A DNA stretch of 50,806 nucleotides, from NCBI GenBank assembly GCA_027318865.1, contig DAHVOJ010000009.1, forward strand, positions 1 to 50,806. Reading direction: 5' to 3'. Positions 1 to 50,806 of the stretch are shown one piece after another. A model generated the notes under the pieces. It had not been told where the DNA came from. It saw only the letters and a program-made list of their open reading frames with translations, and did not search any database. The first letter of the stretch is position 1. Each line of letters starts with the position of its first letter. The translations under genes were made by a program, and so were the position numbers. This DNA is from a bacterium (GTDB taxonomy: Bacteria; SZUA-79; Acidulodesulfobacterales; Acidulodesulfobacteraceae).

Positions 1-144
1 GTAGGTAAACCAGTTCTGGGCATTGCCCCCGCTTGGAGAATTAATAGAAATTTCAATAATTCTTTTAACTTTAGCTAAATCTACATCTTTATCTTTAAAT
101 TTTCTAATACTTTTTCTTGTTTTAATAGCTTCTATTGCATCCAT
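1..144 (-). CDS. Nitroreductase family protein, N-terminal fragment (runs off window)
   Basis: The minus strand from 144 to the window edge reads 48 residues without a stop, starting MDAIEAIKTRKSIRKF and containing SPSGGNAQNWF. The R-K-S-I-R-K-F opening and the SPSGGNAQNW segment are the FMN-binding signature of the nitroreductase family, whose members are FMN-dependent NAD(P)H oxidoreductases of nitro compounds, quinones or flavins. The ATG is preceded by GAGG (151-154) at 6 nt spacing, which supports this start. Only the N-terminal quarter is present, so subfamily and substrate cannot be told. A sigma70-like promoter lies about 90 nt upstream. Confidence 0.8.
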   Translation of the reverse strand, partial: MDAIEAIKTRKSIRKFKDKDVDLAKVKRIIEISINSPSGGNAQNWFTY

Positions 145-230
145 TATTTGCCTCAGTAATTATAATTGTGATATTAGAATTAATAAAATTATCTGCCGAT
201 ATTTACGCAATATAATCTATACGCTATAAA

Positions 231-260
231 AGTATATATGAAAACTATATAACTTGTCAA
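231..260 (-). promoter_or_regulatory. Sigma70-like promoter of the nitroreductase gene
   Basis: On the minus strand a perfect TTGACA (255-260) and TATACT (231-236) are separated by 18 nt. They point toward the nitroreductase start at 144, leaving a leader of roughly 80 nt. No other gene lies between. This is seen in sequence only. Confidence 0.55.
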
Positions 261-285
261 TTTGCGCAATGATTTTTTACGGTCC

Positions 286-301
286 GCGATAAATTTATCG
301 C
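286..301. promoter_or_regulatory. 16-bp perfect palindrome, operator candidate
   Basis: GCGATAAATTTATCGC is a perfect 16-bp palindrome, 25 bp upstream of the -35 box of the nitroreductase promoter and 9 bp past the stop of the beta-barrel gene. It has no loop and no U-tract, so it looks more like a dimeric-regulator site than a terminator. The function is inferred. Confidence 0.35.
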
Positions 302-310
302 AACAAAAAA

Positions 311-2620
311 TTAAAACGGCTGGTTTAATCCAAAATAATATCTGACGCCGTATTTGGAACTAATGCCGTTTCCGAATGCTTTTGCCGCATAAATGCTGAG
401 CATTTCGGGATAAATACCGAAAAAGTAAGTTTTCAAATGTATTCCGAGTCCCGCAAAACTGTAAATACTTCCGTTATTAATAACACCCTGCACGGTATCT
501 CCAAATTTTCCGGCGCCGCCTATTATGTCCCCGGTAACGGCAGTTATATCAAGAAGATTGTCGATTAAATTAAGGTTTAAGCCGCGATATATATTTCTTT
601 CGTAATCGGCTTCGGCTATAAGCGTATCGTTCCCGATAAACGGCCGGCTTGCCGGAATTCCCATAATTCCGTTAATCCCTCCGAAATAATAATCGAGAGC
701 TGCCGGAACCGTTCCGTCGGCAAAAACGCCTATACCTTTTAGAGCCACTATATTGTCCGTATTAATTTTGATATTTTTAACATATTGCAAAACAAACTGG
801 CTGAAAGAAAATGGGGACAGCATATTGGAATTGGCGATATTATAAGAAAAATTAAAAGAAGAGCCGTATTCGGGATTAATATTGTAATCTACCGAATTAT
901 AGCTGTAACCCAGAGTAAATTCTGCCAGTCTTTTGGTATTTTGATAAATTATTGAATCTCCGGATGCGGAAGGACTTATTTCCATAAGATTGAGCAATCC
1001 GAAAACGGATTGCTTATATATTTGCGAAATCGGAAAAAATCTTCCTAATTGATGCGAGAAGCCTAAACTCACGCCTCTATCGTAATAATTTTTAAATATA
1101 TCTAATAGAATTCCGTTTCTATAACTGTATTTTTTTGTTAGCGTAAAATCGATATACCCTTCCGTTCTTCCGCTGTCAGGACTTATATTTCCGCCGGCTC
1201 CGCTCAAAAAAAGAGTATAATAATTCTTTTTCTTTTGGTTCAAAATTTTTTCTCTTATTTTTTTATAACGGACGAGATTTAAGTCATTATTATAATAGTA
1301 AACGCCGTTTTTAAGACCGTGGGTACGCGGAAAACCGGTAAAATAGATATAAGATAATGGAAAGACGGGATAATTTATAACGGTGTTTACTCCCTGAATA
1401 AAATCAATCTTTTTTACTATATTTTTTATATCCGGGTTCTTTTTTATATAAACGCCTAAAAATTTTTTAAACTTAAAAAAAGAAAGCTTTTCTAATTTTT
1501 CGGAATAAAAGAAAGGGTTTTCTTTATAAATTTTTTTCAATATTTTTTTAGAATCTACAATATTTAAATAAATTAAGCCCTTTATAATATTTAATTTTTG
1601 ATATATATAAAAATTTGGAAAAATATTGCCTAATCTGGTATTTACAAAAAAAGTATTCGAACGTAAAGGCGGTTTTAACCATAAACTGCGCCTTAAATGA
1701 ACGTAAACTACATTTATTCGTTTTAATTTTACGAAATGGTATTTTCGCAGCAAAATTATAATTTTATAAATTTTTTTATTTGAAGAGTTAAAATTAAACG
1801 GCTCAGGTTCAAATAATTTTAATAAAAAATTACCTGAACGAAATTTTTTAATCCTAAATCTTTTTGCCAGAGTTATTGAAAGAAAATTTGTTTTATCGGT
1901 AACACGCATCCGGCTATTAAAAATTTTTCCGTTAAAAAGAACCTCATAACCATTTTTAATGTCTAAATTTATTTTAAAATTTATATTCGTCTGCGGATTA
2001 AAATTTTTTCCGGCAGAAATGTAAGGATAAAAAGGGGCGTTTAAAACCGCCTCTTTTTTAAAATGTCCAAAATTACCGAATGCCTCGGGAATTTTTGTTT
2101 TAAAATTAACTTTAACGATGTATATTTTTGAAAATTTATTTTTTATTATTTTTTCGGATAATTCATTTATTTTGATATAACCTCTATTAAAATTATAAGG
2201 ATAAAGTTGATGAAAATTAAAATCTTTTATATTTTCCGGATGCCTAAAAAAGCTATCGGGGTATAGCATTAAAAATAAACGGCGGGCAAGTTTAATATCC
2301 AATCCCCTAAAATTTCTAAAATTTTTAAATTTATTTTTAATTTTTCTTATTTTATTTCTTTTATCGTCAAATTTTTTTGAATTATAATTATACCGTTTAG
2401 AATATTCGGTATATCTGATTATCTCTTTGCCCGTTATAATTTCGGTTTTCGGATAGAAAACGGCTTTAATAGCGATAGATTGGACGGAAAAATCGTCGCT
2501 AACGCTAACATTCCCGGCATACGACCGGTATGAAACGGCAATGAGGCAAAAAACCGCCGATATAATATTTATTATAATTAATAATATTATCTTTTTATAC
2601 TTCTTTTTATACTTTTTCAT
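311..2620 (-). CDS. Outer-membrane beta-barrel protein, Omp85/surface-antigen-like C-terminus
   Basis: 769 residues. The N-terminus is Lys-rich followed by a hydrophobic stretch (about residues 10-30) ending near SYA-GN, a plausible signal peptide. The C-terminal ~280 residues have alternating aromatic/glycine strands, a FGGINGIMGIPASRPF segment followed by an acidic-aromatic strand, and a terminal Phe. These resemble the Omp85/D15 barrel with its GG..G-turn and C-terminal insertion signal. The N-terminal half is very basic, Lys/Asn/Phe-rich, and shows no POTRA repeat I can recognise. It may be an Omp85-family protein with a divergent periplasmic part or another large barrel of unknown cargo. 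It is a single gene, divergent from the cupin at 2742. Confidence is fair for an exported barrel and low for the exact family. Confidence 0.55.
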   Translation of the reverse strand: MKKYKKKYKKIILLIIINIISAVFCLIAVSYRSYAGNVSVSDDFSVQSIAIKAVFYPKTEIITGKEIIRYTEYSKRYNYNSKKFDDKRNKIRKIKNKFKNFRNFRGLDIKLARRLFLMLYPDSFFRHPENIKDFNFHQLYPYNFNRGYIKINELSEKIIKNKFSKIYIVKVNFKTKIPEAFGNFGHFKKEAVLNAPFYPYISAGKNFNPQTNINFKINLDIKNGYEVLFNGKIFNSRMRVTDKTNFLSITLAKRFRIKKFRSGNFLLKLFEPEPFNFNSSNKKIYKIIILLRKYHFVKLKRINVVYVHLRRSLWLKPPLRSNTFFVNTRLGNIFPNFYIYQKLNIIKGLIYLNIVDSKKILKKIYKENPFFYSEKLEKLSFFKFKKFLGVYIKKNPDIKNIVKKIDFIQGVNTVINYPVFPLSYIYFTGFPRTHGLKNGVYYYNNDLNLVRYKKIREKILNQKKKNYYTLFLSGAGGNISPDSGRTEGYIDFTLTKKYSYRNGILLDIFKNYYDRGVSLGFSHQLGRFFPISQIYKQSVFGLLNLMEISPSASGDSIIYQNTKRLAEFTLGYSYNSVDYNINPEYGSSFNFSYNIANSNMLSPFSFSQFVLQYVKNIKINTDNIVALKGIGVFADGTVPAALDYYFGGINGIMGIPASRPFIGNDTLIAEADYERNIYRGLNLNLIDNLLDITAVTGDIIGGAGKFGDTVQGVINNGSIYSFAGLGIHLKTYFFGIYPEMLSIYAAKAFGNGISSKYGVRYYFGLNQPF

Positions 2621-2741
2621 TGATTTTAATCTTAGATGTATATTATAATTCTTATAACCAAAAAAATTAATAAATTTATATTAAGATGTTCTTTTTATAA
2701 TATTATCCTAAAAAATTTAAAAATAAAGCGTTTAAGATAAT

Positions 2742-3224
2742 ATGGGCATTTCATTTAAATTAGCAGAAATCAAAGACGTCGCCGTTAAAAATATAGAAAA
2801 ACATATTGACGAACGAGGCTGGCTTGCAGAACTTTATAGAAGCGACGAATTAGCAGAGTCCATATTTCCGCAGATGTCTTATATATCCCTGACGAAGGAA
2901 AATATGCAGAGGGGGCCCCATGAACATGTCCATCAAACCGATTACTTTTGTTTTTTGGGTCCTTCCGACTTTAAAATAATTTTATGGGACAACAGGAAAG
3001 GCTCTCCAACATATCTTAATAAAATGGCGCTGTTTCTGGGCGAAAATAAACCTGCGGCGCTTGTCGTCCCCCCCGGAGTAGTTCACGCTTACAAAAATAT
3101 AGGCGGAAAAAAAGGATTGGTAATAAACTCCGCAAATAAACTATTTGCGGGAAAAATGAAAAAAGAACCTATTGACGAAATCCGGTATGAATCCGACCCC
3201 GGTACAATATTTATTTTTGATTAG
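2742..3224 (+). CDS. dTDP-4-dehydrorhamnose 3,5-epimerase-family cupin (RmlC-like)
   Basis: 160 residues, a single cupin domain. The RmlC-type landmarks appear in order: DERGWLAELYRSD near residue 22, RGPHEHVHQTDYF near 57, a DNRKGSPT strand near 84, and VPPGVVHAYKNIG near 108. The family epimerises or isomerises nucleotide-linked keto-sugars. The motif RGPHEH rather than RGLHYQ and the short length place it in the divergent branch usually annotated only as 'epimerase family'. No other rmlABD or polysaccharide gene lies beside it, so its sugar substrate is unknown. It converges on yifB with a 39-bp gap and no clear terminator. Confidence 0.7.
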   Translation: MGISFKLAEIKDVAVKNIEKHIDERGWLAELYRSDELAESIFPQMSYISLTKENMQRGPHEHVHQTDYFCFLGPSDFKIILWDNRKGSPTYLNKMALFLGENKPAALVVPPGVVHAYKNIGGKKGLVINSANKLFAGKMKKEPIDEIRYESDPGTIFIFD

Positions 3225-3263
3225 GAGCGATTATTACGCCTTTTTGTTCTCGCATCTTTATTC

Positions 3264-4871
3264 TTATACTTTTATCAGCTTTGTATTTCTGTAATTTAAT
3301 GCTTCAAAAACCGAACCGGCATCTATTTCTTCTTTCATATCCATATCCGCTATAGTCCTTGAAACACGCAATATTCTATAATAACCCCTCGATGAAATAT
3401 TCAATCTTTTTACCGCATTCCGAGTTAGCTCCAATGCGTCGGGAGATATAATAAAATACTTTTCTATTTCGGAACTTTTTACGGATGAATTAAACCTTAT
3501 AGCGGTATTTTTATATCGATCCAATTGAATCTTTCTAGTTTTTTCGACTAATTTTTTAATTTCTATAGAATCCGGTACATCTGTTTTTATTGTTAAATCT
3601 TCTAAAGCCGCCGGATAAACTTCGATAAATATATCGAACCTGTCGAGAATTGGACCGGATATTTTTGTATAAAATTTATAAATTTCTGCTCCGGAGCATT
3701 TGCATTCATGTTTAACGTCGCCGTAATAGCCGCATGGGCATGGATTCATTGCCGCAACTATCATAAAATTACACGGCAGGATTATCGAAAATCGACTTCT
3801 AGATAAATTTATATATTTATCTTCCATGGGCTGCCTTAAACTATCCAAAGTTTTTCTGTTTAGTTCGGAGAACTCGTCTATAAACAGAACTCCGTTGTGC
3901 GCCAAACTTATGTCCCCGGGAAGCGGGTTGGCGCCGCCTCCGCCTATTAAACCTGCAAGAGATACCGTATGATGCACCGAAACAAAAGGTCTGGTTAAAA
4001 TAAGTCCTGTTTCGCCGCTAATCTTTTTATTTGAGAAACTGTATATATTGGATGTTTCGATAGATTCTTCGAGCGACAAATCCGGCTGAATTCCTGCTAT
4101 ACTTTGAGCCAGCATGGTTTTTCCGCTGCCGGGAGGTCCTACCATTAAAATGTTATGATGACCGGCTACCGCCGTTAAGACGGCTCTTTTTGCCAGTTCC
4201 TGCCCCTTAATTTCGGAAAAATCGACATATTTTTCTTGTTTTTTTTCCTTCCGGCTTACATCCGCTATCGTATATTTAAAAAAAGAATTTTCCTTGCTTC
4301 CGCTATTTTTTATGTTATTATTTACTAAAACAGGGTTATTTTCCTCGCCGTTAAAATATGCCTGCGTCCCTGATACAAACAAACATACTTCTTTTAAATG
4401 ACTAAAAGCGATAAAATCCACGCCGAGAAACTTTGCAGAATTTATATTTTCATAAGGAATAATGAGTTTTTTATTTATTTTTTTTGCGAGAATCCCTAAT
4501 GCAATTATACCGCTAATTTTTTTTATTTTTCCGTTTAAAGAAAGCTCGCCGGCGATAATATAATCGTTAAGATTTAATGCGCATTTAAGAAGACCTGCGG
4601 AAATTAAAATACCGACCGCAAGCGGCAGGTCGAATACCGGACCTTCTTTTTTTATGTCGGCGGGAGCAAGATTTATAGTTATTCTTTTAACGGGATACTC
4701 AAAACCTGAATTTTTTATAGCGGCTCTAACTCTGTCTTTTGCCTCTTTGGTGGAAATATCCGGCAAACCGACTATCATTATGCCGGGCATACCGCCGGAT
4801 ATAAAAACTTCCACGTTCACAGGAACTGCCTCTATCCCGATGAAAGTTGCGCTGTTAAGAGCAATAATCAT
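3264..4871 (-). CDS. yifB: YifB/ComM family Mg-chelatase-like AAA+ ATPase
   Basis: 535 residues from the preferred start. The N-terminal domain (ALNSATFIGIEAVPVNVEV) is Lon-S5-like. The central AAA+ module has Walker A GPPGSGKT, Walker B GVLFIDEFSEL and a CPCG..GD..H.C.C cysteine cluster (MNPCPCGYYGDVKHECKC), and the C-terminal Mg_chelatase_C region includes SSRGYYRILRVSRTIAD. In naturally competent bacteria ComM is a helicase promoting branch migration of incoming DNA; in others the role is unclear. The open frame could begin at 4889, but AAAGAGG lies inside that extension, 8 nt before the ATG at 4871, so 4871 is the better start. A pair of direct repeats at 4966-5002 lies about 95 bp upstream. 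Confidence 0.92.
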   Translation of the reverse strand: MIIALNSATFIGIEAVPVNVEVFISGGMPGIMIVGLPDISTKEAKDRVRAAIKNSGFEYPVKRITINLAPADIKKEGPVFDLPLAVGILISAGLLKCALNLNDYIIAGELSLNGKIKKISGIIALGILAKKINKKLIIPYENINSAKFLGVDFIAFSHLKEVCLFVSGTQAYFNGEENNPVLVNNNIKNSGSKENSFFKYTIADVSRKEKKQEKYVDFSEIKGQELAKRAVLTAVAGHHNILMVGPPGSGKTMLAQSIAGIQPDLSLEESIETSNIYSFSNKKISGETGLILTRPFVSVHHTVSLAGLIGGGGANPLPGDISLAHNGVLFIDEFSELNRKTLDSLRQPMEDKYINLSRSRFSIILPCNFMIVAAMNPCPCGYYGDVKHECKCSGAEIYKFYTKISGPILDRFDIFIEVYPAALEDLTIKTDVPDSIEIKKLVEKTRKIQLDRYKNTAIRFNSSVKSSEIEKYFIISPDALELTRNAVKRLNISSRGYYRILRVSRTIADMDMKEEIDAGSVFEALNYRNTKLIKV

Positions 4872-4965
4872 AAAACAAACCTCTTTCATATATAAAATAA
4901 AAAAATAAAAACAACTTATTCTTATTTATTATAGAAAGAAATTGTTTCAGGATTATGAAAAACAT

Positions 4966-5002
4966 ATTACAATTACGTTAAATTTTTATTACATTTACGT
5001 TA
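4966..5002. repeat. Two 15-bp near-identical direct repeats spaced 22 bp
   Basis: ATTACAATTACGTTA (4966-4980) and ATTACATTTACGTTA (4988-5002) differ at one base and start 22 bp apart, two helical turns. They lie between the stop of the GGDEF-like gene and the yifB start. The arrangement resembles a tandem operator, but the binding protein is unknown. Confidence 0.45.
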
Positions 5003-5009
5003 CAGTAGT

Positions 5010-5417
5010 CTATAATTTCCAGCCTTTATCTAATGCAAGCCTGTTTATCCCGGACAAAACATCTTTAACACTTTTTAAATCTTTTAAAAGGGTTGCCGAA
5101 ATAATATAATCAAAAGCATCTTCATAAAATTCTTTAAAATCGCCTATTATATTTATAGAACCTTCAAAATCGGTACCCGGTAAAAAAAGATAAACGAAAT
5201 CGCCTTTAACGGATGCCGTGTCCGAGTCTCTCAATACGCCGCCTATGGTTTTTATAAAATCGTCGTTATATTTTTTTATACTCAATAAAACTATAGAAAT
5301 ATAATCGATTGAAATTACGTCTTCCGCAAGTCTAAGCTCTTTTTTAATTCTTTTCATATTGCAGACGGAATGATCAAAGACTGGTTCAAAATATTCGAAC
5401 GGAAAAAATTTAGCCAT
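5010..5417 (-). CDS. Small protein with degenerate GGDEF-like fold
   Basis: 135 residues, no signal peptide or membrane segment. The middle reads ISIVLLSIKKYNDDF...IGGVLRDSDTASVKGDFVYLFLPGTDFEGS. This follows the layout of a diguanylate cyclase domain (LR.SD..aR.GGDEF.iLLP.td..gA), but GGDEF is reduced to K-G-D-F, and the domain is too short for a full cyclase (about 160 residues). It is therefore predicted to be catalytically inactive, perhaps a partner-binding remnant. The ATG is preceded by an AGGGGGG Shine-Dalgarno. It follows the PBP gene by 54 bp and is probably in its transcript with tldD. The family call rests on motif order only. Confidence 0.45.
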   Translation of the reverse strand: MAKFFPFEYFEPVFDHSVCNMKRIKKELRLAEDVISIDYISIVLLSIKKYNDDFIKTIGGVLRDSDTASVKGDFVYLFLPGTDFEGSINIIGDFKEFYEDAFDYIISATLLKDLKSVKDVLSGINRLALDKGWKL

Positions 5418-5471
5418 AATAATCCCCCCTTAAATTATGTATTATAATAGTATCTAATTACCGGCTCATTA

Positions 5472-6836
5472 TCAGAAAAAATAAGCAAAAAGAGCTTTCT
5501 CCGAAACCCCTCCGCCTTCGATTCTCCAGACGGGTTTTTCCACTACCAAAGCAGATAATGCAATTTTCTTTTTATTCATTTCTCCGAAACCTGCGAACCA
5601 CTGATAAAGCCCGTTTGGATTATTTCCGGATATAGTCCCCGTTTTACCGCCAGAAATAACCCCCGGAAGCATATATCTATCGGCAGGACTATAAAAATCG
5701 GGATGCGCAATTCCTTTTGTAATCGTCGCTATCATCAATCGTTTTAAAATATATGCTGTTTTAGTCGTAATAGGGTCGCCGAGCGTCTTAATGCCTTTAT
5801 GCTTATAAACAATTTTGCCTGATGAAGAGATAATTTCTTTTATTATATACGGTTCGATTAACCTCCCGCCGTTTATTACCGAACCGGCAATCATTGCCGC
5901 CTGAATAGGCGTTATTCTAACATTTTCGAATCCGGCTCCGGTAAGTTCCAGCTGATAAAATCTTTTCGGCATATAAGCTTTGCTTTCTTGAAGATTTAAT
6001 ATGAAAGGTATTTTCTTGTTAAAACTAAATTTATCGAAATAATTAGTCAGCAGTTTACTTCCGACATAATACCCCGCAATTTTTCCAAACGCCACATCGC
6101 ACGATTTTGCAAAAGCTTCTTTAAACGATATCGTACTGGAACCCGTACCTATGTTTTGTTCCCAGTTCGTTTTATCAGTTCCGTACAGAGTACCGTTAAA
6201 ACAAATATTAAATCCGGGATAGAATCCTTTTGACTCTATAGCGGCAGACGCCGTTATTATTTTTACAAGAGATCCGGGCGGATATGCAATAAGCGGTGAA
6301 ATCTCGTCTGATCTGCTTTTATTACGCGCATATGAAGCAAAACCCAGCACCGCCCCTGTTTCAGGATTTAAAGCCGCAAGAACGCCGTATGGAACTTCAT
6401 ATTCTTTGAAAACTTTTTCGGCTTCTTTCTGAACAGACGGATCTACGGTATAAACTACGGTATATCTTCCTATTTTTTGAACATACTTGCCGTTCCGTAT
6501 AATTTTAAATACAGGATTATGGCGTCTGAAATATTCCTTTAACGAATTAAGGGAATTAACGTCGCCGTCGCCGGCATTAAAACTATATCGTTTCTTTTTA
6601 CTCAGTGCCGATGCCTTAACAAACTTTATCGGCCTGATACCGGTTCCGGGAATACGTTTATTCGCCGGAAAAAAGATAGATTTGCCGTAATAATAAAGTC
6701 TAAAAAAACCGTAAAAGAGAATGCATATAAATACTAATGCCGCCGCATACTTAGCAAAATAAACAAATCTATGTTTTTTATATTTTCTTCTATTGAGTAT
6801 TTTTTGATATGATTTCCAGTCTTTTATTCTTTCCAT
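5472..6836 (-). CDS. Class B penicillin-binding protein, transpeptidase domain
   Basis: 454 residues: a basic cytoplasmic tail, one membrane anchor (about 29-48), a short linker, then a transpeptidase domain. The three active-site motifs are present: S189-L-V-K192 (nucleophile Ser in PPGSLVKI), S245-C-D247 and K398-T-G400. The S-x-D variant is the one found in PBP2/MrdA-type enzymes. It crosslinks peptidoglycan in the periplasm and would be a beta-lactam target. It is shorter than FtsI or MrdA (about 570-630) because the N-terminal dimerisation/pedestal domain is largely missing. It starts 10 bp after the tldD stop, so the two are cotranscribed. It is a PBP2/FtsI-like protein, exact subfamily uncertain. 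Confidence 0.85.
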   Translation of the reverse strand: MERIKDWKSYQKILNRRKYKKHRFVYFAKYAAALVFICILFYGFFRLYYYGKSIFFPANKRIPGTGIRPIKFVKASALSKKKRYSFNAGDGDVNSLNSLKEYFRRHNPVFKIIRNGKYVQKIGRYTVVYTVDPSVQKEAEKVFKEYEVPYGVLAALNPETGAVLGFASYARNKSRSDEISPLIAYPPGSLVKIITASAAIESKGFYPGFNICFNGTLYGTDKTNWEQNIGTGSSTISFKEAFAKSCDVAFGKIAGYYVGSKLLTNYFDKFSFNKKIPFILNLQESKAYMPKRFYQLELTGAGFENVRITPIQAAMIAGSVINGGRLIEPYIIKEIISSSGKIVYKHKGIKTLGDPITTKTAYILKRLMIATITKGIAHPDFYSPADRYMLPGVISGGKTGTISGNNPNGLYQWFAGFGEMNKKKIALSALVVEKPVWRIEGGGVSEKALFAYFF

Positions 6837-6846
6837 TCCTTTTTCG

Positions 6847-8274
6847 TTATTTTGAGTTTTTACCGCCGACTATAATAGACGGGATCCTCAATGTAGGCTG
6901 GGCATCGGCAACCGGAGCGCCCTGACCGTCTTTTCCGCAGGTTCCTATTCCAAATCCCAAATCATTGCCGACCATATCAATCTGTTTTAGTATTTCTGGA
7001 CCGTTTCCTATAAGGGTAGCCCCGCTGACGGCTTCTTGAACGGCGCCTTTTTTTATAATATATCCTTCCATAACGTCGAATACGAAATCTCCCGTAACGG
7101 TATTAACCTGTCCGCCGCCCATTTTTTTAACGAATAGACCGCCGTAGGCGCTTTTAATAATATCCTCCGGATTTGTTTTTCCCGGAGCAATCATAGTATT
7201 CGACATCCTGACTATCGGAACATATTCGTAAGACTGCCTTCTGCCGTTACCTGTAAGTTCATAACCGTATTTAATATGCGACAACCTGTCCGACATATAT
7301 TTTTTCAAGACGCCGTCTTCCACGAGAACGTTCTTGCGCGAGTAAGTCCCTTCATCGTCAAACCTGTAAAATCCTCTTTTACCGGCTAAAGACGAATCGT
7401 CTATAACGGTTATCTGATTGGATGCAACCTGTTCTCCTATCTTATTAGAATATACGCTTAAACCGTTCCCCGCGATATCCGCCTCCAAACCGTGACCGAT
7501 TGCCTCATGTATCATGGTTCCGCCCGCCTCGCTCGATAACACTACGGTCATAGGTCCCGAAGGCGCAAAAGGGGCGGACAGTTGAGATAAAGCTCTGTTT
7601 AAAGCTTTTTTGGCTATATTTTGCGGAGCGTTTTCATCAAAAAATTCAAATCCGGCAAATCCGCCTGCAGATTCATATCCTACTTCCGTTCTTTCACCGT
7701 TCGAAACCACGATATTGGCAAGAAAAGCTAAGTTTTCCCTGCGGTCTTTAACTAATTCGCCTTCGGAATTAGCTATTATAACATCCTGTTTATAATCGGA
7801 ATACGTAATATTAACCTGAACGACTTTTTTATCGTAACCCCATGAGTAATCCACGACTGGAGATATTATCTTGAGTTTTTCGTCGATAGAAACTCCGGCA
7901 ACGTCTTTGATTATATTAAAATCTATTTTAGGTTTTTTTTCGTTAAAATTTAAAGTTAAAGGTTGAAAATCGCCGCCCGCTCTTTTTCCGCCGCCTGCCT
8001 TTATATCGCTTAAAGCCGCTTCATTAAGCTCTCCGGCAATTCTTAATAAATTCGATTCTTCGATATTATTCGTATATGCGTAATAGGTTTTTTTATTCGA
8101 TATAAGCCTTACGCCGGCTCCTTGAATCAATCCGTTTATAGCTTTCTCAAGTCTTTTGCTTTCGTTTGACAAAACCGTGGAAACTTTGGTTTCGATAAAT
8201 ATGTCTATGAAATCGTCTTTGCCGAGACGCGCTTTGCCGATGACCGCATTAAAATTTATATCTTCTAAATTCAT
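6847..8274 (-). CDS. tldD: TldD metallopeptidase
   Basis: 475 residues, the usual TldD length. The catalytic metal site HEAIGH is at residues 256-261 (H-E-x-x-x-H) in GGTMIHEAIGHGLEAD, followed by the conserved GKRGFYRFDDEGT segment and the C-terminal GNGPEIL...GTCGKDGQ region. TldD with TldE/PmbA forms a heterodimeric protease that trims unfolded peptides, known from microcin B17 maturation and CcdA turnover. No TldE gene is in the window. It is divergent from alr, with a 138-bp intergenic region holding both promoters, and is first in a run with the PBP and GGDEF-like genes. Confidence 0.93.
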   Translation of the reverse strand: MNLEDINFNAVIGKARLGKDDFIDIFIETKVSTVLSNESKRLEKAINGLIQGAGVRLISNKKTYYAYTNNIEESNLLRIAGELNEAALSDIKAGGGKRAGGDFQPLTLNFNEKKPKIDFNIIKDVAGVSIDEKLKIISPVVDYSWGYDKKVVQVNITYSDYKQDVIIANSEGELVKDRRENLAFLANIVVSNGERTEVGYESAGGFAGFEFFDENAPQNIAKKALNRALSQLSAPFAPSGPMTVVLSSEAGGTMIHEAIGHGLEADIAGNGLSVYSNKIGEQVASNQITVIDDSSLAGKRGFYRFDDEGTYSRKNVLVEDGVLKKYMSDRLSHIKYGYELTGNGRRQSYEYVPIVRMSNTMIAPGKTNPEDIIKSAYGGLFVKKMGGGQVNTVTGDFVFDVMEGYIIKKGAVQEAVSGATLIGNGPEILKQIDMVGNDLGFGIGTCGKDGQGAPVADAQPTLRIPSIIVGGKNSK

Positions 8275-8412
8275 TTTATCCTCTGTTATGCTATATTTTT
8301 ATACATATATAATACCAGAAAATACCGTTGCCGACAAGGAAAAAACAATAAAAAGCAATAAAAAAAATCTATAAAATTGACTTTCAAGCAAATTTTACTT
8401 AAAATAAAAGCT

Positions 8413-9576
8413 ATGGACGACACCCGCTTATATATAAATATTAAAAACCTCGCAAATAACCTTAATTTCCTTAAAACGCTTAAGTCGGTAAAAAACAAAA
8501 AGATTATAGCGATTATTAAATCGGATGCTTACGGACACGGACTATTGCCCGTCGCAGAAATGCTTTTTAAATCGAAAATCGATTTTTTCGGAATTATAGA
8601 AATGGAAGAAGCCGAAAATATTCTTAAAAAAATCCCGCAGGTAAAACTTCTTATGCTAAAAGGGGTTAATTTGCAAGATTTAAAGACGGCGGCAGAATTA
8701 AATTTAAGAATAGGGGTATTCAGCTTAGATTATTTGAAAGAATTATTGAACAGAACAAAATCTATCGCCATAAATAAGATACTAAATATTCATTTAAAAT
8801 TCGATTCGGGAATGAATAGGTTGGGATTAACGGAAAAAGACGTCGAACAGGCTATACCCATTATTAACGACAACAAACAATATTTTAACGTCGAAGGTCT
8901 CTTCAGCCATTTATCTTCCGCCGGAAACGATACGGAATATACTAAATATCAGATAAATAATTTTAAAAGAATAACGTCTATGCTGGAGAAAAACAAAATA
9001 ATACCTGCATATAAGCATATCAGCGCCAGTTCGTCGCTTTTAAACTGCGAGATGCTCGAAGATTATTCTAATGCGGTTAGACCCGGAATCTCACTTTACG
9101 GATTTAATCCGAATACGGAACTTAATAACAGTAATGGTAAAGAAACCGGAAACAATATAAAACTTAAACAGTTAATGACTTTAAAGTCGAAAGTTTTACA
9201 AATTAAAAAAGTCGCAAAAGGCGGGTTCGTTTCTTACGGCAATACGTTTAAAGCCGACCGGGACATAACTATAGCTATAATCTCGGCAGGCTACGACAAC
9301 GGTATTCCAAGACTTTTATCGAATAAAGGACGGGTTTTGATTAACGGAAAATTTGCGCCGATAATAGGCATAATTACTATGAATATGACTATGGTAGATA
9401 TTTCCGCTATAAAAGGAGTAAAAACCGGCGACGAAACAATAATAACTGGGCGAAGCGGTTCACGCGAAATTAAAATAGAAGAAATTGCATCTTTAGCGCA
9501 AACAATTCCTTACGAAATATGCCTTAATTTTGGAAAGTCTAATAAAAAAGTTTATGCGGAAGACGGTCCCCTTTAA
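8413..9576 (+). CDS. alr: Alanine racemase
   Basis: 387 residues from the preferred start. The PLP lysine is K36 in IIAIIKSDAYGHG. The catalytic tyrosine of the other face lies in GGFVSYGNTFKA, and the C-terminal barrel holds IGIITMNMTMVDIS. It interconverts L- and D-alanine for peptidoglycan. An upstream TTG at 8377 would add 12 residues, but the alr family starts with a short stretch before the (L/I)xxLxxNL helix, so ATG at 8413 fits better. Neither start has a strong Shine-Dalgarno. It ends just before the bidirectional terminator at 9593-9619. Confidence 0.94.
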   Translation: MDDTRLYINIKNLANNLNFLKTLKSVKNKKIIAIIKSDAYGHGLLPVAEMLFKSKIDFFGIIEMEEAENILKKIPQVKLLMLKGVNLQDLKTAAELNLRIGVFSLDYLKELLNRTKSIAINKILNIHLKFDSGMNRLGLTEKDVEQAIPIINDNKQYFNVEGLFSHLSSAGNDTEYTKYQINNFKRITSMLEKNKIIPAYKHISASSSLLNCEMLEDYSNAVRPGISLYGFNPNTELNNSNGKETGNNIKLKQLMTLKSKVLQIKKVAKGGFVSYGNTFKADRDITIAIISAGYDNGIPRLLSNKGRVLINGKFAPIIGIITMNMTMVDISAIKGVKTGDETIITGRSGSREIKIEEIASLAQTIPYEICLNFGKSNKKVYAEDGPL

Positions 9577-9592
9577 TTTTTTAAGTTAAAAC

Positions 9593-9619
9593 AAAAACCC
9601 GCTTTTTAGGCGGGTTTTT
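9593..9619. terminator. Bidirectional intrinsic terminator between alr and nfu
   Basis: AAAAACCCGC (9593-9602) pairs perfectly with GCGGGTTTTT (9610-9619) around a 7-nt loop. T-runs follow on both strands, so it can end alr on plus and the nfu gene on minus. Confidence 0.9.
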
Positions 9620-9631
9620 TAAATAATTTTT

Positions 9632-9862
9632 TTAAACGGCGTTGACTTCTTTAACGCCCGGGATGCGTTCCTTAAGAAGACGTTCAATTCCGCCTTTCAG
9701 GGTCATTATAGAACCCATACAGTGAGCGCACGCACCCTTGAGCCTGACGTCAACGGTTCCGTCGTCGTGTATATTGACCAATTCTACGTCTCCCCCGTCA
9801 TATTGCAGTGAAGGTCTTATTTCATCTATTACCTTTGATACCTGAGCCTTATCTAATGCCAT
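9632..9862 (-). CDS. NifU C-terminal-domain (NFU) Fe-S scaffold protein
   Basis: 76 residues, a single NFU domain with the cluster-binding C-x-x-C in GACAHCMGS and the preceding YDGGDVELV strand. Stand-alone NFU proteins carry assembled Fe-S clusters to target enzymes, here possibly the radical SAM enzyme encoded upstream. It is the last gene of the long minus-strand run and ends at the terminator at 9593-9619. An AGGAGG-like ribosome site is visible just upstream (GGAGGAT before ATG). Confidence 0.9.
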   Translation of the reverse strand: MALDKAQVSKVIDEIRPSLQYDGGDVELVNIHDDGTVDVRLKGACAHCMGSIMTLKGGIERLLKERIPGVKEVNAV

Positions 9863-9959
9863 AAATCCTCCTATAATAATTAAATTTAATCATATTTCAA
9901 AGTTTGCTAACGCTTTCTTTACTATATGAACATAATATATCTATATTTATATTATATAA

Positions 9960-10445
9960 CTATATATACTTAATGTCAATTATTTCGAACTCTTTAACGC
10001 CGTTGGGAACGTTAATTCTTGCCTCGTCTCCAATGCATTTGCCGATAAGAGCTTTTGCTATAGGAGAACTTATGGAAATCTTGCCTTCTTTAATGTTAGA
10101 TTCTGCATCGCCGACTATTTTATATGCGACTTCCTTGTCGGTATTAAGGTCAAGCAAAGTGACGGTTGCCCCGAATACTATTTTTTCTTCGCAAATTTTA
10201 GATACGTCTATAACTTGCGACCTTGCTATCCGGTCTTCTATCTCCATAATTTTGCCGTTTATAAAACCCTGCTTGTCTTTTGCATATTGATATTCGGCAT
10301 TTTCGGAAAGATCCCCATGCGCTCTTGCCTCTTCTATGGCTTTTATATTTGCCGGTCTTTCTACGGACTTAAGCCGTTTCAACTCTTTAAGCAAATTTTC
10401 ATGTCCCTCTTTAGTTATATAAAAGGTTTTTTCTTGTCCTGCCAA
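9960..10445 (-). CDS. greA: Transcription elongation factor GreA
   Basis: 161 residues from a TTG start. N-terminal coiled coil (YITKEGHENLLKELKRLKSVERP, EEARAHGDLSENAEY, then KDKQGFINGKI) with the acidic tip residues, then the C-terminal globular domain (VTLLDLNTDKEVAYKIVGDAES... SPIAKALIGKCIGDEARI). GreA binds the RNA polymerase secondary channel and stimulates cleavage of backtracked transcripts. The open frame extends to 10460, but that extension contains the Shine-Dalgarno itself, so TTG at 10445 is the real start. It lies 39 bp after the carB stop. Confidence 0.95.
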   Translation of the reverse strand: MAGQEKTFYITKEGHENLLKELKRLKSVERPANIKAIEEARAHGDLSENAEYQYAKDKQGFINGKIMEIEDRIARSQVIDVSKICEEKIVFGATVTLLDLNTDKEVAYKIVGDAESNIKEGKISISSPIAKALIGKCIGDEARINVPNGVKEFEIIDIKYI

Positions 10446-10451
10446 TATTAT

Positions 10452-10458
10452 CACCTCC
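10452..10458 (-). promoter_or_regulatory. Shine-Dalgarno that fixes the greA TTG start
   Basis: GGAGGTG sits 6 nt before the TTG at 10445 and inside the longer possible frame, which excludes the upstream TTG at 10460 as initiator. Confidence 0.85.
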
Positions 10459-10484
10459 AAAACAAATACTTATTAAAATAATTG

Positions 10485-13400
10485 TTATATACCTTTATAA
10501 TAATCCTGCAAAGCCTTTACCGAAATATTATTTTCCTTAAGGGCTTTAATCGCCATACATGCGGCTTCTGCGCCGCGTATAGTAGTATAATAAGGAAGAG
10601 AAAACTCTATTGCGCTTCTTCTTATAATATAAGAATCTTCGAGAGATTTTTGACCTCTCGGCGTATTGATTATCATCGATATTTCTTTATTTTTAAGCGC
10701 GTCTATTATATGCGGACGACCTTCTTTTACTTTATTTATTTTTCTGTTTCCGATGCCGAGCCCATTTAAATATTCCGACGTTCCTTTTGTGGCAAGAATA
10801 TTAAGTCCAGCCTCGGTTAAAGATCTGCCCAGCTCCTTTAAATATTTTTTATCCTCGTCTTTGACGCTGATAAGAACATTTCCGGAAAGAGGTAGATTCT
10901 GCCCTGCGGCTATCTGCGATTTTGCGTAAGCCATTCCGAAGCTCGCGTCTATTCCCATGACTTCCCCCGTTGACCTCATTTCCGGACCAAGCATGGGATC
11001 GACGTTAGAAAATTTAGAAAAAGGAAACACGGCTTCTTTTACGCAGTAATAATCTATATTAAAAGACCTTCCGAGCCTAAAATTTTTAAGTTTCCCTCCA
11101 AGCATAATTATAGTAGCTAATTTTGCAATCTGCACTCCGGTAGCCTTTCCTATAAACGGAACCGTCCTTGACGCTCTCGGATTTACTTCTATAATATATA
11201 TTTTTTCGTTTTTTACGGCAAACTGAATATTAATAAGACCTTTAACGTGAAACCTCATACATATTGTTTCGGTAATATCTTTAATTTTCCCCACCGCCTC
11301 CGCGCTTAAAGAAAAAGACGGCAGAGAACAGGCGCTGTCGCCGGAATGAACTCCGGCTTCTTCGATGTGCTCCATTATTCCGGCGATATAAACGGACTCG
11401 CCGTCGCTTAATGCATCTACGTCAACCTCTATGGCATCTTCGAGAAATTTATCTATAAGAATTGGAAAAGAAACGTCCTGTTTAAATATTTTTTTAATAT
11501 ACTCCACAAGTCCGTTTTCGTTATAAATAGTTTCCATGGCTCTTCCGCCAAGAACGTAAGAAGGTCTTAATAAAACGGGGAAACCGATGGTTTTTGTCTT
11601 CTCGAATATTTCGTTAGCGTTAAACGCCATAGCGCTTTCCGGTTGAAGCAAATTTAATTTGTTTATTATATTTTTAAATTTTTCCCTGTCTTCGGCTATA
11701 TCGATATATTTATAAGGCGTACCTAAAATCTTTATCCCTTTTGAATCAAATTTTTTTGCTAATTTTAGAGGCGTCTGACCTCCAAATTGAAGTATGACCG
11801 GAGGATTATTTTCGGCAAAGCATACCGCCTCGACATCTTCAAAGGTTAGAGGTTCAAAATAAAGCCTCGAAGAAGTATCATAGTCGGTAGAAACTGTTTC
11901 GGGATTACAGTTCAGCATTATTGAGGAATAGCCGTTTTCTTTCAATGCTAAGGAGCAGTGAACGCAGCAGTAATCGAACTCTATGCCCTGTCCTATTCTG
12001 TTCGGACCGCTGCCCAGTATTATAACTTTTTTATCTTTAAGCGGCTCTATTTCGTTAAATTTATCGTAAGACGAATACATATAAGGGGTAGATGCTTCAA
12101 ACTCGGCGGCGCAAGTATCCACCTTCTTAAAAATTCTGCGTATATTAGCTGTTTTTAATGCTTCGTCGACGGCGTTTTCCGTTTTTTCTATCAGCGAAAT
12201 AATTTCCGGATCTTTTTTAAAATATTCTTCGGATAAAACATGACTTCCGCCTTCTTTTTTTGCGATTAATTTTGCTATAATCCTGTTTGAAAAACCGGTT
12301 TCTTTAGACTCTTTGAGCAGTTCTAAATCTTTCAGCGGATTTTCGGCAAAAAAGAGCTTTTTTTCTTGTTCTATTATAAGTTCTATTTGGCTAAGAAACC
12401 ACGCATCTATTTTAGAAAATTCATTAATTTCTTCTACGGAGAAGCCAGCCCTTAAGGCATCGGCCACTAAAAAAAGTCTTTTAAAATCGCTATTTTTTAT
12501 TAACGATTTAATTTCTTCCTTAATAATTTCCACGTCATATCTTTCTTTTACGGTATCATAAGACAAATCTAACCCATAAAGCGATTCAATGCCGTAGTAT
12601 CCGTTTTCTAACGACCTTGCGGCTTTTTGAAGAGATTCGACGAACGTTCTTCCTATAGCCATCACTTCGCCGACCGATTTCATGTGAGTCGTAAGAGTGC
12701 TGTCGGTTTGAGGAAATTTTTCAAAAATAAAACGCGGTATTTTCACCACTACGTAATCTATCGAGGGCTCAAAACAGGCAAGCGTTTTCCCTGTAATATC
12801 GTTGGTAATTTCGTCTAAAGCATATCCGACTGCAAGCTTGGCTGCAATTTTTGCAATTGCGAAACCCGTAGCTTTTGATGCAAGACTTGAACTTCTAGAC
12901 ACCCTGGGATTCATTTCTATAACGTAAACTTCATCGGAATTAGGATCTAGCGCAAACTGAATATTAGAACCGCCTGTTTCTACGCCTATTTCGCTCATTA
13001 TCTTTATAGAATAATCCCTTATTTTCTGTAAATCCCTGTCGTTTAAAGTCTGAACCGGAGCAATGGTTATAGAATCGCCGGTATGAATTCCCATTGGGTC
13101 AAAATTTTCTATAGAACACACGATTAAAGTATTCCTATTTTTATCCGTCATCACTTCGAGTTCGACTTCTTTAAACCCTATAATAGATTTTTCGATTAAT
13201 ATTTCGCCGATAGGACTTAAATTTATGCCGTTAGAAGCAATTTCTCCAAACTCATATATGTTATAAGCTATTCCGCCGCCGCTTCCGCCGAGAGTGAACG
13301 ACGGTCTTATAATAGCCGGAAAACCTATGCTTTTTTGCACCTCATATGCCTCATCCATATTTCTGGCAAAGCCGCCATGCAAAACCGGAACTCCGATTTT

Positions 13401-13811
13401 CTCCATGCTTTTCTTAAAATATTCCCTGTCTTCCGCTTTTTTAATAGCATCGATATTAGCTCCAAGAATATTCAAGCCATATTTTTGTATGATTCCTGCA
13501 TCGAAAAGTTCCAGCGTAATATTAAGCGCAGTCTGCCCGCCAAGAGTAGGCAGTATGCTATCCGGTTTTTCTTTTTCTATTATTTTCTCTACAAAATCTT
13601 TAGTGAGCGGCTCCACATAAGTTTTATAGGCGTAATCCGGATCGGTCATAATAGTGGCGGGGTTAGAATTTACCAGAATTACTTCATATCCTTCCTCGGA
13701 AAGAGCTTTAGCTCCCTGCGTTCCGGAATAGTCAAACTCAGCCGCCTGTCCTATAACTATAGGACCGGAGCCTATTATTAAAATTCTTTTAATGTCCGTT
13801 CTTTTTGGCAT
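10485..13811 (-). CDS. carB: Carbamoyl-phosphate synthase large subunit
   Basis: 1108 residues, normal length. Two homologous ATP-grasp halves are visible: the first starts with [24 protein letters not shown], the second with [23 protein letters not shown]. Each has its own grasp core ([23 protein letters not shown]) and Mg-binding (V/I)IEMNPR..RSSS / (I)[13 protein letters not shown] segment. The C-terminal ~140 residues form the MGS-like allosteric domain ([10 protein letters not shown]). It uses ammonia from CarA, bicarbonate and two ATP for pyrimidine and arginine synthesis. It follows pflX by 51 bp in the pyr cluster. Confidence 0.98.
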
Positions 13812-13862
13812 ATTTAAATTAATTTTTTAGATTTTTATTAATTTAATTATATTATCTTTAGT

Positions 13863-14837
13863 TTAAATGTATTCTAAATTGTCAAAATCGAAATTTTCAT
13901 CGAAATATTTATCGTTTTGAAAAAATCCCGTTAAATTGTTATCTATTAAGGCTTCGACCGCCGCAGAATACTCTTCTGCAGTAATCGCAACGGATATTTT
14001 ATCGTCGTAAAAAGCCTTATAAGCGGGAAAATACTGACTCATAATGCTGACCGGAACATCTATGCCAAGTTGTCCGGCTATAAATTTGAAAGAATCCGCA
14101 TATCCGCTGATTCCTTGCGGCAAAACAAGATGCCTTATTAAAAGTCCGGAAACGGCTATTCCGTCTTTATTTATTCTTAGCTCTTTTACCTGTTCGTACA
14201 TTATTTTTAAAGCCTTTCTGTTGATTTCTACATAATCGGGCACTCCCGAATATTTTAAGGCATATTTATTATCGGAATATTTAATATCCGGAAGATATAT
14301 ATCGATTATTTTATTTAACAAATCTAATAATCTTTTATCTTCGTAACCGGAACTGTTATAAACTATCGGTATATTAAGCCCCATTGTTTTAGCCAGAAAT
14401 ATCGATTCCGCCACGAATGGCATATAGTGCGAAGGCGTTACCAGATTAATATTATGAGCTTTTTTCCCCTGTAGTTCAACCATTTTTTCGGCAAATTCAA
14501 TCGTATCGTAATATTTACCTATGCCGTATCTGCTTATCGGATAATTCTGGCAAAACTTGCATTTCAAAGGACAACCGCTAAAAAATACCGTTCCCGAACC
14601 GCTTCCCCCCGATATAGACGGTTCTTCTCCAAAATGTAGATTAATACTTGCTATTTTTAACTTGTCTTCCCCGCCGCATAAACCTTTTTCGCCTTTAAGC
14701 CTTTTTGCACCGCAGCGTCTTGGACATAATCCGCAGTTTTCCGTTAAACCGTAAAGAGCATCAATTTTAGAAAGAAAATCTTCATTAGAAATATCGAGAT
14801 ACGAAGGGTGAAAATAATTATTTTTTATCTTAAACAT
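13863..14837 (-). CDS. Radical SAM protein, PflX family
   Basis: 324 residues. The radical SAM cluster motif C-x3-C-x2-C is in FFSGCPLKCKFCQNYPIS. N-terminal to it lies a second cysteine group (CGLCPRRCGAKR...GLCGG) typical of the PflX/COG1313 branch of pyruvate-formate-lyase-activase homologues. It should bind a 4Fe-4S cluster and generate a 5'-deoxyadenosyl radical; the substrate of this family is not established. The gene overlaps the 3' end of carA by 13 bp and sits between carA and carB, so it is translated with the pyrimidine genes. No pyruvate formate lyase gene is nearby. Confidence 0.88.
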   Translation of the reverse strand: MFKIKNNYFHPSYLDISNEDFLSKIDALYGLTENCGLCPRRCGAKRLKGEKGLCGGEDKLKIASINLHFGEEPSISGGSGSGTVFFSGCPLKCKFCQNYPISRYGIGKYYDTIEFAEKMVELQGKKAHNINLVTPSHYMPFVAESIFLAKTMGLNIPIVYNSSGYEDKRLLDLLNKIIDIYLPDIKYSDNKYALKYSGVPDYVEINRKALKIMYEQVKELRINKDGIAVSGLLIRHLVLPQGISGYADSFKFIAGQLGIDVPVSIMSQYFPAYKAFYDDKISVAITAEEYSAAVEALIDNNLTGFFQNDKYFDENFDFDNLEYI

Positions 14838-15931
14838 AACTCTTTAAATTCAGAAAAAAGATATCTTGAATCTCTCGGTCCGGGCGAGCTTTCCGGATGG
14901 TACTGGACTGAAAACGCTTTTAAACTCTCATTTTTAATACCTTCTACCGTATCGTCGTTTAAATTTATATGGGATAGCTTGGTATCTTTTAAATAATTTT
15001 TCGAAGCATTACCGGAAAAATCGACGCAAAAACCGTGATTTTGAGAAGTAATTTCTACCTTTCCGGTTTTTAGATTTTTTACCGGCTGATTTATTCCGTG
15101 ATGACCGAATTTTAACTTATAAGTATTAAAACCGAGAGCGATGGATAACAATTGATGTCCGAGGCATATTCCAAAGACGGGCTTCTCTCCGAGCAAACTT
15201 TTAAGCGTTTCAACTTCTTTCGCCATGGTTTTAGGATCGCCGGGACCGTTCGACAGAAGAATGCCGTCCGGCTCTGTATCCAATATTTCTTTTTTTGAAA
15301 AATTATGCGGCACGACCGTAACATCGGCTTTAATATCGTTTAGACACCTTATGGTATTAGATTTAACGCCGTAATCTATAACGGTTACCTTAAATTCCGG
15401 AAAATCTACTTTATTTTCGTAAACTTTTTTGGAGGAAACGTTGGAAACTAAATTTAAACCTTCCATTTTTGGCAACGAATCAAGTTTCTTTTTAATATAA
15501 TTCATGCCTGCCTCCTTGGGAGCTATATAGACGTTCGACTGTCCTCCGTCCCTTAGCGAAATAGTTATATGCCTTGTATCCACGCCGGATATAACAGGAT
15601 AACCGTAAGAATTTATAAATCCGGCTAAACTTTTAACAGCGCCATGGTGAGAAAAATTATTAACGTAATTTTTTGTTACCAAGCCGGAAATCCATACCCT
15701 GTTCGATTCGAAATCGGATTCGTTTATCCCGTAATTACCTATCATAGGATAAGTCATAACCACTATCTGTCCGTTATATGAAGGGTCTGTAATAAGTTCC
15801 TGATAGCCGTTCATAGCGGTATTAAAAATAGCTTCCCCTCCGGATTCGATAAGTTTGCCTTCGTAAAATCCTTCGCAAAAAGTTCCATTTTCAAACATTA
15901 ATATCGCTTTTTCTTTCTTAAAACTATTCAT
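14825..15931 (-). CDS. carA: Carbamoyl-phosphate synthase small (glutaminase) subunit
   Basis: 368 residues. The N-terminal CarA domain (FYEGKLIESGGEAIFNTAMNGYQE; DPSYNGQI) is followed by a class I glutamine amidotransferase domain with nucleophile Cys in VFGICLGHQLL and the His-Glu pair in QYHPESSPGP. It hydrolyses glutamine and channels ammonia to CarB. It starts 26 bp downstream of pyrC and overlaps pflX at its end. Length and motifs are intact. Confidence 0.97.
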   Translation of the reverse strand: MNSFKKEKAILMFENGTFCEGFYEGKLIESGGEAIFNTAMNGYQELITDPSYNGQIVVMTYPMIGNYGINESDFESNRVWISGLVTKNYVNNFSHHGAVKSLAGFINSYGYPVISGVDTRHITISLRDGGQSNVYIAPKEAGMNYIKKKLDSLPKMEGLNLVSNVSSKKVYENKVDFPEFKVTVIDYGVKSNTIRCLNDIKADVTVVPHNFSKKEILDTEPDGILLSNGPGDPKTMAKEVETLKSLLGEKPVFGICLGHQLLSIALGFNTYKLKFGHHGINQPVKNLKTGKVEITSQNHGFCVDFSGNASKNYLKDTKLSHINLNDDTVEGIKNESLKAFSVQYHPESSPGPRDSRYLFSEFKELCLR

Positions 15932-15957
15932 ATCGTAATTTAAAATTTTATTTATTT

Positions 15958-17244
15958 CTAATTTTCCGTTAAAAGTTTCCCGCCTACGATTACCGCCGAA
16001 GCCTTGCCTTTAAATTTTTCTCCTATAAAAGGAGAATTTTTACTTATAGATTTAATGCCGCTTTCCGTAAATTGCCATTCTTTATTTATATCGACTAATG
16101 TAATATCGGCTATATATCCATTCTTTAAGGAACCTCTTCTGTCTAAATTTAAAATATTTGCAGGATTTAAAGACATAAGCCCGGCAATACGCATTAATGA
16201 AATTTTTTTGTCGTAAAAAAGTCTGAGTATTAAAGGTAACGACGTCTGCAGACCTATAATTCCAAAGGGTGCGGCATCTAAAGTATCTTCCTTTTCGTCT
16301 CTGCTATGAGGAGCATGGTCTGTAGCTATTACATCTATAGTTCCGTCTTTTATAGCTTCTACGATAGCTTTCCTATCCCGTTCCGCCCTCAAAGGAGGAT
16401 TCATTTTTGCGTTTGTATTATAATCAAGCAATGAAGCCTCGCTAAGAGAAAAATAATGGGGGCAGGTTTCGCATGTAACCTTTATTCCGGCTTTTTTTGC
16501 CCGTCTTATAATATCCGCAGAACCGATGGTAGAAACATGCGCTATATGGATTTTAACGCCGTAATACCCTGCAAGCATAATGTCTCTTGCTGTGCCTATA
16601 TCTTCTGCTGCGCTCGGAATACCTATTACTCCGAGACGCTCAGACATAACACCTTCGTTGATAACCCCTTTGCCCCGCAATTTTATGTCTTCGCTGTGTG
16701 ATATTACCGGTAAATTAAATGTATCCGCATACAAAAGCGCCCTCCCCATAAAGGCGCTGTCTTCTACCGGATTTCCGTCGTCGCTAAGCGCTACTGCTCC
16801 AGATTCCTTCAGTTCTCCGATATCGGCGAGAGAACCGCCTTTCAGCCCTTTAGAAATGGCGCCTATAGGAAATAAATTTATTAAATCCAATGTTTTAGCC
16901 TTATCTATCAAAAAACGCGTTATCTCCTTCGAATCGTTTACCGGATTAGTATTAGGCATACAGCATATGGAGGTAAAACCTCCCGCTATTGCCGCCTCCA
17001 TGCCGGATTTTATAGTTTCTTTATATTCATAACCCGGCTCCCTTAAATGAACATGCATATCTATCAAACCGGGAAAAACTATTAAATTGTCTGCCGGCAC
17101 GATTTTTACTCCTCCTGCCGGATCCTTTAGCTTACGGGAAGGCTCATCTTTTATTATTCCGTTTTCGATATAAATATTTCTTTTAATTTCTGTTTTTGTA
17201 AGAGGGTCTACGACTACGCCGTTTTTTATTAAAATTTTATCCAT
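15958..17244 (-). CDS. pyrC: Dihydroorotase
   Basis: 428 residues, the longer class I form. Metal ligands are seen in DMHVHLREPG (H-x-H), later histidines in HIAHVSTIGSAD and CETCPHYFSL, and the catalytic Asp in VIATDHAPHS. The carboxylated-lysine segment is EYKETIKSG. It cyclises carbamoyl-aspartate to dihydroorotate. It overlaps pyrB by 8 bp, and class I dihydroorotases often act in a complex with the transcarbamoylase, which fits this coupling. Confidence 0.96.
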   Translation of the reverse strand: MDKILIKNGVVVDPLTKTEIKRNIYIENGIIKDEPSRKLKDPAGGVKIVPADNLIVFPGLIDMHVHLREPGYEYKETIKSGMEAAIAGGFTSICCMPNTNPVNDSKEITRFLIDKAKTLDLINLFPIGAISKGLKGGSLADIGELKESGAVALSDDGNPVEDSAFMGRALLYADTFNLPVISHSEDIKLRGKGVINEGVMSERLGVIGIPSAAEDIGTARDIMLAGYYGVKIHIAHVSTIGSADIIRRAKKAGIKVTCETCPHYFSLSEASLLDYNTNAKMNPPLRAERDRKAIVEAIKDGTIDVIATDHAPHSRDEKEDTLDAAPFGIIGLQTSLPLILRLFYDKKISLMRIAGLMSLNPANILNLDRRGSLKNGYIADITLVDINKEWQFTESGIKSISKNSPFIGEKFKGKASAVIVGGKLLTEN

Positions 17245-18175
17245 GTATTTTTTGGTATCCCATTAAAATATAAAGGCATGCCATTCTAACCGCTACCCCG
17301 TTTTCTACCTGTTTAAATATATGGGTCCTGTTATCGTTTATTATGCTTCCTGAAATCTCCACGTCTCTATTGACAGGTCCGGGATGAAGAACCATAACCT
17401 TTTTATCCGCCAAGGAAAGCAGTTCCGGCGTCAATTTGAAAAAATTTCTGTACTCTTCTATAGACGGTATGAAATAATAGCTTGCTCTTTCTTTTTGAAT
17501 CCTGAGCATAATTACAACGTCGGCATCTTTAACCGCTTCTTCAATGCTCTTTGCTATAACTATTTTTTTGTTTTTATGTTCAGTCAGCCTCGGTAAAAGG
17601 GAATGGGGCGCATACAGATAAATATCGGCTCCCAATTTAGAAAATCCGTAAATATCGGATCTTGCCACTCTTGAGTGGCAAATATCGCCTATTATAGCCA
17701 CTTTAAGAGAGCTTAAATCTTTTTTTTCTTCCGCAACGGTCATAATATCTATAAGACACTGGGTAGGATGTTCGTTTATGCCGTCTCCGGCATTTATAAC
17801 GGAAGCCTTAGTTAACTTAGATATAAAATGCGCCGCCCCGGATTCGGAATGTCTGATTATGAAAGCATCCGGTTTCATGGCATCCAGATTTAGCACGGTA
17901 TCTTTAAGGCTCTCGCCTTTTGCAACCGAACTCTGGGAAATAGAAATACTTAAAGAATCCGCGCTCAATCTTTTTTGCGCTATTTCAAACGACGACCTTG
18001 TCCTTGTGGACGGTTCGTAAAAAATATTTACGACCGTTTTTCCTCTGAGCGTCGGAACTTTCTTTATGTCTTTAAGAAATATTTTTTTAAATTCTTTTGC
18101 CGTCTCTACAAAATAATTGATATCTGAAGCTGAAAGGTCTTTAATGGAAATGAGATCTTTTTTTTGAAAGCTCAT
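17237..18175 (-). CDS. pyrB: Aspartate carbamoyltransferase catalytic subunit
   Basis: 312 residues. The carbamoyl-phosphate site FYEPSTRTRSSFE and HPTQ (GINEHPTQCLID) are intact, as is the aspartate-side HPGPVNRDVE motif. It condenses carbamoyl phosphate and aspartate. There is no pyrI regulatory-subunit gene, so regulation is probably at the RNA level through pyrR next door. It overlaps pyrR by 4 bp (ATGA type) and pyrC by 8 bp. Confidence 0.97.
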   Translation of the reverse strand: MSFQKKDLISIKDLSASDINYFVETAKEFKKIFLKDIKKVPTLRGKTVVNIFYEPSTRTRSSFEIAQKRLSADSLSISISQSSVAKGESLKDTVLNLDAMKPDAFIIRHSESGAAHFISKLTKASVINAGDGINEHPTQCLIDIMTVAEEKKDLSSLKVAIIGDICHSRVARSDIYGFSKLGADIYLYAPHSLLPRLTEHKNKKIVIAKSIEEAVKDADVVIMLRIQKERASYYFIPSIEEYRNFFKLTPELLSLADKKVMVLHPGPVNRDVEISGSIINDNRTHIFKQVENGVAVRMACLYILMGYQKIHG

Positions 18176-18702
18176 ATTTTTTCGACAAATTTTTTTTTGC
18201 TTGTAATATTTACCTTAATTATTTCTTGTTTTTCCGCTTTTATTTTCTTTCCTATAAAATCTGCGCATATCGGCAATTCTCTCCCCTCTTTATCTACAAA
18301 AACGGCAAGTTTAATCTTTCTAGGTCTGCCAAAATCAAATATTTCGTCTATGGAAGCCCTGACGGTTCTTCCACTGTTTATAACGTCGTCAACGAGCAAA
18401 ATCTCTTTATCGTTAATATCAAAAGTAAGATCGGTTGAATAGCCGGATTTTTTAACGGCAAAAGGATCGTCTCTGTAAAGGGTCATGTCTATATAACCTA
18501 TTTTACAATCGATACCGAGCCGATTAAAAACAGCGTTTTTAATTAAACCGGCTAAAGGCACTCCGCCGTTTTTTATGCCTATTATTATTGCGTTGCTAAA
18601 ATCGATATCCGAACTTATTATACCGTTTATAAAATTATCAAGAATTAAATCTGTTTCTTTACCGCCAAAAATAATAACTCCTTTTTTCAACGTCAAATTC
18701 AC
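18172..18702 (-). CDS. pyrR: Bifunctional pyr regulator / uracil phosphoribosyltransferase PyrR
   Basis: 176 residues with a type I PRTase fold. The PRPP loop is EILLVDDVINSGRTVRA and the N-terminal flexible-loop region is IGIKNGGVPLAG. PyrR binds pyr mRNA in the presence of UMP and promotes attenuation, and has weak UPRTase activity. It sits first in the pyr block (pyrR-B-C-carA-pflX-carB), overlapping lepB by 4 bp. I did not find a clear PyrR-binding loop upstream; the overlapping coupling with lepB leaves no leader for a classical attenuator. Confidence 0.92.
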   Translation of the reverse strand: MNLTLKKGVIIFGGKETDLILDNFINGIISSDIDFSNAIIIGIKNGGVPLAGLIKNAVFNRLGIDCKIGYIDMTLYRDDPFAVKKSGYSTDLTFDINDKEILLVDDVINSGRTVRASIDEIFDFGRPRKIKLAVFVDKEGRELPICADFIGKKIKAEKQEIIKVNITSKKKFVEKI

Positions 18703-19355
18703 CCTATATTTTTATTGAACGAACATTCCGGAATTGTTTTAAAGAATCGATTCCAGTAAATATCGAAATGATTTTTTGGATTCCACGAAAAATAAATAAT
18801 AAAAGCCTGTCCAATTATATCTTTATATGGAACAAAACCCCAATATCTCGAATCAAAACTGTTGTCCCTGTTGTCTCCCATAACGAAAAGCTCGTTTTGG
18901 GGAACGGTCACCGGCCCATAGTTATCTCTTGGAGAATTATAGGCGGGTAAAATTTTATTGGACGCCCATTTTGCATACTTACAGCTATAAATATGATTAT
19001 TAATATAAACCCTGTTGTCGATTATCTGAATTTTATCTCCGGGGGTACCGACTACCCTTTTAATAAAATCGATTCCCGGATGAAGATTGTATTTTTTTGC
19101 ATAAGGAAATTTAAATACTATTACTTGACCGGTTTCCGGATGGGATACGTGAATAACCGATTCCGTAAAAGGAATATGGATCCCGTATATAAACTTATTT
19201 GCAAGAATATGGTCTCCGGGTATAAGAGTCGGCTCCATAGAACCGGATGGTATTTTAAAAGCCTGAACGACGAATGTTCTGAATAATAACGCTATGATAA
19301 CGGCTATTACTATCGCTTTGAAATAATCCCATAATTTATGTTTTCTATCGCTCAT
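18699..19355 (-). CDS. lepB: Signal peptidase I
   Basis: 218 residues, one N-terminal membrane segment (about 11-31). The nucleophile Ser39 is in PSGSMEPTLIPGD and the general-base Lys99 in DFIKRVVGTPGDKI. Box E (GDNRDNSFDSRYWG) is present. It removes signal peptides from secreted proteins on the outer face of the inner membrane. It lies 92 bp after lepA, the classical lepA-lepB pairing, and is translationally coupled to pyrR by a 4-bp overlap, so secretion and pyrimidine genes share a transcript. Confidence 0.96.
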   Translation of the reverse strand: MSDRKHKLWDYFKAIVIAVIIALLFRTFVVQAFKIPSGSMEPTLIPGDHILANKFIYGIHIPFTESVIHVSHPETGQVIVFKFPYAKKYNLHPGIDFIKRVVGTPGDKIQIIDNRVYINNHIYSCKYAKWASNKILPAYNSPRDNYGPVTVPQNELFVMGDNRDNSFDSRYWGFVPYKDIIGQAFIIYFSWNPKNHFDIYWNRFFKTIPECSFNKNIG

Positions 19356-19447
19356 GTTTAAAGCTTATTTTGAAAATATTTTTAATTTTGTTAATTATAC
19401 CAGATTTTATTATAAAACAACAGTAAAAAAATAACAGTAAAATAGAA

Positions 19448-21253
19448 TTACACCTTTAATATCGATAAAAAAGCCTCCTGAGGAATTTCAACCGAACCGA
19501 TATTTTTCATTTTTTTCTTCCCTTCTTTCTGTTTTTCTAAAAGCTTTCTTTTTCTTGTAATATCGCCGCCGTAACACTTTGCAAGGACGTTCTTCCTTAA
19601 GGCCTTTATCTCTTCCCTTGCAATAATTTTCGAGCCGATTTGCGCCTGGAGAACCACTTCGAACATCTGCCTCGGTATCAAAGTTCTTAATTTTTCGACT
19701 ATATTTCTACCTCTTACGTAAGCCTTATCCTTATGGACTATCACGGACAGCGCATCTACAGGATCTTTATTGACCAATATCTCGAGTTTTACCATATCTG
19801 CGGGTCTATAGCCGCTGAATTCGTAATCAAAAGAAGCATATCCTTTTGACAGCGATTTAAGCTGGTCGTAAAAATCAAGCACTATTTCCGACAAAGGCAG
19901 TTCATAAACAAGCTGAACTCTGCTTTTCGTAATATATTTTAATTCGACCTGCCTCCCTCTTTTTTCTACGCAAAGATTTATGATTTTTCCCAAAAATTCC
20001 GAAGGAACGTAAATGTTTGCTTTAATAAAAGGTTCCTCGATATGTTCGACTTCCTGCATTGAAATTTCTTCCGACGGTGGAAATTTCATAGGATTAAGGG
20101 CCGATTTTACTTCTCCCTTAACGGTTATTATATTATAAAGAACGGTCGGAGAGGTAGATATCAGGCTTAAACCGTATTCGCGCTCAAGTCTTTCTACTAT
20201 TATTTCCATATGCAAAAGCCCAAGAAAACCGCATCTAAAGCCGAATCCGAGAGCGAGTGAATTTTCCGGCTCGTAGGAAAAAGAAGGATCGTTCAGCTTT
20301 AATTTTTCGATGGAATCTTTAAGCTCCGGATAATCGTCCGAATCTATAGGGTAAATACCGGCAAAGACCATAGGTTTAGGCTCTTTAAAATCAGGCAGCG
20401 GTTCTTTCGCAGGATTATTTCTAAGGGTTATAGTATCGCCTATTTTAAACCTTCCGGCATCTTTTATATTTGCTATAATAAATCCTACCTCTCCCGCACC
20501 CAGAGCTTCCAGTTCTTTCATGAAAGGATTATAAACGCCTACTTTCTGGACTTCGTATGAAAATCCCGAATTCATTAAAAGAATAGTATCTCCGGGAATT
20601 ACCCTGCCGTCGAATATTCTTATCAGCGCAACAACGCCCTGATAAGAATCAAACCACGAATCGAAAATAAGGGCTTTAAGCGGCGCAAGCGGATTTCCGC
20701 TAGGAAACGGAATTTTATTTATAACCGCTTCGAGTATTTCTTTTATTCCTATACCCTCTTTTGCGCTTGCTAAAATGGCGTCCCCGGCTTCGAGGCCGAC
20801 TACTTCTTCAATCTCTTTTTTAGTTTTTTCCGGATCGGCGCTGGGAAGGTCTATCTTATTAATTACCGGAACGACGGCTAAGTTCATATCCGAGGCTATA
20901 TAAACGTTTGCCAAGGTCTGAGCCTCAACTCCCTGCGTCGCATCAACCACTAATAAAGCACCCTCGCATGCGGCTAACGATTTCGACACTTCATAAGAAA
21001 AATCTACATGTCCCGGAGTATCGATAAGATTAAGGGTATAATCGACCCCGCCGTAATTGTAAGTCAGCCTTACGGTCTGGGCTTTGATAGTAATTCCCCT
21101 TTCCCGTTCAAGCTCCATATTATCTAAAAACTGGGAAACTTTTTCTCTTGCCGTGATTGCTCCGGTAAAGTCCAGAAACCTGTCTGCAAGCGTGGATTTT
21201 CCATGGTCGATATGCGCTATGATAGAAAAATTCCTGATATTTTTAATTTCCAT
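19448..21253 (-). CDS. lepA: Elongation factor 4 (LepA)
   Basis: 601 residues. G-domain motifs: [10 protein letters not shown] (G1), [12 protein letters not shown] (G3), INKIDLP (G4). EF-G-like domains II, III and V follow, with the LepA-specific C-terminal domain ([22 protein letters not shown]). It is a ribosome-binding GTPase that remodels stalled or mis-set ribosomes. The ATG is only 28 nt downstream of the mature rnpB end and has no obvious Shine-Dalgarno, and there is no terminator in between, so rnpB transcription probably reads into lepA. Confidence 0.98.
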
Positions 21254-21280
21254 CTGGATTTATAATGTTTATAGAATTAC

Positions 21281-21643
21281 AGCCGTAAGCAAAATCGTAA
21301 GCCGGGTTCTGTATATGCCGGTCATTTCTCTATGCGAACAACCCGAAGACCGTATAAGACGAGCAGCCTTAAGTCTTCCTATTTGTTCTTGCTCCTAACG
21401 GGGCTTGCCATAAACATTATTTACATAATGTTTAAGTGAGCTCTTACCTCGCTATTTCACCCTTACCGCGCTAATAACTTTAATTATTGAATTTTAATTA
21501 TTAATTAACGAGGCGGTATATTTTCTGTTGCGCTTTCCTTAAAGTTGCCTTCACCGGTATAAAACGGCGTTATGCTCTTTGGAGTCCGGACTTTCCTCGA
21601 AAGACTTAAAATCTTCCGCGACCGACCGCTTTTGCTTACGGCT
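21281..21643 (-). ncRNA. rnpB: RNase P RNA, bacterial type A
   Basis: On the minus strand the 5' part carries the conserved GAGGAAAGTCCGGACTCC block (about 21581-21598) and the 3' end carries ACAGAACCCGGCTTACG. The two ends pair over a perfect 13-bp P1 helix: GCCGTAAGCAAAA at the 5' end with TTTTGCTTACGGC at the 3' end (plus coordinates 21630-21642 and 21282-21294). It is the catalytic RNA that matures tRNA 5' ends. The ends given are those of P1, accurate to a few bases. It lies between rnhA and lepA on the same strand. Confidence 0.95.
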
Positions 21644-21651
21644 GAGAAAAC

Positions 21652-21680
21652 ATTTTAACAGCTTGATAATTGTTCGTCAA
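21652..21680 (-). promoter_or_regulatory. rnpB promoter inside the 3' end of rnhA
   Basis: The minus strand has TTGACG (21675-21680), 17 nt, then TAAAAT (21652-21657). The first start point would fall at about 21645-21643, exactly where the P1 helix of rnpB begins. The -10 box includes the TAA stop codon of rnhA. Confidence 0.75.
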
Positions 21681-22107
21681 TATATAACTTTTCCATATTC
21701 GTATCTATAGCGGAATTTGCCAGTTTATCGGCTTCTCTGTTAAGCGTTCTCGGAATATGCCTGAATTCCCAAACTGCATTTAAATTTTCAATCAGTTTCT
21801 TTGCTTGGCTATAAAGGGGTATAATATTAGGACTTTTTACGGAATAAACGCCGTTTATTTGATTCACTAAAAGTTGGGAATCCAATAAAAAAAGAATATT
21901 GAATATTCTATGCGTATCCGTTAATTTTGTTATATATTCGAGGGCGATAATAAGCGCTTTATATTCGGCTTCATTATTGGTTAAAATACCAAGATATTGT
22001 TTCAAGGAAATAGTCTTTTTATTATTCTCGAAGGTAATTAAAATCCCGGCTCCGGATTTTCCCGGATTCCCGCGGGATGCGCCGTCCGTGTAAACAGTTA
22101 AATTCAT
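21655..22107 (-). CDS. rnhA: Ribonuclease HI
   Basis: 150 residues. The four catalytic acids are in place: D8 (YTDGASRGNPG), E46 (NNEAEYKAL), D76 (LLDSQLL) and D127 (NREADKLAN). It cleaves the RNA strand of RNA-DNA hybrids. It lacks the basic handle region of E. coli RNase HI, as in the shorter RnhA/YpdQ-type branch. It overlaps the zinc-ribbon gene by 4 bp at its start, and its last codons double as the rnpB promoter. Confidence 0.93.
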   Translation of the reverse strand: MNLTVYTDGASRGNPGKSGAGILITFENNKKTISLKQYLGILTNNEAEYKALIIALEYITKLTDTHRIFNILFLLDSQLLVNQINGVYSVKSPNIIPLYSQAKKLIENLNAVWEFRHIPRTLNREADKLANSAIDTNMEKLYIDEQLSSC

Positions 22108-22889
22108 ACTTTATTATTGCTTTTTTTAGAATTTTTCCCTGCGGCGGCGGGCACAGATTCGGCATGGTCCGATTCCGGCAAAACGGCATCTATATAAAGT
22201 ATTCTAGAGCAAATAGGACACTGCATAAATACGTTTTCCGATATAAGTTCGTTAAACTGCTGCGGGGGGAGCATCCTGTAACATCCGGTACAGGCTCCGG
22301 ATTGCAATACCGGAGTAACCGCCGGCAACCCTTTTCTTATTTTTATAATTTCGTACACGTCTAAGTAGTTTTTTTTAATCTTATTTTTTGTAGTTTCTCT
22401 TCTTTTTAAATAATCATTTTTAGATATCTCAAATTCCTTCTCCATATCTTTAAACTCGGTGTTTTTCAAAGACAGAACGCCTTGCCGTCCTTCTATATCT
22501 TTTTGAATCAGTGCTATTTTGCCCTTTAAGGATTCTTTATTTTCCATTAATAACATTAATTCTTGCTCAGACTTCTTTTTTAAGGCTTCGGTATCTTTTA
22601 TGGATTTCTGGAGGGCGTTATATTCTTTATTGGTTTTAATAAGTTTCTGCGTGTCTTTCATTTTAATCATTTTATCGTCAAACATCTTAATATCGAGTTC
22701 CGTTGTCCCGAACTTTTTATTTAATTCCGTCAAATCTTCTTGTAATTTTCCTAATTCCGACTCCTTTAATTTAATACTATTCCGCAATTCTTCGATTTCA
22801 TTAAAAATTTTTTTAAGCGACTCCTCAAATTGTAATATATCTAAATCGATATTCTGAATGTCCATTATAAAAGAAATCTGTTCGTTCAA
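22104..22889 (-). CDS. Coiled-coil protein with C-terminal C4 zinc ribbon (CT398-like)
   Basis: 261 residues. Residues ~10-175 are a long charged coiled coil (repeated K/E/L heptads). The C-terminus has a four-cysteine ribbon, GACTGCYRML...MQCPICSRILY. This matches the CT398/COG1579 family, of unknown precise function, thought to interact with nucleic acid or flagellar/secretory components. It overlaps nif3 by 4 bp upstream and rnhA by 4 bp downstream, so the three are translationally coupled. The tail after the ribbon is low-complexity and Ala/Lys/Ser-rich. Confidence 0.85.
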   Translation of the reverse strand: MNEQISFIMDIQNIDLDILQFEESLKKIFNEIEELRNSIKLKESELGKLQEDLTELNKKFGTTELDIKMFDDKMIKMKDTQKLIKTNKEYNALQKSIKDTEALKKKSEQELMLLMENKESLKGKIALIQKDIEGRQGVLSLKNTEFKDMEKEFEISKNDYLKRRETTKNKIKKNYLDVYEIIKIRKGLPAVTPVLQSGACTGCYRMLPPQQFNELISENVFMQCPICSRILYIDAVLPESDHAESVPAAAGKNSKKSNNKV

Positions 22890-24019
22890 AATTCTCCTCC
22901 TTTATCTTTATATTTTTGAAACGGGTTGCTTTCACCCGTATTTTCGGCAACCGCAATATTTAAATTAAATTCTTTTTCTATAATGCCTTTCGTTATAGCG
23001 GCAAAATATTTTTCGGTATCGAAATGAGACATTTCTATTAAACATATTCCGCTTGAACCTGCCTTGATTGCGTCGCTATGCTTTAATTCCGACGATATTA
23101 ACAGGTCGCAGCCCGATTTTATTGCATTTTTCATAAAAGAAAAACCGCTTCCCGATACGACGGCAATTTTTTTTATTTTTTTGTTCAACCTTCCGCAATA
23201 ATTTATAAAAATAGGCGAAAACGTATTTTGTATTTTTTCCAAAAGATTGTCCAATCTTATAGCGCCGTCAAAATTACCCGTTGCGCCTATGCCCTCTTCT
23301 TTTGCGCCTCCGAAGTCATACAGAGGATAAATATCGAAGGCGGCTTCTTCATACGGATGAACTTTTTTCATTTCTTCGACGGCTTGCCCGATAAATCTTT
23401 CTTCAACTAAAAGTTCGACTTTAGATTCATCTACAAAAGATGTTTTGCCTGCTCCGCCTATAAAAGGATTTGAATCATCGAGCGGCTTAAAGGAACCCTT
23501 TCCCTTAGATTCAAAAGAACAGTTCTCATAATTTCCTATTTTTGGATTTCCGTATTTAAAAAGTGCGTTTCTTACCGTCTTTACATAGCCTTTAGGAATA
23601 AAAACCGATAATTTATAAAGATTCCTTTTCCCGGGTATTAAAGGCGAGATTTCTTTTGTATCAAGTTTATGCAGGATATAACGGCTCATCGAATACCCGG
23701 ATGAATCAAAATTTGTGTGCATAGCATAAACGCAAATTTTGTTTTTTATTAAAATTTCGATAAATTTTCCTGCGGCAGAATTAAAATCTAATGAGCGAAG
23801 AGGATGAAAGAATAGGGGATGATGTATTAAGATAAGATTAAAATTTGTTTTTAATGCTAAATCTATGGATTTTTTCGAGAGGTCTAACGATGTTATTATG
23901 CCTGCGACAGGCGTGCTTGAAAATTTTATTTGATAACCGGAATTATCCCACTCTTCCTGCAAATCGAGCGGTATCAGGTTTTCCAATTTACCTACTACAT
24001 CTTTTATTAATAATGACAT
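22886..24019 (-). CDS. Nif3-like dinuclear metal center protein
   Basis: 377 residues. Metal-binding segments typical of the family are seen: LILIHHPLFFHPLRSL near the N-terminus and SSELKHSDAIKA near the C-terminus. The middle ~110 residues (YKLSVFIPKGYVKTVRNALFKYG...HPYEEAAFDIYPL) are the PII-like insert of the longer Nif3/YqfO form. These proteins form hexamers with two metal ions per subunit and are often annotated as GTP cyclohydrolase I type 2, a function that is not firmly established. The open frame runs back to 24112, but those 31 codons are the tRNA gene, so ATG at 24019 is taken as the start. Confidence 0.92.
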   Translation of the reverse strand: MSLLIKDVVGKLENLIPLDLQEEWDNSGYQIKFSSTPVAGIITSLDLSKKSIDLALKTNFNLILIHHPLFFHPLRSLDFNSAAGKFIEILIKNKICVYAMHTNFDSSGYSMSRYILHKLDTKEISPLIPGKRNLYKLSVFIPKGYVKTVRNALFKYGNPKIGNYENCSFESKGKGSFKPLDDSNPFIGGAGKTSFVDESKVELLVEERFIGQAVEEMKKVHPYEEAAFDIYPLYDFGGAKEEGIGATGNFDGAIRLDNLLEKIQNTFSPIFINYCGRLNKKIKKIAVVSGSGFSFMKNAIKSGCDLLISSELKHSDAIKAGSSGICLIEMSHFDTEKYFAAITKGIIEKEFNLNIAVAENTGESNPFQKYKDKGGEF

Positions 24020-24027
24020 TTTTAAAA

Positions 24028-24103
24028 TGGTGGGCCCACCCGGGTTCGAACCAGGGACCAACCGGTTATGAGCCGGCCGCTCTACCAGCTGAGCTATAGG
24101 CCC
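24028..24103 (-). tRNA. tRNA with CAU anticodon, probably tRNA-Ile2 (lysidine type)
   Basis: The 76-nt gene folds as a full cloverleaf: acceptor GGGCCTA/TGGGCCC, D arm GCTC...GAGC, anticodon loop CTCATAA, T arm with TTCGAAC, discriminator A and an encoded CCA. The acceptor stem has C4-G69 and C5-G68, which are TilS (lysidine synthetase) determinants in E. coli and also occur in B. subtilis tRNA-Ile2, while elongator tRNA-Met differs there. I therefore favour tRNA-Ile2 reading AUA over tRNA-Met. It starts 8 bp after the rpoD stop and ends 8 bp before nif3, so it is probably cut out of their common transcript. Confidence 0.93.
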
Positions 24104-24111
24104 TAAATCCA

Positions 24112-26007
24112 CTACTTTACAAATGTTTTAAGCCTTTTGGAACGGCTCGGATGTCTGAGCTTCCTGAGGGCTTTTGCCTCAATCTGTCTTATTCTTTCTC
24201 TTGTGACTCCAAATTCTTGACCCACTTCTTCAAGAGTGTGGTCGGATTTGATTCCTATCCCGAACCTCATCCTTAAAACTTTTTCCTCTCTTTCCGTAAG
24301 AGACGCCAAAACTTTTCCGGTCTGCTCTTCGAGATCCGAGTTAATTGCCGCTTCTAAAGGCAGAACGGTTGCTTTGTCTTCTATGAAGTCGCCGAGATGG
24401 GTATCTTCTTCCTCCCCTATAGGCGTTTCTAAAGAAATAGGCTCTTTGGCTATCTTTAAAACCTTTCTGACTTTATCTATGGGAAGATCCATTCTTTCGG
24501 CAATTTCTTCCGGCACGGGCTCTCTTCCTATCTCCTGAACCAAAGCTCTCGAGGTTCTGATTAATTTATTTATAGTTTCTATCATATGAACGGGAATCCT
24601 GATAGTCCTTGCCTGATCGGCAATCGCTCTTGTTATAGCCTGCCTTATCCACCACGTAGCATAAGTAGAAAACTTATATCCTCTTTGATATTGAAATTTT
24701 TCGACCGCTTTCATAAGTCCGATATTGCCTTCTTGAATAAGATCTAGAAATTGAAGTCCCCTGTTTGAATATTTTTTTGCAATGGAAACGACGAGTCTTA
24801 AGTTTGCTTCTACTAACTCGGTTTTTGCGGCTTTTGATTTCTCTTCGCCTATCTTGATGGCTTCAACTATTTTTTTAAGCTCGCTCTTGGAAACCCCCAC
24901 TTCTTTTTCGGAAGCGGTTATCTTTGATTTATACTCGTTTATAAGTTTATTTATACTTTCTAAACGTTTATGTTCCTGAGATTTAGACTGTTCACTCCTT
25001 TCGTTTTTCTTTTTATAAGTAGATTCAAGCTCTCTAATGTTTTCTTCAAATTCGATTATTTTTATATTATGATTCTTCAACCTCATTATAACTTTGTCGG
25101 ATATTTTCTTTTTAAGTCTCAAATCCTTTATATAGTCCAGTATTTTTTTCTTTGTTTCCGCCGTTAAATTTTTATGTCCTACCCATAAAAATGCTTTTGA
25201 GACGCTGTTCGAGTCTATGTCTTCTATGTTGTCTTCCATATCGGATTCGTTCTCGCAAGAAATATCCTCCCGGACAGTTATTTTATCTTTTTTATGCTTT
25301 TTCGTAGAATTATCGGTTTTTGATTTACTCTCTGTATATTTTACCTCTTTTTTAATTTTTTCTATAATGGAAAGAAATCTGTCTTCGGCTTTCTCTATAT
25401 CTTTATCGCTCGGAAAATCAACGTCGTCGAAATCCGAAACTATGCCCGCAATATTTAATTCCTGTTTTTTTAGTTTTTCTCCTATAGATATAATCCATCT
25501 GATTAAAATATCGGAATTTAAAACGGAAGAAAAAATCTCTTCCTCGCCTTCTTCTATGCTTTTAGCTATTTCTATTTCTCTTTCGCGGGTGAGTAAAGAA
25601 ACGGACCCCATTTCCTTTAAATACATCCTTACGGGATCGTTTGTTTTAAGGGATAAATCCTCCTCCTCTCCCGATTCTTCATTGAATACTTCATCTTCTA
25701 CAAATTTTGAATGTCCCGATTTTACAAAAATAGAAGAATTTTCTCTGCCGATGTCTATATCTTTTTCCCCAAGCATGCTTATCAGATCGTCTATCTGGTC
25801 GGGAGAAACTATATCCTGCGGTAAAATATCGTTAAATTCGTCATAGCTCAGTCTGCCGACCAAACGCTCTTTTGTTTTTTCGATGCTTTTATTTAACACC
25901 TGCGTTTCTATTTTTTTTTCATTTTCTTTTACGTTAGAGGAAATATTAGGCTCAACCTTAGTTTTATTTTTATTTTTATTTTTATTTTTTATATTTTTTT
26001 TAGTCAT
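24112..26007 (-). CDS. rpoD: RNA polymerase primary sigma factor RpoD (sigma70)
   Basis: 631 residues. Region 1.1 ([15 protein letters not shown]...[12 protein letters not shown]) is followed by 1.2 ([32 protein letters not shown]), a long non-conserved insert with coiled-coil charge, region 2 ([35 protein letters not shown]...[15 protein letters not shown]), region 3, and region 4 with the -35 helix-turn-helix ([23 protein letters not shown]). It directs housekeeping transcription; the promoters noted here have matching TTGACA/TATAAT-like boxes. The N-terminal tail is a Lys/Asn repeat encoded by hexanucleotide repeats. It follows dnaG by 12 bp in the macromolecular synthesis block. Confidence 0.98.
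25962..25989. repeat. Hexanucleotide AT repeat in the rpoD N-terminus
   Basis: About four and a half units of TTTTTA encode the KNKNKNKNK tail of RpoD. An A8 run (T8 on plus, 25994-26001) lies directly after the start codon. Unit changes would keep the frame; A8 changes would not. Confidence 0.6.
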
Positions 26008-26019
26008 GATATATATTTA

Positions 26020-27891
26020 TCAATATCCGCAAATTTTTTTTTGAAATTCTTTAGAAATATATTTTAATCTGTTAAGTTCCTGAAATTTTATAATTTTCCC
26101 TTTTTCATCCAATAAGCCGCTTTTAATTTCGCCTAAAATCGATTTGCATGTTTTATCGATATTGTTAACTTTCAACTTTATAAGAAGTTTTTTAAAATCT
26201 TCCCTGCCGCTCTTATTCTCGGATAATAAACTTGAATAATAAATCCTGCTCCATTTCGGGCTATTTTCCGTTTTAGAAATTATTTCTTCAATTTTGCCGT
26301 TAATTTCATCTTCACCCATACCGCTTTTAAAAGCATTTTGTATCTCCGTAACGATAATAACCGCATTTTTATCGGAAAATTCACATATTATATCATCGCT
26401 TATATATTCTGTCAATAGCAAGTTGCAAAAAATTTTACCTATTATTATATCTTCGATACATAATTCTTCTTTTGCCGAATAAGCATTAGTTTCCTGCGGC
26501 AAAGCGCCGTGATTATCAAAATGCCGGCCGGCTTCCGCTGTTTTATAGGATTCAATATATTTTCTTATTACGTCTTCGTTCAATCCTAATCTGTTTGCCA
26601 GTATATTTATATAATGAGAGAGTATAATATTATTATTTATCCTTTTTAAAAAAGGAATTATGTCCTTTATTATCGACGCCTTTTCTTTTAATCTGCGCTC
26701 GTCGTCTTTATTATTGATTATACCTCTGTTTTTGTTTTTTTCAATATAATAATCAAGAGCAAACTCTATGGGGGGTTTTTTGTTTTCATTTATTAATTTA
26801 ATAAGACTGCCGCCTCCATATTTCCTAACATAACCGTCCGGGTCGTCCCCGCCCGTCAGACATACGGCGTAAATATTTTTATCGGGGCCGTCGATAAAAC
26901 TTTGGAATAATTCTAATCCCCTGTTTATAGCATTTATTCCCGCTTTATCGCCGTCATACAGCAATACAATCTCGTCGCATAACCTTGATAAGTTTAATAT
27001 ATGGCTTTTCGAAAGCGCCGTTCCCATCGTGGCAACCGTGTTTTTAATACCGTTTGCATAAAGCGTTATCATATCGAAATAACCTTCCACGACGATTACC
27101 GAGTTTTCTTTTTTAATAAAAGGGAGTGCTTTGTCTAAACCGTAAAGAGTATTATTTTTTACAAAAATTTCCGAATTGTTAGTATTTATATATTTAGGGA
27201 AATTTGAAGAAACTGCTTCCCCTTCCCGCGAAATAATTCTCGAAGCAAGAGCTACCGGATCCCCCGTTCTATCCATTATAGGAATAATGAGTTTATTGAC
27301 GAATCTGTCGGCATACGTTTTATTATAATCCTGCTTCTTGACTAACAGCCCTATATTCACGGCAATATCGAGATCCGTCTTGCCGTTGGCAAGAAGAGCA
27401 GTTAAACCGTTTCCAAATCCGGCATAACCTAATTTAAAATCTTTTGCGATGTTTTCGGTTATGCCCCTGTCGCTAAGATATTTAATTATATGTCTGCTGT
27501 TTGAAACATAAACAAAAAGATTCTCATAGTAAAAGTTTACCGCAAGATTTATAATCTTTTTCACGGGGCATTCGTCAGTCGATGCTTTACCTGCTTTATG
27601 AAATTTCGTATCTTCGAGCGGAATATTATATTTTTTCTTAAGATAAAGGATAACCTCCACGAAAGAATCGCCTTTAATATCTTTTAAAAATCCTATAACG
27701 TTCCCCCCCTTGCCGCATCCGAAACAGTAATATAAGCCTTTTGACTCGTTAACGGTAAAGGAGGGGGTATTCTCGGAGTGGAAAGGGCATAATCCGGTAT
27801 AATTCCTTCCGACTTTTTTAAGTTTGACGAAACCTGATATCTCTTCGACTATGTTTACGTAAGACAATACCGTTTCTATATTTCTGTCCAT
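26020..27891 (-). CDS. dnaG: DNA primase
   Basis: 623 residues. The N-terminal zinc ribbon has C35, H38, C56 and C59 (CPFHSENTPSF...YYCFGCGKGG). The TOPRIM core includes VVEGYFDMI and LLYDGDKAG with the metal-binding acids. The C-terminal ~180 residues are the helicase-binding domain. It makes RNA primers at the replication fork with DnaB. It lies between cvpA and rpoD, as in the rpsU-dnaG-rpoD operon of many bacteria. Confidence 0.97.
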   Translation of the reverse strand: MDRNIETVLSYVNIVEEISGFVKLKKVGRNYTGLCPFHSENTPSFTVNESKGLYYCFGCGKGGNVIGFLKDIKGDSFVEVILYLKKKYNIPLEDTKFHKAGKASTDECPVKKIINLAVNFYYENLFVYVSNSRHIIKYLSDRGITENIAKDFKLGYAGFGNGLTALLANGKTDLDIAVNIGLLVKKQDYNKTYADRFVNKLIIPIMDRTGDPVALASRIISREGEAVSSNFPKYINTNNSEIFVKNNTLYGLDKALPFIKKENSVIVVEGYFDMITLYANGIKNTVATMGTALSKSHILNLSRLCDEIVLLYDGDKAGINAINRGLELFQSFIDGPDKNIYAVCLTGGDDPDGYVRKYGGGSLIKLINENKKPPIEFALDYYIEKNKNRGIINNKDDERRLKEKASIIKDIIPFLKRINNNIILSHYINILANRLGLNEDVIRKYIESYKTAEAGRHFDNHGALPQETNAYSAKEELCIEDIIIGKIFCNLLLTEYISDDIICEFSDKNAVIIVTEIQNAFKSGMGEDEINGKIEEIISKTENSPKWSRIYYSSLLSENKSGREDFKKLLIKLKVNNIDKTCKSILGEIKSGLLDEKGKIIKFQELNRLKYISKEFQKKICGY

Positions 27892-27911
27892 AATTAATAA
27901 TTAAGAAGAAT

Positions 27912-28402
27912 TTAATAAAATCTGTCGAGATAAGGGGATAAAAATTTACCCGCTTTTATAAAATAAGGAATAAAACTTTTAGATTTATAAGAATTTAAAC
28001 GTTTATCGACCGCAGGTATAGAAAAAAGAAAATATAAAATTATGGCGAAAAATAAAAAAGCTTTAATTCCGGCAAAAAAAAACCGCCGAGCCTGTTGTAA
28101 AACCCCAACCGGATTAAATTTATAATTTTAGTAAGTATCAATGAAATTAAGGCAAAAATGATTATAATGAATAAAAACGCACCGGAAAAAATAATAATTT
28201 TCCCTGTCTCTTCGTTATGAATCCGCCGTGTAATATATTGAAAATAATATGAGTTATAGAACTTTGAACTGACGTAATACGCTCCAAAATAAGCAAAAAA
28301 AACTCCGAGCAAAGATATAGCCTCTTTTATAAAGCCTCTAAAAAAGCCTCTAATCATCACGGCTATAAAGAAAATTAAAAAGGCTATATCTAAGTAACTC
28401 AT
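27912..28402 (-). CDS. cvpA: CvpA-family membrane protein, frame interrupted at a T9 run
   Basis: The first frame (ATG at 28402) gives three hydrophobic segments (LDIAFLIFFIAVMIRGFFRGF, ISLLGVFFAYFGAYYV, IIIFSGAFLFIIIIFALISLI) and the CvpA hallmark RLGFYNRLGGF. It then passes a run of nine T (28074-28082, minus) and stops at 28040 after an unrelated LPELKLFYFSP. If one nucleotide is gained there, the frame continues as FAGIKAFLFFAIILYFLF...SPYLDRFY to a stop at 27912, giving 163 residues with the expected fourth membrane helix. CvpA proteins are inner-membrane proteins linked to colicin V export and envelope stress. The break may be an assembly error, programmed slippage or a real mutation. 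It lies between rpsU and dnaG. Confidence 0.8.
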
Positions 28403-28427
28403 GAAATTTTTATTAATAAGTTAACGA

Positions 28428-28622
28428 TTAATAACTGAAATAATTTTTCTTGGAATTTCTTTTTCTGGAAGCCGCAGCTTTTTTCTTTTTTTTGACGCTT
28501 GGCTTTTCGTAATGCTCCCTTTTCCTGATTTCCGAAAGAATTCCGGCTCTTTCACAGGATTTTTTAAATCGTCTTAAAGCATTTTCGAAAGATTCGTTTT
28601 CTTTAATTTTTACGATAGACAA
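28428..28622 (-). CDS. rpsU: 30S ribosomal protein S21
   Basis: 64 residues, with the typical S21 start [28 protein letters not shown] and a basic tail ([13 protein letters not shown]). Initiation is at TTG, with AAGGAGG 12 nt upstream. S21 sits near the anti-Shine-Dalgarno end of 16S rRNA. It is the first gene of the rpsU-cvpA-dnaG-rpoD block. The 118-bp gap before it, after hisIE, has three CGGGT-type direct repeats but no clear hairpin. Confidence 0.95.
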
Positions 28623-28740
28623 AACCTAAATTCGCCTCCTTTTTGCTTTTTTTATATTTTAGAATCCTAATATATAGTATCGTATATTTTCTATTAATTT
28701 GCAACCCGAAAAATCGACCCGCAAAAAAATAGACCCGCCG

Positions 28741-29481
28741 TCATTTTAATTTTCTGGAATTTTTTTCGTCCAATCCCGAAATCCCTTCCCGCCTTTTTAA
28801 TTCGTCTATAACTAAATAAAAATCTATCCCCGAATAAACAAGCACAACTATATAAAAAAACATTAAATCCGCAGACTCGTAAATTATTCTATCTCTGTCG
28901 CCGGCTATAACCGACAAAATAAGTTCAAGCGATTCTTCCTGTAATTTTTTACCTATTTTTTCAGGTCCCTGGTTTAAAAGTTTTGCCGTATAAGATTTTT
29001 CCGGATCCGAACCTTTTCGGCTTGCGATATGATCATATAAGAGCTTAAGCGAATAAAATATTCCGTCGTTTTTATTCTCGGACAAAACGGGCTCGAACGG
29101 CGATATTTTATTATTAACCTTAGAATAAAAACAGGATTTATGCCCGGTATGGCACGCAGGACCGTTTTGGATTATTTTCAATAAAATGCCGTCATTATCG
29201 CAATCAAAAAAAATTTCTTTTACCGGTTGGGTATGTCCCGAAGTTTCGCCTTTCTTCCATAATTTATTTCTCGATCTTGAAAAATAATGCGCATAACCGG
29301 TTTCGACGGTTTTTCTCAGCGCCTCTTCGTTCATAAACGCCAGCATCAAGATATCTTTTGAATAATAATCCTGCGCAACTGCCGGAATAAGACCGTTAAG
29401 CTTTGAGAAATCTATTTTTTTTAAAAATAATTCGAGCGAATTATCGTCGAATACGTCAACGGTTATATTATTTTCTTTCAC
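28741..29481 (-). CDS. hisI: Bifunctional phosphoribosyl-AMP cyclohydrolase / phosphoribosyl-ATP pyrophosphatase
   Basis: 246 residues, a HisI-HisE fusion. Residues ~1-140 are the cyclohydrolase with its zinc/metal site ([28 protein letters not shown]) and ETSGHTQPV. Residues ~155-240 are the pyrophosphatase with the E-E-x-x-E helix ([15 protein letters not shown]...ESADLMFF). It catalyses steps 2 and 3 of histidine synthesis. It overlaps hisF by 4 bp and is the last his gene here. Confidence 0.96.
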
Positions 29482-30233
29482 AATCTTACGTTTATCCCTT
29501 TTGATTTTAAATATTTTTTTATAGGCACGATGCCGGAATTTTCGTAATGAAATATAGATGCGGCAAGCGCGGCGCTTACATCGGCTTTTACAAAAACTTC
29601 CTCTATATCCTGCGCATCTTTAGCTCCTCCCGAAGCAATAACCGGAATTTTTACGCTTTGAACTACCATAGACGTAAGATTTATCTCGTAGCCGCTTTTA
29701 GTTCCGTCCTTGTCCATACTGGTCAGCAGTATTTCTCCGGCTCCTCTGTTATATGCTTCTTTAGCCCAGTTTACTGCATTAATGCCTGCATTAATTCTTC
29801 CGCCGTGAGTAAAAACTATATACTCATTCCCTATTTTTTTTGCATCTATCGCTATTACTATTGTAGATGAACCGAACTTTTTTGCCGCATCGTCTATAAG
29901 TCCGGGATTAAGAACCGCCGCCGTATTAATAGATACTTTGTCTGCTCCGCTGTTAAGCAGATTTCTTATGTCTTCTATTTCCGAAACGCCTCCGCCGACG
30001 CTAAAAGGAATAAAAATATTTTCCGAAATCTTCTCGACGAGCCTTAAAATGGTTTTTCTTTTCTCGCTTGAAGCCGTTATATCTAAAAACATAAGTTCGT
30101 CTGCAAGCTCGTCGTCGTATCTTCTTGCAAGTTTCACGGGGTCGCCGGCGCTTCTCAAACCTTCGAAATTTACACCTTTCACTACTTCGTCGTTTTTAAT
30201 ATCTAAACACGGTATTATTCTTTTTGCAAGCAT
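29478..30233 (-). CDS. hisF: Imidazole glycerol phosphate synthase subunit HisF (cyclase)
   Basis: 251 residues, a TIM barrel. The N-terminal catalytic Asp is in [19 protein letters not shown] and the second in [13 protein letters not shown]. Phosphate-binding loops are FSVGGGV and IASGGA. It uses ammonia from HisH to make imidazole glycerol phosphate and AICAR. It begins 8 bp after hisA and overlaps hisIE by 4 bp. Confidence 0.97.
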
Positions 30234-30241
30234 AAATTTAC

Positions 30242-30961
30242 CTATAAAATTGCGTTCGCCGCTTCTAAATCGATTCTTCCGTCATAAAGAGCTTTTCCGA
30301 CTATTACTCCTTCAAGAGAAGTTATATTAAGTTCTTTAATTTTTTTAATATCGCTCAGTTCCGAAACTCCGCCGGAGGCAATTATATTAACGTTTAATCT
30401 TGAAAGCTTTTTTATGAGTTCCAAATTAACCCCTGCCAGCATTCCATCTTTTTTAATATCGGTAAATATAAAAGTTCGTATTCCGTAAACTTCCTTTAAA
30501 TTTTTTACTGCTTCCGAAAAAGATGTTTCGACATATTCACTCCAGCCGGAGATTGCTATTTTTTCATCGTATAAGTCTATTCCTGCTATTATCCTTCCTT
30601 TATATCTTAACAAAGAATTTTTAATCGAATTTATATTTTTAAATAATATCGAGCCTAGAACGATATACGATGCGCCTGCGCCGAAATAATTTTCTATAAT
30701 ATCGTCGTTCCTTATGCCTCCTCCTACTTCTACCGGAATTTTAACGGATTTTATAATATCTTTTATAACGTCGAAATTATCCGGATTCCCTGATTTAGCC
30801 CCGTCCAGATCCACCAGATGCAGTCTTTTGGCTCCCGACTTTTGCCAGTTAAAAGCCGCTTCTGCCGGTGAAATCTCATATTCTTTTTTAGCGTCGTAAT
30901 CGCCCATGGTAAGCCGGACGCACTTTGAACCCAATATATCTACGGCAGGTATTATAATCAT
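30242..30961 (-). CDS. hisA: ProFAR isomerase HisA
   Basis: 239 residues, a TIM barrel paralogous to HisF. It begins IIIPAVDILGSKCVRLTMGDY, with catalytic Asp in AVDI and the second acidic residue in FIFTDIKKDGMLAGVN. Phosphate loops are EVGGGIRND and IASGGVSE. It isomerises the ProFAR aminoaldose to PRFAR. It lies between hisH (19 bp) and hisF (8 bp). Confidence 0.96.
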   Translation of the reverse strand: MIIIPAVDILGSKCVRLTMGDYDAKKEYEISPAEAAFNWQKSGAKRLHLVDLDGAKSGNPDNFDVIKDIIKSVKIPVEVGGGIRNDDIIENYFGAGASYIVLGSILFKNINSIKNSLLRYKGRIIAGIDLYDEKIAISGWSEYVETSFSEAVKNLKEVYGIRTFIFTDIKKDGMLAGVNLELIKKLSRLNVNIIASGGVSELSDIKKIKELNITSLEGVIVGKALYDGRIDLEAANAIL

Positions 30962-30980
30962 ATGAATATTATTTATTTAA

Positions 30981-31601
30981 TTAATTATCGATAAAATTTT
31001 TTAATAATGTTAATCCTGTCGTATGACTTTTTTCCGGATGAAACTGACAGGCGAAAAGATTGTCTTTTTTTACACATGCGGCAAATTTTCCGTAATAATC
31101 GCAAACCGCGGCGGCAATATCTTCTTCCGGCACGCAATAGTATGAATGAAGAAAATAAAAAAAACTTTTGTTTTTTATTCCTTTAAATTCTTTTACGTCT
31201 TTTACGGACTTTAATATTTCTATGTCGTTCCATCCTATATGCGGTATTAAGTTAACGGCTCCCTCGTTAAATTTTATTACTTTTCCTTTTAAAATACCCA
31301 GTCCTTCGCTATGGCCGAATTCTTCCGAAGTTTCAAATAAAAGCTGCATCCCGAGGCATATTCCCAAAAAATTTTTCCCTGAGGTAACGGCATCTTTGAT
31401 AGGCTCAATCAGACCTTTTCGTCCGAGCGTCAACATGGCGTCTTTAAAACCGCCCACGCCGGGCAAAACTAAATGGGTTGCATCTTCGATATCTTTAAAA
31501 TCTCCGGTAATTTTTGCGGAATAACCTAAAAAATTAAAAGCGTTTCTAACATTTTTAAGGTTTCCCATACCGTAATCTATTATCGCTATCTTTTTTTTCA
31601 T
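30981..31601 (-). CDS. hisH: Imidazole glycerol phosphate synthase subunit HisH (glutaminase)
   Basis: 206 residues, a class I amidotransferase. The nucleophile Cys is in FLGICLGMQLLFE and the His-Glu pair is in FACQFHPEKSHTTGL. The oxyanion region PGVGGFKDAM is present. It supplies ammonia to HisF through the barrel. It starts 18 bp after the amidase gene. Confidence 0.97.
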   Translation of the reverse strand: MKKKIAIIDYGMGNLKNVRNAFNFLGYSAKITGDFKDIEDATHLVLPGVGGFKDAMLTLGRKGLIEPIKDAVTSGKNFLGICLGMQLLFETSEEFGHSEGLGILKGKVIKFNEGAVNLIPHIGWNDIEILKSVKDVKEFKGIKNKSFFYFLHSYYCVPEEDIAAAVCDYYGKFAACVKKDNLFACQFHPEKSHTTGLTLLKNFIDN

Positions 31602-31619
31602 TTTTTTTATTTAATCTTA

Positions 31620-32615
31620 TTATCTTTTTTCGATTATAAAATATTTATAAATTGCATTTGATATTGCATCCGCAATCATCTGCCTGAATGTAGAAGAAGC
31701 CAAAAGGCGCTCTTCGAAAGGATTTGAAATATACGCATATTCTATAACCACTGCGGGCATAGTAGTAAACCTCAATACATAAAGATCGTCCATTACAACG
31801 CCGTCATACTTCAAATTTAACTTGGAAGAAACATAATGTTCCAGATAATTTGCAAATGCATATGAATTTCTGTGAAAATAATAAGTAGTCGTTCCATAAA
31901 GATATGGAACAACGGTTGAGTTACAGTATAATCCTATAAATAAATTTGCTCCGCTTCGGTTTGCTTCGGCGACCACTTGTTGAAGGCTTACAAATACGTT
32001 AGACGTCCTGTCGATCTCCGTCTTAATTCCTTTAGCTTCAAGCAGTTTTCTCAACTTTAAAGCAACGCTTAAGTTTACGAAACTTTCCGGAAGACCCATA
32101 GGCCCTATCCCCCCCGGATCGCTGCCGCCGTGTCCCGCATCGATAAAAACGTTAAGATGAATGCCGTTCACGGCGGCATAAGTTTTTGCTCTCTTAGAAA
32201 CGTAAAGAACTGTTTCATAACGGTTATTTCCAAGATTTACAATCTTTATTGCAGGCTTCGCCATAGAACCCTGCCTTAAAACTACGTGTACGGAATATCG
32301 CGGAGCCGCGCTGAATTGAGAATACGAAACAGAAAATATATTAACGAACGGATTTTTTATTTTTTTACCGTGTCCATATAAAATTGCGTGTCCGAAAACT
32401 AAAATAAAAAACTTTTTATATCCGCTTTGAAATAAATATCCTTCATAAAAAGGCCTGCCGACTGTATAAATGTTTATGGATCCGTTTGCCTGTTCTATGG
32501 ATACCCCTGTAATTTCAGTTATATTACCGGAATATGCATAAACCCTGTCTGCCGTCATGGTTGCAAAGCCAAACAACATAAACATGGAAAATAAAAATAA
32601 AAATTTTCTTTTCAT
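31620..32615 (-). CDS. N-acetylmuramoyl-L-alanine amidase with AMIN-like N-terminal domain
   Basis: 331 residues from ATG 32615. The signal peptide is MKRKFLFLFSMFMLFGFATMTADRVYA. Residues ~28-150 form an AMIN-like beta domain; residues ~155-331 are Amidase_3 with the zinc motif NVFIDAGHGGSDPG (His, then Glu in LPESFVNLS) and a catalytic Glu near VVIEYAYISN. It cleaves the glycan-peptide bond during cell separation in the periplasm. The open frame extends upstream to 32678 inside hisB, but the signal peptide marks 32615. It lies in the middle of the histidine genes, overlapping no his gene. Confidence 0.88.
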   Translation of the reverse strand: MKRKFLFLFSMFMLFGFATMTADRVYAYSGNITEITGVSIEQANGSINIYTVGRPFYEGYLFQSGYKKFFILVFGHAILYGHGKKIKNPFVNIFSVSYSQFSAAPRYSVHVVLRQGSMAKPAIKIVNLGNNRYETVLYVSKRAKTYAAVNGIHLNVFIDAGHGGSDPGGIGPMGLPESFVNLSVALKLRKLLEAKGIKTEIDRTSNVFVSLQQVVAEANRSGANLFIGLYCNSTVVPYLYGTTTYYFHRNSYAFANYLEHYVSSKLNLKYDGVVMDDLYVLRFTTMPAVVIEYAYISNPFEERLLASSTFRQMIADAISNAIYKYFIIEKR

Positions 32616-32622
32616 TTTTTGG

Positions 32623-33324
32623 TTATATGCTTCCTTTCGTGGAAGGCACTCCAAAATCGTCAACGATTTTAAGGGCATCGGAAACAGCTCTTCCCGTAGA
32701 TTTAAATATAGCCTCTACCATATGATGAATATTTGAACCGTATTGAATATTGACATGGAGATTCATAAGCGCGTTTTTGCACACGGCGTCAAAAAATATA
32801 CTGGAATACACATAAAAAAATTTATCTACTAGTATTTCTCTTGACGCTTGTCCCGAAATTCGCGCCGAAGGTTTGAAAAAATCTTTTCCCGATTGCGATA
32901 TATCTTCGTCGATATACCTGCATACAAAAAAAGCTCGACCGCAAAAATCCACCGTTGACTGCACGAGAGCATCGTCCATGGGAACGGAAGCGAAACCGAA
33001 TCTTTTTATGCCCTTTTTGTCGCCGGAAAGATCTTTCAACGCGCCGCCCAGAATTATTCCGGTATCTTCTATCAGGTGATGCAGATCGACCCCTGTATCG
33101 CCTTTTGCCCTAAGAACCATATCGAAACCTGAATGCTTCGAAAATTGTTCGAGCATATGGTTAAAAAAAGGAACGCCGGAATCTATTTTATATTTCCCTC
33201 TTCCGTCGATATTTAATTCAAGTTTTATGTCTGTTTCGGCAGTCTTTCTTAAAAAACGACCCTTGCGCTTTCTCGCTATCTTTTTTTTAATTTTCGCCCC
33301 TTCGGCGGTTTTTGTCATTGCCAT
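32623..33324 (-). CDS. hisB: Imidazoleglycerol-phosphate dehydratase
   Basis: 233 residues, monofunctional IGPD. Metal-binding histidine motifs FFNHMLEQFSKHSGFD, DLHHLIEDTGI and NIHHMVEAIFKSTGRA are present. It removes water from IGP to give imidazole acetol phosphate. There is no HAD phosphatase domain, and no histidinol-phosphatase gene occurs in the window. The first ~25 residues (KIKKKIARKRKGRF) are a basic extension before the normal family start; no alternative start codon with a Shine-Dalgarno is evident. Confidence 0.95.
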   Translation of the reverse strand: MAMTKTAEGAKIKKKIARKRKGRFLRKTAETDIKLELNIDGRGKYKIDSGVPFFNHMLEQFSKHSGFDMVLRAKGDTGVDLHHLIEDTGIILGGALKDLSGDKKGIKRFGFASVPMDDALVQSTVDFCGRAFFVCRYIDEDISQSGKDFFKPSARISGQASREILVDKFFYVYSSIFFDAVCKNALMNLHVNIQYGSNIHHMVEAIFKSTGRAVSDALKIVDDFGVPSTKGSI

Positions 33325-33389
33325 ATTGCACCATAAACCCGTAATTATTATATCATATTAACATATCGCAAACACGTTGTTTTTTGCGT

Positions 33390-34478
33390 CTATAAACTTT
33401 TATTAAATTTTTCAAAGTAATCCGCCAATTTTTTATTTTCTAAAGGGGTGCCGACCGTTATTCTATAGTACAATTTCATATCGCCGGTAAAACCTCTTAT
33501 AATTATATTATTATTTTTTAAAAACTCGTCAAATTTATTTTTTTGTTTTTCGTTATTAAGCCTGATTAACAAAAAATTTGCATCCGAAGGGTAAACGAAG
33601 GCAAAATCAAATTTGTTCAATGCCCGATACAATATCTGTCTTTGTTCGAGCGTTTCTTTTATATTTTTATCGAATTCGGCGAAATTATTTAAAAAAAATT
33701 CTATAGAGTTTAAAGTTAAAGAGTTTATATTGTAAGGTAATTTTATTTTTTTAAATTCGTCGATAAGTTTGTTTCCCGAAAAAAGTAAACCGAACCTTAA
33801 TCCTGCAAGCCCTATTTTAGAAAAGGTTTTTAAAACGATTAAATTGTCGCTTTTTGATATGCTCTTCAAAAAAGATTGTTCGTGCGAAAAGAATAAATAA
33901 GCTTCATCTACTACGACTATATTGTTTTTATTCTCGAGAAGGCTTTCTATAATATTGCGGTTAAAATGATTTCCCGTAGGATTGTTTGGATAACTAAAAA
34001 AAAATATATTTTTTAAGTTTTTATTTTTTGTAATATCTTCGGTTATATTTTCGGACAAATCAAAATTTTTTTTGCTAAGTTTTATGATATTAGTATTCAA
34101 ATCGTTGTATTTTGCTATAATTTCGTACATAGAAAAGGAAGGGGACGGAATATTAACCGTAACGTCTTTTTTCAGGCTCGACAGAATAATCGATATAAGT
34201 TCGTCCGACCCGTTGCCGAAAATGAAATTATAAGGTGCGGTATTATAAAATTTTTCAATCAGTTTGAGAAGATTTTTTGAACCGGAATCGGGATAAAGGT
34301 TTATAAGAGTGTCTTTTATATAATCGGCATATTTTTTTTTGATATTTTCGCTAAGAATATAATTTGATTCGTTTGCATCTAGTTTTAATGCTCCCGGCGA
34401 TTCCACCTCATTTATTTTATAGGCGCTAAGCTTGCGGACGCTATCTTTAATAAAATTTTCTATTTTAAAAGAAGACAT
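33390..34478 (-). CDS. hisC: Histidinol-phosphate aminotransferase
   Basis: 362 residues, fold type I PLP enzyme. Substrate and cofactor segments include LDANESNY, IFGNGSDELI, SYPNNPTGNHF, VVDEAYLFF and the PLP lysine in LKTFSKIGLAGLRFG. The C-terminal arginine is in IRGFTGDMKLYYRITVGTPLEN. It transaminates imidazole acetol phosphate. The gene is more AT-rich and Asn/Lys-rich than its neighbours but not interrupted. It lies 10 bp after hisD. Confidence 0.95.
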   Translation of the reverse strand: MSSFKIENFIKDSVRKLSAYKINEVESPGALKLDANESNYILSENIKKKYADYIKDTLINLYPDSGSKNLLKLIEKFYNTAPYNFIFGNGSDELISIILSSLKKDVTVNIPSPSFSMYEIIAKYNDLNTNIIKLSKKNFDLSENITEDITKNKNLKNIFFFSYPNNPTGNHFNRNIIESLLENKNNIVVVDEAYLFFSHEQSFLKSISKSDNLIVLKTFSKIGLAGLRFGLLFSGNKLIDEFKKIKLPYNINSLTLNSIEFFLNNFAEFDKNIKETLEQRQILYRALNKFDFAFVYPSDANFLLIRLNNEKQKNKFDEFLKNNNIIIRGFTGDMKLYYRITVGTPLENKKLADYFEKFNKSL

Positions 34479-34488
34479 GATTACTTAA

Positions 34489-35796
34489 TTATTCGTTATT
34501 TTCTTTTATTTTTTTTATTCTTAAACTTACCGATTCGTTATGCGCGCTCAATCCTTCCGCTTCGGAAAAGAAATTTATGTCTTTGGCGCTTTTTAATAAA
34601 AAACCGGGGCCTGACGAAATAACGCTCGTCCTTTTGAGAAAAGACAGCGTGTCTAACGGCGAAAAAAACCTCGCCGTACCGCCGGTGGGCAGAACATGGC
34701 TTGGACCGGCTACGTAATCGCCCAGAGATTCCGGAGTATTACCGCCTAAAAATAAGGCTCCCGCATTTTTTATTAAAAACATTTTTTCGAACGGATCTCT
34801 TATGTATAGCTCTAAATGTTCAGGGGCAAGCTCGTTTGCTATATCGATAGATTCGCTTAAAGAACGGGTTAATACTAAGGATGCATTGGAATTTATAGAC
34901 TTTTCTATTATTTCTTTTCTCTTTTCGCTCCTGATTAATTCAGGCAAAATCAGCTCTATTTTTTCGATAATCGAACGGCTGCTGCTTATGACGGTGGAAA
35001 CGGCCATTTCGTCATGCTCGGCTTGAGACATCATATCTACAGCCGCAAGTTCGGGATCTGCGCTGTCATCGCATATTATGGCAATTTCGCTCGGTCCTGC
35101 TATCATATCTATATCCACGTCTCCGTAAACCATCTTTTTCGCGGTTGCGACGTAAATATTTCCGGGACCGGCTATCTTATCGACGCGAGGAATCGTCCGC
35201 GTTCCGTAAGCAAGGGCAAATATCGCATGCGGACCGCCTATTTTAAATATTTTGCCTATGCCGCACAAAACTGCCGCCGCAATAACATAATCGTTTAATT
35301 TGCCTCCGGGAGGGGTAACCGCAATAATATCTTTAACCCCTGCGGCGGCGGCAGGAACTGCATTCATAATAACGGACGACGGATAGCTCGCTTTGCCTCC
35401 GGGAACGTATATTCCGACTTTTTGCAGGGGAGATATAAGCTGTCCGGTTATAAGACCGTTATCGTTATCGCTAGAAAACCATGTCTGTATTCTTTGTTTG
35501 GAATGATAATCGTAAACTCTTTTTATCGTATTTTCGATGCTTTTTCGCTCGTCTTTAGTCAGGGAATTTATCGACCCGGTTTTTTCTTTTTCTGTAATTA
35601 AAAAATCTTCCGGCAAGAGTTTAACTTTATCGAACCTTTCGGTATATGCCGTTAAAGCGTCGTCTCCTGCGGCGATAACATCCGAACGTATAATTTTAAG
35701 CTCCTGTTGAATCTTATCGGAAAAGTCAAACTGTCTGAGCCTTCTTTCTTTTAAAAAATTTTTAAAATCGTCTTTTTGGGAATCAAATATCCGCAT
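34489..35796 (-). CDS. hisD: Histidinol dehydrogenase
   Basis: 435 residues, normal length. Conserved YVPGGKASYPSSVIMNA, GPGNIYVATAK and the zinc-site segments AEHDEMA and ELAPEHLEL are present, and GPSHVLPTGGTARF follows. It oxidises histidinol to histidine in two NAD-dependent steps. It overlaps hisG by 14 bp (translational coupling). Confidence 0.97.
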   Translation of the reverse strand: MRIFDSQKDDFKNFLKERRLRQFDFSDKIQQELKIIRSDVIAAGDDALTAYTERFDKVKLLPEDFLITEKEKTGSINSLTKDERKSIENTIKRVYDYHSKQRIQTWFSSDNDNGLITGQLISPLQKVGIYVPGGKASYPSSVIMNAVPAAAAGVKDIIAVTPPGGKLNDYVIAAAVLCGIGKIFKIGGPHAIFALAYGTRTIPRVDKIAGPGNIYVATAKKMVYGDVDIDMIAGPSEIAIICDDSADPELAAVDMMSQAEHDEMAVSTVISSSRSIIEKIELILPELIRSEKRKEIIEKSINSNASLVLTRSLSESIDIANELAPEHLELYIRDPFEKMFLIKNAGALFLGGNTPESLGDYVAGPSHVLPTGGTARFFSPLDTLSFLKRTSVISSGPGFLLKSAKDINFFSEAEGLSAHNESVSLRIKKIKENNE

Positions 35797-36511
35797 TCTT
35801 CTTAACCCGTTCTTTTAAATCGTCTATCAAAGCCGAGATTCTCCCTGAATTGATTTTAAGGCTTGCCCTGTTGACTATCAGTCTCGAAGTAACATAAACT
35901 ATATCGTCTATGGGAATTAAATTATTTTGCCTTAAGGTTTCTCCCGTCGAAACAAGATCTACAATAAAATCGCATAATCCGGAAACAGGAGCGAGTTCGA
36001 CGTTTCCGTACAGTTTTATGATTTGAACGTTCGAAACCCCTTTTTTATTGAAAAAATCTCTCGTAATACGCACATATTTAGTAGCAACGCGAAGATTTGA
36101 CACGGAATAATATATTTTTTTTTTGACATTGTCTTCTTTATGCTTAATCTCTTTTTCCGTTATTAAGCTTTTATCTGCCGCAGCAACTACCCTGCATTTG
36201 CCGATGCCAAGGTCTAACGGTTCATACACGTTTCTTGGCTTTTCGAGCAAAACGTCTTTTCCGGAAACACCTGCATCGGCGGCCCCGTATTCAACAAAAG
36301 TAGGAACGTCCCACGGCTTTACTATAAGAAGGCTTACAAGATCGTCCTCGTAGTCGAATATCAGCCTTCTCGAATCGTAATCCTCGTCCTGATGTTTAAT
36401 GTAATTAGATCTTCTTAAAAGCTCGAGGGCTTCTTTTAGCACTCTTCCTTTAGGAACTGCAATTTTAAGTTTTTTCTGCTTATTTTGTTTTTTATTTTGC
36501 TCAGTTTTCAT
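35783..36511 (-). CDS. hisG: ATP phosphoribosyltransferase, short form
   Basis: 242 residues. The catalytic core runs from KIAVPKGRVLKEALELL to DLVSTGETLRQNNL with PRPP-loop-like segment. It has no C-terminal ACT-like regulatory domain (long forms are about 290 residues), so it belongs to the short HisG group, which normally needs HisZ as regulatory partner. No hisZ lies in the window. The first ~14 residues are a Lys/Gln/Asn tail. It is the first his gene, 24 bp after murA. Confidence 0.93.
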   Translation of the reverse strand: MKTEQNKKQNKQKKLKIAVPKGRVLKEALELLRRSNYIKHQDEDYDSRRLIFDYEDDLVSLLIVKPWDVPTFVEYGAADAGVSGKDVLLEKPRNVYEPLDLGIGKCRVVAAADKSLITEKEIKHKEDNVKKKIYYSVSNLRVATKYVRITRDFFNKKGVSNVQIIKLYGNVELAPVSGLCDFIVDLVSTGETLRQNNLIPIDDIVYVTSRLIVNRASLKINSGRISALIDDLKERVKKNADI

Positions 36512-36535
36512 TACCTTATATTTACGCTCTTATTC

Positions 36536-37870
36536 TTATGCGCTCTTACTGCAAGCAATATCGTTAAAATTAGATTCTTCGCCGGGCAGGGCAGAAATAT
36601 CGTTTTCTTTGACTCTTGAAATTATAGCGCCCAAATTTGCCAATTTCTTTTCCATTTTTTCGTAACCGCGGTCAAGATGATAAATTCTTGAAATGGCGGT
36701 TAAGCCGTCGGAAGAAGCCAAACCGGCCAATACAAGCGAAGCGCTGGCTCTTAAATCCGTAGCCATAACCTCTGCGCCGGAAAGCTTTATAGCGCCTTTT
36801 ACTATGGCAAAATTATTTCTTATTTTTATATTTGCTCCCAGGCGTATAAGTTCAGCCACATGCATAAATCTATTTTCAAAAACATTTTCGGTAATAACGC
36901 ATAAGCCGCATGAAATCGTCATAAGAGCCATCATCTGAGCCTGCATATCGGTGGGAAAATCCGGATAAGGCGCCGTAGAAATATCGACGCTTTTAATAAC
37001 CTTGGAACCCTTAATTCTTATAGACGACGATGAATTTATAATAATTTTAGCGCCTGCTTCCGAAAGTTTTTCTATTATGGATCCAAGATGATTTACGTTC
37101 AGATTTTTGAGAATTATATCGCCTTTAGTTATTGCAGAAGCTACCATAAAAGTTCCGGCTTCGATCCTGTCGGGAATGACCCTGTGGTATAAACGGTTAA
37201 GCTTTTTAACGCCGTTTATCGAAATCACGGACGGTTCTATCCTTTTTATATTTGCTCCTCCGTTATTAAGAGCGAGTATCATATCATCGATTTCGGGTTC
37301 TCTTGCGGCATTTTTTATAACGGTCGTTCCTTCGGCAAGCGTTGCCGCCATAATGACGTTTTCCGTTCCGGTGACCGATGGAATAGGAAAATTTATAACC
37401 GCGCCTTTAAGCTTATCCGCGAAAACCTCAACGTATCCATGATCGACTTTAACGGTAGCGCCCAGCAATCTGAGAGCATTTAAATGAAAATCGATAGGTC
37501 TTGCTCCTATTGCACAACCGCCGGGTAAGGATACCCTTGCGCGTTTATATTTTGCAAGGAGGGGGCCGAGAACTAAAACCGAGGCTCTCATCGTCTTAAC
37601 GAGATCGTAAGGCGCATCGTAATTGTCGATGCCGGAAGTATTTATAATTAGTTTATTGGCGTCATCCGTTTTTTTAATTTCGGCGCCGAGACTTATTAAG
37701 AGTTTTTTAATAGTCTTAATATCTTCGAGATCCGGTACGTTATCTATTTCGCTGTCAAAATTATCGAACATGATGGACGAAACTATTATCGGCAGAGAAG
37801 CGTTTTTGGAACCGCTTATAGAAACTTCTCCGACTAAAGGAAATCCTCCTTCTATTACCATTTTATCCAT
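36536..37870 (-). CDS. murA: UDP-N-acetylglucosamine 1-carboxyvinyltransferase
   Basis: 444 residues, EPSP-synthase fold. The N-terminal SISGSKNASLPI and the catalytic loop LPGGCAIGARPIDFHL with Cys119 are present; the Cys (not Asp) implies fosfomycin sensitivity, as known for the family. The C-terminal DLRASASLVLAGL is intact. It transfers enolpyruvate from PEP to UDP-GlcNAc, the first step of peptidoglycan synthesis. It overlaps prmC by 8 bp and precedes hisG by 24 bp. Confidence 0.97.
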   Translation of the reverse strand: MDKMVIEGGFPLVGEVSISGSKNASLPIIVSSIMFDNFDSEIDNVPDLEDIKTIKKLLISLGAEIKKTDDANKLIINTSGIDNYDAPYDLVKTMRASVLVLGPLLAKYKRARVSLPGGCAIGARPIDFHLNALRLLGATVKVDHGYVEVFADKLKGAVINFPIPSVTGTENVIMAATLAEGTTVIKNAAREPEIDDMILALNNGGANIKRIEPSVISINGVKKLNRLYHRVIPDRIEAGTFMVASAITKGDIILKNLNVNHLGSIIEKLSEAGAKIIINSSSSIRIKGSKVIKSVDISTAPYPDFPTDMQAQMMALMTISCGLCVITENVFENRFMHVAELIRLGANIKIRNNFAIVKGAIKLSGAEVMATDLRASASLVLAGLASSDGLTAISRIYHLDRGYEKMEKKLANLGAIISRVKENDISALPGEESNFNDIACSKSA

Positions 37871-38840
37871 AAGTAATTTTAACCGCCCTTTCTTTATTAT
37901 TTAAATCGTTAATAAAAGTTATTTCTTTAAATTTTATATCTTTATTATCAAACTTTTCATAGAATAATGAACGGATATCACATTTTTTTCTGTAATCTAT
38001 TTCTAAAATAAGCGTTTTGACTTTTGCAGTTTTAAGCGCCGCCGCATCAAATATTTTTCTGTAAAATAAAAGCCCGTCCGCTCCCCCGTCTAAAGCCTTG
38101 TTCGGTTCGTAAAACTTAATATCGTCGTCTAACTCTTCTAATTCTCCGGTTTCTATATAAGGAGGATTTGATATAATTATATCGAAATTATCAAGATCGG
38201 AAAAATTAAAATCCCTATGCTTACCGTTAAAAGAAGATACTCCGCCGGCGTTGTTTAATCTAAATATATCCAAGTGAACCGGAATAACTTTTTTCCGGAC
38301 TCCGTTCGCAATTATATTTTTTTTTACAATATTCAGACTTCTAATACTGTTGTCCGCAGCATAAATTATAACATTATCAGAATTCTTTGCAATAGAAATT
38401 GCAATAGCTCCTGAACCGGTACCTAAATCAAGAACATAGATTTTCTTTTTGGATATACCGTAAAGCCTTTTTATTTCCTGCAAAGCCGAATCTACTAAAC
38501 ACTCGGTGTCCGGCCTCGGTATTAAAACCGGCCTGCCGACCAAAAAATCCAAAGAATAAAATTCCTTTTTTTTAACGATATACGCAAAAGGTTCTTTCTT
38601 AATCCTTCTTGCTATTAATTTTTCAAATAAACTTATTTTTCTTCCGGCAATTTTATCTTCATATGAAATAATTAACTCTTCGAACGTTTTACCCAAAACA
38701 TACTTCATTAATCCGGAAGATTCGTTAAACGGATTCCGGACGCCTGCTTTTTTTAGTCCGGCTTCTCCCCGCTTAATTAGTCCGTAAACGGTGGAATCCA
38801 CACTATTATTGCAATTATTGCAATTGTTTCTGCGACTCAA
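37863..38840 (-). CDS. prmC: Release factor glutamine methyltransferase PrmC
   Basis: 325 residues from a TTG. The AdoMet pocket is VLDLGTGSGAIAIS and the Gln-binding motif NPPYI is in FDIIISNPPYIETGEL; the N-terminal RF-binding helices contain KRGEAGLKKAGVRNP. It methylates the GGQ glutamine of RF1, encoded just upstream. The start is uncertain: the first 13 codons come from a 9-bp tandem repeat (NNCNNCNN), and GTG at 38801 is an equally good start without that tail. It overlaps prfA by 26 bp and murA by 8 bp. Confidence 0.92.
   Translation of the reverse strand: MSRRNNCNNCNNSVDSTVYGLIKRGEAGLKKAGVRNPFNESSGLMKYVLGKTFEELIISYEDKIAGRKISLFEKLIARRIKKEPFAYIVKKKEFYSLDFLVGRPVLIPRPDTECLVDSALQEIKRLYGISKKKIYVLDLGTGSGAIAISIAKNSDNVIIYAADNSIRSLNIVKKNIIANGVRKKVIPVHLDIFRLNNAGGVSSFNGKHRDFNFSDLDNFDIIISNPPYIETGELEELDDDIKFYEPNKALDGGADGLLFYRKIFDAAALKTAKVKTLILEIDYRKKCDIRSLFYEKFDNKDIKFKEITFINDLNNKERAVKITYG
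38805..38825. repeat. 9-bp tandem repeat at the prfA/prmC junction
   Basis: Two and a third copies of ATTATTGCA on the plus strand. The prfA stop codon (38815-38817) lies inside it and the prmC frame reads it as NNCNNCNN. A unit gain or loss would move the prfA stop but not shift prmC. Confidence 0.6.
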
Positions 38841-39891
38841 AATAATCTGCCAACGGAATTAAAAGTTCGTCTAGATCGCCGTCCATGAAAGAAGACAGCT
38901 TATGTATAGTTATCCCTGCACGGTGGTCGGTTATCCTGCCCTGCGGAAAATTATAAGTTCTTATCTTTTCGCTCCTGTCGCCGCTGCCGACCATGCTTTT
39001 TCTGCTTTGAGCTTCTATGCTTTTTTTGTCGGCTTCTATCCTGTTTAAAAGCCGGGATCTCAATATTCTAAGAGCTTTTGCTTTATTTTTATGCTGCGAT
39101 TTTTCGTCCTGGCAGGTGACTACGAGTCCGGTAGGAATATGGGTAACCCTTACGGCGGAATCAGTCGTATTAACGCTCTGTCCGCCGTGTCCGGAGGATC
39201 TGTAAACATCTATTCTTAAATCTTCGGGATTTATTTTCAGGTCTATTTCTTCGGCTTCCGGCATAACCGCAACGGTTGCCGCCGAAGTATGGACTCTTCC
39301 CTGCGTTTCCGTAGCAGGAATTCTTTGAACCCTGTGCACCCCGCTTTCGTTCTGCAAAAGACGGAATGCGTCTTTTCCTTTTACCGATACGATTGCTTCC
39401 TTTAGACCTCCGGATGAAGAGGGACTTAAAGAAATAGCCTCAAATTGAAAATTTTTTGCCAGAGCATATTTGTTATACATTTTAAAAAGGTCGAGAGCAA
39501 AAAGGGCGGCTTCTTCTCCGCCCGTAGCCGCCCTTATTTCAAGAAGAATATCTTTATCCTGCAAATTTTCTTTTGGAAAAAAGAAATCTTTAATCTCTTC
39601 GGCTATTTCGTCGGCTTTACTTTTTAAAGAGTTTATTTCTTCGTTTTCTAAGTCTATAAGTGCGCCGTCGGATTCCGACTTAACTAATTTTTCAAGTTCT
39701 TTTATTTCCGATTCTATTTTTTTATATTCCGAAAATTGTTCGACGGTTTTTTTTATCACATTATATTGTTTCGATAATTCCTTTATCTCCGCACTGAAGC
39801 CTTTTGCGCTTTCTTCCTGTATTCTTGAATACAATCCTTTAGATTTTTGCGATAATTCAAGCGCTTTTTTAATCAAGTTATCGTCAAGCAT
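38815..39891 (-). CDS. prfA: Peptide chain release factor 1
   Basis: 358 residues. The catalytic GGQ is in YRSSGHGGQSVNTTDSAVR; the stop-codon recognition PxT-type segment is in VQRIPATETQGRVHT. It terminates translation at UAA and UAG. The open frame starts at 39900, but AAAGG touches that ATG directly and is 9 nt from ATG 39891, so MLDDNL is the better start. The C-terminus ends in FESQKQLQ within the tandem repeat. It sits between thyX and prmC. Confidence 0.97.
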   Translation of the reverse strand: MLDDNLIKKALELSQKSKGLYSRIQEESAKGFSAEIKELSKQYNVIKKTVEQFSEYKKIESEIKELEKLVKSESDGALIDLENEEINSLKSKADEIAEEIKDFFFPKENLQDKDILLEIRAATGGEEAALFALDLFKMYNKYALAKNFQFEAISLSPSSSGGLKEAIVSVKGKDAFRLLQNESGVHRVQRIPATETQGRVHTSAATVAVMPEAEEIDLKINPEDLRIDVYRSSGHGGQSVNTTDSAVRVTHIPTGLVVTCQDEKSQHKNKAKALRILRSRLLNRIEADKKSIEAQSRKSMVGSGDRSEKIRTYNFPQGRITDHRAGITIHKLSSFMDGDLDELLIPLADYFESQKQLQ

Positions 39892-39942
39892 TAAACACAT
39901 CCTTTAAAACATTTAAGGGTACAGACCGGCAAGTTCTAAAAG

Positions 39943-40653
39943 CTAAAAATCAAGCCCGCCTTTTAGCCACGACGTTCTAATTTCGGAAGGATTGCCGCAT
40001 GAAAATTCCCCTTCCGAACAATTTCCTCTTACGCATGACGGACCGGCTCCGTAAAAAACGGACGGAGCTATGGGATAAACAAGCTTAAACATCTCCCGGG
40101 CAACCGATCTTATTTCCCACTGCGCCCTGTTGCACCCTCTCAATTTAAAAAAATGAAGCAGTTCCCTTGCATTCATAGTAAAAATAATCTGCGTTTCCGT
40201 TGCGTTTGGAAGCAGATATCTTGCATCTTCGGCGGGAATGTCTTTTTCGAGAAAATATCCGTAAAGCGAAAAAATATCTTCGATTATTTTTTCGTATTTC
40301 GTTAAAAACTCCGGATTTTTGGCTATTGAATCGGGAATAACGTATTTAGGCTTATCTTCTTTAACGTAACGCTGGCTTCTCTGGGAATATGACGCGATTC
40401 TATGCCTTACCAATTGATGCGAAGCGCTCCTCGATAACTTTTCCACGCCGAAAGTAAAATTAGAATGTTCGAGGACGGACTCGTGTCCCGACATTCTGAT
40501 TCTTTTAATTAATTTCCTTGCTTTCTCCAACCCTTTCTCGCCGTCGTTAAAATCCGCTTCTATCTTAGCTATGCCGTAAGAACTGTAGCAAAGCCTTGCC
40601 GCAGTCGCAATAGTAATTTCCGGCTTAGAGGTATAATTAATGAGCTTAACCAT
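39943..40653 (-). CDS. thyX: Flavin-dependent thymidylate synthase
   Basis: 236 residues. The ThyX signature R-H-R-x7-S is present as RHRIASYSQRS (residues 83-93), with the FAD/dUMP-binding NATETQIIFTMNARELLHFFKLR segment and a C-terminal tail. It makes dTMP using reduced FAD and methylene-THF. It replaces the unrelated ThyA and would go with a low dihydrofolate reductase need. It lies 25 bp after rpmE and is tied to the prfA block. Confidence 0.96.
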   Translation of the reverse strand: MVKLINYTSKPEITIATAARLCYSSYGIAKIEADFNDGEKGLEKARKLIKRIRMSGHESVLEHSNFTFGVEKLSRSASHQLVRHRIASYSQRSQRYVKEDKPKYVIPDSIAKNPEFLTKYEKIIEDIFSLYGYFLEKDIPAEDARYLLPNATETQIIFTMNARELLHFFKLRGCNRAQWEIRSVAREMFKLVYPIAPSVFYGAGPSCVRGNCSEGEFSCGNPSEIRTSWLKGGLDF

Positions 40654-40677
40654 TCATAAAAGGAAATATAATTTACT

Positions 40678-40899
40678 TTATTGTTTAGCGTTATTGTTTT
40701 TGACGCCTGCGTATTTCTTGTTAAATTTGTCTATTCTTCCGGCGCTGTCCACGAATTTTTGTTTGCCGGTGTAAAACGGATGACACTTCGAACATATATC
40801 GACGTGAATTTCTTCTACCGTGCTTCCCGTAATAAACTCTTCCCCACAGGCGCATTTAACTTTAGCCTGATAAATTTTCGGGTGTATTCCTTCTTTCAT
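40678..40899 (-). CDS. rpmE: 50S ribosomal protein L31, zinc-binding type
   Basis: 73 residues from ATG 40899, which follows AGGAG at 10 nt. The fold begins [16 protein letters not shown] and has the zinc cysteines CAC and [13 protein letters not shown], the C+ form. The frame open to 40947 adds 16 residues that overlap kdsB and lack support. It is a small ribosome-surface protein. Confidence 0.95.
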
Positions 40900-40939
40900 T
40901 TTTAGATTGCTCCTTTTTATTTCGTTCAATTTTATTAAG

Positions 40940-41698
40940 TTAATCATTATAAGATTTTAAAATAAAATTTTCAACCTTTTTAATATCGTCCGGAACATCG
41001 ACCGGAATAGTAGAAAGAACGACGGTTTCAACTTTTATCCTATATCCGTTTTCTATTGCCCTCAACTGTTCCAGCATTTCTTTTTTTTCCAAATAAGACT
41101 GCTTCATTTTGCCGAATTCTAAAAGAAATTCTTTAGTATATCCGTAAAAACCGAGATGCTTATATCCAAAAATACCTTTAAAATCCTTAAGATTTCCGGC
41201 ATATTCCCTATCGTGCGGTATGGAACTTCTCGAAAAATAGATGCCGAAATTATTTTTATCGACTACGACTTTTACATTATTTGGATCCATAAACTCTTCG
41301 TAAGAATAAATAGGGGTTTTTACGCTCGTATATGAAATATCGACGCTTTCGTTAAACGGTTTTATTAATGCCGATATTATTTCGGAATTTACTAAAGGCT
41401 CGTCTCCCTGAATATTTAATATTATATCGGCGTCTATGTCCGATACGGCTTCTATAATTCTGTCGGTTCCGGTTTGATGGGTATCTTTCGTCATAACTAC
41501 GTTTGCCCCGAAACCTTTACAGACGTCGTATATTCTTTTATCCTCGGTAGCTATAATAACGCCGGAAAGCATTTCGGATTTTTTTACCCCTTCATAAACA
41601 TGCTTTATCATAGGCTTATCTAAAATCAAAGCAAGCGGTTTCCCTTCAAATCTGGAAGACTTATATCTGGCCGGTATAACGGCAACTATTTTTTTCAT
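40940..41698 (-). CDS. kdsB: 3-deoxy-manno-octulosonate cytidylyltransferase (CMP-KDO synthetase)
   Basis: 252 residues. It starts with the nucleotide-binding [18 protein letters not shown] and has [20 protein letters not shown] and [15 protein letters not shown] segments. It activates KDO for lipopolysaccharide inner-core synthesis in the cytoplasm, evidence that the cell has an outer membrane with KDO. It lies 40 bp after rlpA. Confidence 0.96.
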
Positions 41699-41738
41699 AC
41701 AAATATTTTATTATATTTAATTTGAAAATGAAATAAAT

Positions 41739-42512
41739 TTATTCGGTCCTTGTAATATAAACGTCATAACCGTATCTTGCTATAGTTTTAGCAAAACTAT
41801 AGGCATCTTCAAGATTTCTAAAACTGCCGAATACTACTTTATAATAAAACGTTCCCCTGACGTTTTTTTCTGCCAGACGAACGCCCGGGACAAATTTTTT
41901 CATTACCGATATTTTTTTCAGCGCTTTTTCTTTTCTTGTATAGGCGGCAAACTGCAAAGTATAGCCGCCAACCGGAGGCGCATGTTTTACCGAGGGTATT
42001 ATGCCGCCTGCGTTATAATATCTTTTATATTCCGACAGCGAAACGGGATTAGGCCCTAAATACTGAACCCTTACCAATGCGGTCCCGGGGCCTATCATAT
42101 CGAGGGCTCTCGCGGCGGCATAGGAAAGATCCATAATTCTGCCGTCCGCATAAGGCCCTCTGTCGTCCACCAAAACTTCCACGCTTCTGTGGTTTTCAAG
42201 GTCGGTAACATAAGCATAACTATCAAGCGGAAGCGTAAGCGAAGCCGCCGTCAAATCGTACATATTGTAAATTTGTCCGCTTGCGGTAGGCCTGCCTTGA
42301 AATCCCGGACCGTACCATGAAGCCACCCCCATTTCCACATTATGCGAAATCCGTTTAGGAGGATAATATCCCGGCGGAGGAGCATACGAACCGAAACTCC
42401 GCCCTGAATAATTGCCGCCTATTATATAAGGAACGCAGCCGGAAAGAAAAGCGGCGGACATAAAAACGGAAAACAATAGAAACAATAACTTTATTTTTTT
42501 ATTTGACATCAT
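41739..42512 (-). CDS. rlpA: RlpA-like lipoprotein with SPOR domain
   Basis: 257 residues. The signal peptide ends in a lipobox LSGC (Cys26), so it is lipid-anchored. The double-psi barrel domain (about 50-150) has GVASWYGPGFQGRPTASGQIY and the catalytic DDRGPYADGRIMDLSYAAARAL. The C-terminal ~75 residues are a SPOR domain (YTLQFAAYTRKEKALK...YYKVVFGSFRNLEDA). RlpA is a lytic transglycosylase acting on peptide-denuded glycan at division septa. It is transcribed divergently from the SAM-riboswitch operon; the two share a 300-bp region. Confidence 0.93.
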   Translation of the reverse strand: MMSNKKIKLLFLLFSVFMSAAFLSGCVPYIIGGNYSGRSFGSYAPPPGYYPPKRISHNVEMGVASWYGPGFQGRPTASGQIYNMYDLTAASLTLPLDSYAYVTDLENHRSVEVLVDDRGPYADGRIMDLSYAAARALDMIGPGTALVRVQYLGPNPVSLSEYKRYYNAGGIIPSVKHAPPVGGYTLQFAAYTRKEKALKKISVMKKFVPGVRLAEKNVRGTFYYKVVFGSFRNLEDAYSFAKTIARYGYDVYITRTE

Positions 42513-42578
42513 TTATATTTATACTATATAATAATAGTCGGTATTATGATAGATTATTTTATAAAATTATATAACTAA

Positions 42579-42600
42579 ACAGGCTGTTCATCAAGCCTGT
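42579..42600. promoter_or_regulatory. Inverted repeat just upstream of the SAM aptamer
   Basis: ACAGGCT (42579-42585) and AGCCTGT (42594-42600) form a 7-bp stem with an 8-nt loop, ending 4 nt before the aptamer. A weak -10-like TATAAC (42570-42575) lies just upstream. It may be an operator or the first hairpin of the leader RNA. Confidence 0.35.
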
Positions 42601-42604
42601 AACG

Positions 42605-42712
42605 TTCTTATCAAGAGCGGTAGAGGGACGGGCCCTTTGAAACCGCAGCAACCGGTTCGATTTCAATAAAATCGGTGCTAATTCCCGCAGGTTTATTCCT
42701 GGAAGATAAGAA
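42605..42712 (+). promoter_or_regulatory. SAM-I (S-box) riboswitch aptamer
   Basis: P1 strand TTCTTATC (42605-42612) pairs with GATAAGAA (42705-42712). Between them is the S-box core: CAAGAGCGG, GAGGGACGGGCCC, GAAACCGCAGCAACCGG, CGGTGCTAATTCCCGCAGG and GGAAGATAAG. AAGAAGA (42708-42714) can alternatively pair with TCTTCTT (42733-42739) of the terminator, so SAM-stabilised P1 would free the terminator and switch the operon off. It controls the thrC-like gene and the sulfur-carrier genes behind it. Confidence 0.96.
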
Positions 42713-42725
42713 GAAACGAGTTTTT

Positions 42726-42768
42726 AAAAACCTCTTCTTCCGTATTTTCAGGAAGAAGAGGTTTTTTT
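42726..42768 (+). terminator. Riboswitch expression-platform terminator
   Basis: AAAAACCTCTTCTTCC (42726-42741) pairs perfectly with GGAAGAAGAGGTTTTT (42751-42766), a 16-bp stem with 9-nt loop, followed by a T-run. Its 5' arm competes with the aptamer P1 3' strand (antiterminator). Confidence 0.94.
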
Positions 42769-42814
42769 GTTATGCAGGATTTAATTTTAACACAATAATA
42801 AATAAGGAGAAAAA

Positions 42815-44059
42815 ATGTTCGTTAAAGGTCTGAAATGCAGGGAATGCGGCAAAGAATACCCTGATAGCCCGCTTTATGTTTGCGATTACTGTTTTGGTCC
42901 GTTAGAAGTGGATTACGATTACGATAAAATAAAAAAGGAAATAACGAGGGAGAAAATAAAATCACGCGATGCAAATATGTGGCGGTATCGGGAACTTCTT
43001 CCGATAAAAGGAGAAATAAAAATCGGTAAAAACGTGGGTTACACTCCGCTCGTAAAAGCCGATAACCTAGCAAAAGCTCTCGGCGTTAAAGAAATATACG
43101 TTAAAAACGATGCCATAAACTTCCCTACGCTATCTTTTAAAGACAGGGTCGTATCGGTAGCCGTTGCAAAAGCTAAAGAATTCGGTTTTAAAACAGTCGC
43201 CTGCGCTTCTACCGGAAACCTCGCTAACTCCGTTGCGGCTCTGGCGGCTTCTTCCGGCTATGAAAGTTTCGTATTTATACCGTCCAACCTTGAAATAGGA
43301 AAGGTATTGGGAACCCTTATATACGACACCAATCTTGTTAAAATTAACGGCAGTTACGATAAAGTCAACAGGCTCTGCACCGAAATAGCCGGCAAACACA
43401 GTTGGGCATTTGTAAATATCAATTTAAGGCCGTATTATGCGGAAGGGTCAAAATCCCTTACTTTCGAGATGCTGGAACAACTTGGATTCAAAGCCCCCGA
43501 CAACGTCGTAGTTCCTATGGCGGGAGGGTCTTTAATCACCAAAGTAGGAAAAGCGATAGACGAATTCGATTACTGCGGCTTACTTAAGGAAAAACCTCAT
43601 ACTAAAATTTTCGGGGCCCAAGCTGCCGGTTGCAATCCGATAACCGCTACGGTTAAGGAAAAAAGAGAATTTATAAAACCGGTCAGAACGCCGGATACTA
43701 TCGCAAAATCCCTTGCGATAGGAAATCCGGCGGACGGCTACTACGCCACCGACCTGATGAATAAAACCGGAGGATACGGCGAAGACGCCGCCGACGAAGA
43801 AATAATAGAAGGCATGAAACTGCTTGCCGCTACGGAAGGCATATTTACCGAAACCGCCGGCGGAGTTACGGTTGCGGTGGCAAAAAAACTTATCGAAAAA
43901 GGATATATAAACAAAAACGAAACCACCGTGCTGGCTATTACCGGAAACGGGCTTAAAACCCTGGAAGCCTTAAGCGGAAAATTGAAAGAAGCGCCCGTTA
44001 TCGAACCAAATTTGGAAGAATTCGAGAAAGTTCTTGCAAAAATTAAAGGAAAAAAATAA
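42815..44059 (+). CDS. Threonine-synthase-like PLP enzyme, candidate homocysteine synthase
   Basis: 414 residues, start after AAGGAG. The N-terminal zinc ribbon has C8-x2-C11 and C23-x2-C26. The PLP lysine is K109 in NFPTLSFKDR; the phosphate-binding STGNLANS and the glycine loop AGGSLI are present. By family it is a threonine synthase (ThrC, COG0498), which acts on O-phosphohomoserine. Its context is not threonine synthesis: it follows a SAM riboswitch and heads a sulfur-carrier operon. I recall from the literature a Streptomyces ThrC homologue (MetM) that works with a MoaD-like carrier (MetO) to make homocysteine from O-phosphohomoserine; this gene may be an equivalent. Ordinary threonine synthase remains possible. 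Confidence 0.75.
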   Translation: MFVKGLKCRECGKEYPDSPLYVCDYCFGPLEVDYDYDKIKKEITREKIKSRDANMWRYRELLPIKGEIKIGKNVGYTPLVKADNLAKALGVKEIYVKNDAINFPTLSFKDRVVSVAVAKAKEFGFKTVACASTGNLANSVAALAASSGYESFVFIPSNLEIGKVLGTLIYDTNLVKINGSYDKVNRLCTEIAGKHSWAFVNINLRPYYAEGSKSLTFEMLEQLGFKAPDNVVVPMAGGSLITKVGKAIDEFDYCGLLKEKPHTKIFGAQAAGCNPITATVKEKREFIKPVRTPDTIAKSLAIGNPADGYYATDLMNKTGGYGEDAADEEIIEGMKLLAATEGIFTETAGGVTVAVAKKLIEKGYINKNETTVLAITGNGLKTLEALSGKLKEAPVIEPNLEEFEKVLAKIKGKK

Positions 44060-44081
44060 TTATAATAAAGGAGGATTTCAA

Positions 44082-44597
44082 ATGCCTATAAAAGTAAGAA
44101 TACCGACACCGTTAAGAACTTTAACGGGCGGCAAAGCCGAAGTAGAAGCGGCCGGCTCGAACATAATCGAAATTATCGACGACTTAGAAAAAAATTTTTC
44201 GGGTATTAAAGAAAGAATATGCGAATCAAACGATCAGGTGAGAAGATTCGTAAACGTTTATCTTAACGACGAGGATATAAGATTTATCGACAACATAAAT
44301 TCAACCGTTAAAGACGGGGACACTGTGTCGATAATTCCTGCAATCGCAGGCGGCGCACCCGAAAAAAAAAAGTTTTATCTTAACTATCCGCAGGAAGTAA
44401 TTAAAGAACCGTTAATTTATTTAGTCGGGAAAAACTATAACGTCATTACTAATATAAGAAGCGCAAGCATATCCAACGACATCGGTATAATAGCCATAGA
44501 ACTGGAAGGGGAATCCAATGACATCGAAAAAGCGGTAAAGTTTTTGGAATCAAGAGGCGTAACGGTGGAGCCTATCGTCTTAGACGTAGTAGAATAA
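44082..44597 (+). CDS. MoaD/ThiS-like sulfur carrier fused to a NIL domain
   Basis: 171 residues from ATG 44082, with AAAGGAGG 7 nt upstream. Residues 1-91 are a ubiquitin-like MoaD fold (VRIPTPLRTLTGGKAEVEA... DGDTVSIIPAIAGG) ending in Gly90-Gly91. Residues ~97-165 are a NIL domain (FYLNYPQEVIKEPLIYLVGKNY...GIIAIELEGE), the ligand-binding module known from the methionine importer ATPase MetN. In carriers the GG must be C-terminal to be adenylated and thiocarboxylated; here it is followed by A92 and 79 more residues. Proteolysis after GG, by the JAMM enzyme of this operon, would be needed. The 15 codons upstream of 44082 overlap the thrC-like gene and are not used. Confidence 0.88.
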   Translation: MPIKVRIPTPLRTLTGGKAEVEAAGSNIIEIIDDLEKNFSGIKERICESNDQVRRFVNVYLNDEDIRFIDNINSTVKDGDTVSIIPAIAGGAPEKKKFYLNYPQEVIKEPLIYLVGKNYNVITNIRSASISNDIGIIAIELEGESNDIEKAVKFLESRGVTVEPIVLDVVE

Positions 44598-44664
44598 ACC
44601 GTAAAATAAGCTTAATTAATCATTTACGCGCAGGCGGAAAGCATATAATAGCGGAGGAAAAATT

Positions 44665-45468
44665 TTGGAATTTACCGAAGAACGGATTAAAAGATATGCA
44701 AGGCATATAATATTGCCGGAAGTCGGAGGAGAAGGACAGGGGAAACTGCTTTCCTCAAAAGTCCTCCTTATAGGAGCCGGCGGGCTCGGCGCTCCATGCG
44801 GATATTATCTTGGAGCGGCAGGAATAGGAACTCTCGGAATAGTCGATTACGATACCGTCGATTTATCCAACCTCCAAAGACAGATATGGCACGGAACGGC
44901 GGACGTCGGAAGATACAAGGTCGATTCCGCAAGAGATTCCATAGAGCGCATCAATCCCGATGTAAAAGTCGTAACGTATAAAGAAGGCATTAACGCCGCA
45001 AATATCAAAGACATAATAAAAGATTACGACGTGGTCGTAGATGCGACCGATAATTTTCCGACGAGATATTTAATAAACGATGCCTGCCATTTTATGAAAA
45101 AGCCTTTGGTTTACGGCTCAATATTCAGGTTTGACGGGCAGGCTACCGTATTTCTGCCGGATGAAGGCCCCTGCTATAGATGCCTTTTTCCGACTCCTCC
45201 GCCTGCCGGACTCGTTCCGAGCTGTCAGGAAGCCGGAGTTCTGGGCGTTCTTCCCGGCGTAATAGGCGCGATTCAGGCAAACGAAGCCATAAAAATAATC
45301 CTCGGCATAGGTCGGACTTTAAACGGAAGACTTCTTATTTACGATGCCCTCGATATGAAATTTACAGAAATGAAACTGAGGCAGGATAAGGCATGCCCTT
45401 TGTGCGGCGAAAACCCGACGGTTTTTGAATTAATCGAATACGGCGACCTGTGCGAATTTAAAAATTGA
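44665..45468 (+). CDS. ThiF/MoeB-family E1-like adenylyltransferase
   Basis: 267 residues, TTG start with GGAGG upstream. The Rossmann nucleotide site is GAGGLG (37-42), followed by DLSNLQRQ (67-74) and DATDN (126-130). The structural zinc cysteines are C170/C173 (CYRC) and C244/C247 (CPLC), with a conserved Cys187 in VPSCQEAG. It activates the carrier's C-terminal Gly as acyl-adenylate for sulfur transfer. It has no rhodanese domain, so sulfur must come from another protein, plausibly the TusA-like one. MoeB and ThiF cannot be told apart by sequence; context favours the carrier next door. Confidence 0.92.
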   Translation: MEFTEERIKRYARHIILPEVGGEGQGKLLSSKVLLIGAGGLGAPCGYYLGAAGIGTLGIVDYDTVDLSNLQRQIWHGTADVGRYKVDSARDSIERINPDVKVVTYKEGINAANIKDIIKDYDVVVDATDNFPTRYLINDACHFMKKPLVYGSIFRFDGQATVFLPDEGPCYRCLFPTPPPAGLVPSCQEAGVLGVLPGVIGAIQANEAIKIILGIGRTLNGRLLIYDALDMKFTEMKLRQDKACPLCGENPTVFELIEYGDLCEFKN

Positions 45469-45476
45469 CAAATATT

Positions 45477-45612
45477 ATGAAATAATTGCATATGCAGTCA
45501 CTGCGAGCATTAGCGGACGGAGTCCGGCATGCAAACGCACGCCGTTTGCGCTCACCAATCTGTCGTTATGGAAACAATCCGTCGTTACAGTTTAAAAGAT
45601 GAAATAATTGCA
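45477..45612. repeat. REP-like element flanked by 14-bp direct repeats
   Basis: ATGAAATAATTGCA occurs at 45477-45490 and 45599-45612. The 108 bp between are less AT-rich than the surroundings and contain CACTGCGAGC (45500-45509), the inverted pair GCAAACG/CGTTTGC and repeated GTCGTTA. CACTGCGAG...CAATC resembles the widespread intergenic 'CATTGCGAG' repeat family. The element separates the E1 gene from the tusA-like gene. Whether the flanks are target duplications is unknown. Confidence 0.5.
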
Positions 45613-45636
45613 AATAACTGCGGGGGGTCAGAATAA

Positions 45637-45885
45637 ATGTCCGAATTTAAAGAAAACGGCGAATTAAATATTAAAGGGGAAATCTGCCCTTTTACCTTCG
45701 TAAAATCGAAACTTGCCTTAGAAAAGATGAAAAAAGGTGAGATTTTAAGGGTAATAGTGGACTATGAACCGGCGATAAGAAACGTTCCGCGTTCTATGGA
45801 GGAACAGGGACATAAAGTTTTATCCGTCAATAAAATTAACGACACCGATTATGAAATTATCGTGGAAAAAGATGGAAAAAAATAA
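45637..45885 (+). CDS. TusA/SirA-like sulfurtransferase
   Basis: 82 residues, the usual size. The active-site Cys17 is in IKGEICPFTFVKSKLALEKMKKGEIL, a variant of the TusA CPxP motif, with the downstream strand-helix pattern of the fold. TusA-type proteins carry a persulfide from a cysteine desulfurase to acceptors. In this operon it could load sulfur on the adenylated carrier. It overlaps the cysM-like gene by 14 bp. Confidence 0.88.
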   Translation: MSEFKENGELNIKGEICPFTFVKSKLALEKMKKGEILRVIVDYEPAIRNVPRSMEEQGHKVLSVNKINDTDYEIIVEKDGKK

Positions 45886-46813
45886 ACCCGCATACAACGA
45901 TACATCGTATATATTCAGCTCTCCGTCAAATATCGGCGGCACGGGAATCGTTCTTTTAAATAAAATTATTAATCCCGTTGCATCGGGTTCAAAACTGTAC
46001 GCCAAACTCGAAGGGCTTAATCCCGGCGGCTCGGTAAAAGACAGGCCTGCGCTGTATATGCTTAAAAATGCCTTAGAAAAAGGCTTTATAAAAGACGGAA
46101 CCTCGATAATAGATTCCTCTTCGGGCAACACCGGTATTTCATATGCTATGCTCGGTGCATTTCTCGGAATTAAAGTGAAAATTTACGCGCCTTCAAATAT
46201 GAGCGAAGAAAGAAAGAAAATAATGCGTTTATACGGAGCCGAATTAATTCTTACCCCTGCGGAAGAAAGTCACGACGGAGCCATTAAGCGGGCGGAGGAA
46301 GAATACGAAAAGGGCGGCAAAAATAAATATTATATGCCTGACCAGTATAATAATCCCTATAATCCGATTGCGCACTATGAAACGACGGCGACGGAACTTA
46401 TTAACCAGACGGGCGGAAACATAGATTATTTTGCAACCGGCATCGGCACGGGCGGAACCATACTGGGTGTCGGCAAAAGACTTAAGGAATTTAACGATAA
46501 AATAAAAATTATCGCCATAGTGCCGGACAGCGAAATGCACGGAATAGAAGGCTGGAAATATAACTATTCCCTTAATTTCGCAGGCTTCGACGCCGATAAA
46601 ATAATAGACGATTTCGTAAAAGTCGATACCGAAGGCAGTTACGCTATGCTTAAAAGGCTCGTCGGGGAAGAAGGAATTTTATGCGGATTTTCTTCTGGAG
46701 CCAACGTTTACGGCATCCGCAAACTGACCGAAAAATATAAAGGAAATTTTGCTACGGTGCTTCCCGACACCGGGTCGAGATATCTTTCGACGCGTGTATT
46801 TAACGAGATTTGA
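45872..46813 (+). CDS. CysM-like cysteine synthase family PLP enzyme
   Basis: 313 residues from ATG 45872 (45851 would add 7). The PLP lysine is K56 in LEGLNPGGSVKDRPALYML; the substrate loop is SSSGNTG (82-88) and the phosphate loop GIGTGGT. It belongs to the cysK/cysM group. The segment SVKDRPA and C-terminal PDTGSRYLST look like mycobacterial CysM, which uses a CysO thiocarboxylate with O-phosphoserine, rather than ordinary CysK; this is similarity by eye. It starts inside the tusA-like gene, so the two are coupled. Product presumably cysteine or a carrier-cysteine adduct. Confidence 0.85.
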   Translation: MEKNKPAYNDTSYIFSSPSNIGGTGIVLLNKIINPVASGSKLYAKLEGLNPGGSVKDRPALYMLKNALEKGFIKDGTSIIDSSSGNTGISYAMLGAFLGIKVKIYAPSNMSEERKKIMRLYGAELILTPAEESHDGAIKRAEEEYEKGGKNKYYMPDQYNNPYNPIAHYETTATELINQTGGNIDYFATGIGTGGTILGVGKRLKEFNDKIKIIAIVPDSEMHGIEGWKYNYSLNFAGFDADKIIDDFVKVDTEGSYAMLKRLVGEEGILCGFSSGANVYGIRKLTEKYKGNFATVLPDTGSRYLSTRVFNEI

Positions 46814-46841
46814 AAACTTTAATATATAAAAACAAATTCTT

Positions 46842-47279
46842 ATGGCAATTATAATTCCAAAAAACGAACTGGAAATAATAAAAAAACATGCCGCCGATAT
46901 TTTTCCTTACGAAGCATGCGGCGGACTTCTCGGAAAAATCGAAGGAGAAAACAAGTTCATCCTAAAGGCATATCCTGCCGAAAACCGCTACGGAAAAATT
47001 ACATGGGACAGTTTTGAAATCGAGCCGAAAGATATATTGGAAATGGATAAATTTTGTATGAAAGAAAACCTCGATATATTAGGATTTTACCATACCCATC
47101 CTAACCACCCGGCAATTCCCTCGAACTTCGATATAAACGCATCGTGGCCTTTTTATTCGTACGTTATTCTTTCCGTAAAAGGCAACGCTCCGGAAAGCGT
47201 AGCCGATATTAAAAGCTATCTTATGCCGGATAGAAATTCTGCTCCGGTTTATGAAGAGATAGTAATAAAAGAAGATTAA
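46842..47279 (+). CDS. JAMM/Mov34 metalloprotease (Mec-like)
   Basis: 145 residues. The JAMM metal site is complete: E24 (FPYEACGGLLG), H84 and H86 (YHTHP), S94 and D97 (HTHPNHPAIPSNFD, H-x-H-x7-S-x2-D). Such enzymes hydrolyse peptide bonds next to ubiquitin-like carriers: Mec releases cysteine from CysO, HcyD trims the Wolinella HcyS carrier. Here both roles are possible: exposing Gly91 of the fused carrier and/or releasing product. It is the last gene of the operon, before the hairpin at 47323-47358. Confidence 0.92.
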   Translation: MAIIIPKNELEIIKKHAADIFPYEACGGLLGKIEGENKFILKAYPAENRYGKITWDSFEIEPKDILEMDKFCMKENLDILGFYHTHPNHPAIPSNFDINASWPFYSYVILSVKGNAPESVADIKSYLMPDRNSAPVYEEIVIKED

Positions 47280-47322
47280 AATTATTCGGACGGCTCGATA
47301 TTAATAACGGCGTTTAATATTG

Positions 47323-47358
47323 AAAGCGCCGAGATCGGCAGACCAATCTCGGCGCTTT
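47323..47358. terminator. Hairpin terminator between convergent genes
   Basis: AAAGCGCCGAGAT (47323-47335) pairs perfectly with ATCTCGGCGCTTT (47346-47358), 10-nt loop; AATATT arms (47316-47321, 47359-47364) extend it past a bulged G. It lies between the plus-strand sulfur operon and the minus-strand transporter. It has no long T-run. Confidence 0.75.
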
Positions 47359-47389
47359 AATATTCATATTCTCCGCGTATAGAAAACGG

Positions 47390-47962
47390 TTACGCCGGAA
47401 GAACGGTTTTCCCTGCAGCTCCGTTAATTAATACGGCTACGGCGGTATAGACTGCGCATAAACCCGAAACTATGCCGACTATTCCTACTATAGGCAGAAG
47501 ACCCGCCAATGACCCCGTAAAGAGTCCTATAGCCTGTATTAAAAGAAAAGCGCCTGTTGTAAAAAGAGCAATCTGCAGCATTACCCATTTTTTTAATGCA
47601 TTGGCCCCGAAAAACGTTGCAAAGGCAAATATAGCCCACATCAAGTGAAACCAGCCTCCGAATGAAGGTGCAGGCCCGCCCGCGGCTTTTGTAATAACCG
47701 TCGCAATAAAAAAAGTCGAAACAGTCAAGAATAACAAACCGTACCCTGTAAACGCGACTCCTCCGAAAGCGCTGCCGCGCATAAAATCGTAAACGCCGGC
47801 TAAAACTAACCCGACGCCTCCGGTAAAGATAATCGTGCCTAAAATCAGCCCGTTAAACGGACCTGCGAATCCGCCGATTACCGTAGCCAAAAGCGTAAGA
47901 GCTATGCCATAAGCAAATAAACCCAATGCTGTCGGGTCGCCAACTTTTGTTTCTTCAGCCAT
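47390..47962 (-). CDS. Acetate uptake transporter family membrane protein (GPR1/FUN34/SatP)
   Basis: 190 residues with six hydrophobic segments (about 14-35, 37-60, 69-90, 105-122, 127-150, 155-180). The N-terminal DPTALGLFAYGIAL matches the NPAPLGL signature of the AceTr family with N to D and P to T changes. SatP proteins are acetate/succinate channels or symporters of the inner membrane. A good AAGGAGG ribosome site precedes the ATG. It stands alone behind a long leader. Substrate is inferred from family only; altered signature residues leave room for another small acid. Confidence 0.85.
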   Translation of the reverse strand: MAEETKVGDPTALGLFAYGIALTLLATVIGGFAGPFNGLILGTIIFTGGVGLVLAGVYDFMRGSAFGGVAFTGYGLLFLTVSTFFIATVITKAAGGPAPSFGGWFHLMWAIFAFATFFGANALKKWVMLQIALFTTGAFLLIQAIGLFTGSLAGLLPIVGIVGIVSGLCAVYTAVAVLINGAAGKTVLPA

Positions 47963-48087
47963 AACAACTTCCTCCTTACTTAAAGGTTTAATTATTAAAA
48001 TACCTAACTTCCTTGAACTAATACAAGGCTATTTAAGGTATAAAAATCATCTTTTCTTCATCTAAAAATCATAGCTCGGATACCCCT

Positions 48088-48113
48088 TTACAATGCAATA
48101 CGTTACAATGCAA
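48088..48113. repeat. Two 11-bp direct repeats in the transporter leader
   Basis: TTACAATGCAA at 48088-48098 and 48103-48113 (on minus TTGCATTGTAA), start-to-start 15 bp. Possible operator or RNA element; nothing proves either. Confidence 0.5.
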
Positions 48114-48181
48114 ACCGTCGTCTCGAATGAAATATGTGTTTAAATATTTTATCAAAAAATTTTTATTTATTGTTTAATCTA

Positions 48182-48209
48182 AATATAACATAAAGCAATA
48201 GAATGTCAA
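48182..48209 (-). promoter_or_regulatory. Promoter candidate for the acetate transporter
   Basis: Minus strand TTGACA (48204-48209), 16 nt, TATATT (48182-48187). The inferred start near 48175 leaves a long leader of about 210 nt. Confidence 0.5.
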
Positions 48210-48210
48210 G

Positions 48211-48234
48211 AAGATTTTATTGAAGATTTTATTG
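48211..48234. repeat. Perfect 12-bp tandem duplication
   Basis: AAGATTTTATTG is present twice without a gap, immediately upstream of the -35 box of the transporter promoter. Confidence 0.7.
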
Positions 48235-48315
48235 CCGCATAAAATCGTGTTTTGAGATATACATAAACATAAAGTGCCTGTAACGCATTATATAAAAATT
48301 GCCGTTAGTTAAATT

Positions 48316-49677
48316 TTACAATTTTGAAAGAGGAATAGCGTTAACCCAGCCAAAATTGGTTCCTATTATCATAGTTTTACCTATAATAACAGCATCCTGC
48401 GGTCCGTATCCCCCGTTATGAGCATTAAATTTACTTATTATACGCCCATTGCCTTTATTTAAGACAAATATGGTTCCGTTACCGGTTGGGAAATAAACTT
48501 TATATCCCAAAATTACGGGAGCCGCTTTCATCCCGATAATTTTTTTACTCCATAATATCTTACCCGTCTTTAAATTAACGGCATAGGCTTTTTTAGTAAC
48601 GGGGCTACCCGTATATATTATTCCTTTATGTATCATAGGAACGGCATCCTTATTTCTCGGCGGAACGGTTCCCGAACCTAATATTGTTGTCCATAAAATG
48701 CGTCCATTTTTTACATTCAGTGCAATTTCTTCACTTCTCGAAGTTCCGGCTTTTAATCCGGGAATTTCAATCTGATTTACTACGATACCATTTTTAGAAA
48801 CAGCAGGCGAACCATCGCCGCTGCTTGATGAAAAACAATGGGCCGGTTTTACTCTCCATATTAATTTTCCCGTACTAGCGTTAACGGCATAGAAATAATT
48901 TGGATGCGTTCCGTTAACCAAAACAATATTTTTATATCTTGCGGCGGAAGACATGCTGACAAATGAACTTACGTATATTCTCCACAATAATTTGCCGGTT
49001 TTCGCATTTACACCGTAAATATGCCCGTCTCCGTTTCCAAAGATGAGTTCATTGCGATAATATGCGGGCGTCGGCATATCTTCGCCTTTTGTATGATGCT
49101 CCCATATAAGTTTACCTGTTTTTGCGTTTAAAGCATAATAAGCGCTGACATCGACTCCCCTAATAACATAAGAATCCCGGTCGGCAAATTTTTTAGCTTG
49201 CGAATAAGCAAAAACCGAGTTGCCTGCTCCAATATAAACGATTCCATGCTCAACAACCGGAGTAGCCATAAGTTGGTTTAACGCATTAAATTTCCATATA
49301 AGTTTGCCTGTACCGGCATTTAATGCATATAAATTATTATCGTCGCACGGCGCATACACTATTCCGTTAACGACAGATACGCCTATTGGAATACCCATAA
49401 TATCCCTAACGGTGGTTGGATTAAAATACCTTTTTTTAAAATCTTTTTTAGACATACTTCTTGAAATAGCGTCAGGAACCCCGAAAGTCCAATTAACGTC
49501 AAAATTACTTCCATTTTCATATACAGGATTATGTTCGGAATTCATAGCATACATTGACCAGTTCGCAGGATAAGTATTTGCGAAGGATTTAGCCGGCATC
49601 ATAAATCCAATCGCCGCAAATAAAAGTGCAAAGACTAAACTTATCCGAAAAGATGATGAATTAATTTTTAGTTCCAT
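48316..49677 (-). CDS. Exported PQQ-like beta-propeller repeat protein
   Basis: 453 residues with signal peptide (about 1-33, ending AKSFA). At least six copies of the propeller unit N-A-x-T-G-K-L-I-W occur (NAGTGKLIWKF, NAKTGKLIWEH, NAKTGKLLWRI, NASTGKLIWRV, NVKNGRILWTT, NLKTGKILWSK), spaced about 45-60 residues apart, with a final NKGNGRI. This is the BamB/quinoprotein PQQ_2 fold. No Cys pair or clear PQQ-binding catalytic residues of alcohol dehydrogenases are evident, so binding of PQQ is not implied. The ATG follows AGGAG. Function unknown; a periplasmic scaffold or dehydrogenase-like role is possible. Confidence 0.85.
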   Translation of the reverse strand: MELKINSSSFRISLVFALLFAAIGFMMPAKSFANTYPANWSMYAMNSEHNPVYENGSNFDVNWTFGVPDAISRSMSKKDFKKRYFNPTTVRDIMGIPIGVSVVNGIVYAPCDDNNLYALNAGTGKLIWKFNALNQLMATPVVEHGIVYIGAGNSVFAYSQAKKFADRDSYVIRGVDVSAYYALNAKTGKLIWEHHTKGEDMPTPAYYRNELIFGNGDGHIYGVNAKTGKLLWRIYVSSFVSMSSAARYKNIVLVNGTHPNYFYAVNASTGKLIWRVKPAHCFSSSSGDGSPAVSKNGIVVNQIEIPGLKAGTSRSEEIALNVKNGRILWTTILGSGTVPPRNKDAVPMIHKGIIYTGSPVTKKAYAVNLKTGKILWSKKIIGMKAAPVILGYKVYFPTGNGTIFVLNKGNGRIISKFNAHNGGYGPQDAVIIGKTMIIGTNFGWVNAIPLSKL

Positions 49678-49861
49678 TTTTTCTCCTGTTTTTGTGTAAA
49701 TTAAAGGCTATACCTTTCCATAAAAATTTACATGCCGTTATCTTCTATTTAACTTTCATTAATGCCTGTTTTTGCAATATAATCTAACAAACTTTACCCC
49801 GTTAAGCACATAAGCGAATAACGTTCCGATATAATAGTCAAACATCTACCGTTATCTTATT

Positions 49862-50806
49862 CTATTGAACAATCGCGATCCAAAAAGGGCTTGACCCCGA
49901 CACCGGCGTTGTCGTGCTGACGGGAGCGGAAGAAATAATCCCGTTGGCAATAGAATAGGATGAAACAGTGCCGTTGCCGCTATTTGTCACATAAACATAT
50001 TTATCCGACGGGCCGACTGTTATCCCGAACGGCGCAGACCCCGATATTGCCGTTGTCGTGCTGACGGGAGCGGGGGAAATAATCCCGTTGGCAATAGAAT
50101 AGGATGCAATAGTGCCGTTGCCTTTGTTTGCCACATAAAGAAATTTACCTGAGGGATCAATGGCATTAATGAAAGGGCTTGACCCCGACACCGGCGTTGT
50201 CGTGCTGACGGGAGCGGAAGAAATAATCCCGTTGGTAATAGAATAGGATGAATTTGTCCCCGAACCGGTATTCGCGACATATATGTAATTATCCGACGGG
50301 TCGATAGATATTCCCATTGGATTAGACCCGGGTATCGGCGTAGTTTCGCTAATCGGGTTGGATGAAAGCAATCCGTTAGAGATAGAATATGACGCAACAA
50401 AACCGTTATTCGGATTTGCCGAATTGCCGAAATATACAGCATATAAAAAATTATTTGTAAGATCAAGAATAATTCCTGCAATATTGTACCCCGTAATTTG
50501 GGTTGTTGTGCTTGCAGGACTGGATGAAAGCTCTCCATTTATAATAGAATACGTCGAGATATCGCCGTCAGATAAATTAGCTACATATGCAAAAGTGCCG
50601 GCGGGGTTTATTACAATTTTATTGGGGAAAGAACCCGATATCGCGGCAGTCGTGCTTACCGCACTGGAAGACAGCGCCCCGTTAGATATGGAATAAGTCG
50701 AAACGTCGCCAAGCTTACCATAGGAAACATAACCAAAACCCCCCGCTGGATTAATTGCTACCCATCTGGGCACTGACCCGGATATTGCTGTGGTAGTGGC
50801 AACCGG
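49862..50806 (-). CDS. YncE/lactonase-like beta-propeller protein, 5' end outside the window
   Basis: 314 codons are open to the window edge. An internal GTG at 50773 is not the true start, because the upstream in-frame codons (PVATTTAISGS) continue the repeat pattern. The protein consists of ~48-residue units of the form (P)VSTTT(A/P)(I/V)SGS(x)P(F)xxxIxPxxx(Y)(V)YVxNxGxGTxxSYSIxNGxISS. Such YVTN-type units build seven-bladed propellers of the YncE/surface-layer type. The C-terminus ends in a partial unit (GSSPFWIAIVQ). Signal peptide, if any, is outside the window. Function unknown. Confidence 0.85.
   Translation of the reverse strand, partial: PVATTTAISGSVPRWVAINPAGGFGYVSYGKLGDVSTYSISNGALSSSAVSTTAAISGSFPNKIVINPAGTFAYVANLSDGDISTYSIINGELSSSPASTTTQITGYNIAGIILDLTNNFLYAVYFGNSANPNNGFVASYSISNGLLSSNPISETTPIPGSNPMGISIDPSDNYIYVANTGSGTNSSYSITNGIISSAPVSTTTPVSGSSPFINAIDPSGKFLYVANKGNGTIASYSIANGIISPAPVSTTTAISGSAPFGITVGPSDKYVYVTNSGNGTVSSYSIANGIISSAPVSTTTPVSGSSPFWIAIVQ
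49908..50806. repeat. 144-bp tandem coding repeats
   Basis: The same phase point (GTTGTCGTGCTGA or its variants) recurs at 49908, 50052, 50196, 50340, 50502, 50646 and 50790: 144-bp steps, except one of 162 bp. The copies at 49908-50250 are nearly identical at the DNA level; those further right are diverged. Confidence 0.85.

Follow-up and report, generated by a model that had tools for sequence, protein, structure and literature searches.

The window, by which we mean the whole stretch of 50,806 nucleotides that was analyzed, contains an operon in which a SAM-I riboswitch is followed, in this order, by genes for a threonine-synthase-like (ThrC-like) enzyme, a fusion of a MoaD/ThiS-type sulfur carrier with a NIL domain (MoaD-NIL), an E1-like enzyme, a TusA-like protein, a CysK-like enzyme, and a JAMM metalloprotease (Table 1). 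The terminator region of the riboswitch (42712-42775) is predicted to fold with -24.5 kcal/mol (z -5.3). Between the genes for E1 and TusA (intergenic gap 45477-45615), a stretch of approximately 105 bases lies between near-perfect 17-nt direct repeats (ATGAAATAATTGCATAT) and resembles a small insertion; the start of this stretch was not found a second time within the window. The genome belongs to the SZUA-79 group, which, judging from this name and from acid-mine-type sources, we take to be probably related to the order Candidatus Acidulodesulfobacterales.

Table 1. Features of the MoaD-NIL operon, with positions in the window and the evidence for each assignment.
Feature	Position	Strand	Evidence
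SAM-I riboswitch aptamer	42605..42712	+	Rfam RF00162, 92.6 bits, E 1e-21, above gathering score
Riboswitch expression platform: intrinsic terminator hairpin and U run	42726..42768	+	Fold and sequence
Threonine-synthase-like PLP enzyme (MetM-like), proposed O-phosphohomoserine-dependent homocysteine synthase	42815..44059	+	PALP 2.6e-68, thrC TIGR00260
MoaD/ThiS-NIL fusion, 171 aa	44082..44597	+	ORF with ATG start, AGGAGG-type site upstream
Sulfur-carrier half, residues 1-91, GG end	44082..44354	+	Pfam ThiS 5-91 (6.8e-15)
Proposed cut site between G90-G91 and A92, irregular interdomain linker 87-93	44349..44357	+	AlphaFold2 model, GG invariance
NIL half, residues 92-171	44355..44594	+	Pfam NIL 100-163 (1e-12); stand-alone homologues in other phyla
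E1-like adenylyltransferase, MoeB/UbaA family, without rhodanese domain, TTG start	44665..45468	+	ThiF 3.3e-85
TusA-like sulfurtransferase	45637..45885	+	Pfam TusA 9.9e-22
CysK/CysM-like PLP enzyme; true start perhaps slightly downstream	45851..46813	+	PALP 1.7e-63, cysKM
JAMM metalloprotease, E24/H84/H86/S94/D97 intact	46842..47279	+	Prok-JAB 6.5e-18

The initial annotation had described a MoaD fold that ends at G90-G91 and a chain that continues through A92 into a NIL domain, and this architecture agrees with the sequence and with the Pfam matches to the two halves, both of which exceed the cut-off. The carrier half is closer to CysO/MetO-type carriers than to the MoaD of molybdopterin synthesis, and its closest folds are the CysO structures 4n6e and 3dwg. 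In an AlphaFold2 model of the fusion, the Gly-Gly motif (GG) lies inside an irregular stretch between two folded domains, with a mean pLDDT of 86 and a pTM of 0.51 that leaves the relative placement of the domains unsure. A Pfam search revealed no self-splicing domain in the fusion protein. The NIL half is similar to the NIL domain of MetN by Pfam profile and by fold (Foldseek matches to MetN NIL domains), while the pairwise match to MetN NIL is weak and has a four-residue gap in a hairpin. The proposal that the NIL half is a methionine sensor was thus not borne out beyond family kinship, and methionine sensing has to be regarded as a guess.

Within the SZUA-79 phylum, the MoaD-NIL fusion was identified in 29 of 30 genomes, mostly with 82-95% identity, a count that takes in one genome with only the contig-cut end of the fusion. 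The GG is invariant in all 29 full-length copies of the phylum, in which residue 92 is A (22 copies), S (3), T (3), or V (1), and residue 93 varies freely. A JAMM was found in 27 of the 30 genomes and in 27 of the 27 fusion genomes that could be assessed; among the three JAMM-less genomes, G022 is without the fusion as well, and the contigs of G010 and G023 break off shortly after the fusion gene. In genus g2, the JAMM is encoded outside the operon, approximately 5-9 kb from the fusion, yet it has been retained. NIL domains occur in these genomes only as part of the MoaD-NIL fusion, and neither a split nor a paralogous form of MoaD-NIL was found in the 30 genomes; a partial match in G026 is located at a contig end.

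The presence of a complete JAMM site in the same operon, as stated in the initial annotation, was confirmed for all five residues (Table 1), and these are unchanged in 7 of 7 aligned members of the phylum. The JAMM of the operon is the single Prok-JAB protein found in the window's genome, and the only other ThiS-family match of this genome is a MoaD-MoaE fusion (L148:1066-1746, minus strand, contig C55), which has an internal GG too. Because a second carrier fusion with an internal GG is thus accompanied by a single Prok-JAB, one JAMM may serve both MoaD-NIL and MoaD-MoaE. Most genomes of the phylum encode MoaD and MoaE as one fused protein, but in five genomes of genus g2 they are separated by an in-frame TAA, which follows GGLK in the two junctions that were read. 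In these five genomes, MoaD-NIL is still fused and the JAMM is retained; more generally, genomes in which MoaD-MoaE is split or no such fusion was found have kept the JAMM. Two JAMM genes, 92% and 79% identical to that of the window, are present in one genome of the genus (G013; L129, L146).

For comparison outside the phylum, a scan of GTDB genomes yielded 80 related loci. The initial annotation had suggested looking for split MoaD and NIL genes in related genomes, and such genes are indeed present among these loci: outside SZUA-79, no fused form was found, and every other lineage with both domains encodes MoaD and NIL separately. This also supports the idea that the NIL half can be an independent protein, since relatives encode it as a separate gene. 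ThrC-like, MoaD, and NIL proteins are encoded by separate neighboring genes in Zetaproteobacteria, Verrucomicrobia, Omnitrophota, and others, and no NIL gene was found beside the carrier gene in the Nitrospinota loci. Stand-alone NIL proteins near MetM-type or carrier genes were noted in several phyla (L059, L064, L077, L053, L088, and L111). The carriers of split MoaD/NIL loci end at GG or at GG followed by 1-3 residues, and those of ThrC-like loci without NIL have tails of up to 5 residues past GG. For most Streptomyces loci among L082-L117, a MetO-type identity of the carrier was considered and rejected, as these are CysO-type. A c-di-GMP-I riboswitch was observed in a Nitrospirae locus related to the operon (L055:779-865, minus strand).

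The most similar NIL proteins originate from L059, L064, and L077, which share a gene set of TusA, MoaD, NIL, CysK-like enzyme, and JAMM, within which an E1 gene was seen at L059 and L064. At the latter two loci, the stop codon of MoaD overlaps the proposed start codon of NIL as TTGA, and a 1-nt insertion at this overlap would result in GG followed by three residues and KK, the same spacing as in the fused GG-APE-KKKFYLNY. A single change to the fused state suffices in the MoaD tree, and the fused rows form a single clade with a support of 100 in the ThrC-like tree. Because relatives encode MoaD and NIL separately, at L059 and L064 with the overlapping TTGA, the fusion appears to be derived, and each half can plausibly function on its own. 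The fusion would have a single origin at the base of the SZUA-79 phylum, probably a small frameshift that joined two adjacent or overlapping genes, and it may have been tolerated because a JAMM was already encoded in the operon.

A sulfur carrier requires a free C-terminal glycine for its adenylation. Since in the fusion an extra domain directly follows this required GG end, trimming by the protease of the same operon is very probably needed, and we propose that the fusion is a sulfur-carrier precursor that the JAMM of the operon cuts after G91, giving a GG-ended carrier and a separate NIL protein. Both the cleavage and the exact bond are what we infer from split homologues with a free or nearly free GG, from the co-occurrence of fusion and JAMM, from the lone JAMM of the genome, and from the precedent of MoaD-MoaE; taken together, these make a cut after G91 indirectly well supported. 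The invariant GG beside the variable residues 92 and 93 was likewise counted in favor of cleavage, as was the modeled position of GG in the irregular interdomain linker. As a whole, the explanation that combines cutting by the JAMM, a thiocarboxylate-dependent homocysteine route, and a single origin of the fusion is in our judgment the probable one.

The distribution of the protease was treated with more caution. Tailed carriers are accompanied by a JAMM in 30 of 31 cases, compared to 8 of 13 for free-GG carriers (Fisher p 0.006, or p 0.02 if L089 is counted as JAMM-bearing); allowing for kinship, however, this association is non-significant, as the tree gives only 1-2 supported independent pairs. 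The presence of a JAMM was therefore rejected as proof of trimming, the correlation resting on too few independent lineages. Moreover, the JAMMs Mec+ and HcyD reportedly hydrolyze adducts between carrier and amino acid, so that a JAMM would be expected in the operon even without cutting of a precursor. This precedent, together with the JAMMs that accompany carriers in no need of trimming (free GG at L077 and L107), favors the alternative that the JAMM only hydrolyzes such adducts, as Mec+ does, while the fusion is cut by another protease or by itself. We consider this unlikely, given that the Pfam search revealed no self-splicing domain in the fusion, that the JAMM family has a precedent for such a bond, and that no second Prok-JAB was found in the genome.

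It is even less probable that the fusion is no carrier at all and stays uncut as a regulator (e.g., with NIL holding MoaD on an enzyme) while another protein carries the sulfur. The MoaD-related two-domain protein 1v8c of Thermus was crystallized with 165 of its 168 residues, which indicates that a chain of this kind can stay uncut, at least in crystallization conditions, and in a genome that is 87% complete an unseen carrier is possible, judging by the genome alone. However, apart from the MoaD-MoaE fusion, no further ThiS-family protein was found in this genome, the GG is invariant in the fusion copies, and split homologues in the same operon context end at or near GG. A shorter carrier could also be obtained without any proteolysis, namely through slippage on the A10 run just past the GGAPE codons, and 19 of 29 copies indeed have a run of 10-12 A at the junction. 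Yet the other 10 copies, from several genera, have a broken run (5-7 A), and slippage would still give a product with residues past GG; the lack of conservation of the run led us to reject this explanation, to which we give hardly any credence. With regard to cutting by the JAMM, a further reading, according to which the fusion is a zymogen whose NIL domain, by binding methionine or some other product, gates the access of the JAMM to the GG bond, is a long shot; if true, carrier release would throttle the pathway in addition to the SAM riboswitch. The suggestion that the uncut fusion could be a storage form is unsupported.

Following the proposed cut by the operon's JAMM, the E1 would adenylate G91, and sulfur, probably arriving through TusA, would convert the carrier into a thiocarboxylate, from which the ThrC-like enzyme would form homocysteine for methionine using O-phosphohomoserine; this carrier may also serve the CysK-like enzyme. 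This substrate and the enzyme activities are what we infer from comparison with the MetM/MetO route, which makes homocysteine from O-phosphohomoserine and which the operon looks like. The ThrC-like gene adjoins the gene of a MoaD/ThiS carrier, a hallmark of MetM/MetO, and its product is 52.7% identical to that of a Streptomyces locus (L106) with a SAM riboswitch upstream and a carrier gene after it. Furthermore, of 10 loci tested, 7 have a SAM-I riboswitch close to the homologous gene. A very long branch separates the ThrC-like enzyme from the canonical ThrC of the genome, which is encoded in a separate hom-thrC locus. Reading of the neighbors by eye showed that this cluster (L001) consists of hom, the canonical thrC, and a phosphoglycerate-mutase-like gene, and the last of these may encode the homoserine kinase.

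As for other routes, a profile search that detected its controls identified no DUF39 (HcyBio) protein of the DUF39/NIL-ferredoxin pathway to homocysteine in any of the 30 genomes, and a MetY/MetB route was not found in them either, with PF01053 matches that are weak, partial, and at most 37 bits. The best PF01053 match in the window's genome was dismissed, since by eye it resembles a class V aminotransferase. Owing to the absence of DUF39, the weak and partial PF01053 matches, the MetM-like kinship, and the riboswitch, the operon is the best candidate for homocysteine synthesis on sequence grounds.

It is already known that JAMMs cut MoaD fusions and that homocysteine synthesis can depend on a thiocarboxylate, while the literature searched contained nothing on a MoaD-NIL fusion as a JAMM substrate, fixed in one phylum. 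The fusion represents a natural gene fusion that was apparently tolerated owing to a pre-existing ubiquitin-type protease, fixed phylum-wide, with the unfused state visible in relatives, and it offers a simple substrate for probing JAMM specificity. In addition, the operon suggests by which route these uncultured bacteria are likely to make homocysteine, and the system bears on what stand-alone NIL proteins do alongside MetM-type operons in several phyla.

Among known systems, HcyS-Ala/HcyD/HcyF/MetY of Wolinella (Krishnamoorthy and Begley 2011) reportedly comprises a JAMM that removes an Ala after GG, an E1, and thiocarboxylate-dependent homocysteine synthesis. The residue after GG is mostly Ala here too, an E1 is present, and a JAMM-removed tail is proposed; however, this tail is a whole domain rather than one extra Ala, and the place of MetY acting on O-acetylhomoserine is taken by a ThrC-like enzyme. 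CysO/CysM/Mec+ of Mycobacterium resembles our operon in the linkage of a CysK-like enzyme and a JAMM to a carrier, and the closest solved carriers are 3dwg of this system and 4n6e of Amycolatopsis; it reportedly serves cysteine rather than homocysteine synthesis, without NIL and without a ThrC-like enzyme. The Thermus protein 1v8c likewise carries a second domain behind a MoaD domain within one polypeptide, but the whole-chain match, at an rmsd of about 16, does not identify its C-terminal domain as NIL. JAMM cutting of MoaD fusions was predicted generally by Iyer and colleagues in 2006 (PMC1779556), and DRJAMM (DR0402) of Deinococcus is needed to activate MoaD-MoaE, which it cuts to leave a C-terminal Gly (PMC8832034). 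Both fusions are linear, have two folded domains and an internal GG, and the cut shown there is proposed here, whereas the partner there is MoaE of molybdopterin synthesis and here NIL in a methionine operon. Finally, MetM/MetO of Streptomyces (Hasebe 2024, as described in PMC12172450) forms homocysteine from O-phosphohomoserine, and both a SAM riboswitch and a neighboring carrier gene are described for MetM of S. albulus. On that description, our operon shares with MetM/MetO the threonine-synthase homologue after a SAM riboswitch and the adjacent carrier gene, and differs from it in that the carrier is fused to NIL and in that E1, TusA, CysK-like, and JAMM genes share one operon.
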